This document shows, in pieces, positions 1 through 64,000 of a stretch of DNA of 64,000 nt. The notes beneath the pieces are model-generated. The model saw nothing but the letters and a program-made list of their open reading frames with translations, was not told the origin of the DNA and ran no database searches. The stretch comes from Gossypium raimondii. Its lineage: Eukaryota; Streptophyta; Magnoliopsida; Malvales; Malvaceae. Location of the stretch: NCBI RefSeq assembly GCF_025698545.1, contig NC_068571.1, forward strand, positions 47,773,733-47,837,732, read 5' to 3'. Made by a program: the position numbers and the translations under genes. Position 1 is the first letter of the stretch. Each line of letters begins with the position of its first letter.

Positions 1-1433
1 TTGACTTGAGCTCGATTGAATATCTATTTTCAAGCTTTGACAAATTAAGCTCGTTTCTTTATTTTTACACTTAAACTCAAACTTGAACTCAATTTGATAA
101 TTAAGTTAAGGGTTAATTGTAACAACCCGATAGTCACTGGTGTCGGAAAGTGTATTTTTGAGACTCCGTTATCGTAAATCAGATTCGTAAATATTTAATA
201 AAAATCTTTACGAAGCTAGTTGTGTAGTTAACTAGGTTTTGGTTAGGTGAATTTGCTTGAATTAAGAGTAATTAGGTAAAAAGACTAAATTGCATAAAGG
301 GTGAAAGTTGAATTATAGATTAAAGAAAATTAAAGGGACTAAATAAGCAATTATGCCAATAATCATAATTGAGGCATAATATTTTAAAACTTAAAAGTTA
401 AAATATATTATAATATTATATCTAAATTATTAAGTATATATATTACATTATATATTATAATAAGTAAATATAATAAATAAAAGAAACAAAAAGAAATAGA
501 AAGAAACAGGATACAAACGAAACAGGGAGAAAAAGAAAGAAAAGAAAAAGGGAAAGAAAGGAAGGAGAAATTAGGGTTTTAAAGTTCAAAGTTCAATTAG
601 TTAGTCAATTTAATCCCTTTTGCTTGTAATTTTTATGTTTTGGAATCTCGGTATTAAATATTACCTGACCCATGTCAAAATTTTAGAAATTATTGAGTTT
701 TTAAGCAATGTCTTTGTTGAATAATTTTAGTATTAGGGATTAAATTGATAGATTTTAAGTTAGAAATGAAAAAGGATTGAATTGTAGAATAAATTGTAAA
801 ATTTGAGTAATATGGACTAAATTGTGAAAGTTTTTAAATTTATGGATTTAAGTGAAATTAGGAATTAAATTTAGTTTAAAGTGGAATTTGTATGAAAATA
901 TAAGATTAATTGTAAAGAAATAAAGTTAGTCTCGGTTTAGGGACTAAATTGGAATTTAAGTAAACATTGAGTAAAAATTTAAAATATTAAATATGAGATT
1001 GAATTGTGTTGTATTGATGAATTTTAATTGTTTTAATTCCGTAGCTAACATCATATCGAAACCCTCGATTAAAAAGGGAAAAGATAAAGTCGACGAGGAA
1101 TAGTTCGGAATTTTCGGTTTGTATTTTTATAATCTGAAACTAGTTATTAATTGTAGTAAATTTTATTTAATGTATATGGTAAGTGTTGAGGTAAGTAAAT
1201 GATATTTTGATACTTGATTGAATGAATTGAATTAGTAGATATATATATTGAATGGATTGATTTTTGAATCGAAATGAATATATGAGTAATAATGTGATTA
1301 TATGAAAAATCAGCATTGGATATTGATTATATCTGAAATGTGAGATTAAACCTTATTAACTGTATCGGGTTGAGTCGGATATAGATGGCATGTCATAGGA
1401 TTGGAAGAGTTTAGGGGTTTCTTCGACTTTGAG

Positions 1434-2232
1434 TCGATGAGACACTGGGTGTCAAATTATTACCTCGAATTAGAGGTGCTCATGGGCTGGGCCGGGCTCA
1501 ACTAAAAATCCAGGCCCATTTACTAGGCCTGGGCCTAGAAAATGGGCCTAAAATTTTGTCCAAGCCCGACCCGGATAAAAATTCTAAAACTCGGCCCTGA
1601 CTCGGCCCGCTCGTATTAATTTTTATATTATTTTTATATAATTTTTAAATATATATAATACATCAAAAATACTAAAAATATCAAAATAAATATTTCCTAA
1701 CAAATTGAAAATAAATTTTAAAAAATATGTAGACTTAAATAACACTAAGATAAATACAACTTAACAAGCAAATGTCTCTAAAATAATAACAATATTAACA
1801 AAAGGGTTTAAAATAATAACAAAATTAATAATAAAATAAGTTTTATATAGTATCCAAATAATAACAATAAAATAGTAGCAACATAATTGTAAAATGGTAG
1901 CAAAATAGGGAGAAAACAACAAGAAAATAACATTAAAAAAATAGATTTTTTTGTCTTTTAGTGAATTCGGGCTGGGCCCTGGCCAAAAATACCTTACCTG
2001 AGGCCCGACCCATTTTTTAAACGGGCCTTATTTTGTCCAAGCCCATTTTTCGGGCCTATATTTTTGCCCAAACCCTCCCAAATTTCAGGTGGCCCGGCCA
2101 ATGATCAGGTATACTTCAGATATATTCGATGAGGCATTGAGTGCCAATTTACTTCGGTTTAGCCGGTGAGACACTAGGTGTCAAATTATTACTTCGAATT
2201 ATCCGATGAGGCATTGGATGCCAAACTAGTGT
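1434..2232. repeat. short tandem repeat inside LTR unit, split by a MITE
   Basis: A unit of roughly 36-40 bp with the core GATGAGRCAYTGRGTGYCAA followed by TTACTTCG occurs about four times (near 1435, 2127, 2166 and 2203). It is imperfect and alternates between GACACT and GGCATT versions. The array is interrupted by the MITE at 1471-2111, which landed inside one unit. It is internal LTR minisatellite sequence, not coding. Confidence 0.6.
1471..2111. mobile_element. GGGCC-rich MULE-like MITE, copy 1
   Basis: About 640 bp with GC-rich terminal arms rich in GGGCC/GGCCC (left end AGAGGTGCTCATGGG, right end ending CCAATGATCAGGTA) around an AT-rich core. Related copies lie at 36468, 49814, 52561, 52996 and 56261. 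Flanking 9-mers ACCTCGAAT and ACTTCAGAT agree at 6 of 9 positions, an eroded 9-bp target duplication. It has no reading frame and interrupts the LTR tandem repeat, so it is younger than the LTR unit. The Mutator-like assignment is inference from the 9-bp duplications across the family. Confidence 0.65.
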
Positions 2233-3329
2233 GTTTGGTTGGATCCGTGTATCCGTCTGAGACGTATTAATAGGGGTAATTAATTCAAATTGCATTATGA
2301 TTGATGTTAGATGATTGTATGTGAAATGAAAATGAGACAATGAATTGAAATATGGATTGAGACACATGAATTGTGTATTCATGAATTGGATATGGAATGA
2401 ACAAAATTTTTGTTTAAATGATATGTGTAATATATTGTGAAAAGCTATTTATATAGAAAATATGAGAATTGAGATATTGTGAAACAAATAAAATGTGATA
2501 TGGTTATTGAAATAATTAGATTGTATATTTCTGATTCCATTTTTTTTTATATTTCGATTATAGAAATACTACTGAGTTTTTACTCAACGTACAGTTTTGT
2601 TTTCCATGCGCAGGTTAGGTACTTAATTTTGATCGCTGATTCAGCATCCAACAATTTGTCCCGAACTCAAACGTGGTTATGTTTTTCTTTTTGTCGGCAT
2701 GTACCTAGGGTGTCTAAATATTAAGCATTTTCACTACACCAAAATAGGCTTTTAGCGGCGCTTTTTTAGGCCTTTAGCGGCGCTTTGATAAGCGCCAGAA
2801 AAAACGCCGCTAAAGAACGCGTCGCTAACTTTAGCGGCGTTTTTAGAAAAAAACGCCACTAAAGACCAAGACCTTTAGCGGCGCTTTTCCCACAAACACC
2901 GCTATAGACCAAGACCTTTAGCGGCGCTTTTCCCATAAAGGCCGCTAAAAACCATGACCTTTAAAAAAAATTATTTTAATCAAATAATATTTATTTTTAT
3001 GATAAATATTATATATTATGTTTTATTTTTAAATTTGAACTTTAAATATACTTTTAAGGATAAATAAAAAATATTATTTAAATTAAATTTTCTATGAAAA
3101 TTTTAACTTTAAAACTAAATATAAAAATTAATAAATTTAGTTTTAAAATTTAAAATAATAAATTAATAACACAATTAAAATCAAAAAGTTAGAACTCAAG
3201 TCGTCGTAAAAATTAAAGTAAAAATAAAAATTTAGAATCAAAACTAAAATAAATAATACATATGAGAAACAGACTAACTAGTTGAACCTGCCTATGACTA
3301 TACACATTGCAAGAGAATTGAGTTGAAGC

Positions 3330-3560
3330 TCTATCAGCAACATCTTTAGTTTCATTGGCGCTGCAGTTGGCACTCTTTTCCACCTCAAGATTGGAGGCAA
3401 AGTCTATGTCATCTAGGACTTTGGTGAAGAATCAGAAATTCCAGGGTCTGCACAAGGCTTTTGCACTTCTATTACAGTTGAAAAGTAAGGTATACCCTAT
3501 TTAGTATAGAGCAAAATGTAGGCTTCCTGAGACAGCACAGCTTTTTCTTCAACACAAGTA
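3330..3560 (-). pseudogene. captured ubiquitin carboxyl-terminal hydrolase fragment (UBP20/21-like), 3' part
   Basis: The reverse strand reads EEKAVLSQEAYILLYTK, a stop, then GIPYFSTVIEVQKPC and SDSSPKS. This matches my memory of the C-terminal end of the USP catalytic domain of plant UBP20/21-type deubiquitinases (the VLxQEAYILFY block). An in-frame TAG follows YTK and further stops follow SPKS, so it is not functional. It lies inside the CACTA element together with a second UBP piece at 4240-4356. The family is likely; the exact paralogue is uncertain. Confidence 0.6.
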
Positions 3561-3716
3561 ACCTACAAAAGATAGAACATGACCATTATGCACTATTATT
3601 CTAAGTACCATCAAAATGTTTACAATAAAAGTAACTATGGGTTTTGTTAAGAGAGAATATTAACATCCACTATCGTCTGGATTGAGGTAAAATACAATTA
3701 AAGGTGGAGATCTTAC

Positions 3717-3835
3717 ACTAAAATATGTGTTCCCAATTCTAAGATTTCTCCATCCATCTTCAGCATATGGTTCACCTCCAGATATGACAAGATTAGGCCG
3801 AAATCTCATCTGGTTGACGTTAGGTGGGGCACCAC
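3717..3835 (-). pseudogene. captured MOSC-domain exon (molybdenum cofactor sulfurase-like)
   Basis: The reverse strand reads CGAPPNVNQMRFRPNLVIS followed by GGEPYAEDGWRNLRIGNTYF. The FRPNxVxSGGEPYAEDGW signature is the MOSC domain of molybdenum cofactor sulfurase (ABA3/LOS5 in Arabidopsis). The reading frame runs into a GTAAG donor-like site at 3712-3716, so this is a single captured exon with its splice site. It is open throughout but isolated. It sits between the two UBP pieces in the CACTA element, which suggests separate capture events. Confidence 0.65.
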
Positions 3836-3915
3836 AAGAGAGTTTTTGAAGACCACAAAATTAGTATGTAGATGTAACGTATCACTTTAAAGGACGAAAA
3901 GAATTAATAAAAGCT

Positions 3916-4017
3916 GAAAGGAGAATGCAATAGCATGATGACTTGACCCAAAAGTTCGATTTAAGCGAAAGGAGAATGCAATAGCATGATGACTTGACCT
4001 AAAAGTTCGATTTAAAC
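3916..4017. repeat. 51-bp tandem duplication inside the CACTA element
   Basis: The block starting GAAAGGAGAATGCAATAGCA at 3916 repeats at 3967 with only a few mismatches, giving two adjacent 51-bp units between the MOSC and UBP pieces. It has no coding meaning that I can see. Confidence 0.75.
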
Positions 4018-4239
4018 TGAAAATTATCCCTTTGCTAATATAGAGATCAGTGCAATAATTTAAAATGTGATGAATGTGAAAGTTGAACTAAAGTATTATA
4101 ACATGATTAGAGGAAAATGAATACAATAAAAGTAACATAAATTACGACGAGCCACGATGAGTGTGCCTACTACATATGCGTATATTCATTTATATCTTTT
4201 GTGTGGTTGGGGGCTGGAGGATTGCGATGTTTGAATCAA

Positions 4240-4356
4240 TCTAATGAGCTGAAAAATGTTATACCATAAATTATTGAATGTAGCAAACATAGTGTCCGAA
4301 GTAGGTCTGAATCCGGAATGTTTCACAAGCGCAAATAGTTGATACCTCAGTTCCTC
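4240..4356 (-). pseudogene. captured ubiquitin carboxyl-terminal hydrolase fragment (UBP20/21-like), His-box exon
   Basis: The reverse strand reads EELRYQLFALVKHSGFRPTS in one frame and GHYVCYIQ in the next. Together these are the USP His-box region (YxLxAxVxHSG...GHYxCYI), which holds the catalytic histidine. A 1-base deletion between the two blocks breaks the frame, so the exon is a pseudogene. It lies upstream, in reading direction, of the UBP tail at 3330-3560, in the order expected for one parent gene. Confidence 0.65.
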
Positions 4357-4744
4357 CTATTGCAAAAGGATAACAAATGAAACAAGTTCAATAATCATGC
4401 ATTAAACATAAATTTTGTCTTGTCTAATATGCTCACAAAACCAATAATCATGAATTCAAAATCTTTTAGATTATTTGATAAATAAAATATTTTATCTTTC
4501 TTGCCAATAAAATAAAAAACAAGAATCAAATTAGTTCAACTCCAAGTCCTTAGTCAAATTTAATTAAACCTCAAGTTCTTTGTCAAAAGAAAAGAATATA
4601 TATAAAAAACCAAGAAAACACATACCTAGTTTGATTGGTGCCAACTTTTAAGCAGCTTCATGTAAATGTATAAGGCAAAGGTTGAAACTTGTAAGAATTT
4701 AAATCCCAAAAATGTAACTGGTCATACAGCAAGTTTACAACCTA

Positions 4745-5428
4745 TTCAAGTATTGCAAGAGCAGAACAAGCAGCCCCTTGTACCAGCTTGTTAGTATCCG
4801 ATATTCTTTGCAGGAAAGCCGTAAGAACCATGTCAAATTGCTCATAGCCTTTTTTATTACCACTATCCCGAATGGATGAAACATGAGAATTCTCAACATA
4901 AAATCCAATGCCAAAGAAACCGATAAAATAAGTTTATCGGCGGTATGTACCAAGAACAACAAATGATTGGTATATGATGCAAACACATAAACTATAGTCG
5001 GTCAAAGGGGTTATTAATCATTCATTACTAAATTAGAAAAAGGTATTGACAACCACACAGCATTTAAAGGGAGGCTAATTTTCATTCATACCTGAACAAT
5101 GTATTTGCTGAATTGAGAAAGTGTCCAACAAGAAGTACTCATTATGAGAGTAAACTTATGATCTAAAAGGGGAATTAGAGATGCCACAATCTGCACACAT
5201 AAACATATTTAACAACAATGATCAATTTAGGAGCATAACATGATTTAACAAAAACAGATGAATGTTTTATATGCATCATTCCATAATCTATCTCAAAAAC
5301 TAAACGAGTACTACCTCAGACAAACGAGGATAAAGACCATTGATGCAACCTCTAGCGATTACACCAAGAGCCAAAACAACAGCTTCCTTGTCCCTCCATG
5401 CTTCATCACCAGTAGCAGATAAGTTTGC
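4745..5428 (-). pseudogene. TRN1-like: captured transportin-1 (importin beta-2) gene fragment, three exons with introns
   Basis: Three exon-like blocks lie in collinear order on the reverse strand. Exon 5428-5315 (38 codons, AG acceptor and GT donor) contains [16 protein letters not shown] and [11 protein letters not shown]. Exon 5190-5092 (33 codons, with splice sites) contains [20 protein letters not shown]. The third, about 4866-4745, contains [20 protein letters not shown] and [13 protein letters not shown], then a stop. This order matches the HEAT-repeat region of plant transportin-1, the nuclear import receptor, as I remember it. Introns are kept, so capture was from DNA, not from mRNA. 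The piece is truncated on both sides and cannot make a full receptor. The longer open frame at 4735-4986 is a shadow in the wrong frame. Confidence 0.8.
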
Positions 5429-7369
5429 CTGCAAAAATCCGATGAGTCAACATATTTTAGCTAAGATGAACTCATAATGCAAAATACATATCAAACCAAC
5501 AACAAAACAGATACAATTTCCTTGATCCAAATTTGACATCGTAAATATATTAAAGAGAAAAATTCTCATGCATGAACTTAAGGCAAGCTAATATACATTT
5601 TGAGTAAGATGTCTCCTATTATCTATCCAACTTGCCAAACATTAGTTTGGCCTGTAATGAAATATTGTATTCATCAAAAGGAAAAATTATATACTACCTG
5701 CGGTTGAAGATCTGGAACAAATTTCAACTTAAATTTTAATATATTTTATTGTTGCACACTGTCTCCAAATAACTTTTAATTTACCCTGATTTAAAATAAT
5801 AAAAAAACTGAAAATATAAAACCTGCCTTTTACAAAAAACATCCCAAAAAGGAGTGGAGGCTTGGGTAATATATGCCTTCAACACCACAGCAGAGAACAA
5901 TAACCTTGTTAGGCAAAACTAGTTGACTGTTGTTTTTCGGGGGGAGTTTTGGGATAAAACCGAGTAAAATGAAATTATCTTTGCGGCTGCTATTGCTTAT
6001 CTAAAAACGCCGCAAAAAATTATTTCAGTTTGAACCAAATGATACCGTTTTACTATGCTAAAAAATTTTTATTTTGTTTTTTATAAATTGATTTATTTTT
6101 TGCGGCGTTTTTATGAAAACGCCACTAAATGTTTTGCTATATAAAATGGCTATTTTTAAAGTAAATTATTTTTTGTGGCTTTTTTTATAAAAACGCCGCT
6201 AAATGTTTTGCTATATGAAATGACGCTATTTGTTTAAAGTAAAATTATTTTACTATCAAATAATCTCTCACATATCAAATTTCTATTAAAGATTGAGGCG
6301 TTAATTATGATTTTATATTGTTCATTTCCGATCTAATCTCTATTTTATTAGAGATATTTCTTCCTAACTAAAATATAATTATTTTGCTAGATGTTCGATG
6401 TGGAATGATTTTAGTTTTAGTTTTTGTATTTTATTTTATTTGTTATAATTTGGTCCTATATATCTAAAATAGATAGTTAAATTAACCATATATATACCCT
6501 AAACCATGTATATTAAACCCTAAACTATAATGATAATTAAATTAAATATTTTAAAATTAATATTATCGCATCTTTTACAATTATATTTGAAATTATTTAA
6601 TATATAAATTAAAAATCAATCAATCATGTACACAAAATTTTTAAAATTATTTTAAATAATAGTATTTTAATTTCTTCATTTTTAACAAATATGTTTCTAT
6701 GTTTTTTATTTTAAATTATTTTACGTGTCATTATTTCAAATTTATCCATTTTTAACAAATATTCAATTAAAAATAAATTAAATAGTAAATAGCAGATAAA
6801 ATGTTTTTGCGGCGCTTTTTCAAAAACGCCGCTAAAGATCTGAGCATTAGCGGTGCTTTTTTTAAAAATGCCGCTAAAGATCTGAAAGGTACAAAACGAT
6901 GTCGTTGGGCTTAGACTTTTTGCAGCGTTTTTTGGAAAAACGCCGCTAATGCTAATTTTTAGCGGCGCTTTCCTAGAAACGCTGCTAATGCTCGATCTTT
7001 AGCAGCGTTTTACATAAAGAGCCGCTAATGCTCGATTTTTAGTGGCATTTTTTGTCCAAACGCCGCTAAAAGCCTGTTTTGGTGTAGTGTTTGTGGATTG
7101 TTTGTAAAGAAGATTATAAGTTAATATTGAATTGTTATATACATATAAATATGTGTTTATGTTTGAGGTCATATTATGACATAATTAAGTTAATGTTTAA
7201 ATGAACATGGAATAGGTAAAATAGATTGAATTTGGCATGTTTACAAATTAGATTTGATTGATGTTTCATTGATATGTTTTGAGGATATAATTGTGGTACT
7301 TATGAGGGTACATTGGTTAGACATCTAGGATGATTGTTTTGACTTGTTGTTAAAGGTACATATTGAGTC

Positions 7370-7600
7370 CACACGGCTAGACACACGGGCGTGTGACTGG
7401 GCCTTGTGAGACACACGACTAGCACATGGGCGTGCGAAGCCATTTCGATAGGGCACATAGTTTGGCACACGGGCGTGTGGCTTGGCCGTGTGACTCAAGT
7501 CAGAGAGTTACACGGGTATAAACACAGGCTGGGACACGACCGTGTGTCCCTATTTCGAATGCCCACACGGCCTGAGACTTGGGCGTGTCTCCTGATCATG
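7370..7600. repeat. CACACGGGCGTGTG palindrome cluster in LTR
   Basis: Repeated GC-rich palindromes of the type CACACGGGCGTGTG/CACACGGCC, spaced about 30-60 bp apart, stand out from the AT-rich surroundings. The same cluster type recurs at 17785-18010 and 57520-57605 and weakly near 14330. Open frames across it are accidents of GC-rich repeats. Confidence 0.75.
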
Positions 7601-7851
7601 TGAACCTTGCAGCTTTGAAAATTTTTTAATATTTCGCAAAAAATTCTCCGAGTTTTCGAATTAGTCTCGATTTGTTTCTATCATGTAGTCTGAGCCTTGA
7701 GGGCTTGAATAAGGGACAATATGTATGAGTTTGATTGATTTTAACTTGAATATTATATGATATGAAATATTTTGAAATTATGTCTGTTTGATCGATAATG
7801 CTCTGAAATCCTATTTCGGTGACGAATGTGGATTAAGGGTGTTACATTAAT

Positions 7852-8349
7852 AATATATATTAAGAGTAATAACTTAATTTAATAATATGATAATATGAAA
7901 AACTCCATATAAAACTCTTAAGTTGTTCAAATAGAATATTATTGAACTTGAATTTTGTTCAATCGAGCAGCTCGAGCTCAACTCTATAATTAACAAATTG
8001 AATTTAATTTTTTTTATATCAAACTAAAATAATTTATAAACATCAGTGTCTCGTTTATACCGAGAAACTTCCACAACCAGAGGAATAGGATCAAAAATTT
8101 TTTTTAATCCAAACGTGGGCCTACATGACCGGTCGGTCTACAACACCAGATGACAAAGATTCAATAATTGGTATACGGATCGTCTCATTTCGTCGTCTTC
8201 TTCTTCTTTACTCTCTCATTCAGCACCACACGTTTTCTCTTTTCTTTCACCCCCAAACAAAAACCTTTCTCTTCGGTTTCTAATATTTTTCTATCAAAAG
8301 TTCAAAACCCCAAAGACCAAAACAAGAGGGGGATCGATCGAAAGCATCA
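7852..8349 (+). promoter_or_regulatory. upstream region and 5' leader of the DUF3339 gene
   Basis: This is the roughly 500 bp between the LTR unit and the DUF3339 start codon. It contains a TGGGCC element at 8115-8120 and a strongly pyrimidine-rich tract (about 8185-8260) typical of plant 5' leaders. No convincing TATA box is placed at the right distance. The short frame starting at 8168 overlaps the real start out of frame and is probably leader sequence. Confidence 0.35.
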
Positions 8350-8562
8350 ATGGCGGATTGGGGTCCGGTAATAGTAGCGACAGTGCTGTTTGTGTTGCTA
8401 AGTCCCGGACTGTTGTTTCAGGTACCGGCGAAGAACAAGGTTGTGGAGTTCGGAAACATGCAAACCAATGGAGCTTCCATTTTCGTTCATTCCATTATCT
8501 ACCTTGGTCTCATTACTATCTTCCTTATCGCCCTTGATCTTCATATTTACGTTTATGATTAA
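8350..8562 (+). CDS. DUF3339 family small membrane protein
   Basis: Single-exon gene for 70 residues, starting MADWGPVIVATVLFVLLSPG. This start matches the conserved MADWGPV N-terminus of the plant DUF3339 family, whose members are normally about 65-75 residues, so the gene looks full length. Two hydrophobic segments (about residues 5-24 and 45-66) flank a polar middle with the conserved VVEFGNMQTNG block, so a two-pass membrane protein is likely. No biochemical role is known to me. The ATG follows a CT-rich leader and the frame closes with TAA. It stands alone, with an LTR unit 0.5 kb upstream and an AT-rich foldback-like repeat immediately downstream. The family call is firm; function is unknown. 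Confidence 0.9.
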   Translation: MADWGPVIVATVLFVLLSPGLLFQVPAKNKVVEFGNMQTNGASIFVHSIIYLGLITIFLIALDLHIYVYD

Positions 8563-8599
8563 TAATGATATCTTTTGGAATTGCTAAATTCTAGCTGTG

Positions 8600-8990
8600 A
8601 AAGTTGTGTATTTAGTTTTTGTAATTTAATTTTATCAATTTTAGTTTATATATTTTTCCATTTTTGAAAATTTTGTTATCTATTTGATTAAATTCAATTG
8701 CTAGTACTATATAATATATATAATTATAGATTTAGTCTATGTTTTCCACCTTCTGAATTGTTGAAATTCCTATCTTGATGAAAATGATATTTGTTAATCT
8801 ATTAACTAATAATACATGAAAATAACAAGTAGATATGATATTATACATATAATATTATGTTTGTTGCATCAAATTTTAGAAATAATAAAGGTGAAAATTT
8901 AAAATTTTAAATTTTAAAAAATACGAAACTAAAATAATCAAATTAAAGTCATTTTATAAAAGATAGGGACTAATAGCAGTTTTAACCCTT
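8600..8990. repeat. degenerate AT-rich foldback-like repeat downstream of DUF3339 gene
   Basis: This stretch shares blocks such as TTAATCTATTAACTA, ATGAAAATAACAAGTAG and ATATTATACATATAATATTATG with the repeat at 22442-23045, and its two ends are roughly inverted. It probably contains the 3' end of the DUF3339 transcript. 8991-9605 holds nothing that I recognise. Confidence 0.5.
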
Positions 8991-9605
8991 TTGGAATATT
9001 TTAATGCCTTCTTTTTGTTGTGTTTCTTTTTTGTCATTGATCTTATTGTTGTTGCTTTAGTATATGTATATATATTTGAATTGTAAATTGATAGGTGGAA
9101 ATCATCCATAATCAAATTGCATTTCATAGGAGTTTTACATCTTTGGTTTGAGTACAGGATTTTCTCTAAATTTATTATGATTTTAAGTCTCATAACATGT
9201 AAATCTTGTTTAAGCTAATCGAATTTTGTTAAGAGTTTAAGGCTTAGTTTAGGAGTACTTCTTCAAAGTGATTTTGAAAAAAAAGAGACATTTTAAGAAT
9301 TTCTGGAAAAAGTGTTTTTCGTCCATTTTTGACTTAAGAGATATTTATAGTATGAGGTTTAGAGATGAGAATAGTCTGTTTAATTTTGTTAAGAAACTTT
9401 GAATGCTTCTCTTGTTACACTTCATCCGCAATTAAAAAAAGCAGTGTTTCTCTTTTTAACAATATGACTTTTGATTTAATTTTGTTGAACAACAAATGAG
9501 AGGCATTAGAGATGAGATTAATGAGATTATTATTCAATCGAATGATTTAGATTAATAGTTGTACTAGACGAATTGTTAATTATAAGTTTTTATCATATAT
9601 GCCCT

Positions 9606-9740
9606 TTTTGTACCATGGCTAGAACTACTCATAGTTCCTCCCTAACCCTTAAATAGGAGGATAATGCGCTTCAACGCACTCGAACCCACATTCTCCTGCA
9701 CTAGCAACAATGTCGATACCAATCGAACTAAAACTCAATC
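9606..9740 (-). mobile_element. tRNA-derived SINE, type A, copy 1
   Basis: On the reverse strand it reads GAGTTTTAGTTCGATTGGTA (box A-like), then, about 45 bp on, GGGTTCGAGTGCG (a good box B), then GCGCATTATCCTCCTATTTA and a conserved tail GGGAGGAACTATGAGTAG. Copies at 37975-38112 (-) and 46777-46880 (+) share the same order. The internal Pol III promoter boxes and dispersed copies support a SINE; no clean target duplication was placed. Confidence 0.65.
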
Positions 9741-9924
9741 GACAATTACATCATATTTATTTAAATGCTAAAAACCAAATCAAAATGCATAGTTAAACCA
9801 TGCTATGTTCTAAGTAAACAAAACATAAATTTATACTAAACTTCACTCTCAAACAAGCTAAAACTAAAGTTTGAAGGACACAAAACTAGTAACACTACTT
9901 ATTCAGTAAATATACATTTTGGTA

Positions 9925-10232
9925 TATTAAGGTTCAATTTCGCATCTAAAGTTTTTTTTTTTTTGCTTCAATTAGGTATTTGAACTTGACTTATTGGTTC
10001 AAATTGATATCTGAACTTGATTTTTTGGTCCATATTAGTATTTATGGTAAATGATTTAGTTGAACCAATTTGGACTATGAAGTCAAATTCAGGTATCAAT
10101 TTGAACCAATAAGCCAAGTTTAGGTGCCTAATTGAAATAAAAATATTTTAGGTGCCAAATTATACCTTGAGGCCAAGTTAAGATACCTAATCTGACAAAA
10201 AAAAAAGGTATCAAATTGAACTTTGAAGCCAT
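9925..10232. repeat. foldback repeat in the promoter of the gamma-CA-like gene
   Basis: The left half (for example GTTCAATTTCGCATCTAAAG, GGTTCAAATTGATATCTGAA) returns inverted in the right half (TTCAGGTATCAATTTGAACC, ATCAAATTGAACTTTGAAG). This makes an imperfect palindrome of about 300 bp with poly-T/poly-A runs. It ends only about 150 bp upstream of the gamma-CA-like start codon, directly before the Site II motifs. Confidence 0.6.
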
Positions 10233-10237
10233 AAGAT

Positions 10238-10278
10238 TGGGCTAATCAGGAAACCCGCTAAAAATATTAAATTGGGCC
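10238..10278 (+). promoter_or_regulatory. paired Site II (TGGGCY) elements of the gamma-CA-like gene
   Basis: TGGGCT at 10238-10243 and TGGGCC at 10273-10278 lie about 140 and 110 bp upstream of the ATG. Paired Site II elements, bound by TCP factors, are common in promoters of plant genes for mitochondrial respiratory proteins, which fits a complex I subunit. The motifs are seen; their function here is inference. Confidence 0.5.
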
Positions 10279-10381
10279 TTTTCACCTTTACCATTTTTCT
10301 CTTTTCTCTCCATTTCTTCACTCGTGTTGAAGCTCTAAATCCCTTGTGTTCCTTCACTCCATTGCCAGTTTGCCACTACTA

Positions 10382-12652
10382 ATGGCGACTTCCATAGCAG
10401 CTCGCATCTCCAGGAAGGCCGCGGCCTCTGCTTTCTCCGCTCACCGTCACGTAATCTCATCCCGTTGTTTCGCCACGGAGTCGGCGAAAACGATCTCGCC
10501 GTCGTCGGATCGAGTCAAGTGGGACTACAGGGGCCAAAGGAAGATAATCCCTCTCGGACAGTGGGTCCCTAAGGTCGCCGTCGACGCTTATGTGGCACCT
10601 AATGTCGTCTTGGCCGGTCAAGTAACCGTCTACGACGGAGCGTCGGTGTGGAGCGGCTGCGTCCTACGTGGCGATCTCAACAAGATCACCGTTGGATTCT
10701 GCTCTAATGTCCAGGAACGCTGCGTCATTCACGCCGCTTGGTCCTCACCTACCGGTAATCCTCTTTTCATTTCTTTTTCCTGATGTTTCTTTTAAATAAA
10801 ATTTAGGGTTTCTGAGTTTTTTTACTTGTTTATAATTAAAATTCTTGATTTCAGTTTTTTTTCTTTCGAATGAGCTAAAACGGTCAACGCTATAATTGAT
10901 TATTATGTTTGAATGTGTTCAATGCAGCTTAAAATTGTTACCCCGAATTTTATTTAGGGTTTCTGAGTACCTGTTTATAATCAAAATTTAGCTTGTAATT
11001 AGATTTGATTTTGGTGTTAATTTACTGTGGAATGAGCTAAATTAGTCGAAGCTTTAACTGATTGAGACTTGTGCATTATGTTCGAATGTGTTCAGTGCAG
11101 CTGAAAAGCTTCTTAGGAGCTCTTGATGTCCATTTAATACGAAACTGGCTAATTTATTCAATGAAGGAAACAATCTTTTAGTTTTTATTTTTATTTTATT
11201 TATGAGCCTCACAATTTAGATGCAAAACAATACGTATTTAGGTGTCATTTTGAGCTTTATATCCATAATTAGCTTCATTATTGTCACACTCTTATTCTGA
11301 GGTCTACATGCTGATCCATTGGATAATATCTTTAAGGATAATCTATTATCTTCGGCATTTGATTGTTAAAATACCCAGAACTCAAGGATCAAACATCATA
11401 TGAAAAGGGTAAAAAATCCGTCTTTAATGTAGCTCTCATAGTTGCTAAGAATGTAAATTTTGATGCCAAGTTGTAATCAGTATAAGCCATTAACACAGTT
11501 CTTTTGCCATGTTCCATTGTGCAGACTTAAGCTTACATGTTTTCACTCTGGGATACTTAAAACATGATCTTATATGTGCCCCCCAAAAAAGGAAATATTT
11601 GTCTTATGAACCCCTTAACCCCCAAAACAATCTTGTTTGATAAAATTTTCATTTCTATTGCCTCCTCTAGTAGATAGATAGAGGTCCAGGAGCTATCATA
11701 TCGTCTTTTGTTCACAATTTAGTGTCTATATATGTTACGCATAGCAGCTGTAGAAGTGAAGACATAGTGGTTTTTCTCTTTGATAATAGCTTTAGTGAGA
11801 TTATTCTCACCCACATTTTCCAAAGGGTGTTCTACTATAATAAGGTTTACGTGCTGATGATGAAAAGCCTGTTGCAAATTGCTCCTTGCTATTTCTATCA
11901 CATGTCTTTCTGAAAATGCCTCTTGTTTTTGGAACAATGAGTTCACTTGACTGTTAAGAACTGGTTCATTCTTGAGTCATGTTTATCGGTAGCTTCTCTT
12001 TTGTTATTATATTATAATGTGGCTCTTGGATCCTGCATGCCTATGCTTGACTGCAAGTAATACTTGTCGTGTGTAACTGGAGATATTTTCAATTGTTTAT
12101 GCTGTGAATGTATGATGTAAAAATGAATCACATATGCAATTGCTTTATTGAGAACTTTATTCTGTCCATGTGTCATTTCTATGATCTAGTCAATTTCTAT
12201 TCCTCATTCGCTTCATCATGTGAATACCATTTCTGAATTATGACTATTTAAATCGAAACATTTTCTATATTACAGGACTTCCAGCCGAGACATCAATCGA
12301 GAGGTTCGTGACAATTGGTGCATACAGTCTCTTGAGGTCATGCACAATTGAACCGGAGTGCATTATCGGACAGCATTCTATTCTCATGGAAGGTTCCTTG
12401 GTGGAAACACACTCAATCCTTGAAGCTGGTTCCGTAGTACCTCCAGGCAGGAGAATCCCAACCGGTGAACTTTGGGCAGGTAATCCAGCTAGGTTTGTTC
12501 GAGCTCTAACCCATGAAGAAACCTTAGAAATCCCTAAACTCGCGGTAGCAATCAATGACCTGAGCAAAGAACATTTCTCGGAGTTCCTTCCATACTCAAC
12601 AGTATATTTGGAAGTTGAGAAGCTCAAGAAGTCCCTGGGAATAAATATTTGA
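10382..12652 (+). CDS. GAMMACAL: gamma-carbonic anhydrase-like subunit of mitochondrial complex I
   Basis: Two exons, 10382-10754 and 12276-12652, with a GT...AG intron of 1521 bp in phase 1, encode 249 residues. The N-terminus (MATSIAARISRKAAASAFSA) is rich in R, A and S, as in a mitochondrial presequence. A conserved block RVKWDYRGQRKIIPLGQWVP starts at residue 44. The left-handed beta-helix hexapeptide repeats follow, ending with GELWAGNPARF. The sequence matches my memory of Arabidopsis gamma-CAL1/2, structural subunits of the matrix-facing gamma-CA domain of complex I. One metal-site histidine is kept (RCVIHAAW, H117). The IGHSAVLHGC block of active gamma-CAs reads IGAYSLLRSC, losing both other histidines, so zinc catalysis is unlikely; this is normal for the CAL group. 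I start at the ATG at 10382; the open frame runs back to 10346, but only through a GTG. The 3' end is tandemly duplicated. Confidence 0.95.
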
Positions 12653-12736
12653 TTGCCTCGGAGTTCCTTCCATACTCAACAGTATATTTGGAAGTTGAGA
12701 AGCTCAAGAAGTCCCTGGGAATAAATATTTGATTGC
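12577..12736 (+). repeat. exact 80-bp tandem duplication across the gamma-CA-like stop codon
   Basis: 12577-12656 (the last 24-25 codons, the TGA and four more bases) repeats without any difference that I can see as 12657-12736. The first copy is the real C-terminus. The second falls in the 3'UTR, and 80 is not a multiple of three, so it adds no residues. Perfect identity implies a very recent event or an assembly artefact. Confidence 0.9.
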
Positions 12737-13510
12737 CTTTTGATTTTCATGTTTCCATAGATGAGTTTTTTCCATGCAACGAAATAAGCAGTCTCATAAA
12801 CACGTCGAAGAACCCTTTTTCTTTTTGTTTATCCATGTATTCGATCGTGTTGGCTGTCGGAAAAAGAAAAAACCCTAAACTTGTGAGTTCCAATGAAATG
12901 GAACATGGTTTGCAACCGAAGCATCTTGTGGGTTATGCCGAGCACATTCTATGTTGAGGTTACTTTTTCTTTTGCCCTCTTGTGATAGTCCTGCCCTTAA
13001 AGGCATTACAAATTTGCTAGTTTTCTTTTTCACATTAAAATTCAAAAATCAAACTGAATGATTGATGAATTTGTCTGTGAGACATATAATTAAGCCCTAG
13101 CTAGTAGCTTTTGGATCACATTGATCTCCTCTCCCTTATTCATATGGATATGCAATTTTTTAATTTTAAAAAAGATCTTTTAAGTATTTGGAGTATCATA
13201 TCAAGGATGTTTGAATCGAATTGGATTGGTTGGTTAGATCGAGAGTTAATCGAGGTACTAGTTCGAAAAAGGGTTTTGAATCGGTTTCAATACAAATTGG
13301 TCGAATGGGGTTTTTTTATTTTTAATTTTTAATAATTCTTTAATCAAATTAATTGGACTAATCAAACCTATGACCTGATCAAACATTAAGCAATACTAGT
13401 ATCCAATTATGTGTTAACATAGGGATGGTAAAAAAGTTTGATATCCGATTTCTATTTGGCTTATAGGGTTTTTTTTTTTAAAGGGTTTCAAGGTGGATAG
13501 TTATTATTAT
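12737..13510. other. intergenic: 3' flank of the gamma-CA-like gene
   Basis: Contains the rest of the 3'UTR and then AT-rich sequence with a degenerate GAATCGAATTGGATTGG / GGTTTGAATCGGTTTC stretch near 13210-13310. No gene is seen; the short frames at 12733 and 13111 have no recognisable protein features. Confidence 0.4.
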
Positions 13511-14562
13511 TGATGCGTTCGAAATTAATTAAAAATTTGATTAAGGCAAGTGCACCTATCAATCAATTAATATAGTTACGGTGTGTAAAGATATTGTTCC
13601 CACGAAGACTAAAAATACTAGTAATTACCGTCTTTCTATTATTTAACCGATAAATTCTAGTGATTGATTGAAAACTAAAATTAACTAATGAACACAACGA
13701 CAAATAACAAAACAAGCAAATAAGCAATTAACAACCAAGAAACGAAATAATACCCAAGAAAGAATTCAGCTAGATTTTATATGTCAATATCAATCTATAT
13801 TATGTAATATCTTTACTTAGCAACTTGATCCGTAGAAATCTCTAAATTATGCAAGATCTACTTTTAAACAGAGTCTATTCCTCCTATGATTTAAGCACAT
13901 CAAACATGGATGGATTATCTAGAAATATCAAACCAAGAATTAAACACACATGATTGAGAACAAGATCTAAGTATTTATTGCGTAAAATAAAAATCAAAAG
14001 ATAATATTCATCATAGGGTTCATCTCTCTAGGTATTTAGAAAATTAGTTCATGTTTGAAAATAAAAATATCCAAAACACAGTATAATCGAGAGAAATAAA
14101 AAAACTCATGATAATCTCCTAAGAAATCAAATGGGAGTCTTCAATCTTGGCGGAAATTTGCTTCAGAATCGGTTTTAATGGTGTTTTTCGAGTTGTTTTC
14201 TTAAATATTCTATGACGGCTCTCTCCTATCTTCTTATTTTTGTCATATATTATTAGAATGCCCGAAAAACCTAAAAATTGCGTTTTCCCGCAGTTCAGAG
14301 TGCCAATTCGCGAAATCGACACAACTTGCCACATGGCTGTGTGGTAGCCCGTGTGGAAGGGGTCAAGCCATGTGACTCTTGTACGTTACTCAAAATTTTT
14401 GATTTTCGCTCGTTTTTGCTCATTTTTCTCTCAAATGCTCTCCTAAATATAAAAATGTGAATTTAAAGGATTAGGAGCATAAAATTCACCATTAACATCG
14501 AATAATCACCCAAAAAACGCATTAAGAATGAGATTAAAACATGTTACTTTTATCACTTATCA
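13511..14562 (-). mobile_element. solo LTR of a TGATAAG...GCATCA family
   Basis: Read on the reverse strand the unit begins TGATAAGTGATAAAAGTAAC and ends GGTGCACTTGCC...GCATCA, so it has TG...CA ends. The 5-bp direct repeat ATTAT flanks it at 13506-13510 and 14563-14567. At 1052 bp, without coding capacity or a second LTR, it is a solo LTR. A truncated copy lies at 23423-24344 and a diverged one at 56543-57792. It carries a weak CACATGG/CCCGTGTGG palindrome stretch near 14330. Confidence 0.8.
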
Positions 14563-15210
14563 ATTATTATTATTTGATATAATTACATCTGTTTTTTTTT
14601 TCTATTTTACAATTTGAAACTAATTTTGTTTGTACAAGGATGATATTTAGGTAAAACCCTTCCGACAATAACAATTCCATAATTGAACTAGGTTCAAAAT
14701 TTTTAATTTAGTTGAGGGTAGAATTAGGTAGAATTTGGCTTTTTATATTTTTAATTAGAATTTTTTACTTCAATAAGAATTGATAACATATAGTTTAATT
14801 TTATAAATACTTTTTATACATTTTGGCAATAATTTCTCAATAAGATTTTATGACATTTGGTTTAGATGTATAAAATTAAAATAATATTATTTAAATTTCA
14901 AGTCCAACATGATTTGAGAAATCATTTCCTGTGTTTGTCTCTATATTTTAATTTTAGAGTTTCTATAATTTTTTATTTAAAATCTTAGTCCCTCAAATTT
15001 TATCATTAAAGTTAACGTCGTCAAAGGTAAAATAACTTTTTAGCTTTCAACATCTACAATTCTTTTTATGAATTTGGTCATTACCCTTTAAAATTACATA
15101 AAAAATTATAAAACTATTTTTTCATATTTTAAATAAAACATAAAAGTTTTTAAAAATATTTTAAAATAAAATATAAAAATATAATAAACACTTTAAAATT
15201 CAAAAAAATA
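14563..15210. other. AT-rich intergenic sequence
   Basis: No gene or defined repeat seen. Blocks such as TTAGTCCCTCAAATTTTATC suggest remnants of the same foldback repeats found elsewhere in the window. Confidence 0.3.
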
Positions 15211-16389
15211 TGTAACAACCCATTTGCAATGAATTCGGAATAGTGGTTTCGGGACCACAAATCCGAGCCCAAAAGAATTTTTTAATATTATTTTATGGTC
15301 TATTGTATGATAGGAATTCGTATGAAAATTTTGTTAAGAAAATTTTACTAATTACATGTTTAATTAGATGGAAAGGACCAAATTGCATAAAATGCAAAAG
15401 TTGAATTCTAGTAGCTAAAAGGATCAAATAGCTATGGAGTTTTAAGAGGAGTTAGTAGATAAGTATGATGATTCATACATGGAAAATTAAATAAAGAAAA
15501 GGATGAAATTAGAAAGTAAATAAATAAAAAGTTGAAAAATAAAATAAATATCCAATATAATCATTTTATACCATCTTTCCCAATTAAAAGACATGGAAAC
15601 CCTAGTTTTTGGGTGTTGAGCTCAAGCAAGTTTTTTTTTGGCTCAATTAGGTATGAATTCTTGTCCCGTTTTTAGTAATTTTTATATTTCAGAGATCGTA
15701 ATAACTTAATCTAGCTATCTCGAGGATTAATTTGTAAAGTTACCAAAGTATTAAAGTTTTTCCATGGATTAATATGCATGAATTATGAAATTTATGGTAT
15801 AAATGAAAGGTTGTTGATAGATAAACAACTTTTGTAAAGTGAAATTTTATGAAATTGTGATTTAGGGACAAAATTGTAAAGATGAAAAATTCATGGAAAA
15901 TTCTAAATTTTGTGAAATACATGGGTTGTAAATGTTATAAGTAAAAATTGGATAGGCTTGGAATAAGGATTAAATTGCATGAATTTCATTTTCCTAGCCT
16001 AAGGACGAAATTGTCATTAATTAAAAGTATAGGGGAAAAATGGTAACTTTTCCTAAGATGTGAATTGAATTGAATGGAATATGAATTTATTAAATTGATC
16101 TAAATTTACTCGTATAGATCCGGATAGACCAAATACGGAGCTAAATCGAGGTAAAGAAAAAGTAACAGATTGGTAGCATACAAGTTCACGAACATTGTCG
16201 AGGTAAGTTCGTGTAACTAAATTGTATATTTATATTTTTGAATTGAATGTTGTGTATGTGAATTGAATTGTGTAACTGACATGCACAAAAATTTATAACA
16301 TATCCGATAATGTCTGATGAGTATTAAGTCCTGTTTGGATAAATGAAATTCGATGGATACAGGATTCTTGAATTGGTTGTGGTCCTGCA

Positions 16390-16870
16390 TATGTTGCAGA
16401 CACACCATAGCTCGAAAGAGCATCCCATTATTAGCTCTCATGAGCATCCCGATATATGACCCTCACGAGCTTCCCGTTATATGGTTCTTGCGAGCTTCCT
16501 GTTAATAGCTCTTCGGTTGTGATCCTATATGTGTTGTGGGAACACCGCAACCCTTCTGAGCGCCCCGATATATGGCTCTTCGTGAGCTTCCCAATTAAAG
16601 GCTCTTTGTGAGCTTCCTGATTAATGGCTCTCCGGAGCTTCCCGAGATGGCTCGCTTAAACTTCCTGATATATGGCTATCCGGAGCTTCCTGTTAATGGC
16701 TCTTCGGAGCTACCCCTTATTGGCTCGCATGAGCTTTCTAAATATGGCTCTTATGAGCTTCCAGTTATACAGTCTGGATAAGCTTCTCGTTACATGGCTC
16801 ACATGAGCTTCTCGTTATATGGCTCGAGAGAGGGCTTCCTGATTATGTGATCTAATAAGCATTCCCATAT
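16390..16870. repeat. degenerate ~24-bp minisatellite in LTR (GGCTC...GAGCTTCC)
   Basis: About 15-20 imperfect units of the form ATGGCTCTTCGTGAGCTTCC followed by a short AT linker. Each unit has a small inverted repeat (GGCTC/GAGCTTCC), so each RNA copy could form a short hairpin. It is not coding on either strand. Confidence 0.8.
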
Positions 16871-17784
16871 ATGAATTTGTCGGATGATACATGAATTGAT
16901 GAAATATATAGAATAATACACTTCAAGTGTACTACCTGTGTATCCATCGATATTTCTAATAAAATTCAACAGGCAAAGTTCCGACATGGAATAATCTGAA
17001 CATGAGATGAATTATTATGAAGTGTACATGTTATATGGATATATGATGTGGAAAGCTTATGTATATGAAAATTGTTACATGATGAGCTCATCTTTGTTTT
17101 TTTATGATTACATGTAATACATGACTAACATGTTTCTTGAGGATTTATGTGTTTAGGCAAATTGCCAAATTTTATTGGATGAATTTTGCATGCTTAATTT
17201 AAATGTAAATGATTGGTAAGTTAATTTCCCGTTATACGAACTTACTAAGCATAATATGCTTACTCTGTATTATTTTCCTCTGTTTTATAGTAATTTGGAG
17301 GCTCGTTGGGTTGGAGGCTTGGCGAAGATATCTCGCACTATCCATCATCTCGTTTCGATATAAATAGTAAAATTAAATTTTAGGTTATAATAACATGTAT
17401 AGGCTAAAAATGATCAAGAATGGTATGTATGTGTGTTTGGTTGAAATTAGCCATTGGTATGGCTTGTAATTGGTATGTTTTGGTATGTAAATAATGGCCT
17501 TAGTATGATGATGTGTGTTTGGAAATGGATGAATGATGGAAAATCATATAGGCATGTTGAATATTGGTTTTAAGATAGTATAAATTTGGTAAAATATGCC
17601 TAGATGCACATATGTGTATTTGGTAAGTTTGAACACTTGAACATATGTGATAATATGTCATGCATAAGACTTAATTTTGGCTTGGTTATAATGTCTTGAA
17701 CTGGTTGGTGAATGTATTAAAGTATTGATGTAGGTGGAAGACAAATTGGGTGAGAAATATGACTTAGAAATGACCTTATTTCAT

Positions 17785-18010
17785 CCACACGGGCAGAGAC
17801 ACGGGCGTGTGTCCTAGTCGTGTGTGACACACGGCCTAGCACATAGGCGTGTGGCTTGGCATTGGCCATGTGACCCTGCACTTATACACGGCCTAGCACA
17901 CGGGCGTGTGATTTGGCCGTGTGACCTAATTCAGAGAGTTACACGGGTATGGACACGGGTTGGGACACGGCTGTGTGAGCCATACGGCTTGACCACACGG
18001 GCGTGTGTCC
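17785..18010. repeat. CACACGGGCGTGTG palindrome cluster in LTR
   Basis: Six or more copies of ACACGGGCGTGTG/ACACGGCCT-type palindromes lie in 220 bp near the right end of the LTR unit, as at 7370-7600. The open frame over it is an artefact. Confidence 0.75.
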
Positions 18011-18243
18011 TTTGCACATTGGAAAAATTTTGAGATTTTGTGAAAAATTCTGAGTACCCGGTTTTGTCCTGACTTGTTTCTAATGCATGTTTTGGGTCTT
18101 GAGGACTCATATAAGGGACTTTATGAATAATTTCTGATATGAATGTTAAATAATATGAAATGTCTATATTTGATCTGTATATTCCAGTAATGTTCCGTAA
18201 CCCTGTTTTGGCGACTGATACGGGTTTGGGGTGTTACAAAATA

Positions 18244-19364
18244 AAACAAATTTTAAAATATAAAACAAATTCTAAATTTCAATATTATCTAAAATGGACT
18301 AGACTGGCCAGTTGGATTGAGAACCGGCTAGGGTATCAGTTCAACTTATTTTTTAAAATATAAAACAAATTCTAAAGTTCAACTGCCAGTTCAACTTATT
18401 TTTTAGCCCAATTCAACCAATCCGTATCAGTTTGTTGGTCAACCTGTTTTTTTATCTCTCCCCGAATCGATACCCCAAATAATTATTGATCCAGTCGATC
18501 TAGTTTGATTTAGATAACATTGAATTTTAGAATTTTTTATATTTTTAAAATTTATTTTTTATTTAATTTTTTTCATATATTTTTTAAAATATAACTTTTA
18601 TTTTTTTTGTTAAATATAAGAAAAAATAATTTTTGATTTTTTTAAAAAAAATACGTAACTTTAAAGGGTACAAACCAAATTGACAAAAAAATGTAATATT
18701 GAAGGTTAAAAAAGTTTAAAAATTTTAAAAACCGGTTGACCTACGAACTTGTACAAACTGGTTAAATTGGGCTAAAAAGTTTGTTGAACTGACAATTGAA
18801 TTTATTTTTATAATCAGTCAAACTGATCGTTTAGGGAAACAATTGGTCAGACTAGTTCGAAATTAGTTTAACCAATTTTTTTTAGCTTGGTTCAACTAGT
18901 TTGTATTAGTTTGCGGCTCAATAGATTTTTTACTTCTCACCAGACAGATACCCCAATCAATTCATGATCCGACTGGCCGATCTAATCCTCTTTAGATAAC
19001 ATTAAATTTTAAAATTTTTATTTATATTTTTAAAATTATTTTTTGTATTTTTCGAATGTAAAGAGTTTTTATTTTTTTTCATAATTTTTATTTTTTAAAT
19101 GATATTTTTAATTTTATGTTTTTATTTAAAATATGAAAAAATAATTTTTAAAAGGCAAAGATCAAATTGACAAAGAAATGTAGATGTTGAGGGCTAAAAA
19201 TTATTTTACATTTGACATTGTTAACTTTAAAAGTAAAATTAAACGAAGGGATGAATATTTTAAATTAAAAAATATAGAGACTCAATGTTTCAAAATTAAA
19301 ATAAATAACATATTTAAACTTTTATTTAAAAAAATAAAAAAAATAAAAGAAAGTCAAATTCGAT
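18244..19364. repeat. two diverged direct copies of a ~300-bp repeat
   Basis: About 18400-18710 and 18880-19205 share the same order of blocks: TTTAGCCCAATTCAACCA / TTTAGCTTGGTTCAACTA, ATACCCCAAATAATT / ATACCCCAATCAATT, TTTAGATAACATTGAATTTT / TTTAGATAACATTAAATTTT, then CAAATTGACAAAAAAATGTA / CAAATTGACAAAGAAATGTA. Remnants of the same sequence type appear near 53915-54150 and 54520-54680. No gene is seen; SPL 3' flanking sequence probably begins near the right end. Confidence 0.55.
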
Positions 19365-21431
19365 TCAATATTTCCTATGAAAGGGAAGAGTGTGAGGGTC
19401 TTGGGTTTTAGAGCATTCACCACAATCCATGTGAACCATTTGTGGACAATGGACCCTATCATCCCTGTCATTGGCAACAGCAAGTGATCCCATCGGTTCG
19501 ACAACGGGATTCGCGACGCTCAGTCTCGAGGGATGCACCAAGGCGAACGAGTGAGACTGTACGAGGTTACTCGAACCGATCCCAGACGTAGGTTGAGTCC
19601 GCACAGATGACAGAAGAGAGAGAGCATAATCTGCATCTCGAAACCAAGGTACTAACCTATCACACGACACATTGTGACTGCTGCTGCCCCCATTTCCTTC
19701 CGGTGCTGTCCTGAACGACTGACAGGTGGGTGGGGTTCGATTCTGAAGAGTGTCTTTCTTGACTATGGGTTCCTGCGTGTTAACTCCAGGCCAAGTAGGT
19801 ATATTCAAACTAGCGAATGGAAACGACTCAGTACCTGCAAACGGTGCAGACATATCCGTATTCAACACTTGCATTCAAGTTACATGTATGAAAATGAAGA
19901 TGATAGCGAAAACAGACCTTGGTAATCAGAGAAGTAGGTTCCAGGACGCATGAGAGAGAGGGGATACATCGACTGAGGCTTCCTTCGCCTGCGGTTGTGT
20001 CCCTCGAGACGTTTTCTGCAACTTCTTTTTCTTTCATCAAACTCCTCCAGTGAGTGAAACCTGCAAAACAAATGAACACTACAATTTACATAGCCTGATG
20101 TTTTTTTTTCCTAATCATTACAATATCGGACGAGGAAATGACAAAGTTTAAACCCATATCAATATCAGATGAGGATATAATTCTCCAAAGACACTTCAAT
20201 TACGTAAAAATTATTAAAAATGATTTGTTTTTAATATCGTAATACAATATTCTATTATATAATTTATTTACATAAAAATTGAATATATAATAATACAGAA
20301 TAATGCTAATTTTTATGTTTAAAATTTTAATAAAATAAAAAAATAAAATTATTAAATATTATATTAAAATTTCTATAAATCAAATTTTAAAACTTTTAAA
20401 AATATGGTTGGATCAAGCTTCAGATTAATGAATTTAGACAAAATTTAATGTTTACATTTTAAGTTGAGTCGATCTTAGATAAACATATATTGTATAAGTA
20501 CTATATTATGAGACTCATAATGATATAAGAAAGAATGAATTAAGTTTAAATTAATCATTTATAAATATTATCTGTTTGAATGAACTTTGAGACCCATCGA
20601 ATCTAATCCTAAATAATGATCTGATCCCAACCTGACTCGATATATAGATTATAAGAAAATTGAGAAAAAAATAAAACCTAACCAGCAAAGCAAAAGAAAC
20701 AACAGAAGAAGGAAATACATAACTGAGAGAAATCATTAGAAATATTCTTTTAAAATTTTAGTTAATCCCCTCAAAAGTTTAGAATTTATCATTAAAATTT
20801 TAATTAATTCCTTTTGAAATTGTTCTCAATTCTCATAAAATCTTTAAATTTTTTGAAAGTTTTAACTAAATCTATCAAAATTGTAAATATTCTCATTAAA
20901 TCTTCCAAATTTTTAATTTTTAAAAAAAAAAAAATTAGTTAACCCCTCCCCAAATCTTAACACCAAGATCCACCGTTGATCATACCTACTGCATTGTTGA
21001 CAAAATCGTTGCTTTTTGCCATTAATGAAAACTTGAGCAGCCTTGGAATGGAGTTGACACACTTTATTGCGCCTATGATAGTCCTTGCATTTACTAAGCT
21101 CTGAATTGCACCCATCAACAAGACACCAAACTTGTTGACGGCTTCCATTGTTGTTGCTTGCTCCAGCTCTCTTTGAAGATGACGAAGAAGAAGACGCCAT
21201 TGGCAATGGTGGTTTCTTCCATTTATTCAATGGACCAAGCTTCAAATCAACTGAGAAATCCCCATTTGATGATCCATTGATTGTATCAAAGCTTGGTTCT
21301 TCAACAATTGTAGGTAAATTCCAAGTTGTAGCACCTCCCAAGTTCCAATCCATACAGCTGTTTGAGTTACTCAAGTTCCAATCTAATTGTTTATCTCTTT
21401 GGAAAGTATTCAAGGCGAAAGGGTTATTCAT
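19365..21431 (-). CDS. SPL13-like: SBP-box transcription factor, SPL13-like, miR156-regulated
   Basis: Three coding exons, 21431-20986, 20060-19918 and 19834-19365, with GT...AG introns and compatible phases (446 + 143 + 470 = 1059 bp), encode 352 residues. The SBP DNA-binding domain spans residues 103-178. Its first zinc finger is in exon 1 (CLVDGC...[12 protein letters not shown]). The second is split at the conserved [15 protein letters not shown] junction and overlaps the nuclear signal [17 protein letters not shown]. The acidic N-terminus with [13 protein letters not shown] and the C-terminal LPF motif resemble SPL13 of Arabidopsis. SPL proteins bind GTAC cores in the nucleus and promote the vegetative-to-adult and flowering transitions. 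Exon 3 contains a miR156 target site. An AG at 21451-21452 before the leader suggests an intron in the 5'UTR. The SPL13 clade is likely; the exact orthologue is uncertain. Confidence 0.93.
19608..19627 (-). promoter_or_regulatory. miR156/157 target site in SPL exon 3
   Basis: The plus strand reads TGACAGAAGAGAGAGAGCAT, which is miR156 (TGACAGAAGAGAGTGAGCAC) with two or so differences. The SPL mRNA, transcribed from the minus strand, therefore carries a near-perfect complement. It encodes the conserved peptide ALSLLSS, as in other targeted SPL genes. It predicts cleavage and repression in the juvenile phase. Confidence 0.9.
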
Positions 21432-21684
21432 TGCTTCTGGCGATCAATACCTGATTTAAAAAAAAAAAAAACTTTTTTTTTGGTTAAAAATGTTAGCAAG
21501 TGTTATTCCAAGAAGATAGGAAAACAAGGGAAAAAAGAAGTTCATAAATGGTAAAACAAATAATGAGTTAAGAAAAAATTTTGGAAGAGAGTGTTGCTTA
21601 CATACAAGCCAAGGGGAGATTTTTTTCCAAGACATTTGTTCATTGATAAGGACTCTATTAAAGGCTAAGAAACTAATGTGTAAA
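21432..21684 (-). promoter_or_regulatory. leader and putative 5'UTR intron of the SPL gene
   Basis: On the minus strand a poly-T tract and TTTAAATCAG end at 21451, an acceptor-like site 20 bp before the ATG. This suggests the leader is spliced from an upstream exon that I cannot place. Purine-rich sequence at 21530-21660 follows. No TATA box was assigned. Confidence 0.35.
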
Positions 21685-22397
21685 CCTTCAATTATTAATA
21701 AACTATATTTTAGCCACTCAACTATAAAAAGTTACAAAATGATCATTTAACTATTTAAAATTTTCTTTTTGGTAACTAACAGTGAAGTTACTAACAAAAT
21801 ATAACTTGACAACTTTTAAAATTGGCATAATAACAACTTTAACCCTCAACATTTATACATTCATCAATTTAGTCTTGATTTCAAAAATTAACCCTTAACA
21901 TTTGCACATCATGTAATTTAGTCTTCTTCTTTTCTTTTTTATAGTTTTACTTTTATTTGTGACATTGAGGGTTAATTTTAAAAGAATGAGAAAAGCTGAA
22001 AATTAATTATTATCTTGGATTTTCGAGTGTTTCCATCGTTTGGTATATTTACGACCAAATTAGTTGATAAATTTATATATTAGCTCTTTAGGTGAAAGAG
22101 TCACAAAGAAAAGCAATTTTTTTTAAAAAAGGGACCAAATACGCAATATGTAAAAGTTGAGAGTTAAATTTTTTAGAATCAAGACTAAATTGACACAATG
22201 TATAAATGTTGAGGGTTAACGTTTCTATTATGCTAATTTAAAAAGCATCCACGTAATATTTCCATCAACCATTTAACAACTGGTGACGAAAAAAGAAAAA
22301 AAAATCGAATAGTTGAGCAATCATTTTTTAACTTTTCATAATTAGGTGACCAAAAAAGAAACTTACTAATAGTTGGGTGAGTATAGTTTGCCCTAAA
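21685..22397. repeat. foldback element upstream of SPL gene
   Basis: The left end (AAACTATATTTTAGCCACTC, AACTATAAAAAGTTACAAAA, TTAACCCTCAACATTTATAC) is repeated inverted at the right end (GTATAAATGTTGAGGGTTAA, TTTTTAACTTTTCATAATTA, TGGGTGAGTATAGTTTG), giving arms of about 200 bp. The same family appears at the end of the window (63815-64000). It lies about 250-950 bp upstream of the SPL ATG. Confidence 0.65.
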
Positions 22398-22441
22398 GTA
22401 ATAGAAGATGAACAAGAGAAAACTAGTCACATGTCTATATA

Positions 22442-23045
22442 TAATAGGTTAAATCTTGCTATTACTCATTGTACTTTACAAAAGTTATGGATTTAGTCTC
22501 TATACTTGAGTTTATGTACTTTTCAAATTGGTCAATTTCAATCTCTGTACTTTTGAATTTTAAAATTTTAATCATGACCCAAACACTAACAATTAAATTA
22601 GTTTTGTTAAATTCAATTACTAGTCTTGTAGTATGTATATAGTTATATATTTGGTTTATATTGTCTAATTGAATAATTCTAAGTCCCTATACTTTTCAAA
22701 ATTTGAAATTTCAATCTTGATTTAAAATGATAATCGTTAATCCATTAACTAGGTTTTAGTGAGTAATATATGGAAATAGAAAGTGACTTGAAATTTTAGT
22801 CTTGACACAAAATGACAGTTGGTAATCTATTAACTGGATTTTTAATAATATATAAAATAACAAGTTGGCATAGCATTATACATATAATAATATGTTGGAC
22901 GATCGGATTTAAGAAATAGTAAAACTTAACTTAATGAATTTAATGAAACTTGAAAATATAAAAAACTAAAATGATTAAATCAAAATATAAAGATTAAATC
23001 CAGAATTTTCTTAAAGTACAAGGACTAGTATTATAACTTTAACCT
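22442..23045. repeat. foldback-like AT-rich dispersed repeat
   Basis: Ends are roughly inverted (GGTTAAATCTTGCTATTACT on the left, ACTAGTATTATAACTTTAACC on the right), and two internal blocks containing TTAATCTATTAACT are shared with 8600-8990. Similar but partial copies are at 35310-35610, 36105-36440 and 61922-62290. 23046-23422 is AT-rich with nothing recognised. Confidence 0.5.
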
Positions 23046-23422
23046 TGTACACTGACAAGACCCCATTAGAACCTAATAAAGTAACATGGAAAGAGCAAGA
23101 GGAAATTAGTCACATGTCTACTATCTAAAGTATGCTAAAGAATAATGAAAAAAGATATTAATTGCTTGCTGGCTGTACCTCATTTGCAGGGATGTGACAC
23201 TGTCTTGAATTTAAAGGACAGAAATCCACGGTTTTTTCTTTCAATATCAGTGTTTTTATTTAAAAAAAAAAAACCAAATTGAAAATTTATTAAGAAAATT
23301 TTGGTCTTGAGTATATATACAAATAATCTAAATAAATTAATTATTTAAGAAAATAATTCACTTGTAAAATCATGTACGAAAATGACTTGTTTTGAACAAT
23401 AAATTTTGGTGTCGTCGTTGCC

Positions 23423-24344
23423 TGATGCGTCGTAAACTAATTAAAAATTTGACTAAGGTAAGTACATCTATCAATTAATAGTATAGCTATAGTGAGTAAA
23501 TATGTTATTTTCACGAGGACTACAAGTATTAGTAATTATTATCTTTCTATTATTTAATCGATAAATTCAAGTGATTGATTAAAACTATAATTAACTAACG
23601 AACACGATAAAGAACAAACCACGAAAATGAACTATTAACAACCAGAAAGTAAAAAAATAACTAGGAAAGAATTCACCTAGATTTTATCTGTCACTATCCA
23701 TCTAAATTACGCAAATTCTTTACTTAGTAACTTGATCCGTAGAAATCCCTAAATTATATTAATATCTCTTTTGAGAGTAAGAGCAACTAACTCTAGGTTG
23801 ATTAATTGAAATTTCTTTCTAATTAAAACAAATTATTGCATTAACTCGTGCTATGAATTCCCCTATTAGATTTGACTCTAATCCAGTAGATTTATGTCTT
23901 CATATTTTTAGGATTGCATGCATTTCCACTCAATTACGCAAGATCTACTCTTAAACAGGGTCTATTCCTCCTCTGATTTAAGCACATCAACCATGGATCA
24001 ATAATCTATAAATATCAAACTAAGAATTAAGCACACATAATCGAGAGCAATAAACCAAGTGTTTATTTCGTAAAATAAAAAAATCAAAAGACAAAATTCA
24101 TCATAGGGTTTATCTTCCTTAGGTATTTAAAAAATTAGTTCATGCTTGAAAATAAAAACATCCAAGAGACAGGATAACCGAAAGAAATAAAGAATCTCAT
24201 GATAATCTCCTAAGAAATCAACTGGGAATCTTCAACATTTACAGAAATCTACTTCAGTTAGCTTCATTGGTATTTTTCAAGTTGTTTTCTTGACTCTTCT
24301 ATAACGACTAACTCCTATCTTCTTCTTTTTGTCATACATACGTC
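23423..24344 (-). mobile_element. truncated LTR of the TGATAAG...GCATCA family
   Basis: It matches 13511-14562 from the TGATGCG end (AATTAAAAATTTGACTAAGG, GATCCGTAGAAATC, TTCATCATAGGGTT, CTTCTTTTTGTCATA) but stops near 24344, where the foldback element begins. The last roughly 330 bp are missing. The block at 23760-23940 (TTTTGAGAGTAAGAGCAACT) is shared with the copy at 56543-57792 but absent from the one at 13511. Confidence 0.75.
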
Positions 24345-24505
24345 TTAAAATAGGCCAATCATTGGCTGGTTTAAAAAAATAATTTTTTTGGGTGCCACCT
24401 TTGCTATTGGCGGCAACTGAAGTGTGATTATATAAAACGTTTAAGGACCTGATGAAGTAATTACCCTTTTTAGATTAGATGAAGGGGTGTCGCTGTGGCT
24501 TTTGG

Positions 24506-27161
24506 TGTAACACCCCAAACCTGGCCTAGACGTTATGGCCGAATCTGGCGATGTCACATGGAATGGGATTTGAAGACAAGATTGTCGAGTTAAAACCGTT
24601 ACAGTTAGTTAGCTTTTATTTAATTAGGAAAAAAATAAGTACTAGTTGATTTGCTTTAAAACTTGTCTCTTAGCAGAAGCTTTTGTAACCAATTAATTTA
24701 GGAAAAATCGTTTCTATTTACAAAAACCTTATTTTTTAGAAAAATCGTGTTTTGTTGAGTTGCAGTTTTAAAAAAATCCATAAAAACAGTATAAAGTCCC
24801 AAATTTAAAGCCAACCAGACCATAGTCCAAAAGTTACATCAAAAACCCCAAATAAGTAATAAATTCTAGACATTAACAGAAAACAATCTAAAATTTACAT
24901 GTGGCCACCGTCGAGTCCTCTGCTGCACTGACCCGTCAAGTCTGGGGATTACCTGTACAGATTAAACAGAAAAATGGTGAGTTTTCGCAAACTCAGTGTG
25001 TAATCCCCACAGAAAACATGCATACATATATTTAACAACATTCAGTTAGATACAGTCTGGGGCCTGTGCCCACCACAGAATCAGTTTGGGCCTTAGCCCA
25101 TTCAGATACAGTCTCAGAAATACATTAGGCATTGGCTCATATCAGTTGCAGAATGCAGATACAGTAAATTAGAATCCTACCTACCAGCCTCTACACACCA
25201 TTTCCGTCCAATCCTACACACCATGTGGGGATTAAATCAACCCATCCATCCCTACATACCATGCTGTACCGAAATGCTGTACCGAAATGCGGTACATAAT
25301 CAGAAGGTTGCAGTTGAGTTACCAGATAACAGGCTTAATAGCCTTTTAGACACTTCCTCCAAATATCATCAACCCACCCCAATGCAATGCAACATACAAA
25401 ATATGTCTTGTCATTATGCAATTAATGGTACACACATTCAGATATCATAAGTCATGCTCGGTATAGAAATTAGACAGACAGATCACACATATAGGGGTCT
25501 AAGTAAAACTTACAGACCCTACAGTAGGTCCAAAGTCGACTTAGGCGACCTGTGCAACCTTACAGAAATTTTTAGAAAAATGGGCTCACATGTGGCCCAC
25601 TCGGCCCAAATTGGCCTTGGCCTCGTGATCCATTTTTAATGTAACCCGTGCTAGTTAATTATTCATATATGTTTTTACTATTTACTTATATGTTCCTTTA
25701 AAGCTGTCTACTTGAGTCACTGTTACTAAATCATTTATATCTTGAGTTACAAAATTCCAAATTAAGATCCTATTGATGTTTTTGAAACTAGACTCAAATA
25801 ACTTTCTACCATATAATTTTTGAAATTTTTGGTTTAGCCAATAAGTACAGTAAAATCTTCAAACCTACCCCTATTCTGCTGTTTGACAGCTTCATCCCTT
25901 CTTTCCTAAAAATTAATTATCTCTTATTAAAATATTTGTATGATGTTTCCATTTGTTTCTATTGAAAATAGACTTATTAATAATTTAAACATGTAAATTT
26001 TAACCCCTAATTATTTTTCTCCAATTTTTGATGATTTTCCAAAGTCAGAATAGGGGAACCCGAATTCATTCTGACCTTGTCTCACAAAGTTTATTATACC
26101 TCACGATTTACAATTCCATTACTTACACCATTTCTTCTATGAGAGAGTAGACTCAATAAGCTTTAATTCTATATTTTGTTCATCCTCTAATTCGATTTCC
26201 ACAATTTATGGTGATTTTTCAAATTTAGCCTATTGCTGCTGTCCAAACAGCAAACAATTTCGGCTTTTTGCTGAATCTTTTTTTTTTTTTTGCGTTTCGG
26301 GTACATACTTGGTTTTGGTTTGATGCTAAAATAGTCCCTGAGCACTCCAAAGCCTATAATCAAGATACTATCAATTTAACGGATTTACAAGCGAATTGAT
26401 AACCAAGAACGAACAGAAACCCAATTTCCCATCAATGATAACCCTCCGTTTAACTATTGTTAAGACGAGAACACGAAATTCACCAATCCGAGCCTCCCCC
26501 TACACTCAAATCGCAGAGAAAAAACATTACCACTTCAGTCGCTAAGAGATTCATGACAGAAACGAAGATAAATACTTACCAAAACTAAGCGAGCACTAAC
26601 CGCGTGAGAAAACGAAGGAAAATAAATGGATTAGGGAAAAATTAAAAAGAAGAAAAAAAAGAGAAAGATGAAAAAACTCAGAGAATTTCGGCAAGAGGAG
26701 AGGGAGAAGAATAGACAACATAATCTTTTTGGAAAAGAGAGTCAAAATTCGGTTATGGAAAAAAAAATCCCAATAACCCCCAAAATCCCTTAATCTTCTC
26801 CCTTAATTCCCACTACACATCCACTACTGAGAATCCCCCTATTACACAACTCTATCCCGAAATCTGAGCAAAAAATAATACCCTTATCTGCATAGGGATT
26901 CGAACACAAGACCTCCACCATAATAACATACCATTTGATCACCAAACCAGCAAGTCCATTCTGATGTAATTTACCCAACAATCAAATAAAAGACTATTGA
27001 ACAAGAGTAAGACCTAATTCATTCAAAATACCAAAATTTGCCCAAGTAAAGACTCAAACTTGGGACCTCCCAAACACTTCCAGAACACATAACTACTAAA
27101 GCTGACAGATATATGTGTCATATTTTCACAATAACGAAATTAGAAATTTCAGGGCGTTACA
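24506..27161. mobile_element. LTR-type element (probable solo LTR), TSD TTTGG
   Basis: Starts TGTAACACCCCAAACC and ends AGGGCGTTACA, flanked by TTTGG at 24501-24505 and 27162-27166. It interrupts the foldback element. An inverted, strongly similar copy lies at 30711-33270: for example CACACCATGTGGGGATTAAA here and its complement there. No gag/pol frame or second LTR is visible. The short frames at 25223, 25454 and 26790 are not real genes. Confidence 0.8.
26893..26962 (-). repeat. tRNA-like (Pol III box) segment within LTR unit
   Basis: On the reverse strand TGGTTTGGTGATCAAATGGT (box A-like) is followed about 30 bp later by GTGTTCGAATCCC (perfect box B). The same segment is in the inverted LTR copy at 30902-30970. 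The spacing resembles the head of a tRNA-derived SINE, but no cloverleaf folds convincingly. Confidence 0.45.
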
Positions 27162-27166
27162 TTTGG

Positions 27167-27583
27167 CGACACCCACTTAAATGATTTTAAACTTTTGGTC
27201 TATTTGCATGTTAGGTTTGTCCCCTTTTAAAATTAAATTTAAATAACCCTTAAAAATATAAGAATTCTTATTTTTTTTTAAAAAAATAATAAACTTTAAA
27301 AAAACTATATAAAATTCTTATTTAAATTACCCAAATATATCCTTAAGATTTTTCTCAAGTAAAAATTTCTTATTTAAAACTTGAGAAAAAATTTTAGGAT
27401 ATATTTGAGTAATTTAAATAATAATTTATATAATTTTTTAAGTTTATTGTTTTTAAAAAATAAAATAAATAGAGTTTATTTTTGTTACTTTTATATTTTT
27501 AAGGATTATTTAAATTTAATTACAAAAGGGGACAGACTTAACATGCAAATAAATTAAAATTTTAAAAGTATTTAATTGGGTGT
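27167..27583. repeat. internal hairpin of the foldback element
   Basis: CGACACCCACTTAAATGATT ... TAGGTTTGTCCCCTTTTAAA at the left pairs with ACAAAAGGGGACAGACTTAA ... TTTAATTGGGTGTCG at the right. The middle (27300-27470) is also self-complementary (AGATTTTTCTCAAGTAAAAA). The whole 417 bp forms a near-continuous palindrome. 27756-28283 is AT-rich with nothing recognised. Confidence 0.65.
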
Positions 27584-28283
27584 CGTAGTAATCACCGCGC
27601 CACCCTTTTTTTTCATCAAATCTAAAAAGAATACTTACTTCATCAGGTCCCTGAACGTTTTATAGAATCACATTTCAGTCTGGTTCCGCCAATGGTAACG
27701 ACGACACTAAAAAATATTTTTAAAACCAGGCAATGATTGGCCCATTTTGAAGGGTGGTGCCGCCAATGGTAACGGTAACACCGAGATTCACTGTTCAAAA
27801 CGGGTCATTTTCATACATGATTTTACAAGTGAATTATTTTCGTAAGTAATTAATTTATTTGAGTTATTTTTGAAAAGGAAATTATATATATAAAAGTAGT
27901 ACAAATTTTTCATAGTTGGAGAGGTAAATCACCATGTTATTTAAAAAAAAAAATCGAAAATGTCACAAGTTGCTCTCACGGAAAGAGAAATTATCATGTT
28001 AAGTAACAATTTCATAAAAGAGTTACATATAATAATAAATTTGTGACTTGATATGGCTGTTAATCTCTTCTATTTTCGAACATTTGTTATTTTTTCCTAA
28101 TAACCTAAATAAAATTTTATTTGGTTTATTCCTGTAAAAAAAAACCCTTTTAGGGATTCACAATTTTTATTTGTAGAAATGACACAAATGAATCCATAAA
28201 TTATTCGACCCAAGTAAATAAGTAATTAGTTGTTATTGTCCAGAAAATTTCATATTATATATGTTTTATTATTTCAATTATAA

Positions 28284-28927
28284 TAGGGTAAATTATAGAA
28301 ATAATCACTTTTATTTGTCTCAAGTTATATTTTAATCACTTATGTTTGAAATGTTACGTTTTAGTCACTTACCTTATCATGTTACAATATTTTAGTCACT
28401 GAGCATTAATTGCCATTAACGGTGTAACGGTAAGCTAACGTGGCACGTTAAATCATCATTTAAAATAAAAATTTTAGGTTAAATTATATAATTGGTCCCT
28501 ATATTTTTTTTCGTTTTGAGATTTTTTTTATATTATTTGAACTTTCCCTTTTTTTTCTTTATTTTCCATTCTTTTCTCCTTCTTTCTCAGTTTTCCTCCT
28601 TCATTTCTTTTAATGTAATTTTTCTATGTTTTCTATTTGTTAAAACTAGTCCCTATACTTTTTTAACAATTTGAATTGGGAAGATCAATCAAAGAGAGGG
28701 AGGAAAAAAGAAAAGAAAAAAGTTAAAAGAACATAAAAGAAAAATTAAATTGCTTAAAACGAAAAATATGAGGACCAATTATATAAATTAACCTAAAATT
28801 TTTATTTAAAATGATAATTTAATGTGCCACATCAGCTTACCGTTACGCCATTAACGAAAATTAACAACTGAATGACTAAAATATAACATGAAATAAACAA
28901 AAGTAACTATTTTAATAATTTATCATT
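28284..28927. mobile_element. foldback MITE with ~220-bp arms
   Basis: The left arm 28284-28510 (TAACGGTGTAACGGTAAGCT, AAATTATATAATTGGTCCCT) returns inverted at 28770-28927 (GGACCAATTATATAAATTA, CAGCTTACCGTTACGCCATT, ATTTTAATAATTTATCAT). The core is a polypyrimidine tract facing a polypurine tract. No coding capacity; the 60-residue frame at 28492 is pyrimidine-tract noise. Confidence 0.75.
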
Positions 28928-28935
28928 CTTTTTAT

Positions 28936-29612
28936 TATTTCGGGTGGTTATCATTTCCATGGAGTTGTCTCTTCCTCTTATTAACGCTTCTGTCATTTAA
29001 ATTTACCTGTGATTGTCAAATATGGTTATTAGTACAATTATCACGGTTCAATCTCAAGGGCATTGTTTTAGCAGTGCTTGCCACGTTTTCAATCTAATCC
29101 ACATTGATGAAATTAAAAAAAAATATTAAAATCACATTTACATTGCATCATATCATACAATTGGTAGGTAAAAGTGAATTCAAAATCTATCTCGTGAAAT
29201 TTTTAAATTATTGGTTGTTGTAAATCTAATAATTTGATCATATTAATTTCGCATTATCTAATAATTTTATCTAATAATCTGGTGCACAATGTAAAGAATA
29301 AAAGAAAATATAGATAGAAACTCTCTCTTTTCAATAACTCACTAGACCTAAACCATAACCCCTGTCTATATCAAACTATTTGATAAGCATCAGACTTTAA
29401 CTTCAACTAAAGAAAACCCCAAATTCCAATGCTTTTCGTGATCATGAGCATCATTAACTATGTAAACTACTTACTAATTGATAGTCACGTTTTCATCTAT
29501 GTACACAGATTAGATTGAAAACAAAAAGAAACGTGGCAAGCACTACTGAAACGATGCCCTTGAGATTGAACAGTAATAGACAACTCCATGGAAATGATAA
29601 CAACCCGTAGCA
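28936..29612. repeat. local inverted duplication with ~110-bp arms
   Basis: The left arm (28940-29100) contains GGTTATCATTTCCATGGAGT and TTCAATCTCAAGGGCATTGT, GTGCTTGCCACGTTTT. The right arm (29508-29612) is the complement: AACGTGGCAAGCACTACTGA, GATGCCCTTGAGATTGAACA, ACTCCATGGAAATGATAACA. The left arm has about 85 extra bases in the middle. The arms are separated by about 400 bp that are not similar to the other foldbacks here. Confidence 0.7.
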
Positions 29613-30710
29613 AATTTGAAATGGTTTAAATATAAATAATCGGACTAATTTGAAGAATACAATATTCAAACACAAATTAGCAAAAACCGGAACCATATCC
29701 CACTTGATTCAATTAACCAATTTAATCTTATTTTTTTATAATTTAGAAATCAAGTCGGTTCAACTTTGTTCAAAACTCAATTAAAAATTTGGGTTACATA
29801 ACCATTATAATCAATATATCTATATAGTTTTGACCATAGTTAAACTATTACATAGATTTAATTTATACATGGTAAAACTTAAACCAGCATAAAATCTAAA
29901 CTGAAAATTCACTTTAAATTTAAGGCTAATAATGGGAATCAACAACATCCACCGCAGCTGTAAAAAAGAGGGGAATTTTAAAAAGGAATGGAAGGGTGGA
30001 TTGATTTATTTCTGTATTATCGGCCATGGAACGTGTGGTATTCCTCACCACTCACACACTGTCACCATTTTCATGTCTGCAAATTGCAAAGTGAAGTCCC
30101 ACACCAATACCAAACCACTCAAACCAACGGATCCTAGATTTTGCTGTCGGCAACACTGCTGTTTTGCCTCTCGTTTTCTTCCATCTCTTTATACGCTAAT
30201 TCTATGCTGTACGGTAGACAATGTGATGAAATAGAAGAGCATATAGGCTGCAATAAATTACGAACAAAACTTTATGTTAATACCACAAATGTCTTCATCA
30301 AGTTTATAGTTTGCGGATAGTATTTAGGTAAAACTTTTTTTTGACAATGACGATTTTAGTATTTGAATTTGTTTTAAATGTTCGACGAAGAAGTTCATTT
30401 TCACTTCTTTCAACCATTTGTTGATGATAAGTAATGACAAAACTAGAAATTTTGTATTACAAAACTCATGAAATAAAATTTTTTTGGATGAATCAAAGCT
30501 AAAATCATTTATGTTAAAATGGTTGAAATTAAATTATTAAATTCTCAGATTAAATCAAGCAATTAAATCTTAGAAGGTCTAAAAAAATTATTATACCCAG
30601 GGCCCCAGCCTATTTGGAATTGCACCATTGCTGTGTATACAGGTCGAATTTAAGTTGGATTAGATTAAGATATAACATCTTTGTAGAAAGATGACTTATA
30701 TATAATGCCC
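29613..30710. other. intergenic, no supported gene
   Basis: Less AT-rich around 30020-30200, where a 100-residue frame (29932-30234) exists, but it matches no family that I know, and the composition (CACTCACACACTGTCACC, CCATCTCTTTATACGC) looks more like an orphan promoter. The rest is AT-rich. Confidence 0.3.
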
Positions 30711-33270
30711 CAAAATTTTTAATTTCGTTATTGTGAAAATATTATACAAATATCTGTTAATTTTAGTGGTTATATGTTCTGGGAGTGTTTGGGAGGTCCC
30801 AAGTTTGAGCCTTTACTTGGGCAAATTTTGGTATTTTAAATGAATTAGGCCTTACTCTTGTTCAATAGGTTTTTTTTTATTGTTGGATAAATTACATTAG
30901 AATGGGTCTGCTGGTTTGGTGGTTAAATGGTGTGTTATTATGGTGGAGGTCTTGTATTCGAATTTTTATGTAGGTAAGGGTATTATTATTTTGCTCAGAT
31001 TTCGGGATAGAGTTGTGTAATAGGGGGATTCTGAGTAGTGGGAATTAGGGGAATTTTGACTCTCTTTTCCAAAAAAATTCGGCTATCTATTCTTCTCCCT
31101 CTCCTCTTGCCGAAATTCTCTGAGTTTTTCCATCTTTTTCTTCTTTTTCTTCTTCATAATTTTTCCTTAATCCATTTATTTTCTTTCGTTTTTGCACACG
31201 GTTAGTACTCGCTTAGTTTCGGTAAGTGTTTCTCTTCGTTTCTGTCATGAATCTTTTAGCAACTGAAGTAGTAATGTTTTTTCTCTGCGATTTGGGCGTA
31301 GGGGGAGGCTCGGATTGCTGAATTCAGTGTTCTCATCTTAACAATAGTTAAATGGAGGGTTATCGTTGGTGGTAAGTTGGGTTTCTGTTCGTTCTTGGTT
31401 GTCAATTCGCTTGTAAATCCGTTAAATTAATGTTGAGTATCTTGATTATAGGCTTTGGAGTGCTCGGGGACTGTTTTATCATCAAACAAATCCAGATGTG
31501 TACCCGAAACGCAAAAAAACAAGGGATTCCGTGAAAAGCCGAAATTACTTGCTGTTTGGACAGCAACAGTAGGCTAACTTTGAAAAAACGCCATAAATTG
31601 TGGAAATCGAATTAGAGGATGAAAAAATATGAAATTAAAAATTATTGAGTCTAGTTTCTCATAGAAGAAACAGCGTAAGTAATGGAATTGTAAATCGTGA
31701 GGTATAATAAACTTTGTGAGACAAGGTCAGAATGAATTCGGGTTCCCCTATTCTGACTTTGGAAAATCATCAAAAATTGGAGAAAAATAATTAGAGGTTA
31801 AAATTTATATGTTTAAATTATTAATGAGCCTATTTTCAATAGAAATAAATGGAAACATCATCCAAATTTTGTACTAAGAGATAATTAATTTTTAGCAAAG
31901 AAGGGACGAAGCTGTCAGACAGCAGAACAGGGGTAAATTTGAATATTTTACTGTACTTATTGGATGAATAAAAAATTCTAAAAATTTTATGGTAGAAAGG
32001 TATTTGAGTCTAGTTTCAAATACGTCAAGCGGATCTTAATTTGAAATTCTGTAGCTCAAGATATAAATAATTTAGTAACAATGACTCAAGTAGGCAGCTT
32101 TAAAGGAACATATAAGTAAATAGTGAAAACATATATGAATAATTAACTAGCACGAGTTACATTAAAAATGGATCACGTGGCCAAGGCCAATTTGGGCCGA
32201 GTGGGCCACATAGGCATGTTAGCCCATTTTTCTAAAAAGTTCTGTAGTCGACTGTGGACCTACTGTAGGGTCGGTAAGTTTACTTAGACCCCTATATGTG
32301 TGATCTGTCTGTCTGATTTCTATACCGAGCATGACTTATGATATCTGAATGTGTGTACTATTAATTGCATAATGGAATGACATATTTTGTATGTTACATT
32401 GCATCGAGGTGAGTTGATAATATTTGGAGGAAGTGTCTGAAAGGCTATTAAGCCTGTTATCTGGCAACTCAGATGCAACATTCTAATTATGTGTCGCATT
32501 TCGGTATAGCATGGTGTGTAGGGATGGGTGAGTTGATTTAATCCCCACATGGTGTGTAGGGTTGGACGGAGATGGTGTGTAGAGGCTGGTGGGTAGGATT
32601 CTGATTTACTGTATTTGCATTCTGCAACTGATATGAGCCAAGGCCCTAATGTATTTATGAGACTGTATTTGAATGGGCTAAGGCCCAAATTAATTCTGTG
32701 ATGGGCCCAGGCCCTAGACTGTATCTAATTGAATGTTTTTGAATATCTGTACGCTTGTTTTTTTGTGGGGATTACACACTGAGTTTGCGAAAACTCAACC
32801 TTTTTCTGTTTAATCTGTACAGGTAATCCCCTGACTTGACGGGTTGGTGCAGCGAAGGACTCGACAGTGGCCACACGTAAATTTTAGACTGTTTTCCGTT
32901 AATGTCTAGAATTTACTACTTATTTAGGGTTTTTGATGTAACTTTTGGATTATGGTTTGGTTGGTTTTAAATTTGGGACTTTATACTGTTTTTATGGATT
33001 GTTTTTTAAACTACAACTCAACAAAACACGGTTTTTCTAAAAACTAAGGTTTTCGTAAATAGAAACGATTTTCCCTAAATTAATGGGTTACAAAAGCTTC
33101 TGCTAAGAGACAAGTTTTAAAGCAAACCAACTAGTACTTATTTTTTTCCAAATTAAATAAAAGCTAACTAACTGTAACGGTTTTAAATCTACAATCTTGT
33201 CTTCAAATCCCATTCCATGTGACATCGCCAAATTCGACCATAACGTCTAGGCCGGGTTTGGGGTGTTACA
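30711..33270. mobile_element. LTR-type element, inverted partner of 24506-27161
   Basis: It ends GGCCGGGTTTGGGGTGTTACA-like at 33270 and begins TATAATGCCCC at 30711, an eroded TGTAACGCCC terminus. It is the reverse complement of the 24506-27161 unit over nearly its whole length. Examples are GTCCTATTCTGACTTTGGAA-type blocks, the CACATGGTGTGTAGGG motif and the tRNA-like segment. I could not find a clean target duplication. No gag/pol. Together the two copies make inverted arms of about 2.6 kb with a 3.5-kb loop. Confidence 0.75.
30902..30970 (+). repeat. tRNA-like segment within LTR unit, second copy
   Basis: CTGGTTTGGTGGTTAAATGG followed by GAGGTCTTGTATTCGAATT corresponds to the segment at 26893-26962, with a damaged box B (GTATTCGAATT). 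Confidence 0.45.
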
Positions 33271-33283
33271 ATATCAATATGGG

Positions 33284-33628
33284 ACAAGGGATAATTGTCA
33301 AAATTATACATGAACTTTGATCTAATTTGCAATGTTATGCATGAACTTTGATTTTGCAAGGTTTTATACATGAAATTTGATTTGATTCATTTTTCAGAAA
33401 TTATTAACATCATTATTGATGTACCACTATTTTATGTTACACATTGCATACATAAATAATTATATTTTTCAATATAAAATTATTTAATGTATTTATTTCT
33501 TTAAACGTGTATAACTGAATCAAAATCAAAGTTTTATATATGTATTTGAACCACAATTAAAATTCAGTATGTATAAATGCACAATGAATCAAAGTTCATG
33601 TGTAGTTTTGAAATTAATCCTATGAGGT
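33284..33628. mobile_element. TIR MITE, ~340 bp
   Basis: Left end ATTGTCAAAATTATACATGA ACTTTGAT and right end ATCAAAGTTCATGTGTAGTTTTGAAATTAAT are inverted. The ACTTTGAT motif also repeats twice inside the left arm. No open frame and no obvious target duplication. Confidence 0.65.
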
Positions 33629-36467
33629 AATTATTTGAATTGACAACTTGTATAGTTTTCAGACTCCTCAAACATGACTGAAATTGTCACAAGTATCTCA
33701 TCTATTTATATATTTAATTTTTTATTATACCTTATAACAAATGTCACATTCTTAATTCACTTGTAAAGTCTAAAAACCCACAAGCTATATATAATATCGT
33801 TTTTCCATATATAATTGTTTATGTATTGATCAATTTGAAATATGAATGTTCAATTTTGCTTAAGACACCTATATTTATAAATAATTAACCTAAACTCATT
33901 TAGACCTATCCACACTATTTTTTTAAAAAAATCTTTTATTTAATATTTGATAATTTAATATTGTTTATTAAATTTTTTGAAAGTTTATTAAATATTTAAG
34001 TATAAATAACTTTATTTATTTTAAATATTTACATTATAGTATAGTTTTTATATAACATAAATTACATCATTTATAAAAATATTTATATCATAAACTTAAA
34101 AAATAAGTTGAGCCGGATTGACTTTGAGCTTTTAGTATTAATTCTTAAGCCTGATTCATATTTTAAACATATTTAATTTTATATAGTATTTTTGTTTAAA
34201 TCCTCTCAAATATCGGTCGGAAAGAATTTTGAATTTGGAATGAGTAAGGTAGCACTTGGGCATGTGGACTATTTAGCATGAAAACTGTTCGGTCTTTCAA
34301 GTTTTGATTCTAGGGCAAAGCCAAGATGGCAAGCATGGGTTTTTGCTGGAAAAATCTCTCTTTTGGCCTCTCAATAAATTTAATACTTTAATTTCAGTCC
34401 TTAAGACAAATGATTCTTTTTTAAAATTTTAACCCCTCCTAACTATTAATGATTCAATTAAATCCTTTTAGTTTCTTGGTCAAGTGAAAAAAGTTACATT
34501 TTTAATCCCTTCCAAAAATTGATGATTCAATTTAAACCCTTTTCGATCTTTCAAAATATTATAAATTTATTTCAATCTTTCTAGCATAAAATTCATGATT
34601 TCACCCATTCGCATTAGTTTGATCAAACAAAACTTATCAAAATAAAAAAGAATCTATTCCAAATTCAATTCGGTTTAGAGTGGGCCTAATTAGCTCGATT
34701 CTTAGATTGGTTTAATATCTACATTTTTTACATACAAGGGGTAGGTAGGGAGTTGGCCGATTAGCCCCTATGCTCAAAGGGTTAATTGCTTTGTTAATCC
34801 TTCTTAAAATTTTATAATTCAATTTAAAGTTTTTAATACAAAATTCATGCTTTACCCCAAATAGTTTTAAAGTTAACAAAATAAAATTATGGTTTGGCCC
34901 CTCCTTACATAAAATGAGTGGAGTAAGAGGTGATCCACTCGGCATCTTTTTATGGAAAAGTGAAATAATTAAAAGGGAAAGCTTAGAACTTTTTCATTTT
35001 TGGCAATGGTCGACAGCCCTCATAAAAGTAATATATTCTTATGATGACCACTTGACGGATATGCAATAACGAAAAGTATGTAAACATGGCGTTGAAGACA
35101 ATGTTTTGAGTAGTTCTTCAGTAGGAGTTTAGATTGTGCGCATTAGTTTTGGCTTTTATCTTGCCTTGGGATTGAAAATCATAGCTTTTTACATAAAACA
35201 TCAACTTCAAACTTTGAAGATAATATTATTCTGACGGGTAGTACAAACATTAAACATAAACAATAAAATAAACATAGAGGATAATTATGAAGATAAAAAT
35301 TGAGGAAGGAAGATGCATTGTCTTTATACTTTTATTTTTAAAAATTTAATCTCTTTACTTTTCAAAATTTTAAAATTAGGTCCGATAGTTGGTACTATTA
35401 AAATTATTTTGTTAAATTCACATTCATTATAATATTTTTTAGTTACATGGTTGTCACGTGAATTCTTTTTATATTTCAATTTGTCATACCAACAAATTTA
35501 ACAAAAAATTAATAGTGTTAAAATTGAACCTGAATTTTAAAATCTGAAAAATAGAAAAATTAAATTCCTAAAATAAAAATAAAGGAACTAAATTATAATT
35601 CATGTAGACATATTTTAACGAAAAATAATTCTTTTATTAAAAGTTTATATGAAATAATTGATTTTCTTTCAAATGATGTCTAATTTCTTTATTACCAGTT
35701 CCAACTAATGATTTAATACATGGTTTCTTCTTTGTTGTTTATGTTTTGGTGAAAACAAAGAGACGATAAAATAATCTTTGAGGGTCCGTTATTGTTTAGT
35801 TATTTATCAGAATTTTCTGTCCAAAAAATTGAATTAAAATTTAAAGATAGTCTTTCTATTTATCGATTTAGATCATTTTATTACTCCTATTTTTGGTTTT
35901 GGATAGCTTTTTCCTTAATTCTATTTTAAAAAAGATTCAATTTTCATAATTTTGTTTACTAATTTGGCCTTTACTTTTTTATTATTGTCTTAATTAGCTC
36001 TCAACCTATTTTGTTCAATTTAGACGAATTTCACTATAATTTAACAAAATTATTAGAAATTAATAGTGATGTAATTTAATGGATTTTGTAAAGCACAATA
36101 GGGTCAATTGCAATTCCAATCCCTTTACTTTTTAAAGAAATATAAAATGATTAAATTTTAATTTAAGAATTGTTAGTACCATTAATTTTTTATTATTAAA
36201 TTCAGGTTCATTATAATTTTTTATTACATGGATATTAAGTGAGTTTTTTTTAAGTTTCAAAAGGTCACAGAAAATTTAACAAAAGAAAAATTAATGGTGT
36301 TAACAAATGGATCTAAATTCTTAAATTCGAAAAATAAATGGACTGAATTTTTTAAAATAAAAGTATGAATATTAAATTTTAAATATATAAAGCGTACAAA
36401 AACTTTTAAAAGATTATAATTTCTAAATTTTTATTTTATAATTTAATAAAAAATAATTAATTCAAAG
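33629..36467. other. AT-rich intergenic with remnants of foldback repeats
   Basis: No supported gene in 2.8 kb. 35310-35610 and 36105-36440 carry blocks such as TTAATCTCTTTACTTTTCAA, TTGTTAAATTCACATTCATTA and TTAATAGTGTTAAAATTGAA, shared with the foldback family at 22442 and 61922. The 77-residue frame at 34712 has no recognisable features. Confidence 0.4.
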
Positions 36468-37121
36468 TAGACATGTTTATGGGTTGGGCCACCCCGTCCG
36501 GCCTGAAATGCGAGAGGATTTGGGCAAAAATATAGGCCCGAAAAATGGGCTTGGACAAAAAATTAAGGCTCGTTTAGAAAATGGACCTGGTCTCAGGTAA
36601 GGCATTTTTTGTCCAAGCCCGGCCCGACCTAAATTCACTAAAGGACAAAAAAATTTGTTTTTTATATTATTTTCTCCCTATTTTGCTACTATTTACTATT
36701 ATGTTGCTAATATTTTGTTGTTATTGTTTGGATATTGTATAAAACTTATTTTATTGTTAATTTTGTTATTATTTTAAAAACATTTGTTAATTTTGTTATT
36801 ATTTTAGAGGCATTTGCTTATTAAGTTGTATCTATTTTAATGTTATTTAAGTATACATATTTTTTTAAATTTATTTTAATTTGTTGGGAAATATTTATTT
36901 TGATGTTTTTAGTATTTTGATGTATTATATATATTTTAAAATTGTATAAATAATAATATAAAAATTAATATAGGCGGGCCAGGTCGAGTCCTTATTTTAA
37001 CATTTTATCCAGATCGAATTTGGACAAAATTTTAAGCTCATTTTTCGGGCTAAGCCGAAACTGAACCTAACAAACAGGCCTAAATTTTTAATTGAGCCCA
37101 GCCCGGACTATGCATACCTCT
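36468..37121. mobile_element. GGGCC-rich MULE-like MITE, copy 2
   Basis: Left arm TAGACATGTTTATGGGTTGG with GGCCCGAAAAATGGGCTTGG; right arm CATTTTTCGGGCTAAGCCG to CCCGGACTATGCATACCTCT. The core is AT-rich and matches copy 1 in inverted order (TTTTATTGTTAATTTTGTTA). Flanking 9-mers AATTCAAAG and TACCCAAAG agree at 6 of 9. Confidence 0.65.
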
Positions 37122-37289
37122 TACCCAAAGCGAAGTGTGTGAATACCATACTAATTATATAAAAACAACGTAGTAAGCGCTGTAAATGTGCATACCTCAA
37201 ATATTGACAACAGTCCTTTTCTTTAATTTGGCGAATGGGTAAAAGAGGAGCATTTCAAACTTAAACAAAGAGAAAAGAAGACAGGGATA

Positions 37290-37655
37290 AAGCAGCCTAT
37301 AGTCCTTGAATTTGATAATTTCTTCAATTTGGTCCTTCAACTTTTTTATTTGCAATTTTTCCCGATTTGATCCCTAAATTTGGATTCCATAAAGGTGTGA
37401 TGAAACTAACTCTGAGATAATCTAAGAATATTTAAAAATCATACAAAAATTATAAAAGAATTTAATTTTTTTTAAAAATTAGGTAATGATGTAGAACAAT
37501 CTCAAAGTGTAATATTATCATTCCTTAACAAAATCCAAAGTCAAGGATCAAATTAAAAAAAAGCCGCCAAGTGCCAAAGCTAAGTGGACCAAAAACAGTT
37601 TGGAATCATGATGGTAAAAATGATAAAAGTTTAAGGACTAAAAGTTGCTTTACCC
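37290..37655. repeat. diverged foldback-like repeat
   Basis: The left part (TAGTCCTTGAATTTGATAAT, TTGATCCCTAAATTTGG) and right part (AAGTCAAGGATCAAATTAAA, AAAAGTTTAAGGACTAAAAG) are partly inverted. It is a weak relative of the other foldbacks. 37656-37974 is AT-rich with nothing recognised. Confidence 0.4.
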
Positions 37656-37974
37656 AAAAAAATGAAAATGAAAAAAGGGAAAAGAAATTAGCAAAAAGAA
37701 TGAAAATAAATAGAAATAATTTATGTATATTTTAATATGCTTAATATTACTTTTTTATTATGCTACATTTTAATTAATTTTCTTGTAAATTATTATGTTA
37801 TGTTTATTTATTAATTAAAATAAATAAAAATAAATTTATTAATTATTATTATTATTTTAATTTAAATGATATATTTAAAGAAAATGACCAATATATGCAC
37901 CCCTAAGGTAATTTAAGATTTGAACATGATTTATTTGGAGATGAGTGTTTTAACTTTTGTTTTATTTTTATTTT

Positions 37975-38112
37975 TGATACAATGTCAAAAATTACCCATA
38001 GTCCCTCCTTAAACTTTAAATAAGAGAATAATGCGTTTCAGTACACTCGAACTCATGGCCTCCTGCTCTAACAACGATACCGATGTCAATCGAACTAAGA
38101 CTCAATAGATAT
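37975..38112 (-). mobile_element. tRNA-derived SINE, type A, copy 2
   Basis: The complement of 9606-9740: reverse-strand TTGAGTCTTAGTTCGATTGA, then GAGTTCGAGTGTACTGAAAC (box B), GCATTATTCTCTTATTTAAA and AGGGACTATGGGTAATTT. Same order and spacing as the other two copies, with scattered differences. Confidence 0.65.
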
Positions 38113-38424
38113 TTTTATTTTGTTTTTAAATAATGCATATAAAGATTGGAATAATTTAAATTAATAAGTATCATAAATTTAATTTTATAATAAAAAAATA
38201 AAATTGACAAAAATAACTTTTGACAACTATTTAATAAATTAGAAAAATCTAAATAATTGTTCCATCATTTACTGAACCACAAATAGCCACAGGGAATAGT
38301 GCTGTGGTTCACCCAAGAACAATGGATCACTCCAATATCCCTGAGGTTTACGAGAGACCGGTTCATGATAAAGGAAACAGGCCCCTGCTTTTTATCCATC
38401 AGGTTTAGTTTAATTTCAAAATTG

Positions 38425-38497
38425 TGGAGATGCGGGGTATCGATCCCCGTACCTCTCGCATGCTAAGCGAGCGCTCTACCATCTGAGCTACATCCCC
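38425..38497 (-). tRNA. tRNA-Ala(AGC): tRNA-Ala (anticodon AGC), nuclear, intact
   Basis: The 73-nt gene folds as a complete cloverleaf. The 7-bp acceptor stem GGGGATG/CATCTCC contains the G3-U70 pair that marks tRNA-Ala. The D arm is GCTC/GAGC, the anticodon stem is CTCGC/GCGAG with loop TTAGCAT (anticodon AGC), the T stem is CGGGG/CCCCG and the discriminator is A73. The sequence is as I remember for plant tRNA-Ala(AGC). Box A (TAGCTCAGATGG) and box B (GGATCGATACC) are present. A TTTT run 4-5 bases past the 3' end is a Pol III terminator, and CAA lies just upstream of the 5' end. No intron. Confidence 0.97.
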
Positions 38498-39456
38498 TTG
38501 TTGCGTATGCGACGCAATATATTTACTAAAAAAAATAAATACAGAAAAAGGAAACTTGAAGCCCGCAACGATAGGTTATTAAATTAAAATACTAGTTCCT
38601 TATACAGTTTTTAATAATTTTAAATTAAATTTTAATAAATAATAATTTTAAGTTCTAAAATATTATTATTTTATTATAGAGTTTTAATCATGAAAATTAG
38701 CACGTAAATAGAAAATATCATTTTTTTCTAAATATAACATAGAAAACAATTTAAATACATAGTTTATAAATATAAAATACCTTAAAAATAAATTTTTATT
38801 TTTCTCTTTATTTATTTTTCTGTCCTTTTTCCCTTTTCTTGGTCAAGTTATAATGTTGGTTCCTTTATTATACTTAAATTTAGAATTAAATTCACATGAT
38901 TTGATCCTTTTATTTTTACTATATAATTGGTTATTCAAAATAGCTAACACTTATAATTATTCTAATTAAAATAATGACATGGATCTTTTATTAAAAAACC
39001 TCTCCTAACTACATCAAGGCTTAATCATCTTCTAACTAATCATACTAACATAAAAAATTTATTGGAATGAGTATTTTAAAGAAAAATCCACTTGAGCATT
39101 TGAACTAAAACTATAAACCATGTTAATTATTTGGCTAACTAATTATATTGTAAAAGTAAATCAACACATTATGTCAAATTAAATATAAGGGCTAAATCTC
39201 AAATATAAATATAATAAAAGGACCAAACCTAAAATTTTACATTCTTTCTTTCCTTTTTTCTATGGTGCCTAGCTACAATAAACTATGTATTTAGTTTTTA
39301 TATATGTTAAAGATGTATAAGTGGTTGGAAGAAGTGGAAGTGGATTTCTTTCCTAAATATTTGGACCAAGTTTGAATCCTATAATTGTTATTATTGAGAG
39401 TGCTTTACTTGAATATCACCCCCGACCTGAATAGAATTTTGCTCAGATCGTAAACC

Positions 39457-39722
39457 GGATGGCGATTGGCCCCTCTTTGGTGCCAAGGGAAAGAATATAA
39501 GAAGCATCTGACTCCTTCATGCATGCTCCACTTGGCTAGGGGATATAGCTCAGTTGGTATAGAGCTCTGCTCTTGCAATTGGGCCGTTGTGATTACGGGT
39601 TGGGTGTCTAATTGTCCAGGCAGTAATGATAGTATCTTGTATCTGAATCGGTGGCTCATTTTTTCTTAGTAACGGGGAAGGGGATCGAAACATGCCACTG
39701 AAAGACTCTACTGAGACAAACC
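39457..39722 (+). pseudogene. trnA-UGC fragment: plastid-derived DNA (NUPT): trnA-UGC 5' exon, spacer and intron start
   Basis: The stretch from CCCCTCTTTGGTGCC through CTCCTTCATGCATGCTCCAC, GGGGATATAGCTCAGTTGGT and GGGTTGGGTGTCTAATTGTC to CTGAAAGACTCTACTGAGAC matches, from memory, the plastid rRNA-operon spacer with the 5' exon and the first part of the group II intron of trnA-UGC. The tRNA exon has a 2-base insertion (GGTATAGAGC for GGTAGAGC), and the 3' exon is absent, so it is a decayed nuclear insert. Sequence before 39457 (from about 39400) may also be plastid. Overlapping frames at 39405 and 39466 are artefacts. Confidence 0.85.
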
Positions 39723-41005
39723 AAAATTAATAAATTAAATTTAGTCTTTTTTAACCTTTGATTAAATAGAAAATTTAAAATTTTAGCCCTTTCGAAAATC
39801 TAATAATTTAATTTAAGTATTTTTAATACAAAAGTTTTAATTTTGGCCCCAAATTTTATAATTTTATCTTGACCCTAAACAAAATTTTGACCTCATCTCT
39901 TGGTGATAAGTCAATATTTTTTAGTTTAAAATTTTACCTATTTATTTTAAGAATTAAATGTTTAGATACTAAATAACGAAATGTATATTAGTGGTATTAA
40001 TTAATTTACATTTTAACATGTATTATAATGACTCATTAAAGAAAATAAATAAATAATTAGAAAAATAAGTGGTTGCTCACCTCATTTCTTAATTATGTGG
40101 TAGGGATTCAATCTCTATTTATGAAAACGGAACATATTTCATAACTAATCATTCACCTTTTCAAAAAATGGATTTAATCCTATTATCATTGGAAAGCTAG
40201 GGTTTATAGTTTGATGAGAGATTATATATGACGGAATTGAAGTGATTAAAAGTCAAAGATGATATCATTATACATCCTCCACTATGAAAATCTTATATAA
40301 AATACTTACTGCATATTCATAAATACACAAATTTTATCTTGGAGTTAAATAGTTATGTTGTTGAGATTTATTTATTATAATTAGTATCATTCTCTTACTT
40401 CGTGTTAGGTTGATTATTTATTTGTGTTAAATTACGGAAAGATTTTGAAAGTTAAAATATATTCTAATTATACTTATAAAATTTAATGATATTAATTATT
40501 TGGATTAATTAATAATATTATAAAAATAGATGGACCAAATTTTATTAGAAATTAAAGTGTAGTGGTTAAAATTTAAATTTAGGCATAATAGAAAATCAAA
40601 ATCAAAATCAAAATTTAATCATTTTTCTAAAATTACAAAAAAGTAGGGTAAGACCAACACAAACATAAAAGAAACAGGAACCACGTGTCAAGATTTAAGA
40701 CTTTTGGGGTTTTAAACTATATATGATAATGCAATGTTTTAAACGAAAAGTTAACGATATTAACTATTTGGATGAATTAATAGCATTATAAAAATATAGC
40801 GACTAATTTATATAAAAATTAAAATATAAAGATTAAATGTCAAATTTAAACATATTAAAGAAACCAAAACTTAAATTTAACGATATTGACAAAAATGCAA
40901 AAAGAAAAAAGAAAAAAAAAGGGGAGAAATATACCTAAAAAAATTAGAGGAAGCAAAATTATAATTTAACCATTATTAACATAATATAAAAAAGAAAACA
41001 CCCAA
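39723..41005. other. AT-rich intergenic before the LINE
   Basis: Nothing recognised apart from the 17-bp LINE target duplication at 40989-41005. 38498-39456 is likewise AT-rich and empty. Confidence 0.35.
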
Positions 41006-41067
41006 GTAGTCGCCAAGAGTGCTTTGTCGCAAAATCCTAGAGAGAGCAGTGGATGCTGCAGCTTGCG

Positions 41068-42135
41068 ATGGAGGAAAGTGGTGGTGATGATAGTGGGGGG
41101 AGGGATAAGATTTCCTTTTTAGCAGAATAACTTATTCAATTATCGGTAAAGGAATCGATGGTGGTGCCAAGTGGAAAACCAACTCTGATTTGTACAATAT
41201 GGACAGAGAAGTTTTATAATCCTGAAAGTTTTAAAGCGCAGATGAGAAGTATATGGAAGACAAGGAAAAGTTTTGAGATTTTGAATGCAGGGCAGAATTT
41301 ATTTTTGATAGAATTTGATTTAGATGAGGATCTGGAGGCAATTATGGAAGGAAGACCATGGCTCTTTCGTAAAAGTGCTATACTGTTTGACAGATTAACT
41401 AAACCGATTGAGAGGGCATAGATCCGTCTGACTTTATCTCCGTATTGGATAAAAATTGGTACGTGTCCACCAGAGTTTGATAAGAAAGATCTTTTACATG
41501 CCATTGGTGTCACGTTTGGTGGGGTTATCAAATCTGAAATCAATAGGAGCTTATGTCAACTGAAGATCAATTTGGATGTGCAAAAACCCCTTCGAAGAGG
41601 TATTTTTGTCTCGATTGATAACTCTAATAAATCGTGGATCCCTTTTAAGTATGAGAAACTCCCTATGTTTTGTTTCGGTTACAGAAGAATGGGGCATAAT
41701 CTCACAGAATGTCAAGTGCTAAACCCTGTTGTGAAAGAGAAATTCAAAGAAGATTCAAACTACACGTTGGCCTTAAAAGCAGAACCGAATTTAATTGGGA
41801 AGGAAAATTTGAAATTTAATGATTTTTCAAATAAGGTGAGGGTGCAGTGCTCCTATGCAGGCGGTACAGAAGTGTTGCCAACCAATTATATAACATCTAT
41901 GGAGGAAAATAATAAAGATGAACAGTTGGATGAAAATAAATATGAGAAGGTTAATTTTTCAAATATTACTATGAAGCCAAGCTGGAGAAGAATCGCTCCA
42001 ATTATCATGATGAATCAAGAGAAGAGTGATAATGGTACAAGAAAAAGGAAAATCCCTGAAGAAGATATCGACAGATGCAATATGGAGTTTACTGAAAGGA
42101 AAAAAACGTTTGAAAAAAGTAGAATGGGGTTGTGA
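41068..42135 (+). pseudogene. LINE ORF1: DUF4283 and zinc-knuckle protein, with nonsense codons
   Basis: One frame from the ATG at 41068 (MEESGGDDSGG...) to TGA at 42133-42135 would give 355 residues but for TAA at 41128-41130 and TAG at 41419-41421. The part after 41158 resembles the DUF4283 region of plant LINE ORF1/gag-like proteins (NLFLIEFDLDEDLEAIMEGR PWLF). It is followed by a zf-CCHC_4-like knuckle, CFGYRRMGHNLTEC, in which the second zinc cysteine is tyrosine. The product would bind LINE RNA in the ribonucleoprotein particle. Two stops and the lost cysteine mean it is dead. Confidence 0.85.
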
Positions 42136-42234
42136 GAATGTTCTACCCGAAGAAATGAAGGAAACTACATTGCAGGAAAATGCTCCACAATTCATAGGAT
42201 CGGCGGCTGCCAGTGGGCAAGCCGACCGACAGCA

Positions 42235-45200
42235 ATGAAAAGAATAAGTTGGAATGTCCGTGGATTGGGGAGTACACGGGCAGTAAGAAGGTTGCGGTAC
42301 TTTTTGCAGCAGTATAATCCTCACATGGCCTTCTTAATGGAGACAAAAATTGACAAGCAACGTATAGAAATAGTTAGAAGGAGATGTGGTTTCCAGAATG
42401 AGATTGATGTTGAAGCAGAGAGATCGCGAGGTGGCCTGTGTTTAGCTTGGAAAGATGATATAAAAGTTACTCTAAGGAGTTTCTCTAAAAACCACATTGA
42501 CGTCATGGTCAAAGACGAAAGGGATAAAGAAGAATGGAGATTTATGGGTTTCTATGGCACACCTTATGCTAACAACAAAAATGTTTCGTGGAATCTGCTA
42601 AAGAAACTGGGGGAAGATAAAACAAAACCATGGTTGGTGAGTGGTGATTTTAATGAAATTATGTATTCGTTTGAAAAGAGGGGAGGGATACCAAGAGAGG
42701 AGAGAAGAATGGTGGCTTTCCGTGAGACTTTAGAAGAATGTCAGTTAGAAGACATGGGTTATTCAGTGGCTTGGTTTACATGGGAAAGAGGAAACTTGCC
42801 TGAAACGAATATAAGGGAGAGACTTGATAGGGGAGTTGTTAATGAAAAATGGTGGTATCGTTTTCCAACAGGTAATATTCAGCATTTACCCCATTCTATG
42901 TCTGATCACTGCCCACTTCTTCTAATTACTAATAGTGGCAAAATTCATGGGGGGAACTTAAATTTTAAATTTGAAGCATGGTGGGTCAGGGAAGAAATGT
43001 TGGAGGAAAAAATTAAGGCATCATGGGGATCATTGACAAACACATTAATGAAGAAACTTGAAAGATTACAATCTGATCTATTGGCATGGGCGAGATTAAT
43101 TAAAAAAGAGAGACAGAGATTAAAGAAAAAACTCAGGAAGGATCTTGATATCTTAATGGAGGAGGAGAAGGACGAGGATACATTAGGAAAAATTATTGAT
43201 ACAAGGATTCTCCTAAATTTGGAAATTGACAAAGATGAACTCTATTGGGAGCAAAGGGCTAGGGCGAATTGGCTTAAAGCAGGTGATAAGAATTCAGCTT
43301 TTTTCCTTAAGTTTGCCTCTTCAAGAAGGCGAATTAATATGATTTCTCGGCTGGAGCCTGAAGAAGGAAGAGAGACTACTGATTTAAATGAGATTAATGC
43401 AGCTGCTACCTCATTTTTTTCAAAAGTTATTCACATCAAATGGAATTGGAAACCTATCTTATCTCTTAATGGGCATTGAAAACCGTATCTCTCTAGATAT
43501 TAACCTGGCATTAATGTCAGTTTATTCTGAAGAAGAAGTGTATTCAGCTTTACAGGGAATGGGGCCTACTAAAGCACCAGGACCTGATGGTTTCCCTCCT
43601 ATATTTTTTCAGAAATTTTGCATATAGTAGGGAAGGAGGTTACAAAGTTCTGCTTGGGAATTTTAAACAGTAATCAAAATTTGGATTCTATCAACCAAAC
43701 AGATATTGTGTTAATCCCAAAAATCCCAAACCCCAAAAGTTTGGTTAACTTTAGACCTATTAGTTTGTGTTCGGTCCTATATAAAATTGTGGCTAAGACA
43801 ATTGCTAATCGACTTCAAGTTGTAATTGAGAAATGTATTGATGAAGCCCAGAGTGCCTTTGTCTTAGGCAGATTGATTTCAGATAATGTGCTTTTGGCTC
43901 ATGAGATTCTGCATACTTTTCGAAATAAGCGAGTAGGGAAAAAAGATTGTATGGCAGTTAAGCTTGATATGAGCAAAGCTTATGATAGAGTTGAGTGGCC
44001 TTTCCTAAAAGAAGTTATGTTAAGGATGGGTTTCGCAAGGGAATGGGTGGAATTAATCATGAAATGTATCAGCACAACGTCTTTTGCAGTGAATATAAAC
44101 GGGGAAAGAGGAAAAAAATTTCAATCGTCTAGGGTTTACGTCAAGGAGATCCTCTTAGCCCATTTCTCTTTCTTTTTTGCAGTGAGGGTCTTTCATCTTT
44201 AATGCGTATGGCAATGAATAAAGGCTTGATAAAAGGTGCAAAGGTTAGTAGAAGAGGCCCAGAGATATCACATCTTCTATTTGCAGATGATTGTATACTG
44301 TTCGGGGAAGCATCAGATAGAGGAGCAGAATTTTAAAAGAAATCCTAATGGAATACGAAAGGTGTTCAGGTCAATGTGTCAATTTTGATAAATCTACTAT
44401 TTTCTATAGTTCGAACACATCAGAAGAGAAGGAAAGGGAAGTCTTAACAATCTTAGGGATAAGAAGATCAACAAACATGGAAAAGTACCTAGGCCTTCCT
44501 AATATGTTTGGCAGACAGAAGAAGGAATCTTTTCAAAGTTTAAAAGAGAAGATTCAGTCCAAAATTGAAGGATGGAGCACAAGATTCTTATCACAAGGAG
44601 GAAAGGAAGTTTTCATAAAATCAGTACTTCAAGCTATCCCAACCTATGCTATGTCCTGTTTTCTCTTACCAAAATCTCTTTGTGGGGAATTTGAAAGCAT
44701 TTTTGCTAAATTCTAGTGGCAAAAAGCACATGGGAACAAAGGAATACATTGGTGTCAGTGGAAGTATCTGTGTCGATCTAAAGAAGAAGGGGGAATGGGA
44801 TTCAAGAACATGGCACAATTTAACATCTCATTATTAGCTAAGCAAGGATGGAGAATTCTAAATAATCCAAACTCTTTGGTTGTGAAGTTTTAAAAGCAAA
44901 ATACTTTCCGAATGAAAATTTTTTGATTCACGCTTGAAAAACAATTGTTCGTATGCATGGAAAAGTATATGGGCTACGAAAGGCATTTTAGAGAAGGGAT
45001 TATATTGGAAGGTGGGCAGGGGTACGGATATATCAGTTATGAATGATGCTTGGATTCTTGATTTAAGTCCTACCAGATTATCATCTTTAGTTTATAATAT
45101 GAGTGAAGCTAAAGTTGCTGAGTTAATTAATACCAATAGCAGACTGTGGAGAAAAGAGTTGATAGAGTCTACCTTTCCAGAAGAAATAGCTGATAGAATC

Positions 45201-46313
45201 CTACGCATTCCACTGACAGTTAACCCTCATGATGATCTTCTGGCATGAAGCGGTGAGCCTTCAGGAGAATATACAATTCGTAGTGCCTATAAACTATTAC
45301 AAAGTTTGGATGAAGATCCTAGTGCTTACGCATTACAAACCGACTACAAGGGTTTCTATAATAAACTATGGCTACTTAATCTTCCTTCAATAATAAAGAT
45401 TACAGTCTGGAAAACATCATGGAGCTATCTTCCTTTACGGGCAAACACGCCACAAAGGCGGTTAACAAACACTACAATCTGTCCGAGGTGTGATAGTGGA
45501 ACAGAGATGATGAATCATCTATTTCGGGAATGTTCGACTTCAGTATTAGTATGGGGAGAATTAGCATGCCAGATTTTTCTATCTGAATATCATTTGGAGT
45601 TCCTGCTGTGGCTAGTCTGGGTCTTTGAGTAGAGTAATTCAACCCAATGTAAGATTTTCTGTTGCATTTTATGGGTAATCTGGGGAGATAGGATCGCAAG
45701 AGTACACAAGAAGGTCAGTAAATCTGAAAAATAAATTATAAGTTTTGCCCACATTTATATTTCAGAATTAAATGAGATTGAAACAAGTAGACCAAAAGTT
45801 TTTCCAGTGGTCAGTAAATGGAAGCCCCCACCTGATCAATTTGTGAAGATCAACTTTGATGTTGCATATATCGAAAGATCTTCTTCTTCTGCATTAGGAG
45901 TTGTGGCCAGAAACAACGAAGGAAAGGTTCTCCTTGCATGCTCGAAAATCCACAATCAAGTCGCTTCAGCTTTTGCTGTTGAGGCAATCGCGTGTAGAAG
46001 AGCAACCCAACTCGGCGTTGACATGAAATGGGAAAACATTATCATAGAAGGTGACTCATTATCAATAATCAAAAAGTGCAAAACAAATAGTCAGGATAAG
46101 TCACTGATTGGGGCATATATACATTATATTAAACAGATCTTACGTAAATCTCGAAAATGTAGATTCGAATATACTCCAAGAACAGCAAATTGTCTAGCAC
46201 ATTCTATTGCAACCGAAACAATGAAAAATAATGAGGAGGTTTACCTGATAGGAAAAGTTCCAGATTATGCAGAAACACAGAAGGAGAGGGATAGTGTGAG
46301 AAAACCAGACTGA
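42235..46313 (+). pseudogene. LINE ORF2: endonuclease / reverse transcriptase / RNase H, frameshifted
   Basis: Starts MKRISWNVRGLGS, the conserved start of the APE-type endonuclease (about 42235-42930, with SGDFNEI and SDHCPLL motifs). The RT follows, with APGPDGFPPIFF, FRPISLCSVLYKI, KLDMSKAYDRVEW, GLRQGDPLSP and the catalytic FADD box at 44280-44291. A zf-RVT region lies near 45300-45590. An RVT_3-type RNase H is at 45807-46313 (KINFDVAY, EGDSL). The frame changes near 43450, 43615, 44130, 44330 and 44900. Stops include TAG at 44714, TGA at 45246 and TAG at 45630. Target-primed reverse transcription is therefore lost. The catalytic motifs remain readable, which suggests moderate age. Confidence 0.9.
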
Positions 46314-46776
46314 AGAAATGGAACGTAAAGATGGAAAAATGGAGAGTTTAAAGTGGATAATCAAGAGGTTCGGCAGTGAAGCTCTCCTTAGGAATCTGGA
46401 ATCGTCTTAAACAAGAAATGTCAGATGATAAGATAAGACGATTTTCCAAAGCGTTTTTCAGATTGGGAATAGTTATAGCTTTAAATGCTGTTGTCTTGGG
46501 TTTTGTTTTATTTTCTATTGGTTTTATTGTTTAGTTCTATCCTATTTGGGCTTTGTTTTATTAAGACTTGGGTTTTTTTGTTTTAGGCTTTTGACTTTCT
46601 GGGCTATGAGTTTAAGATTTCTGTACTATTTTTTTTGTTTTAAATAAAATTCAATCTGATTATTGTTAAAAAAAGAAAAAGAAAAAGAAAACACCCAATA
46701 TCTAGACACTTGTTAAAGAAGGCAGGCCCTTTGGACCCATTCTTTTATATATAAGTACATAGATTTTATATTTATT

Positions 46777-46880
46777 GAGTTTTAGCCCAGTTAGTATTGA
46801 CATTGTTGCTAATATTGGAGGACATAAGTTCGAATGCATTGAAATGCATTATTATTATTATATTTAAAGGTTGAGAAATG
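46777..46880 (+). mobile_element. tRNA-derived SINE, type A, copy 3
   Basis: GAGTTTTAGCCCAGTTAGTA (box A-like), TTGACATTGTTGCTAATATT, AAGTTCGAATGC (box B), GCATTATTATTATTATATTT and GGTTGAGAAATGACTAT follow the order of the copies at 9606 and 37975, but on the plus strand. It lies about 80 bp downstream of the LINE's 3' duplication. Confidence 0.65.
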
Positions 46881-46885
46881 ACTAT

Positions 46886-48005
46886 TTAATAATTGAATTG
46901 AAATATGATAAATGGTGAATCAAAGGGGCAGGTAAGGCCCTACTCCCCCAAATAAAGTGGCCCTATTGCAATTTTAGACTCTCATATTATATTGATACTT
47001 TAATCTTTTTAATAATTTTTAAATTGAATCGGTGTACAATTGATTCGTGACATCAAATCAGAACTTAATATAAGTATATAGAAGAATATTTATCATACGA
47101 TTTTAATATAGATGGAATATTCAAAATATATAATAAAAAATGGGAAACAACATGGTGTCAAAACAACTACTAATGTCATGTCTGAGATTAGGTTTTGGAC
47201 ATTGTAAACTGATTTGTCGAAAGAACAAGCAGCTCCATCTGGCAGTCCAGATTCCATGGACATTAACTATCTTATACAATATAAACAGAGGAAAAAAAAG
47301 GCTAAACTCTTAAAATGGTCCTTGAACTAGTTTACTTTTATCAAATTAGCCTCTATACTTTTTTTGTACATAAATAAGCCCCATTTGGGTTAATTAAAAG
47401 TTAAAAGATTTGTTTGGGTTAATAAAAGTATAAGGACTTATCTAACAAAATAGAAAATTTCAAGGTTCTACTTAAAATTTTAGCCAAAAAGAAACTAGTG
47501 CTGCTCAGAATTAAAAAGAATTGGTTAAATACCAAAAATATGACCCATTAAATGTCTAATGCAAAGCCAAAATATAGGGAGTAAAACATGCATAGCTATA
47601 CAGTAGTTTCTTACTCGTGCATCTACATACATATAGACACACTATTTTTTTCTTGTGCGATGTACGAATTGATTGTATTTATTATTATTAATTAATTTTA
47701 TACAATTTTACATATAGATATATAATTCAATAAAAAACATAAAAAATTAGCATATTATATGTTTTATTTTAATTTTATCAGTAAAATGTTATTATCAATT
47801 TTATAATATTTTGAAAATCTTGTTTAAATCATATAAATTTAATAGAGATATGTAATTATTTGATAAAGGATTTACAGCAAAAATAGAAACATTATTTTAT
47901 ATATTTGAAAAAAAAGATACTGATAATAGTGATATAGAGAAAAGTAAAATGAATTGAAACAAAACGATTTAAATAAAATGCTCACAATGTAAACATTCAA
48001 GAATA
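46886..48005. other. AT-rich intergenic
   Basis: No gene found. 47290-47460 (TCCTTGAACTAGTTTACTTT, TATAAGGACTTATCTAAC) looks like another diverged short foldback. The rest is AT-rich with nothing recognised. Confidence 0.35.
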
Positions 48006-48017
48006 ATATTAATTTTA

Positions 48018-48144
48018 TGAAGAATTTCGTGTGTTGGCCTGATGGTTAGAGTGTTCACCGTTCCAGATGTGACCTGGATTCGAGTCGTGCTAATCGCGTT
48101 GCTGTTAGGGTTTTACCCTCCTCTTATAATTCATAAAAAAATAT
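48018..48144 (+). mobile_element. tRNA-derived SINE, type B
   Basis: GTTGGCCTGATGGTTAGAGT (box A-like) and GGATTCGAGTCGTG (box B) are about 35 bp apart, followed by a short body, TTAGGGTTTTACCCTCCTCT, and an A/T tail. The 12-bp direct repeat ATATTAATTTTA flanks the unit at 48006-48017 and 48145-48156. The flank is AT-rich, so part of the match could be chance. It differs from the type A SINEs. Confidence 0.65.
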
Positions 48145-48556
48145 ATATTAATTTTACCAACATCAATACATGTTAAAACTTTAATAAACTATTTATAAGG
48201 TGAAATGCATTTATCTCTTTTGTTTTTCATTTTATTGGTTACTTAGGTTTATATTGTTTTTAATAATATTTTATTAATTTTTCATGAAGTAATTGAAATC
48301 AATTGTGTTTTACAATTCACACAAAATTAAACATTGGTAATTAATAAAAGTGTATATGATTATGTTTTTTAATATTTATTGAATTATAAATATTAATAAT
48401 TAGTAATAGAGCCCATATTATTTTAATATTATAATTGATGAGATTTCAATCAAAGATGGAAATTCAATTTTTCATAAGGAGAATCTTGATAGTTTGAAGC
48501 ATCAAGAAAGAAAAAGAGGACACAAATATATAAAAGCTTTATGGCATGATACGTAC

Positions 48557-48784
48557 GAGAAGGGATTGTATGAAATTGTGATTTTACGTTATCTCTATTC
48601 CTTTCTAATAGGAAAATGATAAATCAGATTTTTCCTCCTGATTTTTAACATTTTTAATTGGATTTGAATTTTTTGAGGAAAAAAAAAGCTAAAAATCAGG
48701 AAGAAAAATCTGATTTGTTATTTTCCTATTGAAAAGGGATAGGAATGACGTGGAATCACAGTTTCATACAATCTTTTCTCTGCG
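48557..48784. mobile_element. 228-bp foldback MITE
   Basis: It starts GAGAAGGGATTGTATGAAAT and ends inverted as CAGTTTCATACAATCTTTTC. The arms (about 100 bp: ATAGGAAAATGATAAATCAG / CTGATTTGTTATTTTCCTAT) are nearly perfect and close on an AT-rich loop. ACGTAC flanks both ends (48551-48556 and 48785-48790), a possible 6-bp target duplication, though ACGTAC is itself palindromic. 48791-49195 holds nothing else. Confidence 0.8.
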
Positions 48785-49195
48785 ACGTACTCAAATTCTA
48801 AAATTGATTTTTAAATTTCAAAATGTTATAATTAAGTTTTTAAGTACCAATATTTTATCAATCAGATCATTTTAAAAATCTAGTTGTCAACTTAGACATT
48901 ACATATGCCAGCTTCTGATCTTATGCAGAGACCAATTTCAGCACATGACATAGCGCTATTTAAAGTTGAAGAAAGAATGTGATTAATACAATAATATTCT
49001 AATGATATTTTAAAGTTTGAGATGAATTTAAAATTTGAGACATAATTTGAGTAGAGTCTCATGCAATTAACCTATATATAAAAAGCATATCTTCAATATT
49101 TTCATGGTGAAGAGTATGGTAGACATTTATAACACTACAAGCTAAAGATGCAGAGAAAGTCTTAATCTTGGATAATGAATTAAAAAGAGAATTAT

Positions 49196-51006
49196 TTATA
49201 AAGGATTGTAGGTTTGGATCTGTTTGAGGATGTGTTCAAAGTTTTCAAATAATTTTTCCACCGGATGGGTGTGTATCCCTTCATAAGTAGTCACCACAAT
49301 TTCATCATCTTTTGAACTTCGTTGCACTTGTTTCTTCACATTGCACTCTTTATGTGTACACCTATAATAACTTCTGCAATTCAAGAAAAAAACACAACCA
49401 AAATGGAGATGATTATTCATGGAAAATTGGGTTTTTTTTTTTATGGCTATGTTACTTGAACTTGAAAAAGAGAATCTAGAGGTCGGTTTTTGTCTTTATA
49501 CTATGTTTAATTTGAGATTTTGTCATAATTTTTTTTTCATTATCAAAACTATCATCATTCGTTTTACAATTTGAACCTGATCATGTTCAAGTCGGAATTC
49601 TCCCGACAATTATAATGAACACTATCCAAATGCCTAAGTAAAATGTCCTTTACAATTTCTCCAAACTACTTGTTGATTAATTTGTCATGATTTTATCTTT
49701 TTACTATTACTAATGTTTTAATTCAAATTATTAATAGGATTAAAAAATTCAATTGGTACCTATTGTATAATTCTTTTAAAAAACTCTAACTTAACCATTT
49801 TTTAAGTGAAATTAGAGGTGTTCATCATGATCGGGCCTAAGCATGATATTAATATATTTTATACTTGCCCAAACCCAGCCCGACATGAAATATGAGCCTA
49901 AAAGTTATATAATATATAAAAATAACATAATATAAAGTATTATAAATTTAAAAACGAGTCGAGCCGGGCTCAGGCCTTAAATGTTCAAGCTTGAGCATGA
50001 CTCATATTTTAAATGGACCTAATTTTTTCCTAAGCTCATTTTTCGGGCCTAATATTTTACCTAAACTCTTTTAAATTTCGGGTGGACCTTCGGACCTAAA
50101 CGAATAACCCGGTCCATCAACATGTCTAAGCGAAATCATGCTAATCAAAATCGTTATTTCCTAAAACTAATTTACCACTTAAAAACAATCTAGCTCAACC
50201 TCAAATTTGGACTACTCAGTTAACTAATAAATTAGCGATTTTGATTAAACCAATTGAAATATAGAGATTAATTCCTTAAATTCATGATTTGGTGTGTATT
50301 TTTTAAAATAAATACGAGATTATGACACATCGATAATGTGAATGAAAAAATTATATAACAAATATATTTATAAAAATTGATTTAATAAATAAATGAAGTT
50401 TTAGTTGAAATGATAAATACATTAAAATTATGATGTATTAGGTTAAAATATATTTTCCTAGATTTCACATTATTTAAAATTTAAAAAACCTGAAAGTGAT
50501 GTTTATTATTTTATAAAAGAAAGATATTTGATAATTACACAACTCAGTTCAAGAATGACATTAACTCAATAAGGCACTTACCAAAAAATATTAACTATAT
50601 TAGTGATATAGTTTAAGACATAAAATTATATCAGACTAAATCTCTAAATTAAGTATAATATATGGATGAATTTGATGAAATATAGATAATAAAAATACCT
50701 TGGGAATTTGCTGTTTTTAACAGTTTTTTGGCCATATTTCCTCCAACGATATCCATCATCAAGAATATCAACATGACTCCTTGTTTGAAATGCATATTTG
50801 TGTTTCTTCATCACCTCTTTTTTGTCACCTTTCTTCCCTGCAACTTCCCCTTCATTCTTGTCAATGGAGGCATCCATATTCTTACATGTATTTACACCAT
50901 TGTTGCTTTGCAAATAACTTCGTTGTTGATGATGATGATTCGCCATGGTTAACGATGATGGTGAAGCTGAAGATCCATCGGAGAAAACTATGGAGTAATT
51001 CTCCAT
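49196..51006 (-). CDS. WRKY75-like: WRKY transcription factor, group IIc, WRKY75-like
   Basis: Two exons, 51006-50699 and 49373-49196 (308 + 178 = 486 bp, intron phase 2), encode 161 residues. The intron sits after FPR, the usual position for this group. Residues 88-94 are the intact WRKYGQK heptapeptide. The zinc finger is C108-X4-C113-X23-H137-X1-H139, which defines group II. The block [19 protein letters not shown] before it and the ending [17 protein letters not shown] match Arabidopsis WRKY75/45 more closely than WRKY43/56. The protein would bind W-boxes (TTGAC) in the nucleus; WRKY75 relatives act in phosphate starvation, senescence and defence. The 1.3-kb intron contains a MITE, and another repeat lies just upstream of the promoter. 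The WRKY call is certain; the paralogue is an inference. Confidence 0.95.
49814..50128. mobile_element. GGGCC-rich MULE-like MITE, copy 3, in WRKY intron
   Basis: 315 bp, left end AGAGGTGTTCATCATGATCG, right end CCGGTCCATCAACATGTCTA, with a core that includes GAGCCGGGCTCAGGCC. Flanking 9-mers AGTGAAATT (49805-49813) and AGCGAAATC (50129-50137) agree at 7 of 9, a clear target duplication. It lies in the intron, away from the splice sites. Confidence 0.75.
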
Positions 51007-51054
51007 CGAAAGAAAAAATGAATAAAACTAATTAAGCTGCTATTATTATTATGA

Positions 51055-51070
51055 AGATATATATATAAAC
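51055..51070 (-). promoter_or_regulatory. putative TATA box of the WRKY gene
   Basis: On the minus strand TTTATATATATATC lies about 50-65 bp upstream of the ATG, which would put the transcription start near 51030 and leave a short leader. The motif is low complexity, so this is tentative. Confidence 0.4.
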
Positions 51071-51127
51071 TGGAAATTCAGAAGGTGGTGGAAGTGTGTA
51101 TATAGGTAAAAAAGAGATTATTTTAAG

Positions 51128-51622
51128 GGGTAAACTACACCCAAGGTCACTAAATTATTAGAAAGTTTACATTTTGGTCATTCAACTTCAAAAAGTTACT
51201 AAATTATTAAGTCATTAGGCTGTTAAAATTATTGTTGTATGGCATTCTTTGTTCGCACTGCTTGCATCAATCGAAAGCTCTATCATCCATTTTCTTCTAC
51301 AATTCAATTTTTTTTTCATGAAATAACTTTGAATGTTAAGAATCTTCGAACTGAAATCCAAACAGCTTTCTTCTCCGATTTTCGATACTGACTGTTAAAT
51401 TGACTTGGATCTAAGATATGTTTTTCTACTTGTCAATGGGTATTGATCCACTATATTGTTGAATCATTATTTGGAGCTTGCTAGCGAGATTTTTAAAAGA
51501 AAAAAAACTTAACAGCCTAGTGACTTAAATAAAGCTTTTTAAATAATTTAGTGATTATTTTGTAATTTTTAAAGTTAACTAACCAAAAACATAAATTAAA
51601 AAAATTAATTACACTTTATCCG
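51128..51622. mobile_element. TIR element immediately upstream of the WRKY gene
   Basis: Left arm GGTAAACTACACCCAAGGTC, TTATTAAGTCATTAGGCTGTTAA; right arm AACAGCCTAGTGACTTAAAT, TTAATTACACTTTATCCG (inverted). Arms are about 115 bp and the core about 260 bp is unlike the other foldbacks. It begins about 120 bp from the WRKY ATG, so it could supply or separate upstream regulatory sequence. Confidence 0.7.
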
Positions 51623-52560
51623 AGAAATATTTAGGGGAAAAAAGGTGGGCGGCGTAATGGCCATTGGCCAACGTATTAAAGTGACTGAAATGATACTAAA
51701 TGCATGGACCGGAGTGGAGGCTAATCGTTCATGCATGAATGCGAATCCTTCTACAAGGAGACAAAGTGGAGTCGTAAACGTTACGTAAACTTGACTTTAC
51801 CATCACAATATTAGGACAAAATTATCTAATAGATAATTCTAATTTTGATTAAATTATGATGTTAGTCCCTGTATTTAACAAAATTTGAGATTTAGTTCCT
51901 ATATTTGAAAAAGTTAAAATTCAATGTTTTACTTTTTTTGAAAATATTATTAAAATTTGTGAATATAGAAATTTGATTAGTCAAACTTATAATTAAAGTT
52001 TTATATTATATATATAATACTAAATGAAATGGAAGAAAGTATTAGTCAAAATATTAAACTAAGCTTGACATCCATGAAATCGACATTAAGGAAAATAGAA
52101 AAATTATTCAAACAGACTTCTAAACACCCACAGAAAGCTCAGTGGTCAGAATTTTATACTAACCTTCACACCCTCTTAAAAAACCTATTTTCAAACATAA
52201 CTTTTAATTTACTTATCTCCAGAATTAATTAAATTTTCGCTATATTCTGATAAAAAAAGTAATTTTCATATCATGATTATATATTTATATAATTTTGGAA
52301 ATGTAAATAATTAATTTTATAGGATTTTTTATTGCATTTTCTAGCTTTGTAATTTAGATAATTTCAAAAAATGATATCTCCAAAATTATCTTCAATTTCC
52401 ATGTTTCATGCTTAAACTAGGAAGATAAAGATGATATCTTTTCGAGTGGCATACTCAAAATTAAATTCTTCCATCGCTTAAAGTTTTGAATAAGTTTTTG
52501 CATAAAAAAATAATTACTTATTTTTAATTTCCTCAAAATTCAACATGTATTGTTAATGCT
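51623..52560. other. intergenic with weak repeat remnants
   Basis: 51850-52010 has blocks (TTAGTCCCTGTATTTAACAA, GATTTAGTTCCTATATTTGA) like the foldback family at 22442. The 67-residue frame at 52029 is not recognisable. Nothing else seen. Confidence 0.35.
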
Positions 52561-52986
52561 AGACATGTTAAAGGGTTAGGTTATTCGCTCAAGCCTAAAA
52601 ATCAACTTCAATTATAGAAATATTATGCCCAAAAAATAGGCTTAGACAAAAAAATGATATTTGTTTAAAATATAGCATTCTATGCCCAAGGTCGACCTGA
52701 CTTGACCCTTCTTTTTAAGTTTGTAACATATTATATTATGTAATTTATAACACATAAAAATATATAATAATGTAATGTAAACATATTTTTTCATAAAAAA
52801 AAATATAATCATTAAATATTAAATTTAAAATTATATAAATATTTTTCAAAAAATTTAAAATATGGGTAGACTTAGGAAATATGTTGGGCCCATATTTTGG
52901 ATCAGGTCAGGTTTGAGTAAATATAAAATGTGTTAATATCATACTTGAATGTGACCTAAGTCTAACCCAACCCATGCATAGCTCTA
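52561..52986. mobile_element. GGGCC-type MULE-like MITE, copy 4 (GC-poor, eroded)
   Basis: Starts AGACATGTTAAAGGGTTAGG and ends inverted as AACCCATGCATAGCTCTA. The arms have lost much of their GGGCC content (TATGCCCAAAAAATAGGCTT, GGGCCCATATTTTGGATCAG). Flanking 9-mers GTTAATGCT and GTTTACACT agree at 6 of 9. It abuts the next copy, sharing GTTTACACT as the boundary. Confidence 0.6.
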
Positions 52987-52995
52987 GTTTACACT

Positions 52996-53404
52996 AGAGG
53001 TGATCATGGGTTGGACTACCCGGCCCGGCCCGACGGCCTACCCGAAAAATGGGAGGGTTCGGATAAAAATATAGGCCCGAAATATGGGTTTGGGAAAAAA
53101 AGAGGCCCGTTTAGAAAACGGGCCGGGCCTCGAGTAAATTTTTTTGGCCCAGGCCCGACCCAAATTATATATTAAATATATTTTTTATTTTAATCAAATA
53201 TATATATTTTGTAGGTTTTTGATGCTATTTTGGTGTTGTAAAATTTAATATGGACCGGGCCGGGCTCGGGCTCGGGCTTAGTAATTTTCTTTCGGGCCGG
53301 ACTTGGACAAATTTTAGGCCCATGTTTTGGGCTGGGCCGGGCCCGGGCCTAGAAAATAGGACTAAAAATTTATCTGGGCCCAACCCGGCTCATGATCACC
53401 TCTA
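52996..53404. mobile_element. GGGCC-rich MULE-like MITE, copy 5 (best preserved)
   Basis: 409 bp with terminal inverted repeat AGAGGTGATCATG/CATGATCACCTCT and strongly GGGCC-rich arms around a short AT core (GTTTTTGATGCTATTTTGGT). Flanking 9-mers GTTTACACT (52987-52995) and GTCTACACT (53405-53413) agree at 8 of 9. No reading frame. Confidence 0.8.
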
Positions 53405-53413
53405 GTCTACACT

Positions 53414-55895
53414 AATAGAACATTAAATATGATTTTTTTATTATTAAAATATATAAAATTTAAAAAAGTGTGAAACTTTCTTTTTTGAATGCAGTGTAAA
53501 ACTTTTTTTTAATTCTAATAAAAATTGAAATATTTTATCTTACTACAAGCTAAAACAATTGTTTTTTAAATTATTTTAAACAAATTATTGTTAAATTTAA
53601 TAAAATTAAAAGATTATGACAGATTCCAATATTAACACATAATATTGAGTGAAATTTAGCATAATATAAAAGGATAATATAATTTTGGTTATTTAACTTG
53701 GAAATGAGGTTCACTTTGGTACATGTATTTTTTTAGTCTATTTTGACACTTAAATTTAAAAACTAGGTCCATTTTAGTCCCTGAATTTAAAAAATATAAA
53801 AGTTTGATGATGTGCACTATGAGATTGTGCCACATCATCACTTGAAAATTAAGTGAATTAGTGATGATGTGGTATAATATCAGAGTGCCAAATTTAGTGT
53901 TTTAATAACCAGACTAGTGATTGAACAGGTCAAACTGGTTTCCAATTCAACTAGTTCGGCCGCCGAACCAACAATAATTAAATAAATAATTAAAAATCTT
54001 TAAAAAATAAAAAAATTACTAAACCGGTTCAACTGTCGGTTTTTGTCCCGATTTTTTATATTTACTAATTTCAAACAGTTTTTATTCAAATTAATATATA
54101 TGTCAGTGCTCGACCCGTTCGATTTGGTTTTGTTACAGTAACATTAATCATATCATCAAATCTTGATAGGATCCAAGTTCAACAACAAAAATGATCTCTA
54201 AAAGTTATATTATCCCTGTCAAAGAAGAGAAAAGAGGAGAGAATTAAAATTGACAAGTTTAGAATTTAATGTTTGGTGGTTGATGTTGAAGAGTTGGGTG
54301 CGACATAATTACTGTTTGTTTCACCCAAATTAGCTATCAAAGGACTTATTTCAAAGTTAGGCAATGATGATGACAGATGATATTAACTTTCAAAGTAATA
54401 TATGAATGGGGAAATATACGTAATGCTCCTTGTCAGCTTAGACTTTAGCAACCTAACCTAATATATGAGAGAGAGAGAAGAGCGTTTGAAAGAAAAGGGT
54501 TAATGTACTATTTGGCAAGGTTGTCGGAATTGAACTAGATCAATCGGTTAAATTAGGAATTGATTATCCAAAAAATGGGATTGAATCAATTAATTCGTGA
54601 ACTAGTATGAATCGATTGAGCTGAGCTAAAAACCAATTCAACTGGAACTTTTTCAAAACTTTTTTTTTTATATTTTTAAAATTTTTGATGAATTTATTAT
54701 AATTTATTTAATAAACCATTAATTTAATTATAATAAATTATTATTTAATATTTGAATTTAGTTTTAATGTGAAATTTATTTCTTTATTTAAAAAATCTAT
54801 TTAAGTACCTATATTTGATTTTCATTATAGAACTTTGTAACTAAATGATGTTAACTTTTTTTTACGTTGCACAATAAATATTTGATGCACGGCAACAATG
54901 GTATCAAAATTTAAAAATGTATAAAAATCGAAAACAATTATTAGAAAATAAAATTTATAAAAGAATTTTATAAATAAAAATCAGAATATAAAAATATACG
55001 TTAAAAGTTAAAAGTTATAGAAATTAAATAAAAATTAAAATACATCTATAATGTTTTATAAAAATATTTAAAAATAAAAAATAAGTTTTAATAATTTTAT
55101 AAAATTATTAAAATAAAAATCATGAAAATTTTCATTCACCACATAAAAAGTTTCTATAATATTTTAAAATAAAAATAAAAATAATTTTAGATTTTTATAC
55201 ATTTTATAATTTTCAGATGGTAACTCATTGTGACATATTGGTCATGTATCAAATATTCATTAGACCACATAAAAAAAAGTTTACATCGTTTTATTTGAGT
55301 AACAACTAAGAGTCATTTCTTAGTTGATTATAACTTCTAACCCTATATATTTTGAAGTGTTACATTATATAAAATAACCATTTACTCATTGAATGATTTA
55401 AGTCACCATGATATGACCACTAGCTAGGTTTCATTTACATCAACCGCATAATCCCTTTAAGAGGATACTCATGACTCTGTATTCAAGTTATAGTTACACC
55501 GTCTATAAGTAAAACTATATCATGTATAAGTTATATATTCAATGTACCAACCTTTTGCTTACTACTTTGAGACACATTGGTTATCAGTACATTAAAGTAA
55601 ACAATTTATACATATAAATTTATTCACTTACTTAGAATTAAGGCAAGCAAACAATGACCACATCAAGAAAATTGATCTTTAAATGGATTTAAGATTAATT
55701 CATCTTAGGTCTAGTACAATGCGTTCTCAATCCCAACTAATACATCTATGTCTCTACTCGAAAGACAATTCTGCTTTGATGGCTAAGACAAATTATCTCC
55801 TCTTTTGACTTTATACACATAATAACCATAGCACGAGTCACTTGTTCACCATGATTTTATGGACTATACACTTTAAATTTAGTTTACCAATTAAC
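53414..55895. other. AT-rich intergenic, possible old LTR sequence
   Basis: 53660-53900 and 54520-54680 carry remnants of repeats seen elsewhere (TTTTAGTCCCTGAATTTAAA; ATTCAACTAGTTCGGCC). 55200-55890 has higher complexity (GCATAATCCCTTTAAGAGGA, CTCTACTCGAAAGACAATTC) and may be an old LTR, but I could not find its ends. No gene is seen. Confidence 0.35.
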
Positions 55896-55899
55896 ATAA

Positions 55900-56258
55900 G
55901 TTATCTTTTGCATATAATGGCAATAACAACAATTCTAAAAGGAGAATGTTGTCAAAGATGTTGAATTTGATGAAGGTCGAAGTTGAGGGTAACCTTTGGC
56001 TAAGTGCTAGAGATGTTAACATAATCAATAAGTCAAAAGGGAGCTCAAATTTTAATGGCTCACAATTTACTACTTCGAACATGTTGGAGTTTATTGACTG
56101 TTAGAACAACTTGGAGTTGACTGACCATCCATATGTTAGCCCCCTTTACACTTGATGTAATGAAAGAAGTGTTGAGTCCCTCTCAAGTAAGCTGGATAAG
56201 GTGATGATAAAACCTCATTGGTATGATAGTTTTCCAACTTCTACAATGGAGTTTGATG
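55900..56258 (+). pseudogene. LINE ORF2 fragment (endonuclease domain)
   Basis: A plus-strand frame with stops reads GNLWLSARDVNIINKSKGSS, SNFNGSQFTTSNMLEFIDC, LTDHPYVSPLYT and SSKLDKVMIKPHW. This is the order of the second half of a LINE endonuclease domain (GDFN, DHPYxGPLYTW, KLDRVLVNxxW) as I know it. Stops occur after FIDC and after PLYT. A MITE copy cuts it off at 56260. It differs from the full LINE at 41006. Confidence 0.65.
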
Positions 56259-56260
56259 GT

Positions 56261-56445
56261 AGACCTGTCCATGGGCCGGGCGGCCTGGCCCGGCCCGACA
56301 GCACGCCCGAAATATGGGAGGGTTCGGGTAAAAATATAGGCCCGAAATATGGGCTTGTGCAAAAAAACGAGGCCCGTTTAAAAAACGGGACGGGCCTCGG
56401 GCACCACTTTTTTGGCCCGGGCCCGGCCTGAATATAATAAATTTT
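56261..56445. mobile_element. GGGCC-rich MULE-like MITE, copy 6, left half only
   Basis: AGACCTGTCCATGGGCCGGG with GGCCCGGCCCGACAGC and ACGGGACGGGCCTCGGGC are the left arm of the family. The right arm is missing: AT-rich sequence to 56542 runs directly into an LTR. The 76-residue frame over it is artefactual. Confidence 0.7.
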
Positions 56446-56542
56446 TATTTTTATTTTTATTTTTTAATTTTAAAATACTTTTAAAATAATTTTTTTATTT
56501 AATGGTCAAGTCTATTTAATGGACACTAAACTAACTATAATT

Positions 56543-57792
56543 ACGACGAAGGCAAGTGCACCTATCGATCCATAGTATAGCTATGGTGAGTAGAGAATAT
56601 CGTATCCACGAGAACTAAAATTACTAGTAATTACTATTTTTCTATTATTTAGCCGATAAATTGGGATGATTGTTTTAATCTAAATTTACTAATCTAAAGT
56701 AACTAAGAACGCGAAAGAGAATGAATTAGGAAAATATTTGAAGATAACCAAAGAGAAAGACAACACCTAGGAAAGAATCCACCAAGACTTCACTTATTAT
56801 TCCAAATCTGAATTAAATAATTTATTCACTTGTGTCTTGATCCGTAGAAATCCTTAAATTATGTTAATATCTCTTTCGAGAGTAAGAACAACTGACTTTA
56901 GGTTGATTAATCGAAATCTCTTTCTAATTAACACCCGTATTGTCGCATTAACTCGATCTATAGATTCCCCTATTAGATTTGACTCTAATCCGGTAGATTT
57001 ATGTCGTCCTATTTCTAGGATTGCATGCAACTCCACTCAATTATGCTAGATCTACTCTTAAACAGAGACTTTTGCTCCACTGAAATAAGAACATTAAATA
57101 TGAATTAATATCCCTAAAATATTAAAACACGAAATAAGCATACATAATTGAGAACAAGAATCAAGTATTTATCATGTAATTCATCAAATAATAAGATTCG
57201 TCATAGGTTTCATCTTCCTTAGGTATCTAGGGAGTTTAGTTCATAATCTGAAAAGAAAACATCTCGAAGTTAGAAAAAACTACAAGACATAAGGAAATTC
57301 AAATAAACTTCAAAAAGGAGTTAAAAGGAGATTTTCAATCTTGAAGGAGATCCGCTTCTGAGTTGGCTCCGATGGTGTTCTTCGAGTAATTTCTTCAATC
57401 TTCTCTGCATGTCCCCTTAAGTCCTCTTATCATATGTATTTATAAACTTTAGAATGCTCAGAAATCCTAAAAATTGAGTTTTTTTTTAGTAAAAGGGAAG
57501 CAGGGTGCGAAATCAACACGAGCAGGCACATGGGCGTGTGGCCAGCCCGTGTGGCTTACACGGGCATGTGCCCAGCCTGTGTGGAAATGCGCAGGCCGTG
57601 TGGATCTTGAAAATAGCTTTTTTTTGTCTGATTTTAGCCCGTTTTTCGCTCCTTTCACTTCTCTATGCTCACCTAATGATAGAAACATAAAGTTAAAGGA
57701 TTAGGACAATCAAATTCACTAATTTACATAATAAATCATCCAAAAACGATTTAAGAATGAGATTAAAAACATGTTACTTTTACGGTTTATCA
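56543..57792 (-). mobile_element. LTR of the TGATAAG...GCATCA family, diverged copy
   Basis: Reverse strand starts TGATAAACCGTAAAAGTAAC at 57792 and runs to AGGTGCACTTGCCTTCGTCG near 56543. The terminal GCATCA is not clear. Compared with 13511-14562 it keeps an extra block at 56870-57050 (TTTCGAGAGTAAGAACAACT) and has a stronger ACATGGGCGTGTGG/CCCGTGTGG palindrome cluster at 57520-57605. No gag/pol frame. Confidence 0.65.
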
Positions 57793-57802
57793 GAGTTCTT
57801 AC

Positions 57803-58741
57803 TGTTGGAAAAAAAAAGGTTTGAAAATGGTTTCCTTGCACAGCAGAAAATAAAAATTTTGAAAATCAACCCGATTTGTGATATTTATAGCAACAAACCC
57901 TAGACCGAAATCGTACTTGTGTTTTCGGATAGACGAATCTTTGTCATTATTGGCTTTCAACCAAATAATCTTCTATGTTGTTCTCGTACCATGAATTGCT
58001 TCGAGTGTGGGCTCGAACGATTTGAATCAAACACAGAACTAGAAATGATTTTTTTCTTTAATGTGAAAACGAAACTTTTTTCTCAAATAGAAACCGAAAA
58101 AATTGTTATTTCGAAAAATATATTTAATTATTAAAGAATAAAAGTCTCTCAATTTTAAGGTAGAATAACGATATCTTAAAGTCATGTAAATAGCCCTACG
58201 AGTGCCATCTATTTATAGGGAGAGAAGGTAGAACATTTATTGAATTGTAGAAGTTTATTTCAACTAGTAAAACAAAATCCTAGTTCAACTAGGATGTAGT
58301 GGGCGACAACCTTAGTTCGTAATACTAGGGTTTGTCGTCCTACCTTATAACGTAAGGGGCTTTTGGGCCTCTTCCATATTGGGTCCAATTACAAATACTT
58401 ACCGAGCTTTTAATCCGATACTTTATAATTTGATCCAACCTAATATTTATTTTTCTATTTCCCAAAAAATAAAGTTCAATATATTTCCAACTAAATAATT
58501 TTCTCAACCAAATGCTAATTCTATTAAAATCATGACGATTTTACCGTAAAAGAATATATGAGAAAATATATTTAATATTTCCGTATTCAATGATTCACGA
58601 TGAGCAAATGATTTATTTCAATTTTTGAACTTCATTTAATTTGAAAAACATAAATTCATTTTTAGGTCATTTTCATTTTCATTTTGGAGAAAACCTTAAT
58701 TATTTTCAGATGTTTCCTATTTCTCCATTTCTATTTATTTC
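57803..58741. mobile_element. possible LTR remnant (TGTTGGAAA start)
   Basis: Begins TGTTGGAAAAAAAAAGG and contains leader-like sequence (AGCAACAAACCCTAGACCG, TTTATAGGGAGAGAAGGTAG) that resembles a Ty1/copia LTR. No matching CA end was found; it runs into the next TGTAAC unit at 58742. Assignment is weak. Confidence 0.35.
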
Positions 58742-59330
58742 TGTAACGATCCGAAAGTCAGTGGTGCCGAAAAATATGGTTTCGGAATCCTATTTTTGAT
58801 GTTCGAGTCTGTAAGGTTAATATAAAAATATATTAAGGTTTAGTCCTTTAATTTTATTGAATTGATAGTTAATTAAGGTATAATGACTAAGTTGTATTCG
58901 CAACTATAGATTTATAATTGGAAAAAGGCTCAAGGAGTTATATAGAAATGAAACCAAGGTCTAAAAAGGTAGATATACCATTTTAGAATATAATGGACAG
59001 TTGGTAATATGTTTTCTTAAAATAATATTAAAGTTTTAAATTAAATTATTATAAAATGTATAAAATAATAATAAAAGAAAAGAAAAGAAAAAAGGAAATG
59101 GAGAAAGAAGAATAGGGTTGAAGCTCAAAAACTTTCTGTACTTGCATGATCGGAAATTGTACTAAATCAAAATAATTGGGAAAAAGATAAAGTCATTGAA
59201 TAGTCCTTAAAAGTTCAATTTATTTGTTTATTTAATCAGGTAAATTTATATGACATGATTGTATATTTGATTTATGAATTTGTGTATGTCCAATAGTAAT
59301 TTTAAAATGTTTACAATTTAGTATAATTAC
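58742..59330. mobile_element. truncated TGTAAC-type LTR
   Basis: Starts TGTAACGATCCGAAAGTCAG TGGTG, close to the start of the unit at 118 (CGATAGTCACTGGTG). It fades into AT-rich sequence near 59330 without a TGTTACA end, so it is truncated. 59331-60009 holds no gene and probably includes the 3' end of the next gene's transcript. Confidence 0.55.
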
Positions 59331-60009
59331 GAATGATCCGACTCATCGACAAGTCTATTCTCTACACTATAGCAAACTTATTTGCTTCTTTTTAGATGAA
59401 TAAGAATACACTGAAAGACCTTTGTTGCCACCACTTTTGCTTTACTTTCTAAAAGCACTTTAAATGGGAAATCTATTTTGTTTTGTAAAGCTTGGAAATT
59501 TAAATAAAAATTTATCAAAAATATGAATTATTATTTGATTTATTTTTTTTACTCTAGGAATTAAGAAATCATCATATATCTCATTTCTAAAATATTAATT
59601 AAAAACACTTGTCGGCATTCACTATCAATATGTCAAATAATTATGTTAAAAATTAAAAATTAAAATATTAAATATTAATACCAAAAAGTACACAAAACCA
59701 GAAACAAGAAAGAGTATTCTCCTGAAATGAGTTTTCCAGAAGAATGACATATATTTCGTTTAAAATTGAAATTAAGGCAATGCAAATTGTGATTTAATCA
59801 AAATACGTTTTATAGTTCAGCTGAGCTATACAATATATGTTCTTAGCTACAATTCACTACCAATTTTAGACCCTTAAACTCTGCAACTGATTTGACTGAC
59901 TAATACAGACACCCAAAAAATATAAATTTTCATGTGACATTGGAGAGAATCTTTAATTCCAAACAGTTGGAAAGTGAAGAAAAATAATAAAAAAGAAGAG
60001 AAAATTTCA

Positions 60010-60642
60010 CTAGATACTAGTACCCCACAGGCTCCAGAAACGAGAGTTTAATAACCCTACCACATCTGGTAAAACCTTCCTGGCCAAACCCTTATGGCTA
60101 ACTCCACCCCCACCACCGGCTACGGCGGCCGCCACCTCCATTTCCAGTTTTCCTTCACCCACTTCATCGTTACCCTTACTTTCAGTCTCTACCAACCCTT
60201 CACTTTCATTAGGTTCACAAATGTTATTAACCATTATTACCTTCTCTTTCTTCCTTGAAGCTTTGCATTGTTTCTTTGGGGTTGCTTCATTTTGCACCAA
60301 ATGGTCTTCAAAAGCTTCAATAACTTGATGAATGAGGTCCCTATTGGGTGAAGAATCCCACCTATGCCAAAACCTGGTGTAACACTCAAAACACCCACAT
60401 TGAAAAAGTGGGGCTTTGTTATTACCTTTCTTGCACTTGTTCTTGGGTTGATGGGTTAAAATAATGGACCTTGTTATCATGTAAGCCAATACTTCTTGGT
60501 CTTGTGGTGGTAAAGTTGAGGCTAATGCTAGGATTGCCATTGGGAAAAGCTTGAAAACTGAGTTACGGTCTTTGTATGAAGACGGTGGTGATGAAGAAGG
60601 TGAAGAAGGATGGACTCTTCTACCTTTCTTTTTGACCTCCAT
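60010..60642 (-). CDS. plant-specific protein of unknown function, cysteine-rich motif
   Basis: Single-exon gene for 210 residues. It has a basic, serine/proline-rich start (MEVKKKGRRVHPSSPSSSPP), then a conserved part: FKLFPMAILALASTLPPQDQ, EVLAYMITRSI and the motif CGCFECYTRFWHRWDSSPN, followed by LIHQVIEAFEDHL. The C-terminal third is low complexity (acidic, then VAAAVAGGGGG) and ends LPDVVGLLNSRFWSLWGTSI. I remember a family of uncharacterised plant proteins with the same CxCFxCYxxxWxRWDSSPNR block; three cysteines suggest metal binding but this is unproven. There is no signal peptide; the hydrophobic MAILALAS stretch is short. The ATG at 60642 precedes a purine/pyrimidine-rich leader. 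It is probably intact; function unknown. Confidence 0.85.
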   Translation of the reverse strand: MEVKKKGRRVHPSSPSSSPPSSYKDRNSVFKLFPMAILALASTLPPQDQEVLAYMITRSIILTHQPKNKCKKGNNKAPLFQCGCFECYTRFWHRWDSSPNRDLIHQVIEAFEDHLVQNEATPKKQCKASRKKEKVIMVNNICEPNESEGLVETESKGNDEVGEGKLEMEVAAAVAGGGGGVSHKGLARKVLPDVVGLLNSRFWSLWGTSI

Positions 60643-61921
60643 TGTTGAAGAAACCTAAGGATTGGGTGGGTGTGTTCGGATTGGGAAGAAAGAGAGAGAG
60701 GGTGGTGTTGTTTCTTGGGTGCGGTTCGAGAGTACTCAAGACTAAAAAGCCTTAAAACTTGCAACTGCGTTTGAAAAAAATCAAATCAGACCGGTTGGCT
60801 GAATTATGTAAGTTGAATGAAAAAAATTGATCATCAATTATTGCCCTAGTTTCAGTGAATACTTTAAAAAAAATTAATATATATATTTTTATAAATGTCT
60901 ACTATAATTTATATTTTTTTAATCTTTAAACTAAACTAAAAATAAATATAAGTGTACTTAAATCGAAACATATTTTATAACTTAAATTTAATATTTAATT
61001 TTTTAACATTTAATATTTTTTAACAAACAACACTTTAGTTAAAATTATTAAATGAATTAATTTTGTAAATATAATTTTGTTTTTTTTTTGCTTTTCATGA
61101 ATATTTTAATTTTTAAATATATGGGTTTAACTTTTGATTGGATGTTTTCACAATAATGGGGAACCATGAAAAGAAAGTTTGTATTTATTATATATATTGT
61201 GTTCTAGGATTTTGGGAATGGGATACATTTCAACTTTAAAAAATCAATACTTAATAGTTTAAGTAATAAAAAGATCCTTTTTATATTAGGTGATTATCAC
61301 TTTACTAGTTGTCCTCCAATTCCTCTTTTCATTAAATTAAGGAGAAAAGGGCTTAATAATTATTGCATCAACTAATTGGATTTAAGAACAAAATCATTGC
61401 TGATTGACTAAATATGCCCTAATCAAGTTTATGAATCAAATTTCAGGCCATTATTCTCAATAAGAGACAAATGACTTAAACCCTTAGTTTGTCTTAGTTG
61501 TATGTATATTAGACAACAGCTTGTCGAGATTTCATATGTCATCTTTTGTCCAAGCTCTTTTTCTTAATGCTTCCCACGTTGATTTGTAAGAGACAGATTA
61601 CGTAAGGTTCGATAAAGCAAATCAATCATACTTTCACATAAAAATTTTATAACCACAGCCATTCTTATTCATGTTATGGTTTAAAATAACACTATGTTCG
61701 GGCCGAGATGATATTAAAGTAAAACTTTTTCAATAATATCAAATCAACATTCAAATTTGATACAAATACCTAGGAAAGAAATTTAATTTTATATTTTCAA
61801 TCACTTATTGGTACTCTGATTTCAAAGAGATGGAGGTGATTAGTTTTACTTTCTTGAAAATGTTAAAAAATATTTTATTGAAAAATAAAATTGAAATAAT
61901 TAGGTGAAATTTTGAAAAATA
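60643..61921. other. upstream region of the unknown gene and AT-rich intergenic
   Basis: 60643-60780 is leader/promoter sequence with a GAGAGAGAGGG stretch. 60781-61921 is AT-rich. No further gene recognised. Confidence 0.35.
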
Positions 61922-62290
61922 TGGGTTAAATTTTTCTTAGATCCTTATACTCTTCACAAATTTGATTTTAGTCTCTATACTTCTATTTCTCATAATTTAG
62001 TCTCTCAATTTTCATATCTCAAAATTCAAGTCAAACTACTAATATCGCTAATTCTTTTTTGTTAAATTTGTTCGTGTGACATTTTGAAATAAAAAATTTC
62101 ACTTGCTAGCAAGCAATTTGAAAAATGGCATTGTAATGAACTTGAATTTAACAAAATAATTTTAACAGTGTTAATAGTTGGATTGGAATTTTGAAATCTG
62201 AAAAATAAAGAGATTAAATTCTTAAAAATAAAAGTATAGAAACTGAATTTTAAATTTATGAAAAGTATAAAACTTATGACATATTTTAAA
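61922..62290. repeat. foldback-like AT-rich repeat
   Basis: The left side (TGGGTTAAATTTTTCTTAGA, TTAGTCTCTATACTTCTATT) and right side (AAATAAAAGTATAGAAACTG, TATAAAACTTATGAC) are roughly inverted. Same family as 22442-23045. 62291-62690 is AT-rich with nothing recognised. Confidence 0.5.
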
Positions 62291-62699
62291 CTAAAACATA
62301 TTTTTGATATTTTAGCTAAAAATGCTTTCGAAAATTATAAAAGTAAAAGATAAAGATTTTGAATTTAATTGACTTCAACTTTTTTTATTATAATTTTTAA
62401 ATTCACCACTGATTTTTTTATTATATTAGTAACATTTTCTTAAGCATCGTAACTTTATTATTTATCAACAATTATTTTATTTGATTGGTTTTGTTTATTT
62501 AAATTAATTTGATTTTTTATTAGAAAGATTTGAGTTTCATTAAGAACTTATGGAGGAGAGGATATTTAAACTCAAGCCAATAAATTTATTTCATACATTC
62601 TGATCTAAAATTATACTCTTTAGTCGGTCCACATGGTGAAATGTCAAAAAGCAAAAGAGACTCAAGGAAATTGGTATCATTCTCCCACATAGTGAAATT

Positions 62700-63730
62700 G
62701 TGTGTGAATATAAGAACAATCCTGAGCAATTATATAAATTCGGATAAATCATTAGTTCGACCTATCAAGGCATACCAAACTCTAAGACAATCGGTCTCAA
62801 CAAGCACATTATCAAAACCGTGCGATGGTAACCATGACAGAGCCTCCCTGGCAGCCATGACCTCCGCAATACTACGGTCCATCCACTGCTGCCAGTAACC
62901 TGAAATCCCTCGAACAATAGCGGCCCATCCAGTTGCATTCTCATTATCGACAGTAGCAGCATCAACATTACACTTAATCCGACCAAACGGTGGCTTTGAC
63001 CAACCCAAATCAACAGCTGGAGATAATGGTGCATCTACCTGCACTCTATCTAACGGGCAGACATCCACTCCTATAGATGAAATTCGCAAAATACAGCACT
63101 TGGGTGGCCGAAACATGGTAACTGAGTATATGAGATATTAACAACTGCCAGCTGACAAACATCACGTGCAAACTAACACCCCAAAAGTACATGCACAAAA
63201 TCCTCGTATTGGCCACAACAAACAGAACCAGTCAACAAATTAACTCCCCTATGTATCAAATTCGCATTACAAGGGACAAAACCCCGTAAGCAATGCCACA
63301 CAAATTTCTGTTCTTTCGAAGGTAGTAAACGAGTTCACCGCGAGTTTATAACCAGAGCTCACCATGTAACTACTACCAACCTTATTGAAATTCCATATTT
63401 GACAGTTCGGATGCTAATGAAGACTAATTAGAATACATAATACCCGCTATGCATATATGGAGAGATAAAAGCCCCTCCACGAGATTCATGTCCCATGAGC
63501 TATCATTACCACCCACTAGCTCATTCACCATCATATCCTTTAAGCCTTGAAGTGGTATCGAATCAACATAAAAATTATCTTCATCACAAATCCATGGTCT
63601 TTGAACCCTATCCCCTTATTACTCGTTTCCACACGCCATCTAACTCTCTTGACAAGCAACTTTATAGCAGCATGAATACTCTTCCAAATAAAGGAAGAAT
63701 ATTACTTTCGTATCCACTGTTTGGAATGCT
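62700..63730 (-). pseudogene. LINE ORF2 fragment (linker, zf-RVT, RNase H)
   Basis: On the reverse strand, PWICDEDNFYVDSIPLQGLK and DSSWDMNLVEGLLS (about 63600-63430) match the region between RT and zinc finger of a LINE ORF2. FVWHCLRGFVPCNANLIHRG and SVCCGQYEDFVHVLLGC (about 63310-63170) are a zf-RVT domain. Residues in 63116-62730 (PPFGRIKCNVDAA, GWAAIVRG, AEVMAAREAL, VETDCLRVWYAL) are an RVT_3-type RNase H. Several frame changes and stops occur, and the RT itself is missing. The open stretch 62730-63116 might look like a gene but is the RNase H of this fragment. It differs in sequence from the LINE at 41006. Confidence 0.75.
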
Positions 63731-63814
63731 GGGATGTAATTCTCTTAGTGTAATATTTATGTCTATATATATACTTGTATTTTACGAATAAATTGGTTTA
63801 ATAAAATATCCATC

Positions 63815-64000
63815 AGTTTATTTTTTTGTCACCCAACTATGAAAAATTACAAAATGGTCACTCAATTATTTATAATTTTTATTACCAATTGCCTAACGGT
63901 GGCAGCTTTTAAAAATAATATAATAGCAACTTTAACCCTCAATATTTATAAATTATGTTAATTTAGTCTTGATTCTAAAAAATTAACCCTCAACATTTAC
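63815..64000. repeat. left arm of a foldback element, cut by window end
   Basis: TGTCACCCAACTATGAAAAATTACAAAATGG ... is broadly similar to the arm at 21685-21900, including ATAGCAACTTTAACCCTCAA and TAACCCTCAACATTTA. The right arm would lie beyond 64000. Confidence 0.6.

What the first reader, a model, noticed from the sequence alone, without database searches (positions are those of the whole stretch)
2732..7089. Pack-CACTA with exon fragments of three unrelated host genes
A CACTA element with perfect ends and TTT target duplications carries, all in antisense to its left-to-right reading, pieces of transportin-1 (three exons with introns), a UBP20/21-like deubiquitinase (two pieces) and a MOSC-domain exon resembling molybdenum cofactor sulfurase. 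The MOSC exon lies between the two UBP pieces. Retained introns show DNA-level capture. Such an element could produce small RNAs against, or chimeric transcripts of, three essential genes.
Basis: partly seen in the sequence, partly recalled or inferred. Interest (0 to 1): 0.8.

Follow-up and report, generated by a model that had tools for sequence, protein, structure and literature searches.

The report
Jumping gene carrying host-gene scraps
A plant "cut-and-paste" jumping gene has picked up pieces of at least four unrelated host genes, one inserted inside another; relatives elsewhere in the same genome show part of the order, but it looks like a decayed passenger of a known type, not a working new gene.

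Summary
Confirmed. Window 2732-7089 is a complete non-autonomous CACTA element (32-nt inverted ends, TTT duplication, subterminal repeats). A full sibling with its own duplication lies on C13.
Eleven relatives carry both UBP pieces only 293-311 bp apart, so the "two UBP pieces" are one capture. The MOSC segment, found only in the two siblings and its donor, replaced that interval. Shared junctions indicate one transportin capture inherited by seven elements. The order of the MOSC and transportin captures is unresolved.
Junctions show 4-bp microhomology and a 28-nt filler with 15 nt identical to the MOSC donor (longest match in 779 control windows: 12), favouring template-switching repair, though hybrid-element origin is not excluded. 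Inferred splice sites and one frame are broken, so a chimeric protein is unlikely; small RNAs were not testable. A known kind (Pack-CACTA; soybean Tgm-Express1). Oddest point: related elements separately carry a piece of a second transportin-like gene.

The parts
2729..2731 (.). left target-site duplication TTT
2732..2763 (+). left terminal inverted repeat, CACTACACCAAAA...
2745..2951 (+). left subterminal repeats
   Evidence: families D1-D6
3280..3620 (-). UBP piece 1, similar to the UBP gene on C2 (25% diverged)
3621..3648 (.). 28-nt junction filler; first 15 nt identical to MOSC-donor sequence about 430 bp further on
3649..4270 (-). captured MOSC-gene segment (exon part plus introns; contains a tandem duplication with a 51-bp period)
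3717..3842 (-). retained part of the MOSC exon; inferred 3' splice acceptor lost through an 8-bp deletion
4273..4638 (-). UBP piece 2 (exon and intron)
4635..5442 (-). captured transportin-gene segment (97% to C3 gene)
4742..4867 (-). transportin exon c; inferred acceptor AG to GG and in-frame TAG at its end
5092..5190 (-). transportin exon b
5315..5428 (-). transportin exon a
5450..5542 (-). transportin intron remainder (about 196 bp of donor intron missing between 5442 and 5450)
5559..5849 (.). sequence of a dispersed repeat
5852..5934 (-). 83-bp exon piece of a PWWP/PHD-domain gene on C12 (99%)
6801..7070 (+). right subterminal repeats
7058..7089 (-). right terminal inverted repeat
7090..7092 (.). 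right target-site duplication TTT

Best explanation
A non-autonomous Pack-CACTA element built by several separate captures, now a decaying passenger moved by transposase made elsewhere. Shown: matching donor genes for four exonic pieces; a sibling at another site; a transportin piece shared with common junctions by related elements; a MOSC segment in place of the 293-311 bp that lie between the UBP pieces in relatives. Inferred: that the UBP capture is the oldest (from its divergence), and that later captures arose when a break or abortive post-excision gap inside the element was repaired by copying short stretches of unrelated chromosomal DNA with microhomology-guided template switches, after which transposition spread the product. 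No host function is required.
For: CACTA anatomy repeated in relatives: 10 of 11 elements with both ends in view have identical 3-bp duplications, L028 does not. Donor loci in the same genome. Near transportin junction TGATTGG/TGCC identical in W, L009, L011, L012 and L018 and crossed by the L013 match, with TTGG common to both sources; nine relatives without transportin read on into other sequence there. Far junction shared by W, L009 and L028. MOSC segment: 3 of 3 scored candidates are the two siblings and the donor. Filler: 15-nt match; control maximum 12 in 779 windows; 1 of 2000 mononucleotide shuffles reached 15. No similarity between W and L009 flanks (2 kb left; 2 kb of W against the 124 bp held on L009's right). 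Decay lesions shared by W and L009.
Against: The filler rests on one junction, and 13 of its 28 nt are unexplained. Elements also seem to exchange modules: L011/L012/L018 join the UBP2-transportin module to a 5' module found at many other loci, and L015/L017 are far from W in UBP piece 1 (34/337, 33/338) but near in piece 2 (9/364, 5/363); both fit hybrid-element formation. MOSC divergence from its donor (19-29 of about 565) is not lower than that of transportin (21 of 803), so 'MOSC last' is not shown. Sites where every copy differs from the transportin donor could also be changes in the donor. No transposase source was sought and no expression data were available.
Confidence: 0.65

Rival explanations
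1. Hybrid-element formation: two related CACTA elements sit near each other, lose complementary ends, and the joint product moves with the chromosomal DNA between them (the mechanism proposed for Arabidopsis Pack-CACTA, as described in the review PMC13317346, passages).
For: L011, L012 and L018 combine a 5' module found at many other loci with the UBP2-transportin module; 917 + 907 end matches in the genome make neighbours likely; L017 is joint nearest to W after the sibling in UBP piece 2 (5/363) yet second farthest of 11 in piece 1 (33/338).
Against: L016, L019 and L024 are close to W on both sides of the MOSC insert, and UBP piece 2 has too few differences to rank relatives; the donor-copied filler is more natural for template switching. 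Two near-identical parents would hide a switch.
Confidence: 0.3
2. The element gives antisense or chimeric RNA that regulates the donor genes, and is kept for that.
For: Stretches identical to donors: transportin up to 124 nt, MOSC up to 83 nt; the exonic pieces lie in one orientation.
Against: Only two copies carry MOSC; inferred splice sites and a frame are broken; 0 of 667 UBP 21-mers match the UBP gene; one shared orientation of four pieces has a chance of 1 in 8.
Confidence: 0.07
3. An ordinary gene or segmental duplication that happens to be flanked by CACTA-like repeats.
For: Introns are retained.
Against: Ends, duplications, a sibling at another site and donors on four different contigs.
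Confidence: 0.01

Closest known systems
Tgm-Express1, soybean CACTA in the wp allele (PMC1947982, passages read)
   Same: CACTA element of 5.7 kb with exonic and intronic pieces of five unrelated host genes
   Different: There the element sits in a gene intron and chimeric transcripts were shown; here there are no transcript data, splice sites are damaged, and relatives showing other states of the captures are present in the genome
Pack-CACTA / Pack-TYPE elements of Arabidopsis, rice and maize (PMC8903248 and PMC13317346, passages)
   Same: Non-autonomous TIR element with TSD carrying coding DNA, multicopy
   Different: Different host; a nested, multi-donor cargo
Maize helitrons with stepwise capture (PMC3288121, abstract and outline)
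   Same: Several gene fragments gained in successive steps, with internal losses
   Different: Different superfamily and transposition mechanism
Pack-TIRs formed by gap filling or FoSTeST in animals (PMC8277862, passages)
   Same: Microhomology and template switching at break points
   Different: Animals, not plants

Membership tests
CACTA superfamily | Terminal inverted repeats beginning CACTA/CACTG | tested here: met
   32-nt arms, CACTACACCAAAA
CACTA superfamily | 3-bp target-site duplication | tested here: met
   TTT/TTT; 10 of 11 family elements with both ends in view
CACTA superfamily | Subterminal repeats | tested here: met
CACTA superfamily | Encodes, or is mobilised by, a CACTA transposase | not tested
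   Longest stop-to-stop frame in the element is 95 aa; no transposase source was searched
Pack-CACTA (Pack-TYPE) | Carries fragments of host genes found elsewhere in the genome | tested here: met
   four donor loci
Pack-CACTA (Pack-TYPE) | Has moved as a unit | tested here: met
   sibling L009 with its own ATT duplication; no flank similarity found
Tgm-Express1-like exon shuffler | Chimeric transcripts containing the captured exons | not testable with these tools
   no RNA data; splice lesions argue against it
Abortive gap repair / template switching | Microhomology or templated filler at junctions | tested here: met
   TTGG junction, 15-nt filler match
Hybrid-element origin of the MOSC capture | The two sides of the insert come from different elements | tested here: inconclusive
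   three relatives near on both sides, L015 and L017 discordant

The most novel reading that the evidence does not exclude
Captured fragments may steer later captures. UBP-bearing elements of this family hold overlapping parts of two different transportin-like genes (C3 gene in the window branch; C1:43.76 Mb in L044/L047), both antisense. If the first capture gave the element homology that drew a second transportin gene in as a repair template, capture would be partly homology-guided, not random. The two inserts sit at different places in the elements, which speaks against simple replacement, and with hundreds of elements coincidence is possible; no null was computed.
Probability: 0.07. Interest if true: 0.65.

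Novelty: new member of a known kind. Interest (0 to 1): 0.4.

Why it matters
More than one mechanism is proposed for how TIR elements take up host DNA. A family that keeps relatives with and without each insert, siblings, donors and a filler scar in one genome lets the gap-repair and hybrid-element models be tested junction by junction. The element itself is probably a neutral passenger.

Tried and rejected
Considered and rejected: UBP as two separate captures (11 relatives hold both pieces 293-311 bp apart; three align through the interval). Chimeric protein (stop and splice losses). Affinity across the MOSC insert as proof of either capture model (inconclusive). Order 'transportin, then MOSC': not shown, because the five other transportin elements lack the UBP1 part. 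A capture from the gene on C5 whose upstream DNA matches 5719-5849: dropped, because that stretch also matches at other loci and looks like a dispersed repeat.

Led nowhere: Pfam on 9 frames of relatives L011, L013, L015, L017, L028 (nothing above a curated cut-off). The 2.7-kb 5' module of L011/L012/L018 matches many other loci (70 matches, 40 of 215 candidates scored); its donors were not resolved. Papers on cotton with such elements: searches (0 papers; 3; 6); judged by title and start of abstract only, none was about this element. That is not proof of absence from print.

Full report
HOST. The window lies in an unnamed 751-Mb genome of 281 contigs (G000, C7:47773733-47837732). The matches seen fall on contigs C1-C13, all large; I infer a diploid cotton (Gossypium), from recall of chromosome number and size only.

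ANATOMY. Element 2732-7089 has 32-nt inverted ends (94% complementary), subterminal repeats around TTTAGCGGCGCTTTT and TTT on both sides. An end pattern with up to two mismatches occurs 917 + 907 times in the genome, the control pattern 0 times, so the family is large. The longest stop-to-stop frame in the element is 95 aa, so I infer that it makes no transposase of its own.

DONORS. (1) Transportin: 4635-5442 and 5450-5542 match C3 (L010) at 97-98%; one L010 exon hits PDB transportin-1 at E 1.9e-9 and further frames look like transportin exons along the 10 kb (recognised from recall). The window pieces alone hit weakly (E 0.016 and 0.0017). (2) MOSC: 3649-4270 matches C1 (L014); the whole-genome search scored 3 of 3 candidates: window, sibling and donor. 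L014 frames hit MOSC above cut-off and MOSC_N just below it; the likeness to plant molybdenum-cofactor sulfurase in upstream frames is from recall (two of them had no Pfam hit). In the PDB the window frame hit the mARC MOSC protein at about 8e-5, below designed repeat proteins that I take as spurious. (3) UBP: the window frames gave no Pfam hit to a UBP; the C2 gene L041 has UCH hits and differs from the element copies by 25-28%, introns included. Among the 38 matches it is the only one I judge to be a gene (45% protein identity, open frame of 202 aa); not all the others were inspected, and a closer, lost donor is possible. The name UBP20/21 is recalled. (4) PWWP/PHD gene: 5852-5934 matches C12 (L043) at 98.8% over 83 bp and a place on C4 at 89%; L043 frames hit PWWP (1.6e-8) and PHD_2 (2.4e-10). 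Likeness to ATX-type histone methyltransferases is recalled. The stretch at about 5559-5849 matches several loci and looks like a dispersed repeat.

RELATIVES. One search gave 52 matches (40 of 137 candidates scored, so counts are lower bounds). Besides the window and C13, 22 places match UBP piece 1, wholly or in part, and 11 of them also have piece 2, wholly or in part, with 293-311 bp between; in the window 652 bp lie between. One search fetched 18 element loci and two donor loci. Nine of the 18 showed both ends; eight of these nine have perfect 3-bp duplications, L028 has ACG/AGG. With the window element and L044 that is 10 of 11. L009 on C13 is the full sibling: 96.8% over 2732-5934, same order of pieces; no flank similarity was found, though only 124 bp of its right flank were held. 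Window element and sibling differ by internal deletions on the 3' side.

HISTORY. UBP: L016, L017 and L024 align to the UBP gene through the interval missing from the window, so this was one capture, probably the oldest. Transportin: W, L009, L011, L012 and L018 share the junction TGATTGG/TGCC, where L015, L016, L017, L019, L020, L021, L022, L024 and L025 read on into common other sequence and L023 differs; the L013 match crosses the same junction and the L028 match crosses the far one. Ten sites differ from the donor in every element copy that covers them; this fits a single capture, but some could be changes in the donor. MOSC: only in W and L009. Differences: transportin W-donor 21/803; MOSC W-donor 29/564 and L009-donor 19/565, 15 shared; W-L009 15/801 and 22/617; some MOSC differences may be alignment artefacts near indels. 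So MOSC is not measurably younger than transportin, and the order of these two is open.

MECHANISM. Left MOSC junction: UBP sequence to 3620, then 28 nt, of which the first 15 are identical to donor sequence about 430 bp further on, then the MOSC segment. In 779 control windows of the same size the longest match was 12; 1 of 2000 mononucleotide shuffles of the donor reached 15 (the first version of this control used misplaced filler limits and included copies of the element itself). The transportin junction has 4-bp microhomology. This favours template-switching repair. Against an exclusive claim: L011, L012 and L018 share a 5' module with many other loci, at least two of which lie beside family ends (C1:15591950 and C2:32747967); and L015 and L017 are far from W in UBP piece 1 but near in piece 2. 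Exchange between elements therefore probably occurs, and a hybrid origin of the MOSC capture is not excluded.

DECAY. With exon limits inferred from the donor genes, W and L009 share AG to GG at the transportin exon c acceptor (also in L012), a TAG at the end of that exon (not in L011, L012, L013) and an 8-bp deletion removing the MOSC exon acceptor. The sites of exons a and b in W are kept.

SECOND TRANSPORTIN CAPTURE. One search (17 of 17 candidates scored) gave seven element loci at 94-98% and, besides other gene-like places, diverged transportin matches at six loci that carried UBP1 without UBP2. I fetched two of the six. L044, with both ends and GTG duplications, carries a stretch 93.5% identical over 858 aligned positions to another transportin-like gene, C1:43.76 Mb (L045); L047 carries three tandem copies at 96-97% plus a 94% piece. 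L045 is similar to the C3 gene in several stretches in the same order; whether it is intact was not tested. So this family took pieces of two transportin-like genes, in overlapping parts and the same orientation, at different places in the element. No null was computed for this.

LITERATURE. Tgm-Express1 (PMC1947982, passages) is the direct precedent for a multi-gene CACTA; stepwise capture is known for helitrons (PMC3288121, abstract); gap filling with microhomology for animal Pack-TIRs (PMC8277862, passages); Pack-TYPE surveys (PMC8903248, passages), captured fragments in Chenopodium CACTA (PMC8978399, passages) and the review PMC13317346 (passages). The Arabidopsis Pack-CACTA paper was not held and is known to me only through that review.

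VERDICT. Real, well delimited and largely explained; a new member of a known kind with an unusually readable history.

Noticed in passing
L044 (C10:54587500-54593500) element 496-5597; L047: Related UBP-bearing CACTA elements carry a fragment of a second transportin-like gene (C1:43.76 Mb); L047 has it in three tandem copies.
   Followed up: partly
window 5852-5934: 83-bp exon piece of a PWWP/PHD gene on C12, a fourth captured host gene.
   Followed up: partly
window 5559-5849: Dispersed repeat inside the element; one match lies upstream of a gene with a weak MGDG-synthase hit on C5.
   Followed up: partly
window 3916-4015: Tandem duplication with a 51-bp period in the MOSC segment, also in L009, absent from the donor.
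   Followed up: no
L015, L017: UBP piece 1 is about 10% different from the window copy while UBP piece 2 differs by 1-3%, hinting at exchange between elements.
   Followed up: no
L011, L012, L018: 2.7-kb 5' module shared with many other loci; part matches C5:55899262 at 94%.
   Followed up: no
window 10331-12652: Open frames resembling a gamma-carbonic-anhydrase-like gene (recalled likeness) about 3 kb from the element.
   Followed up: no
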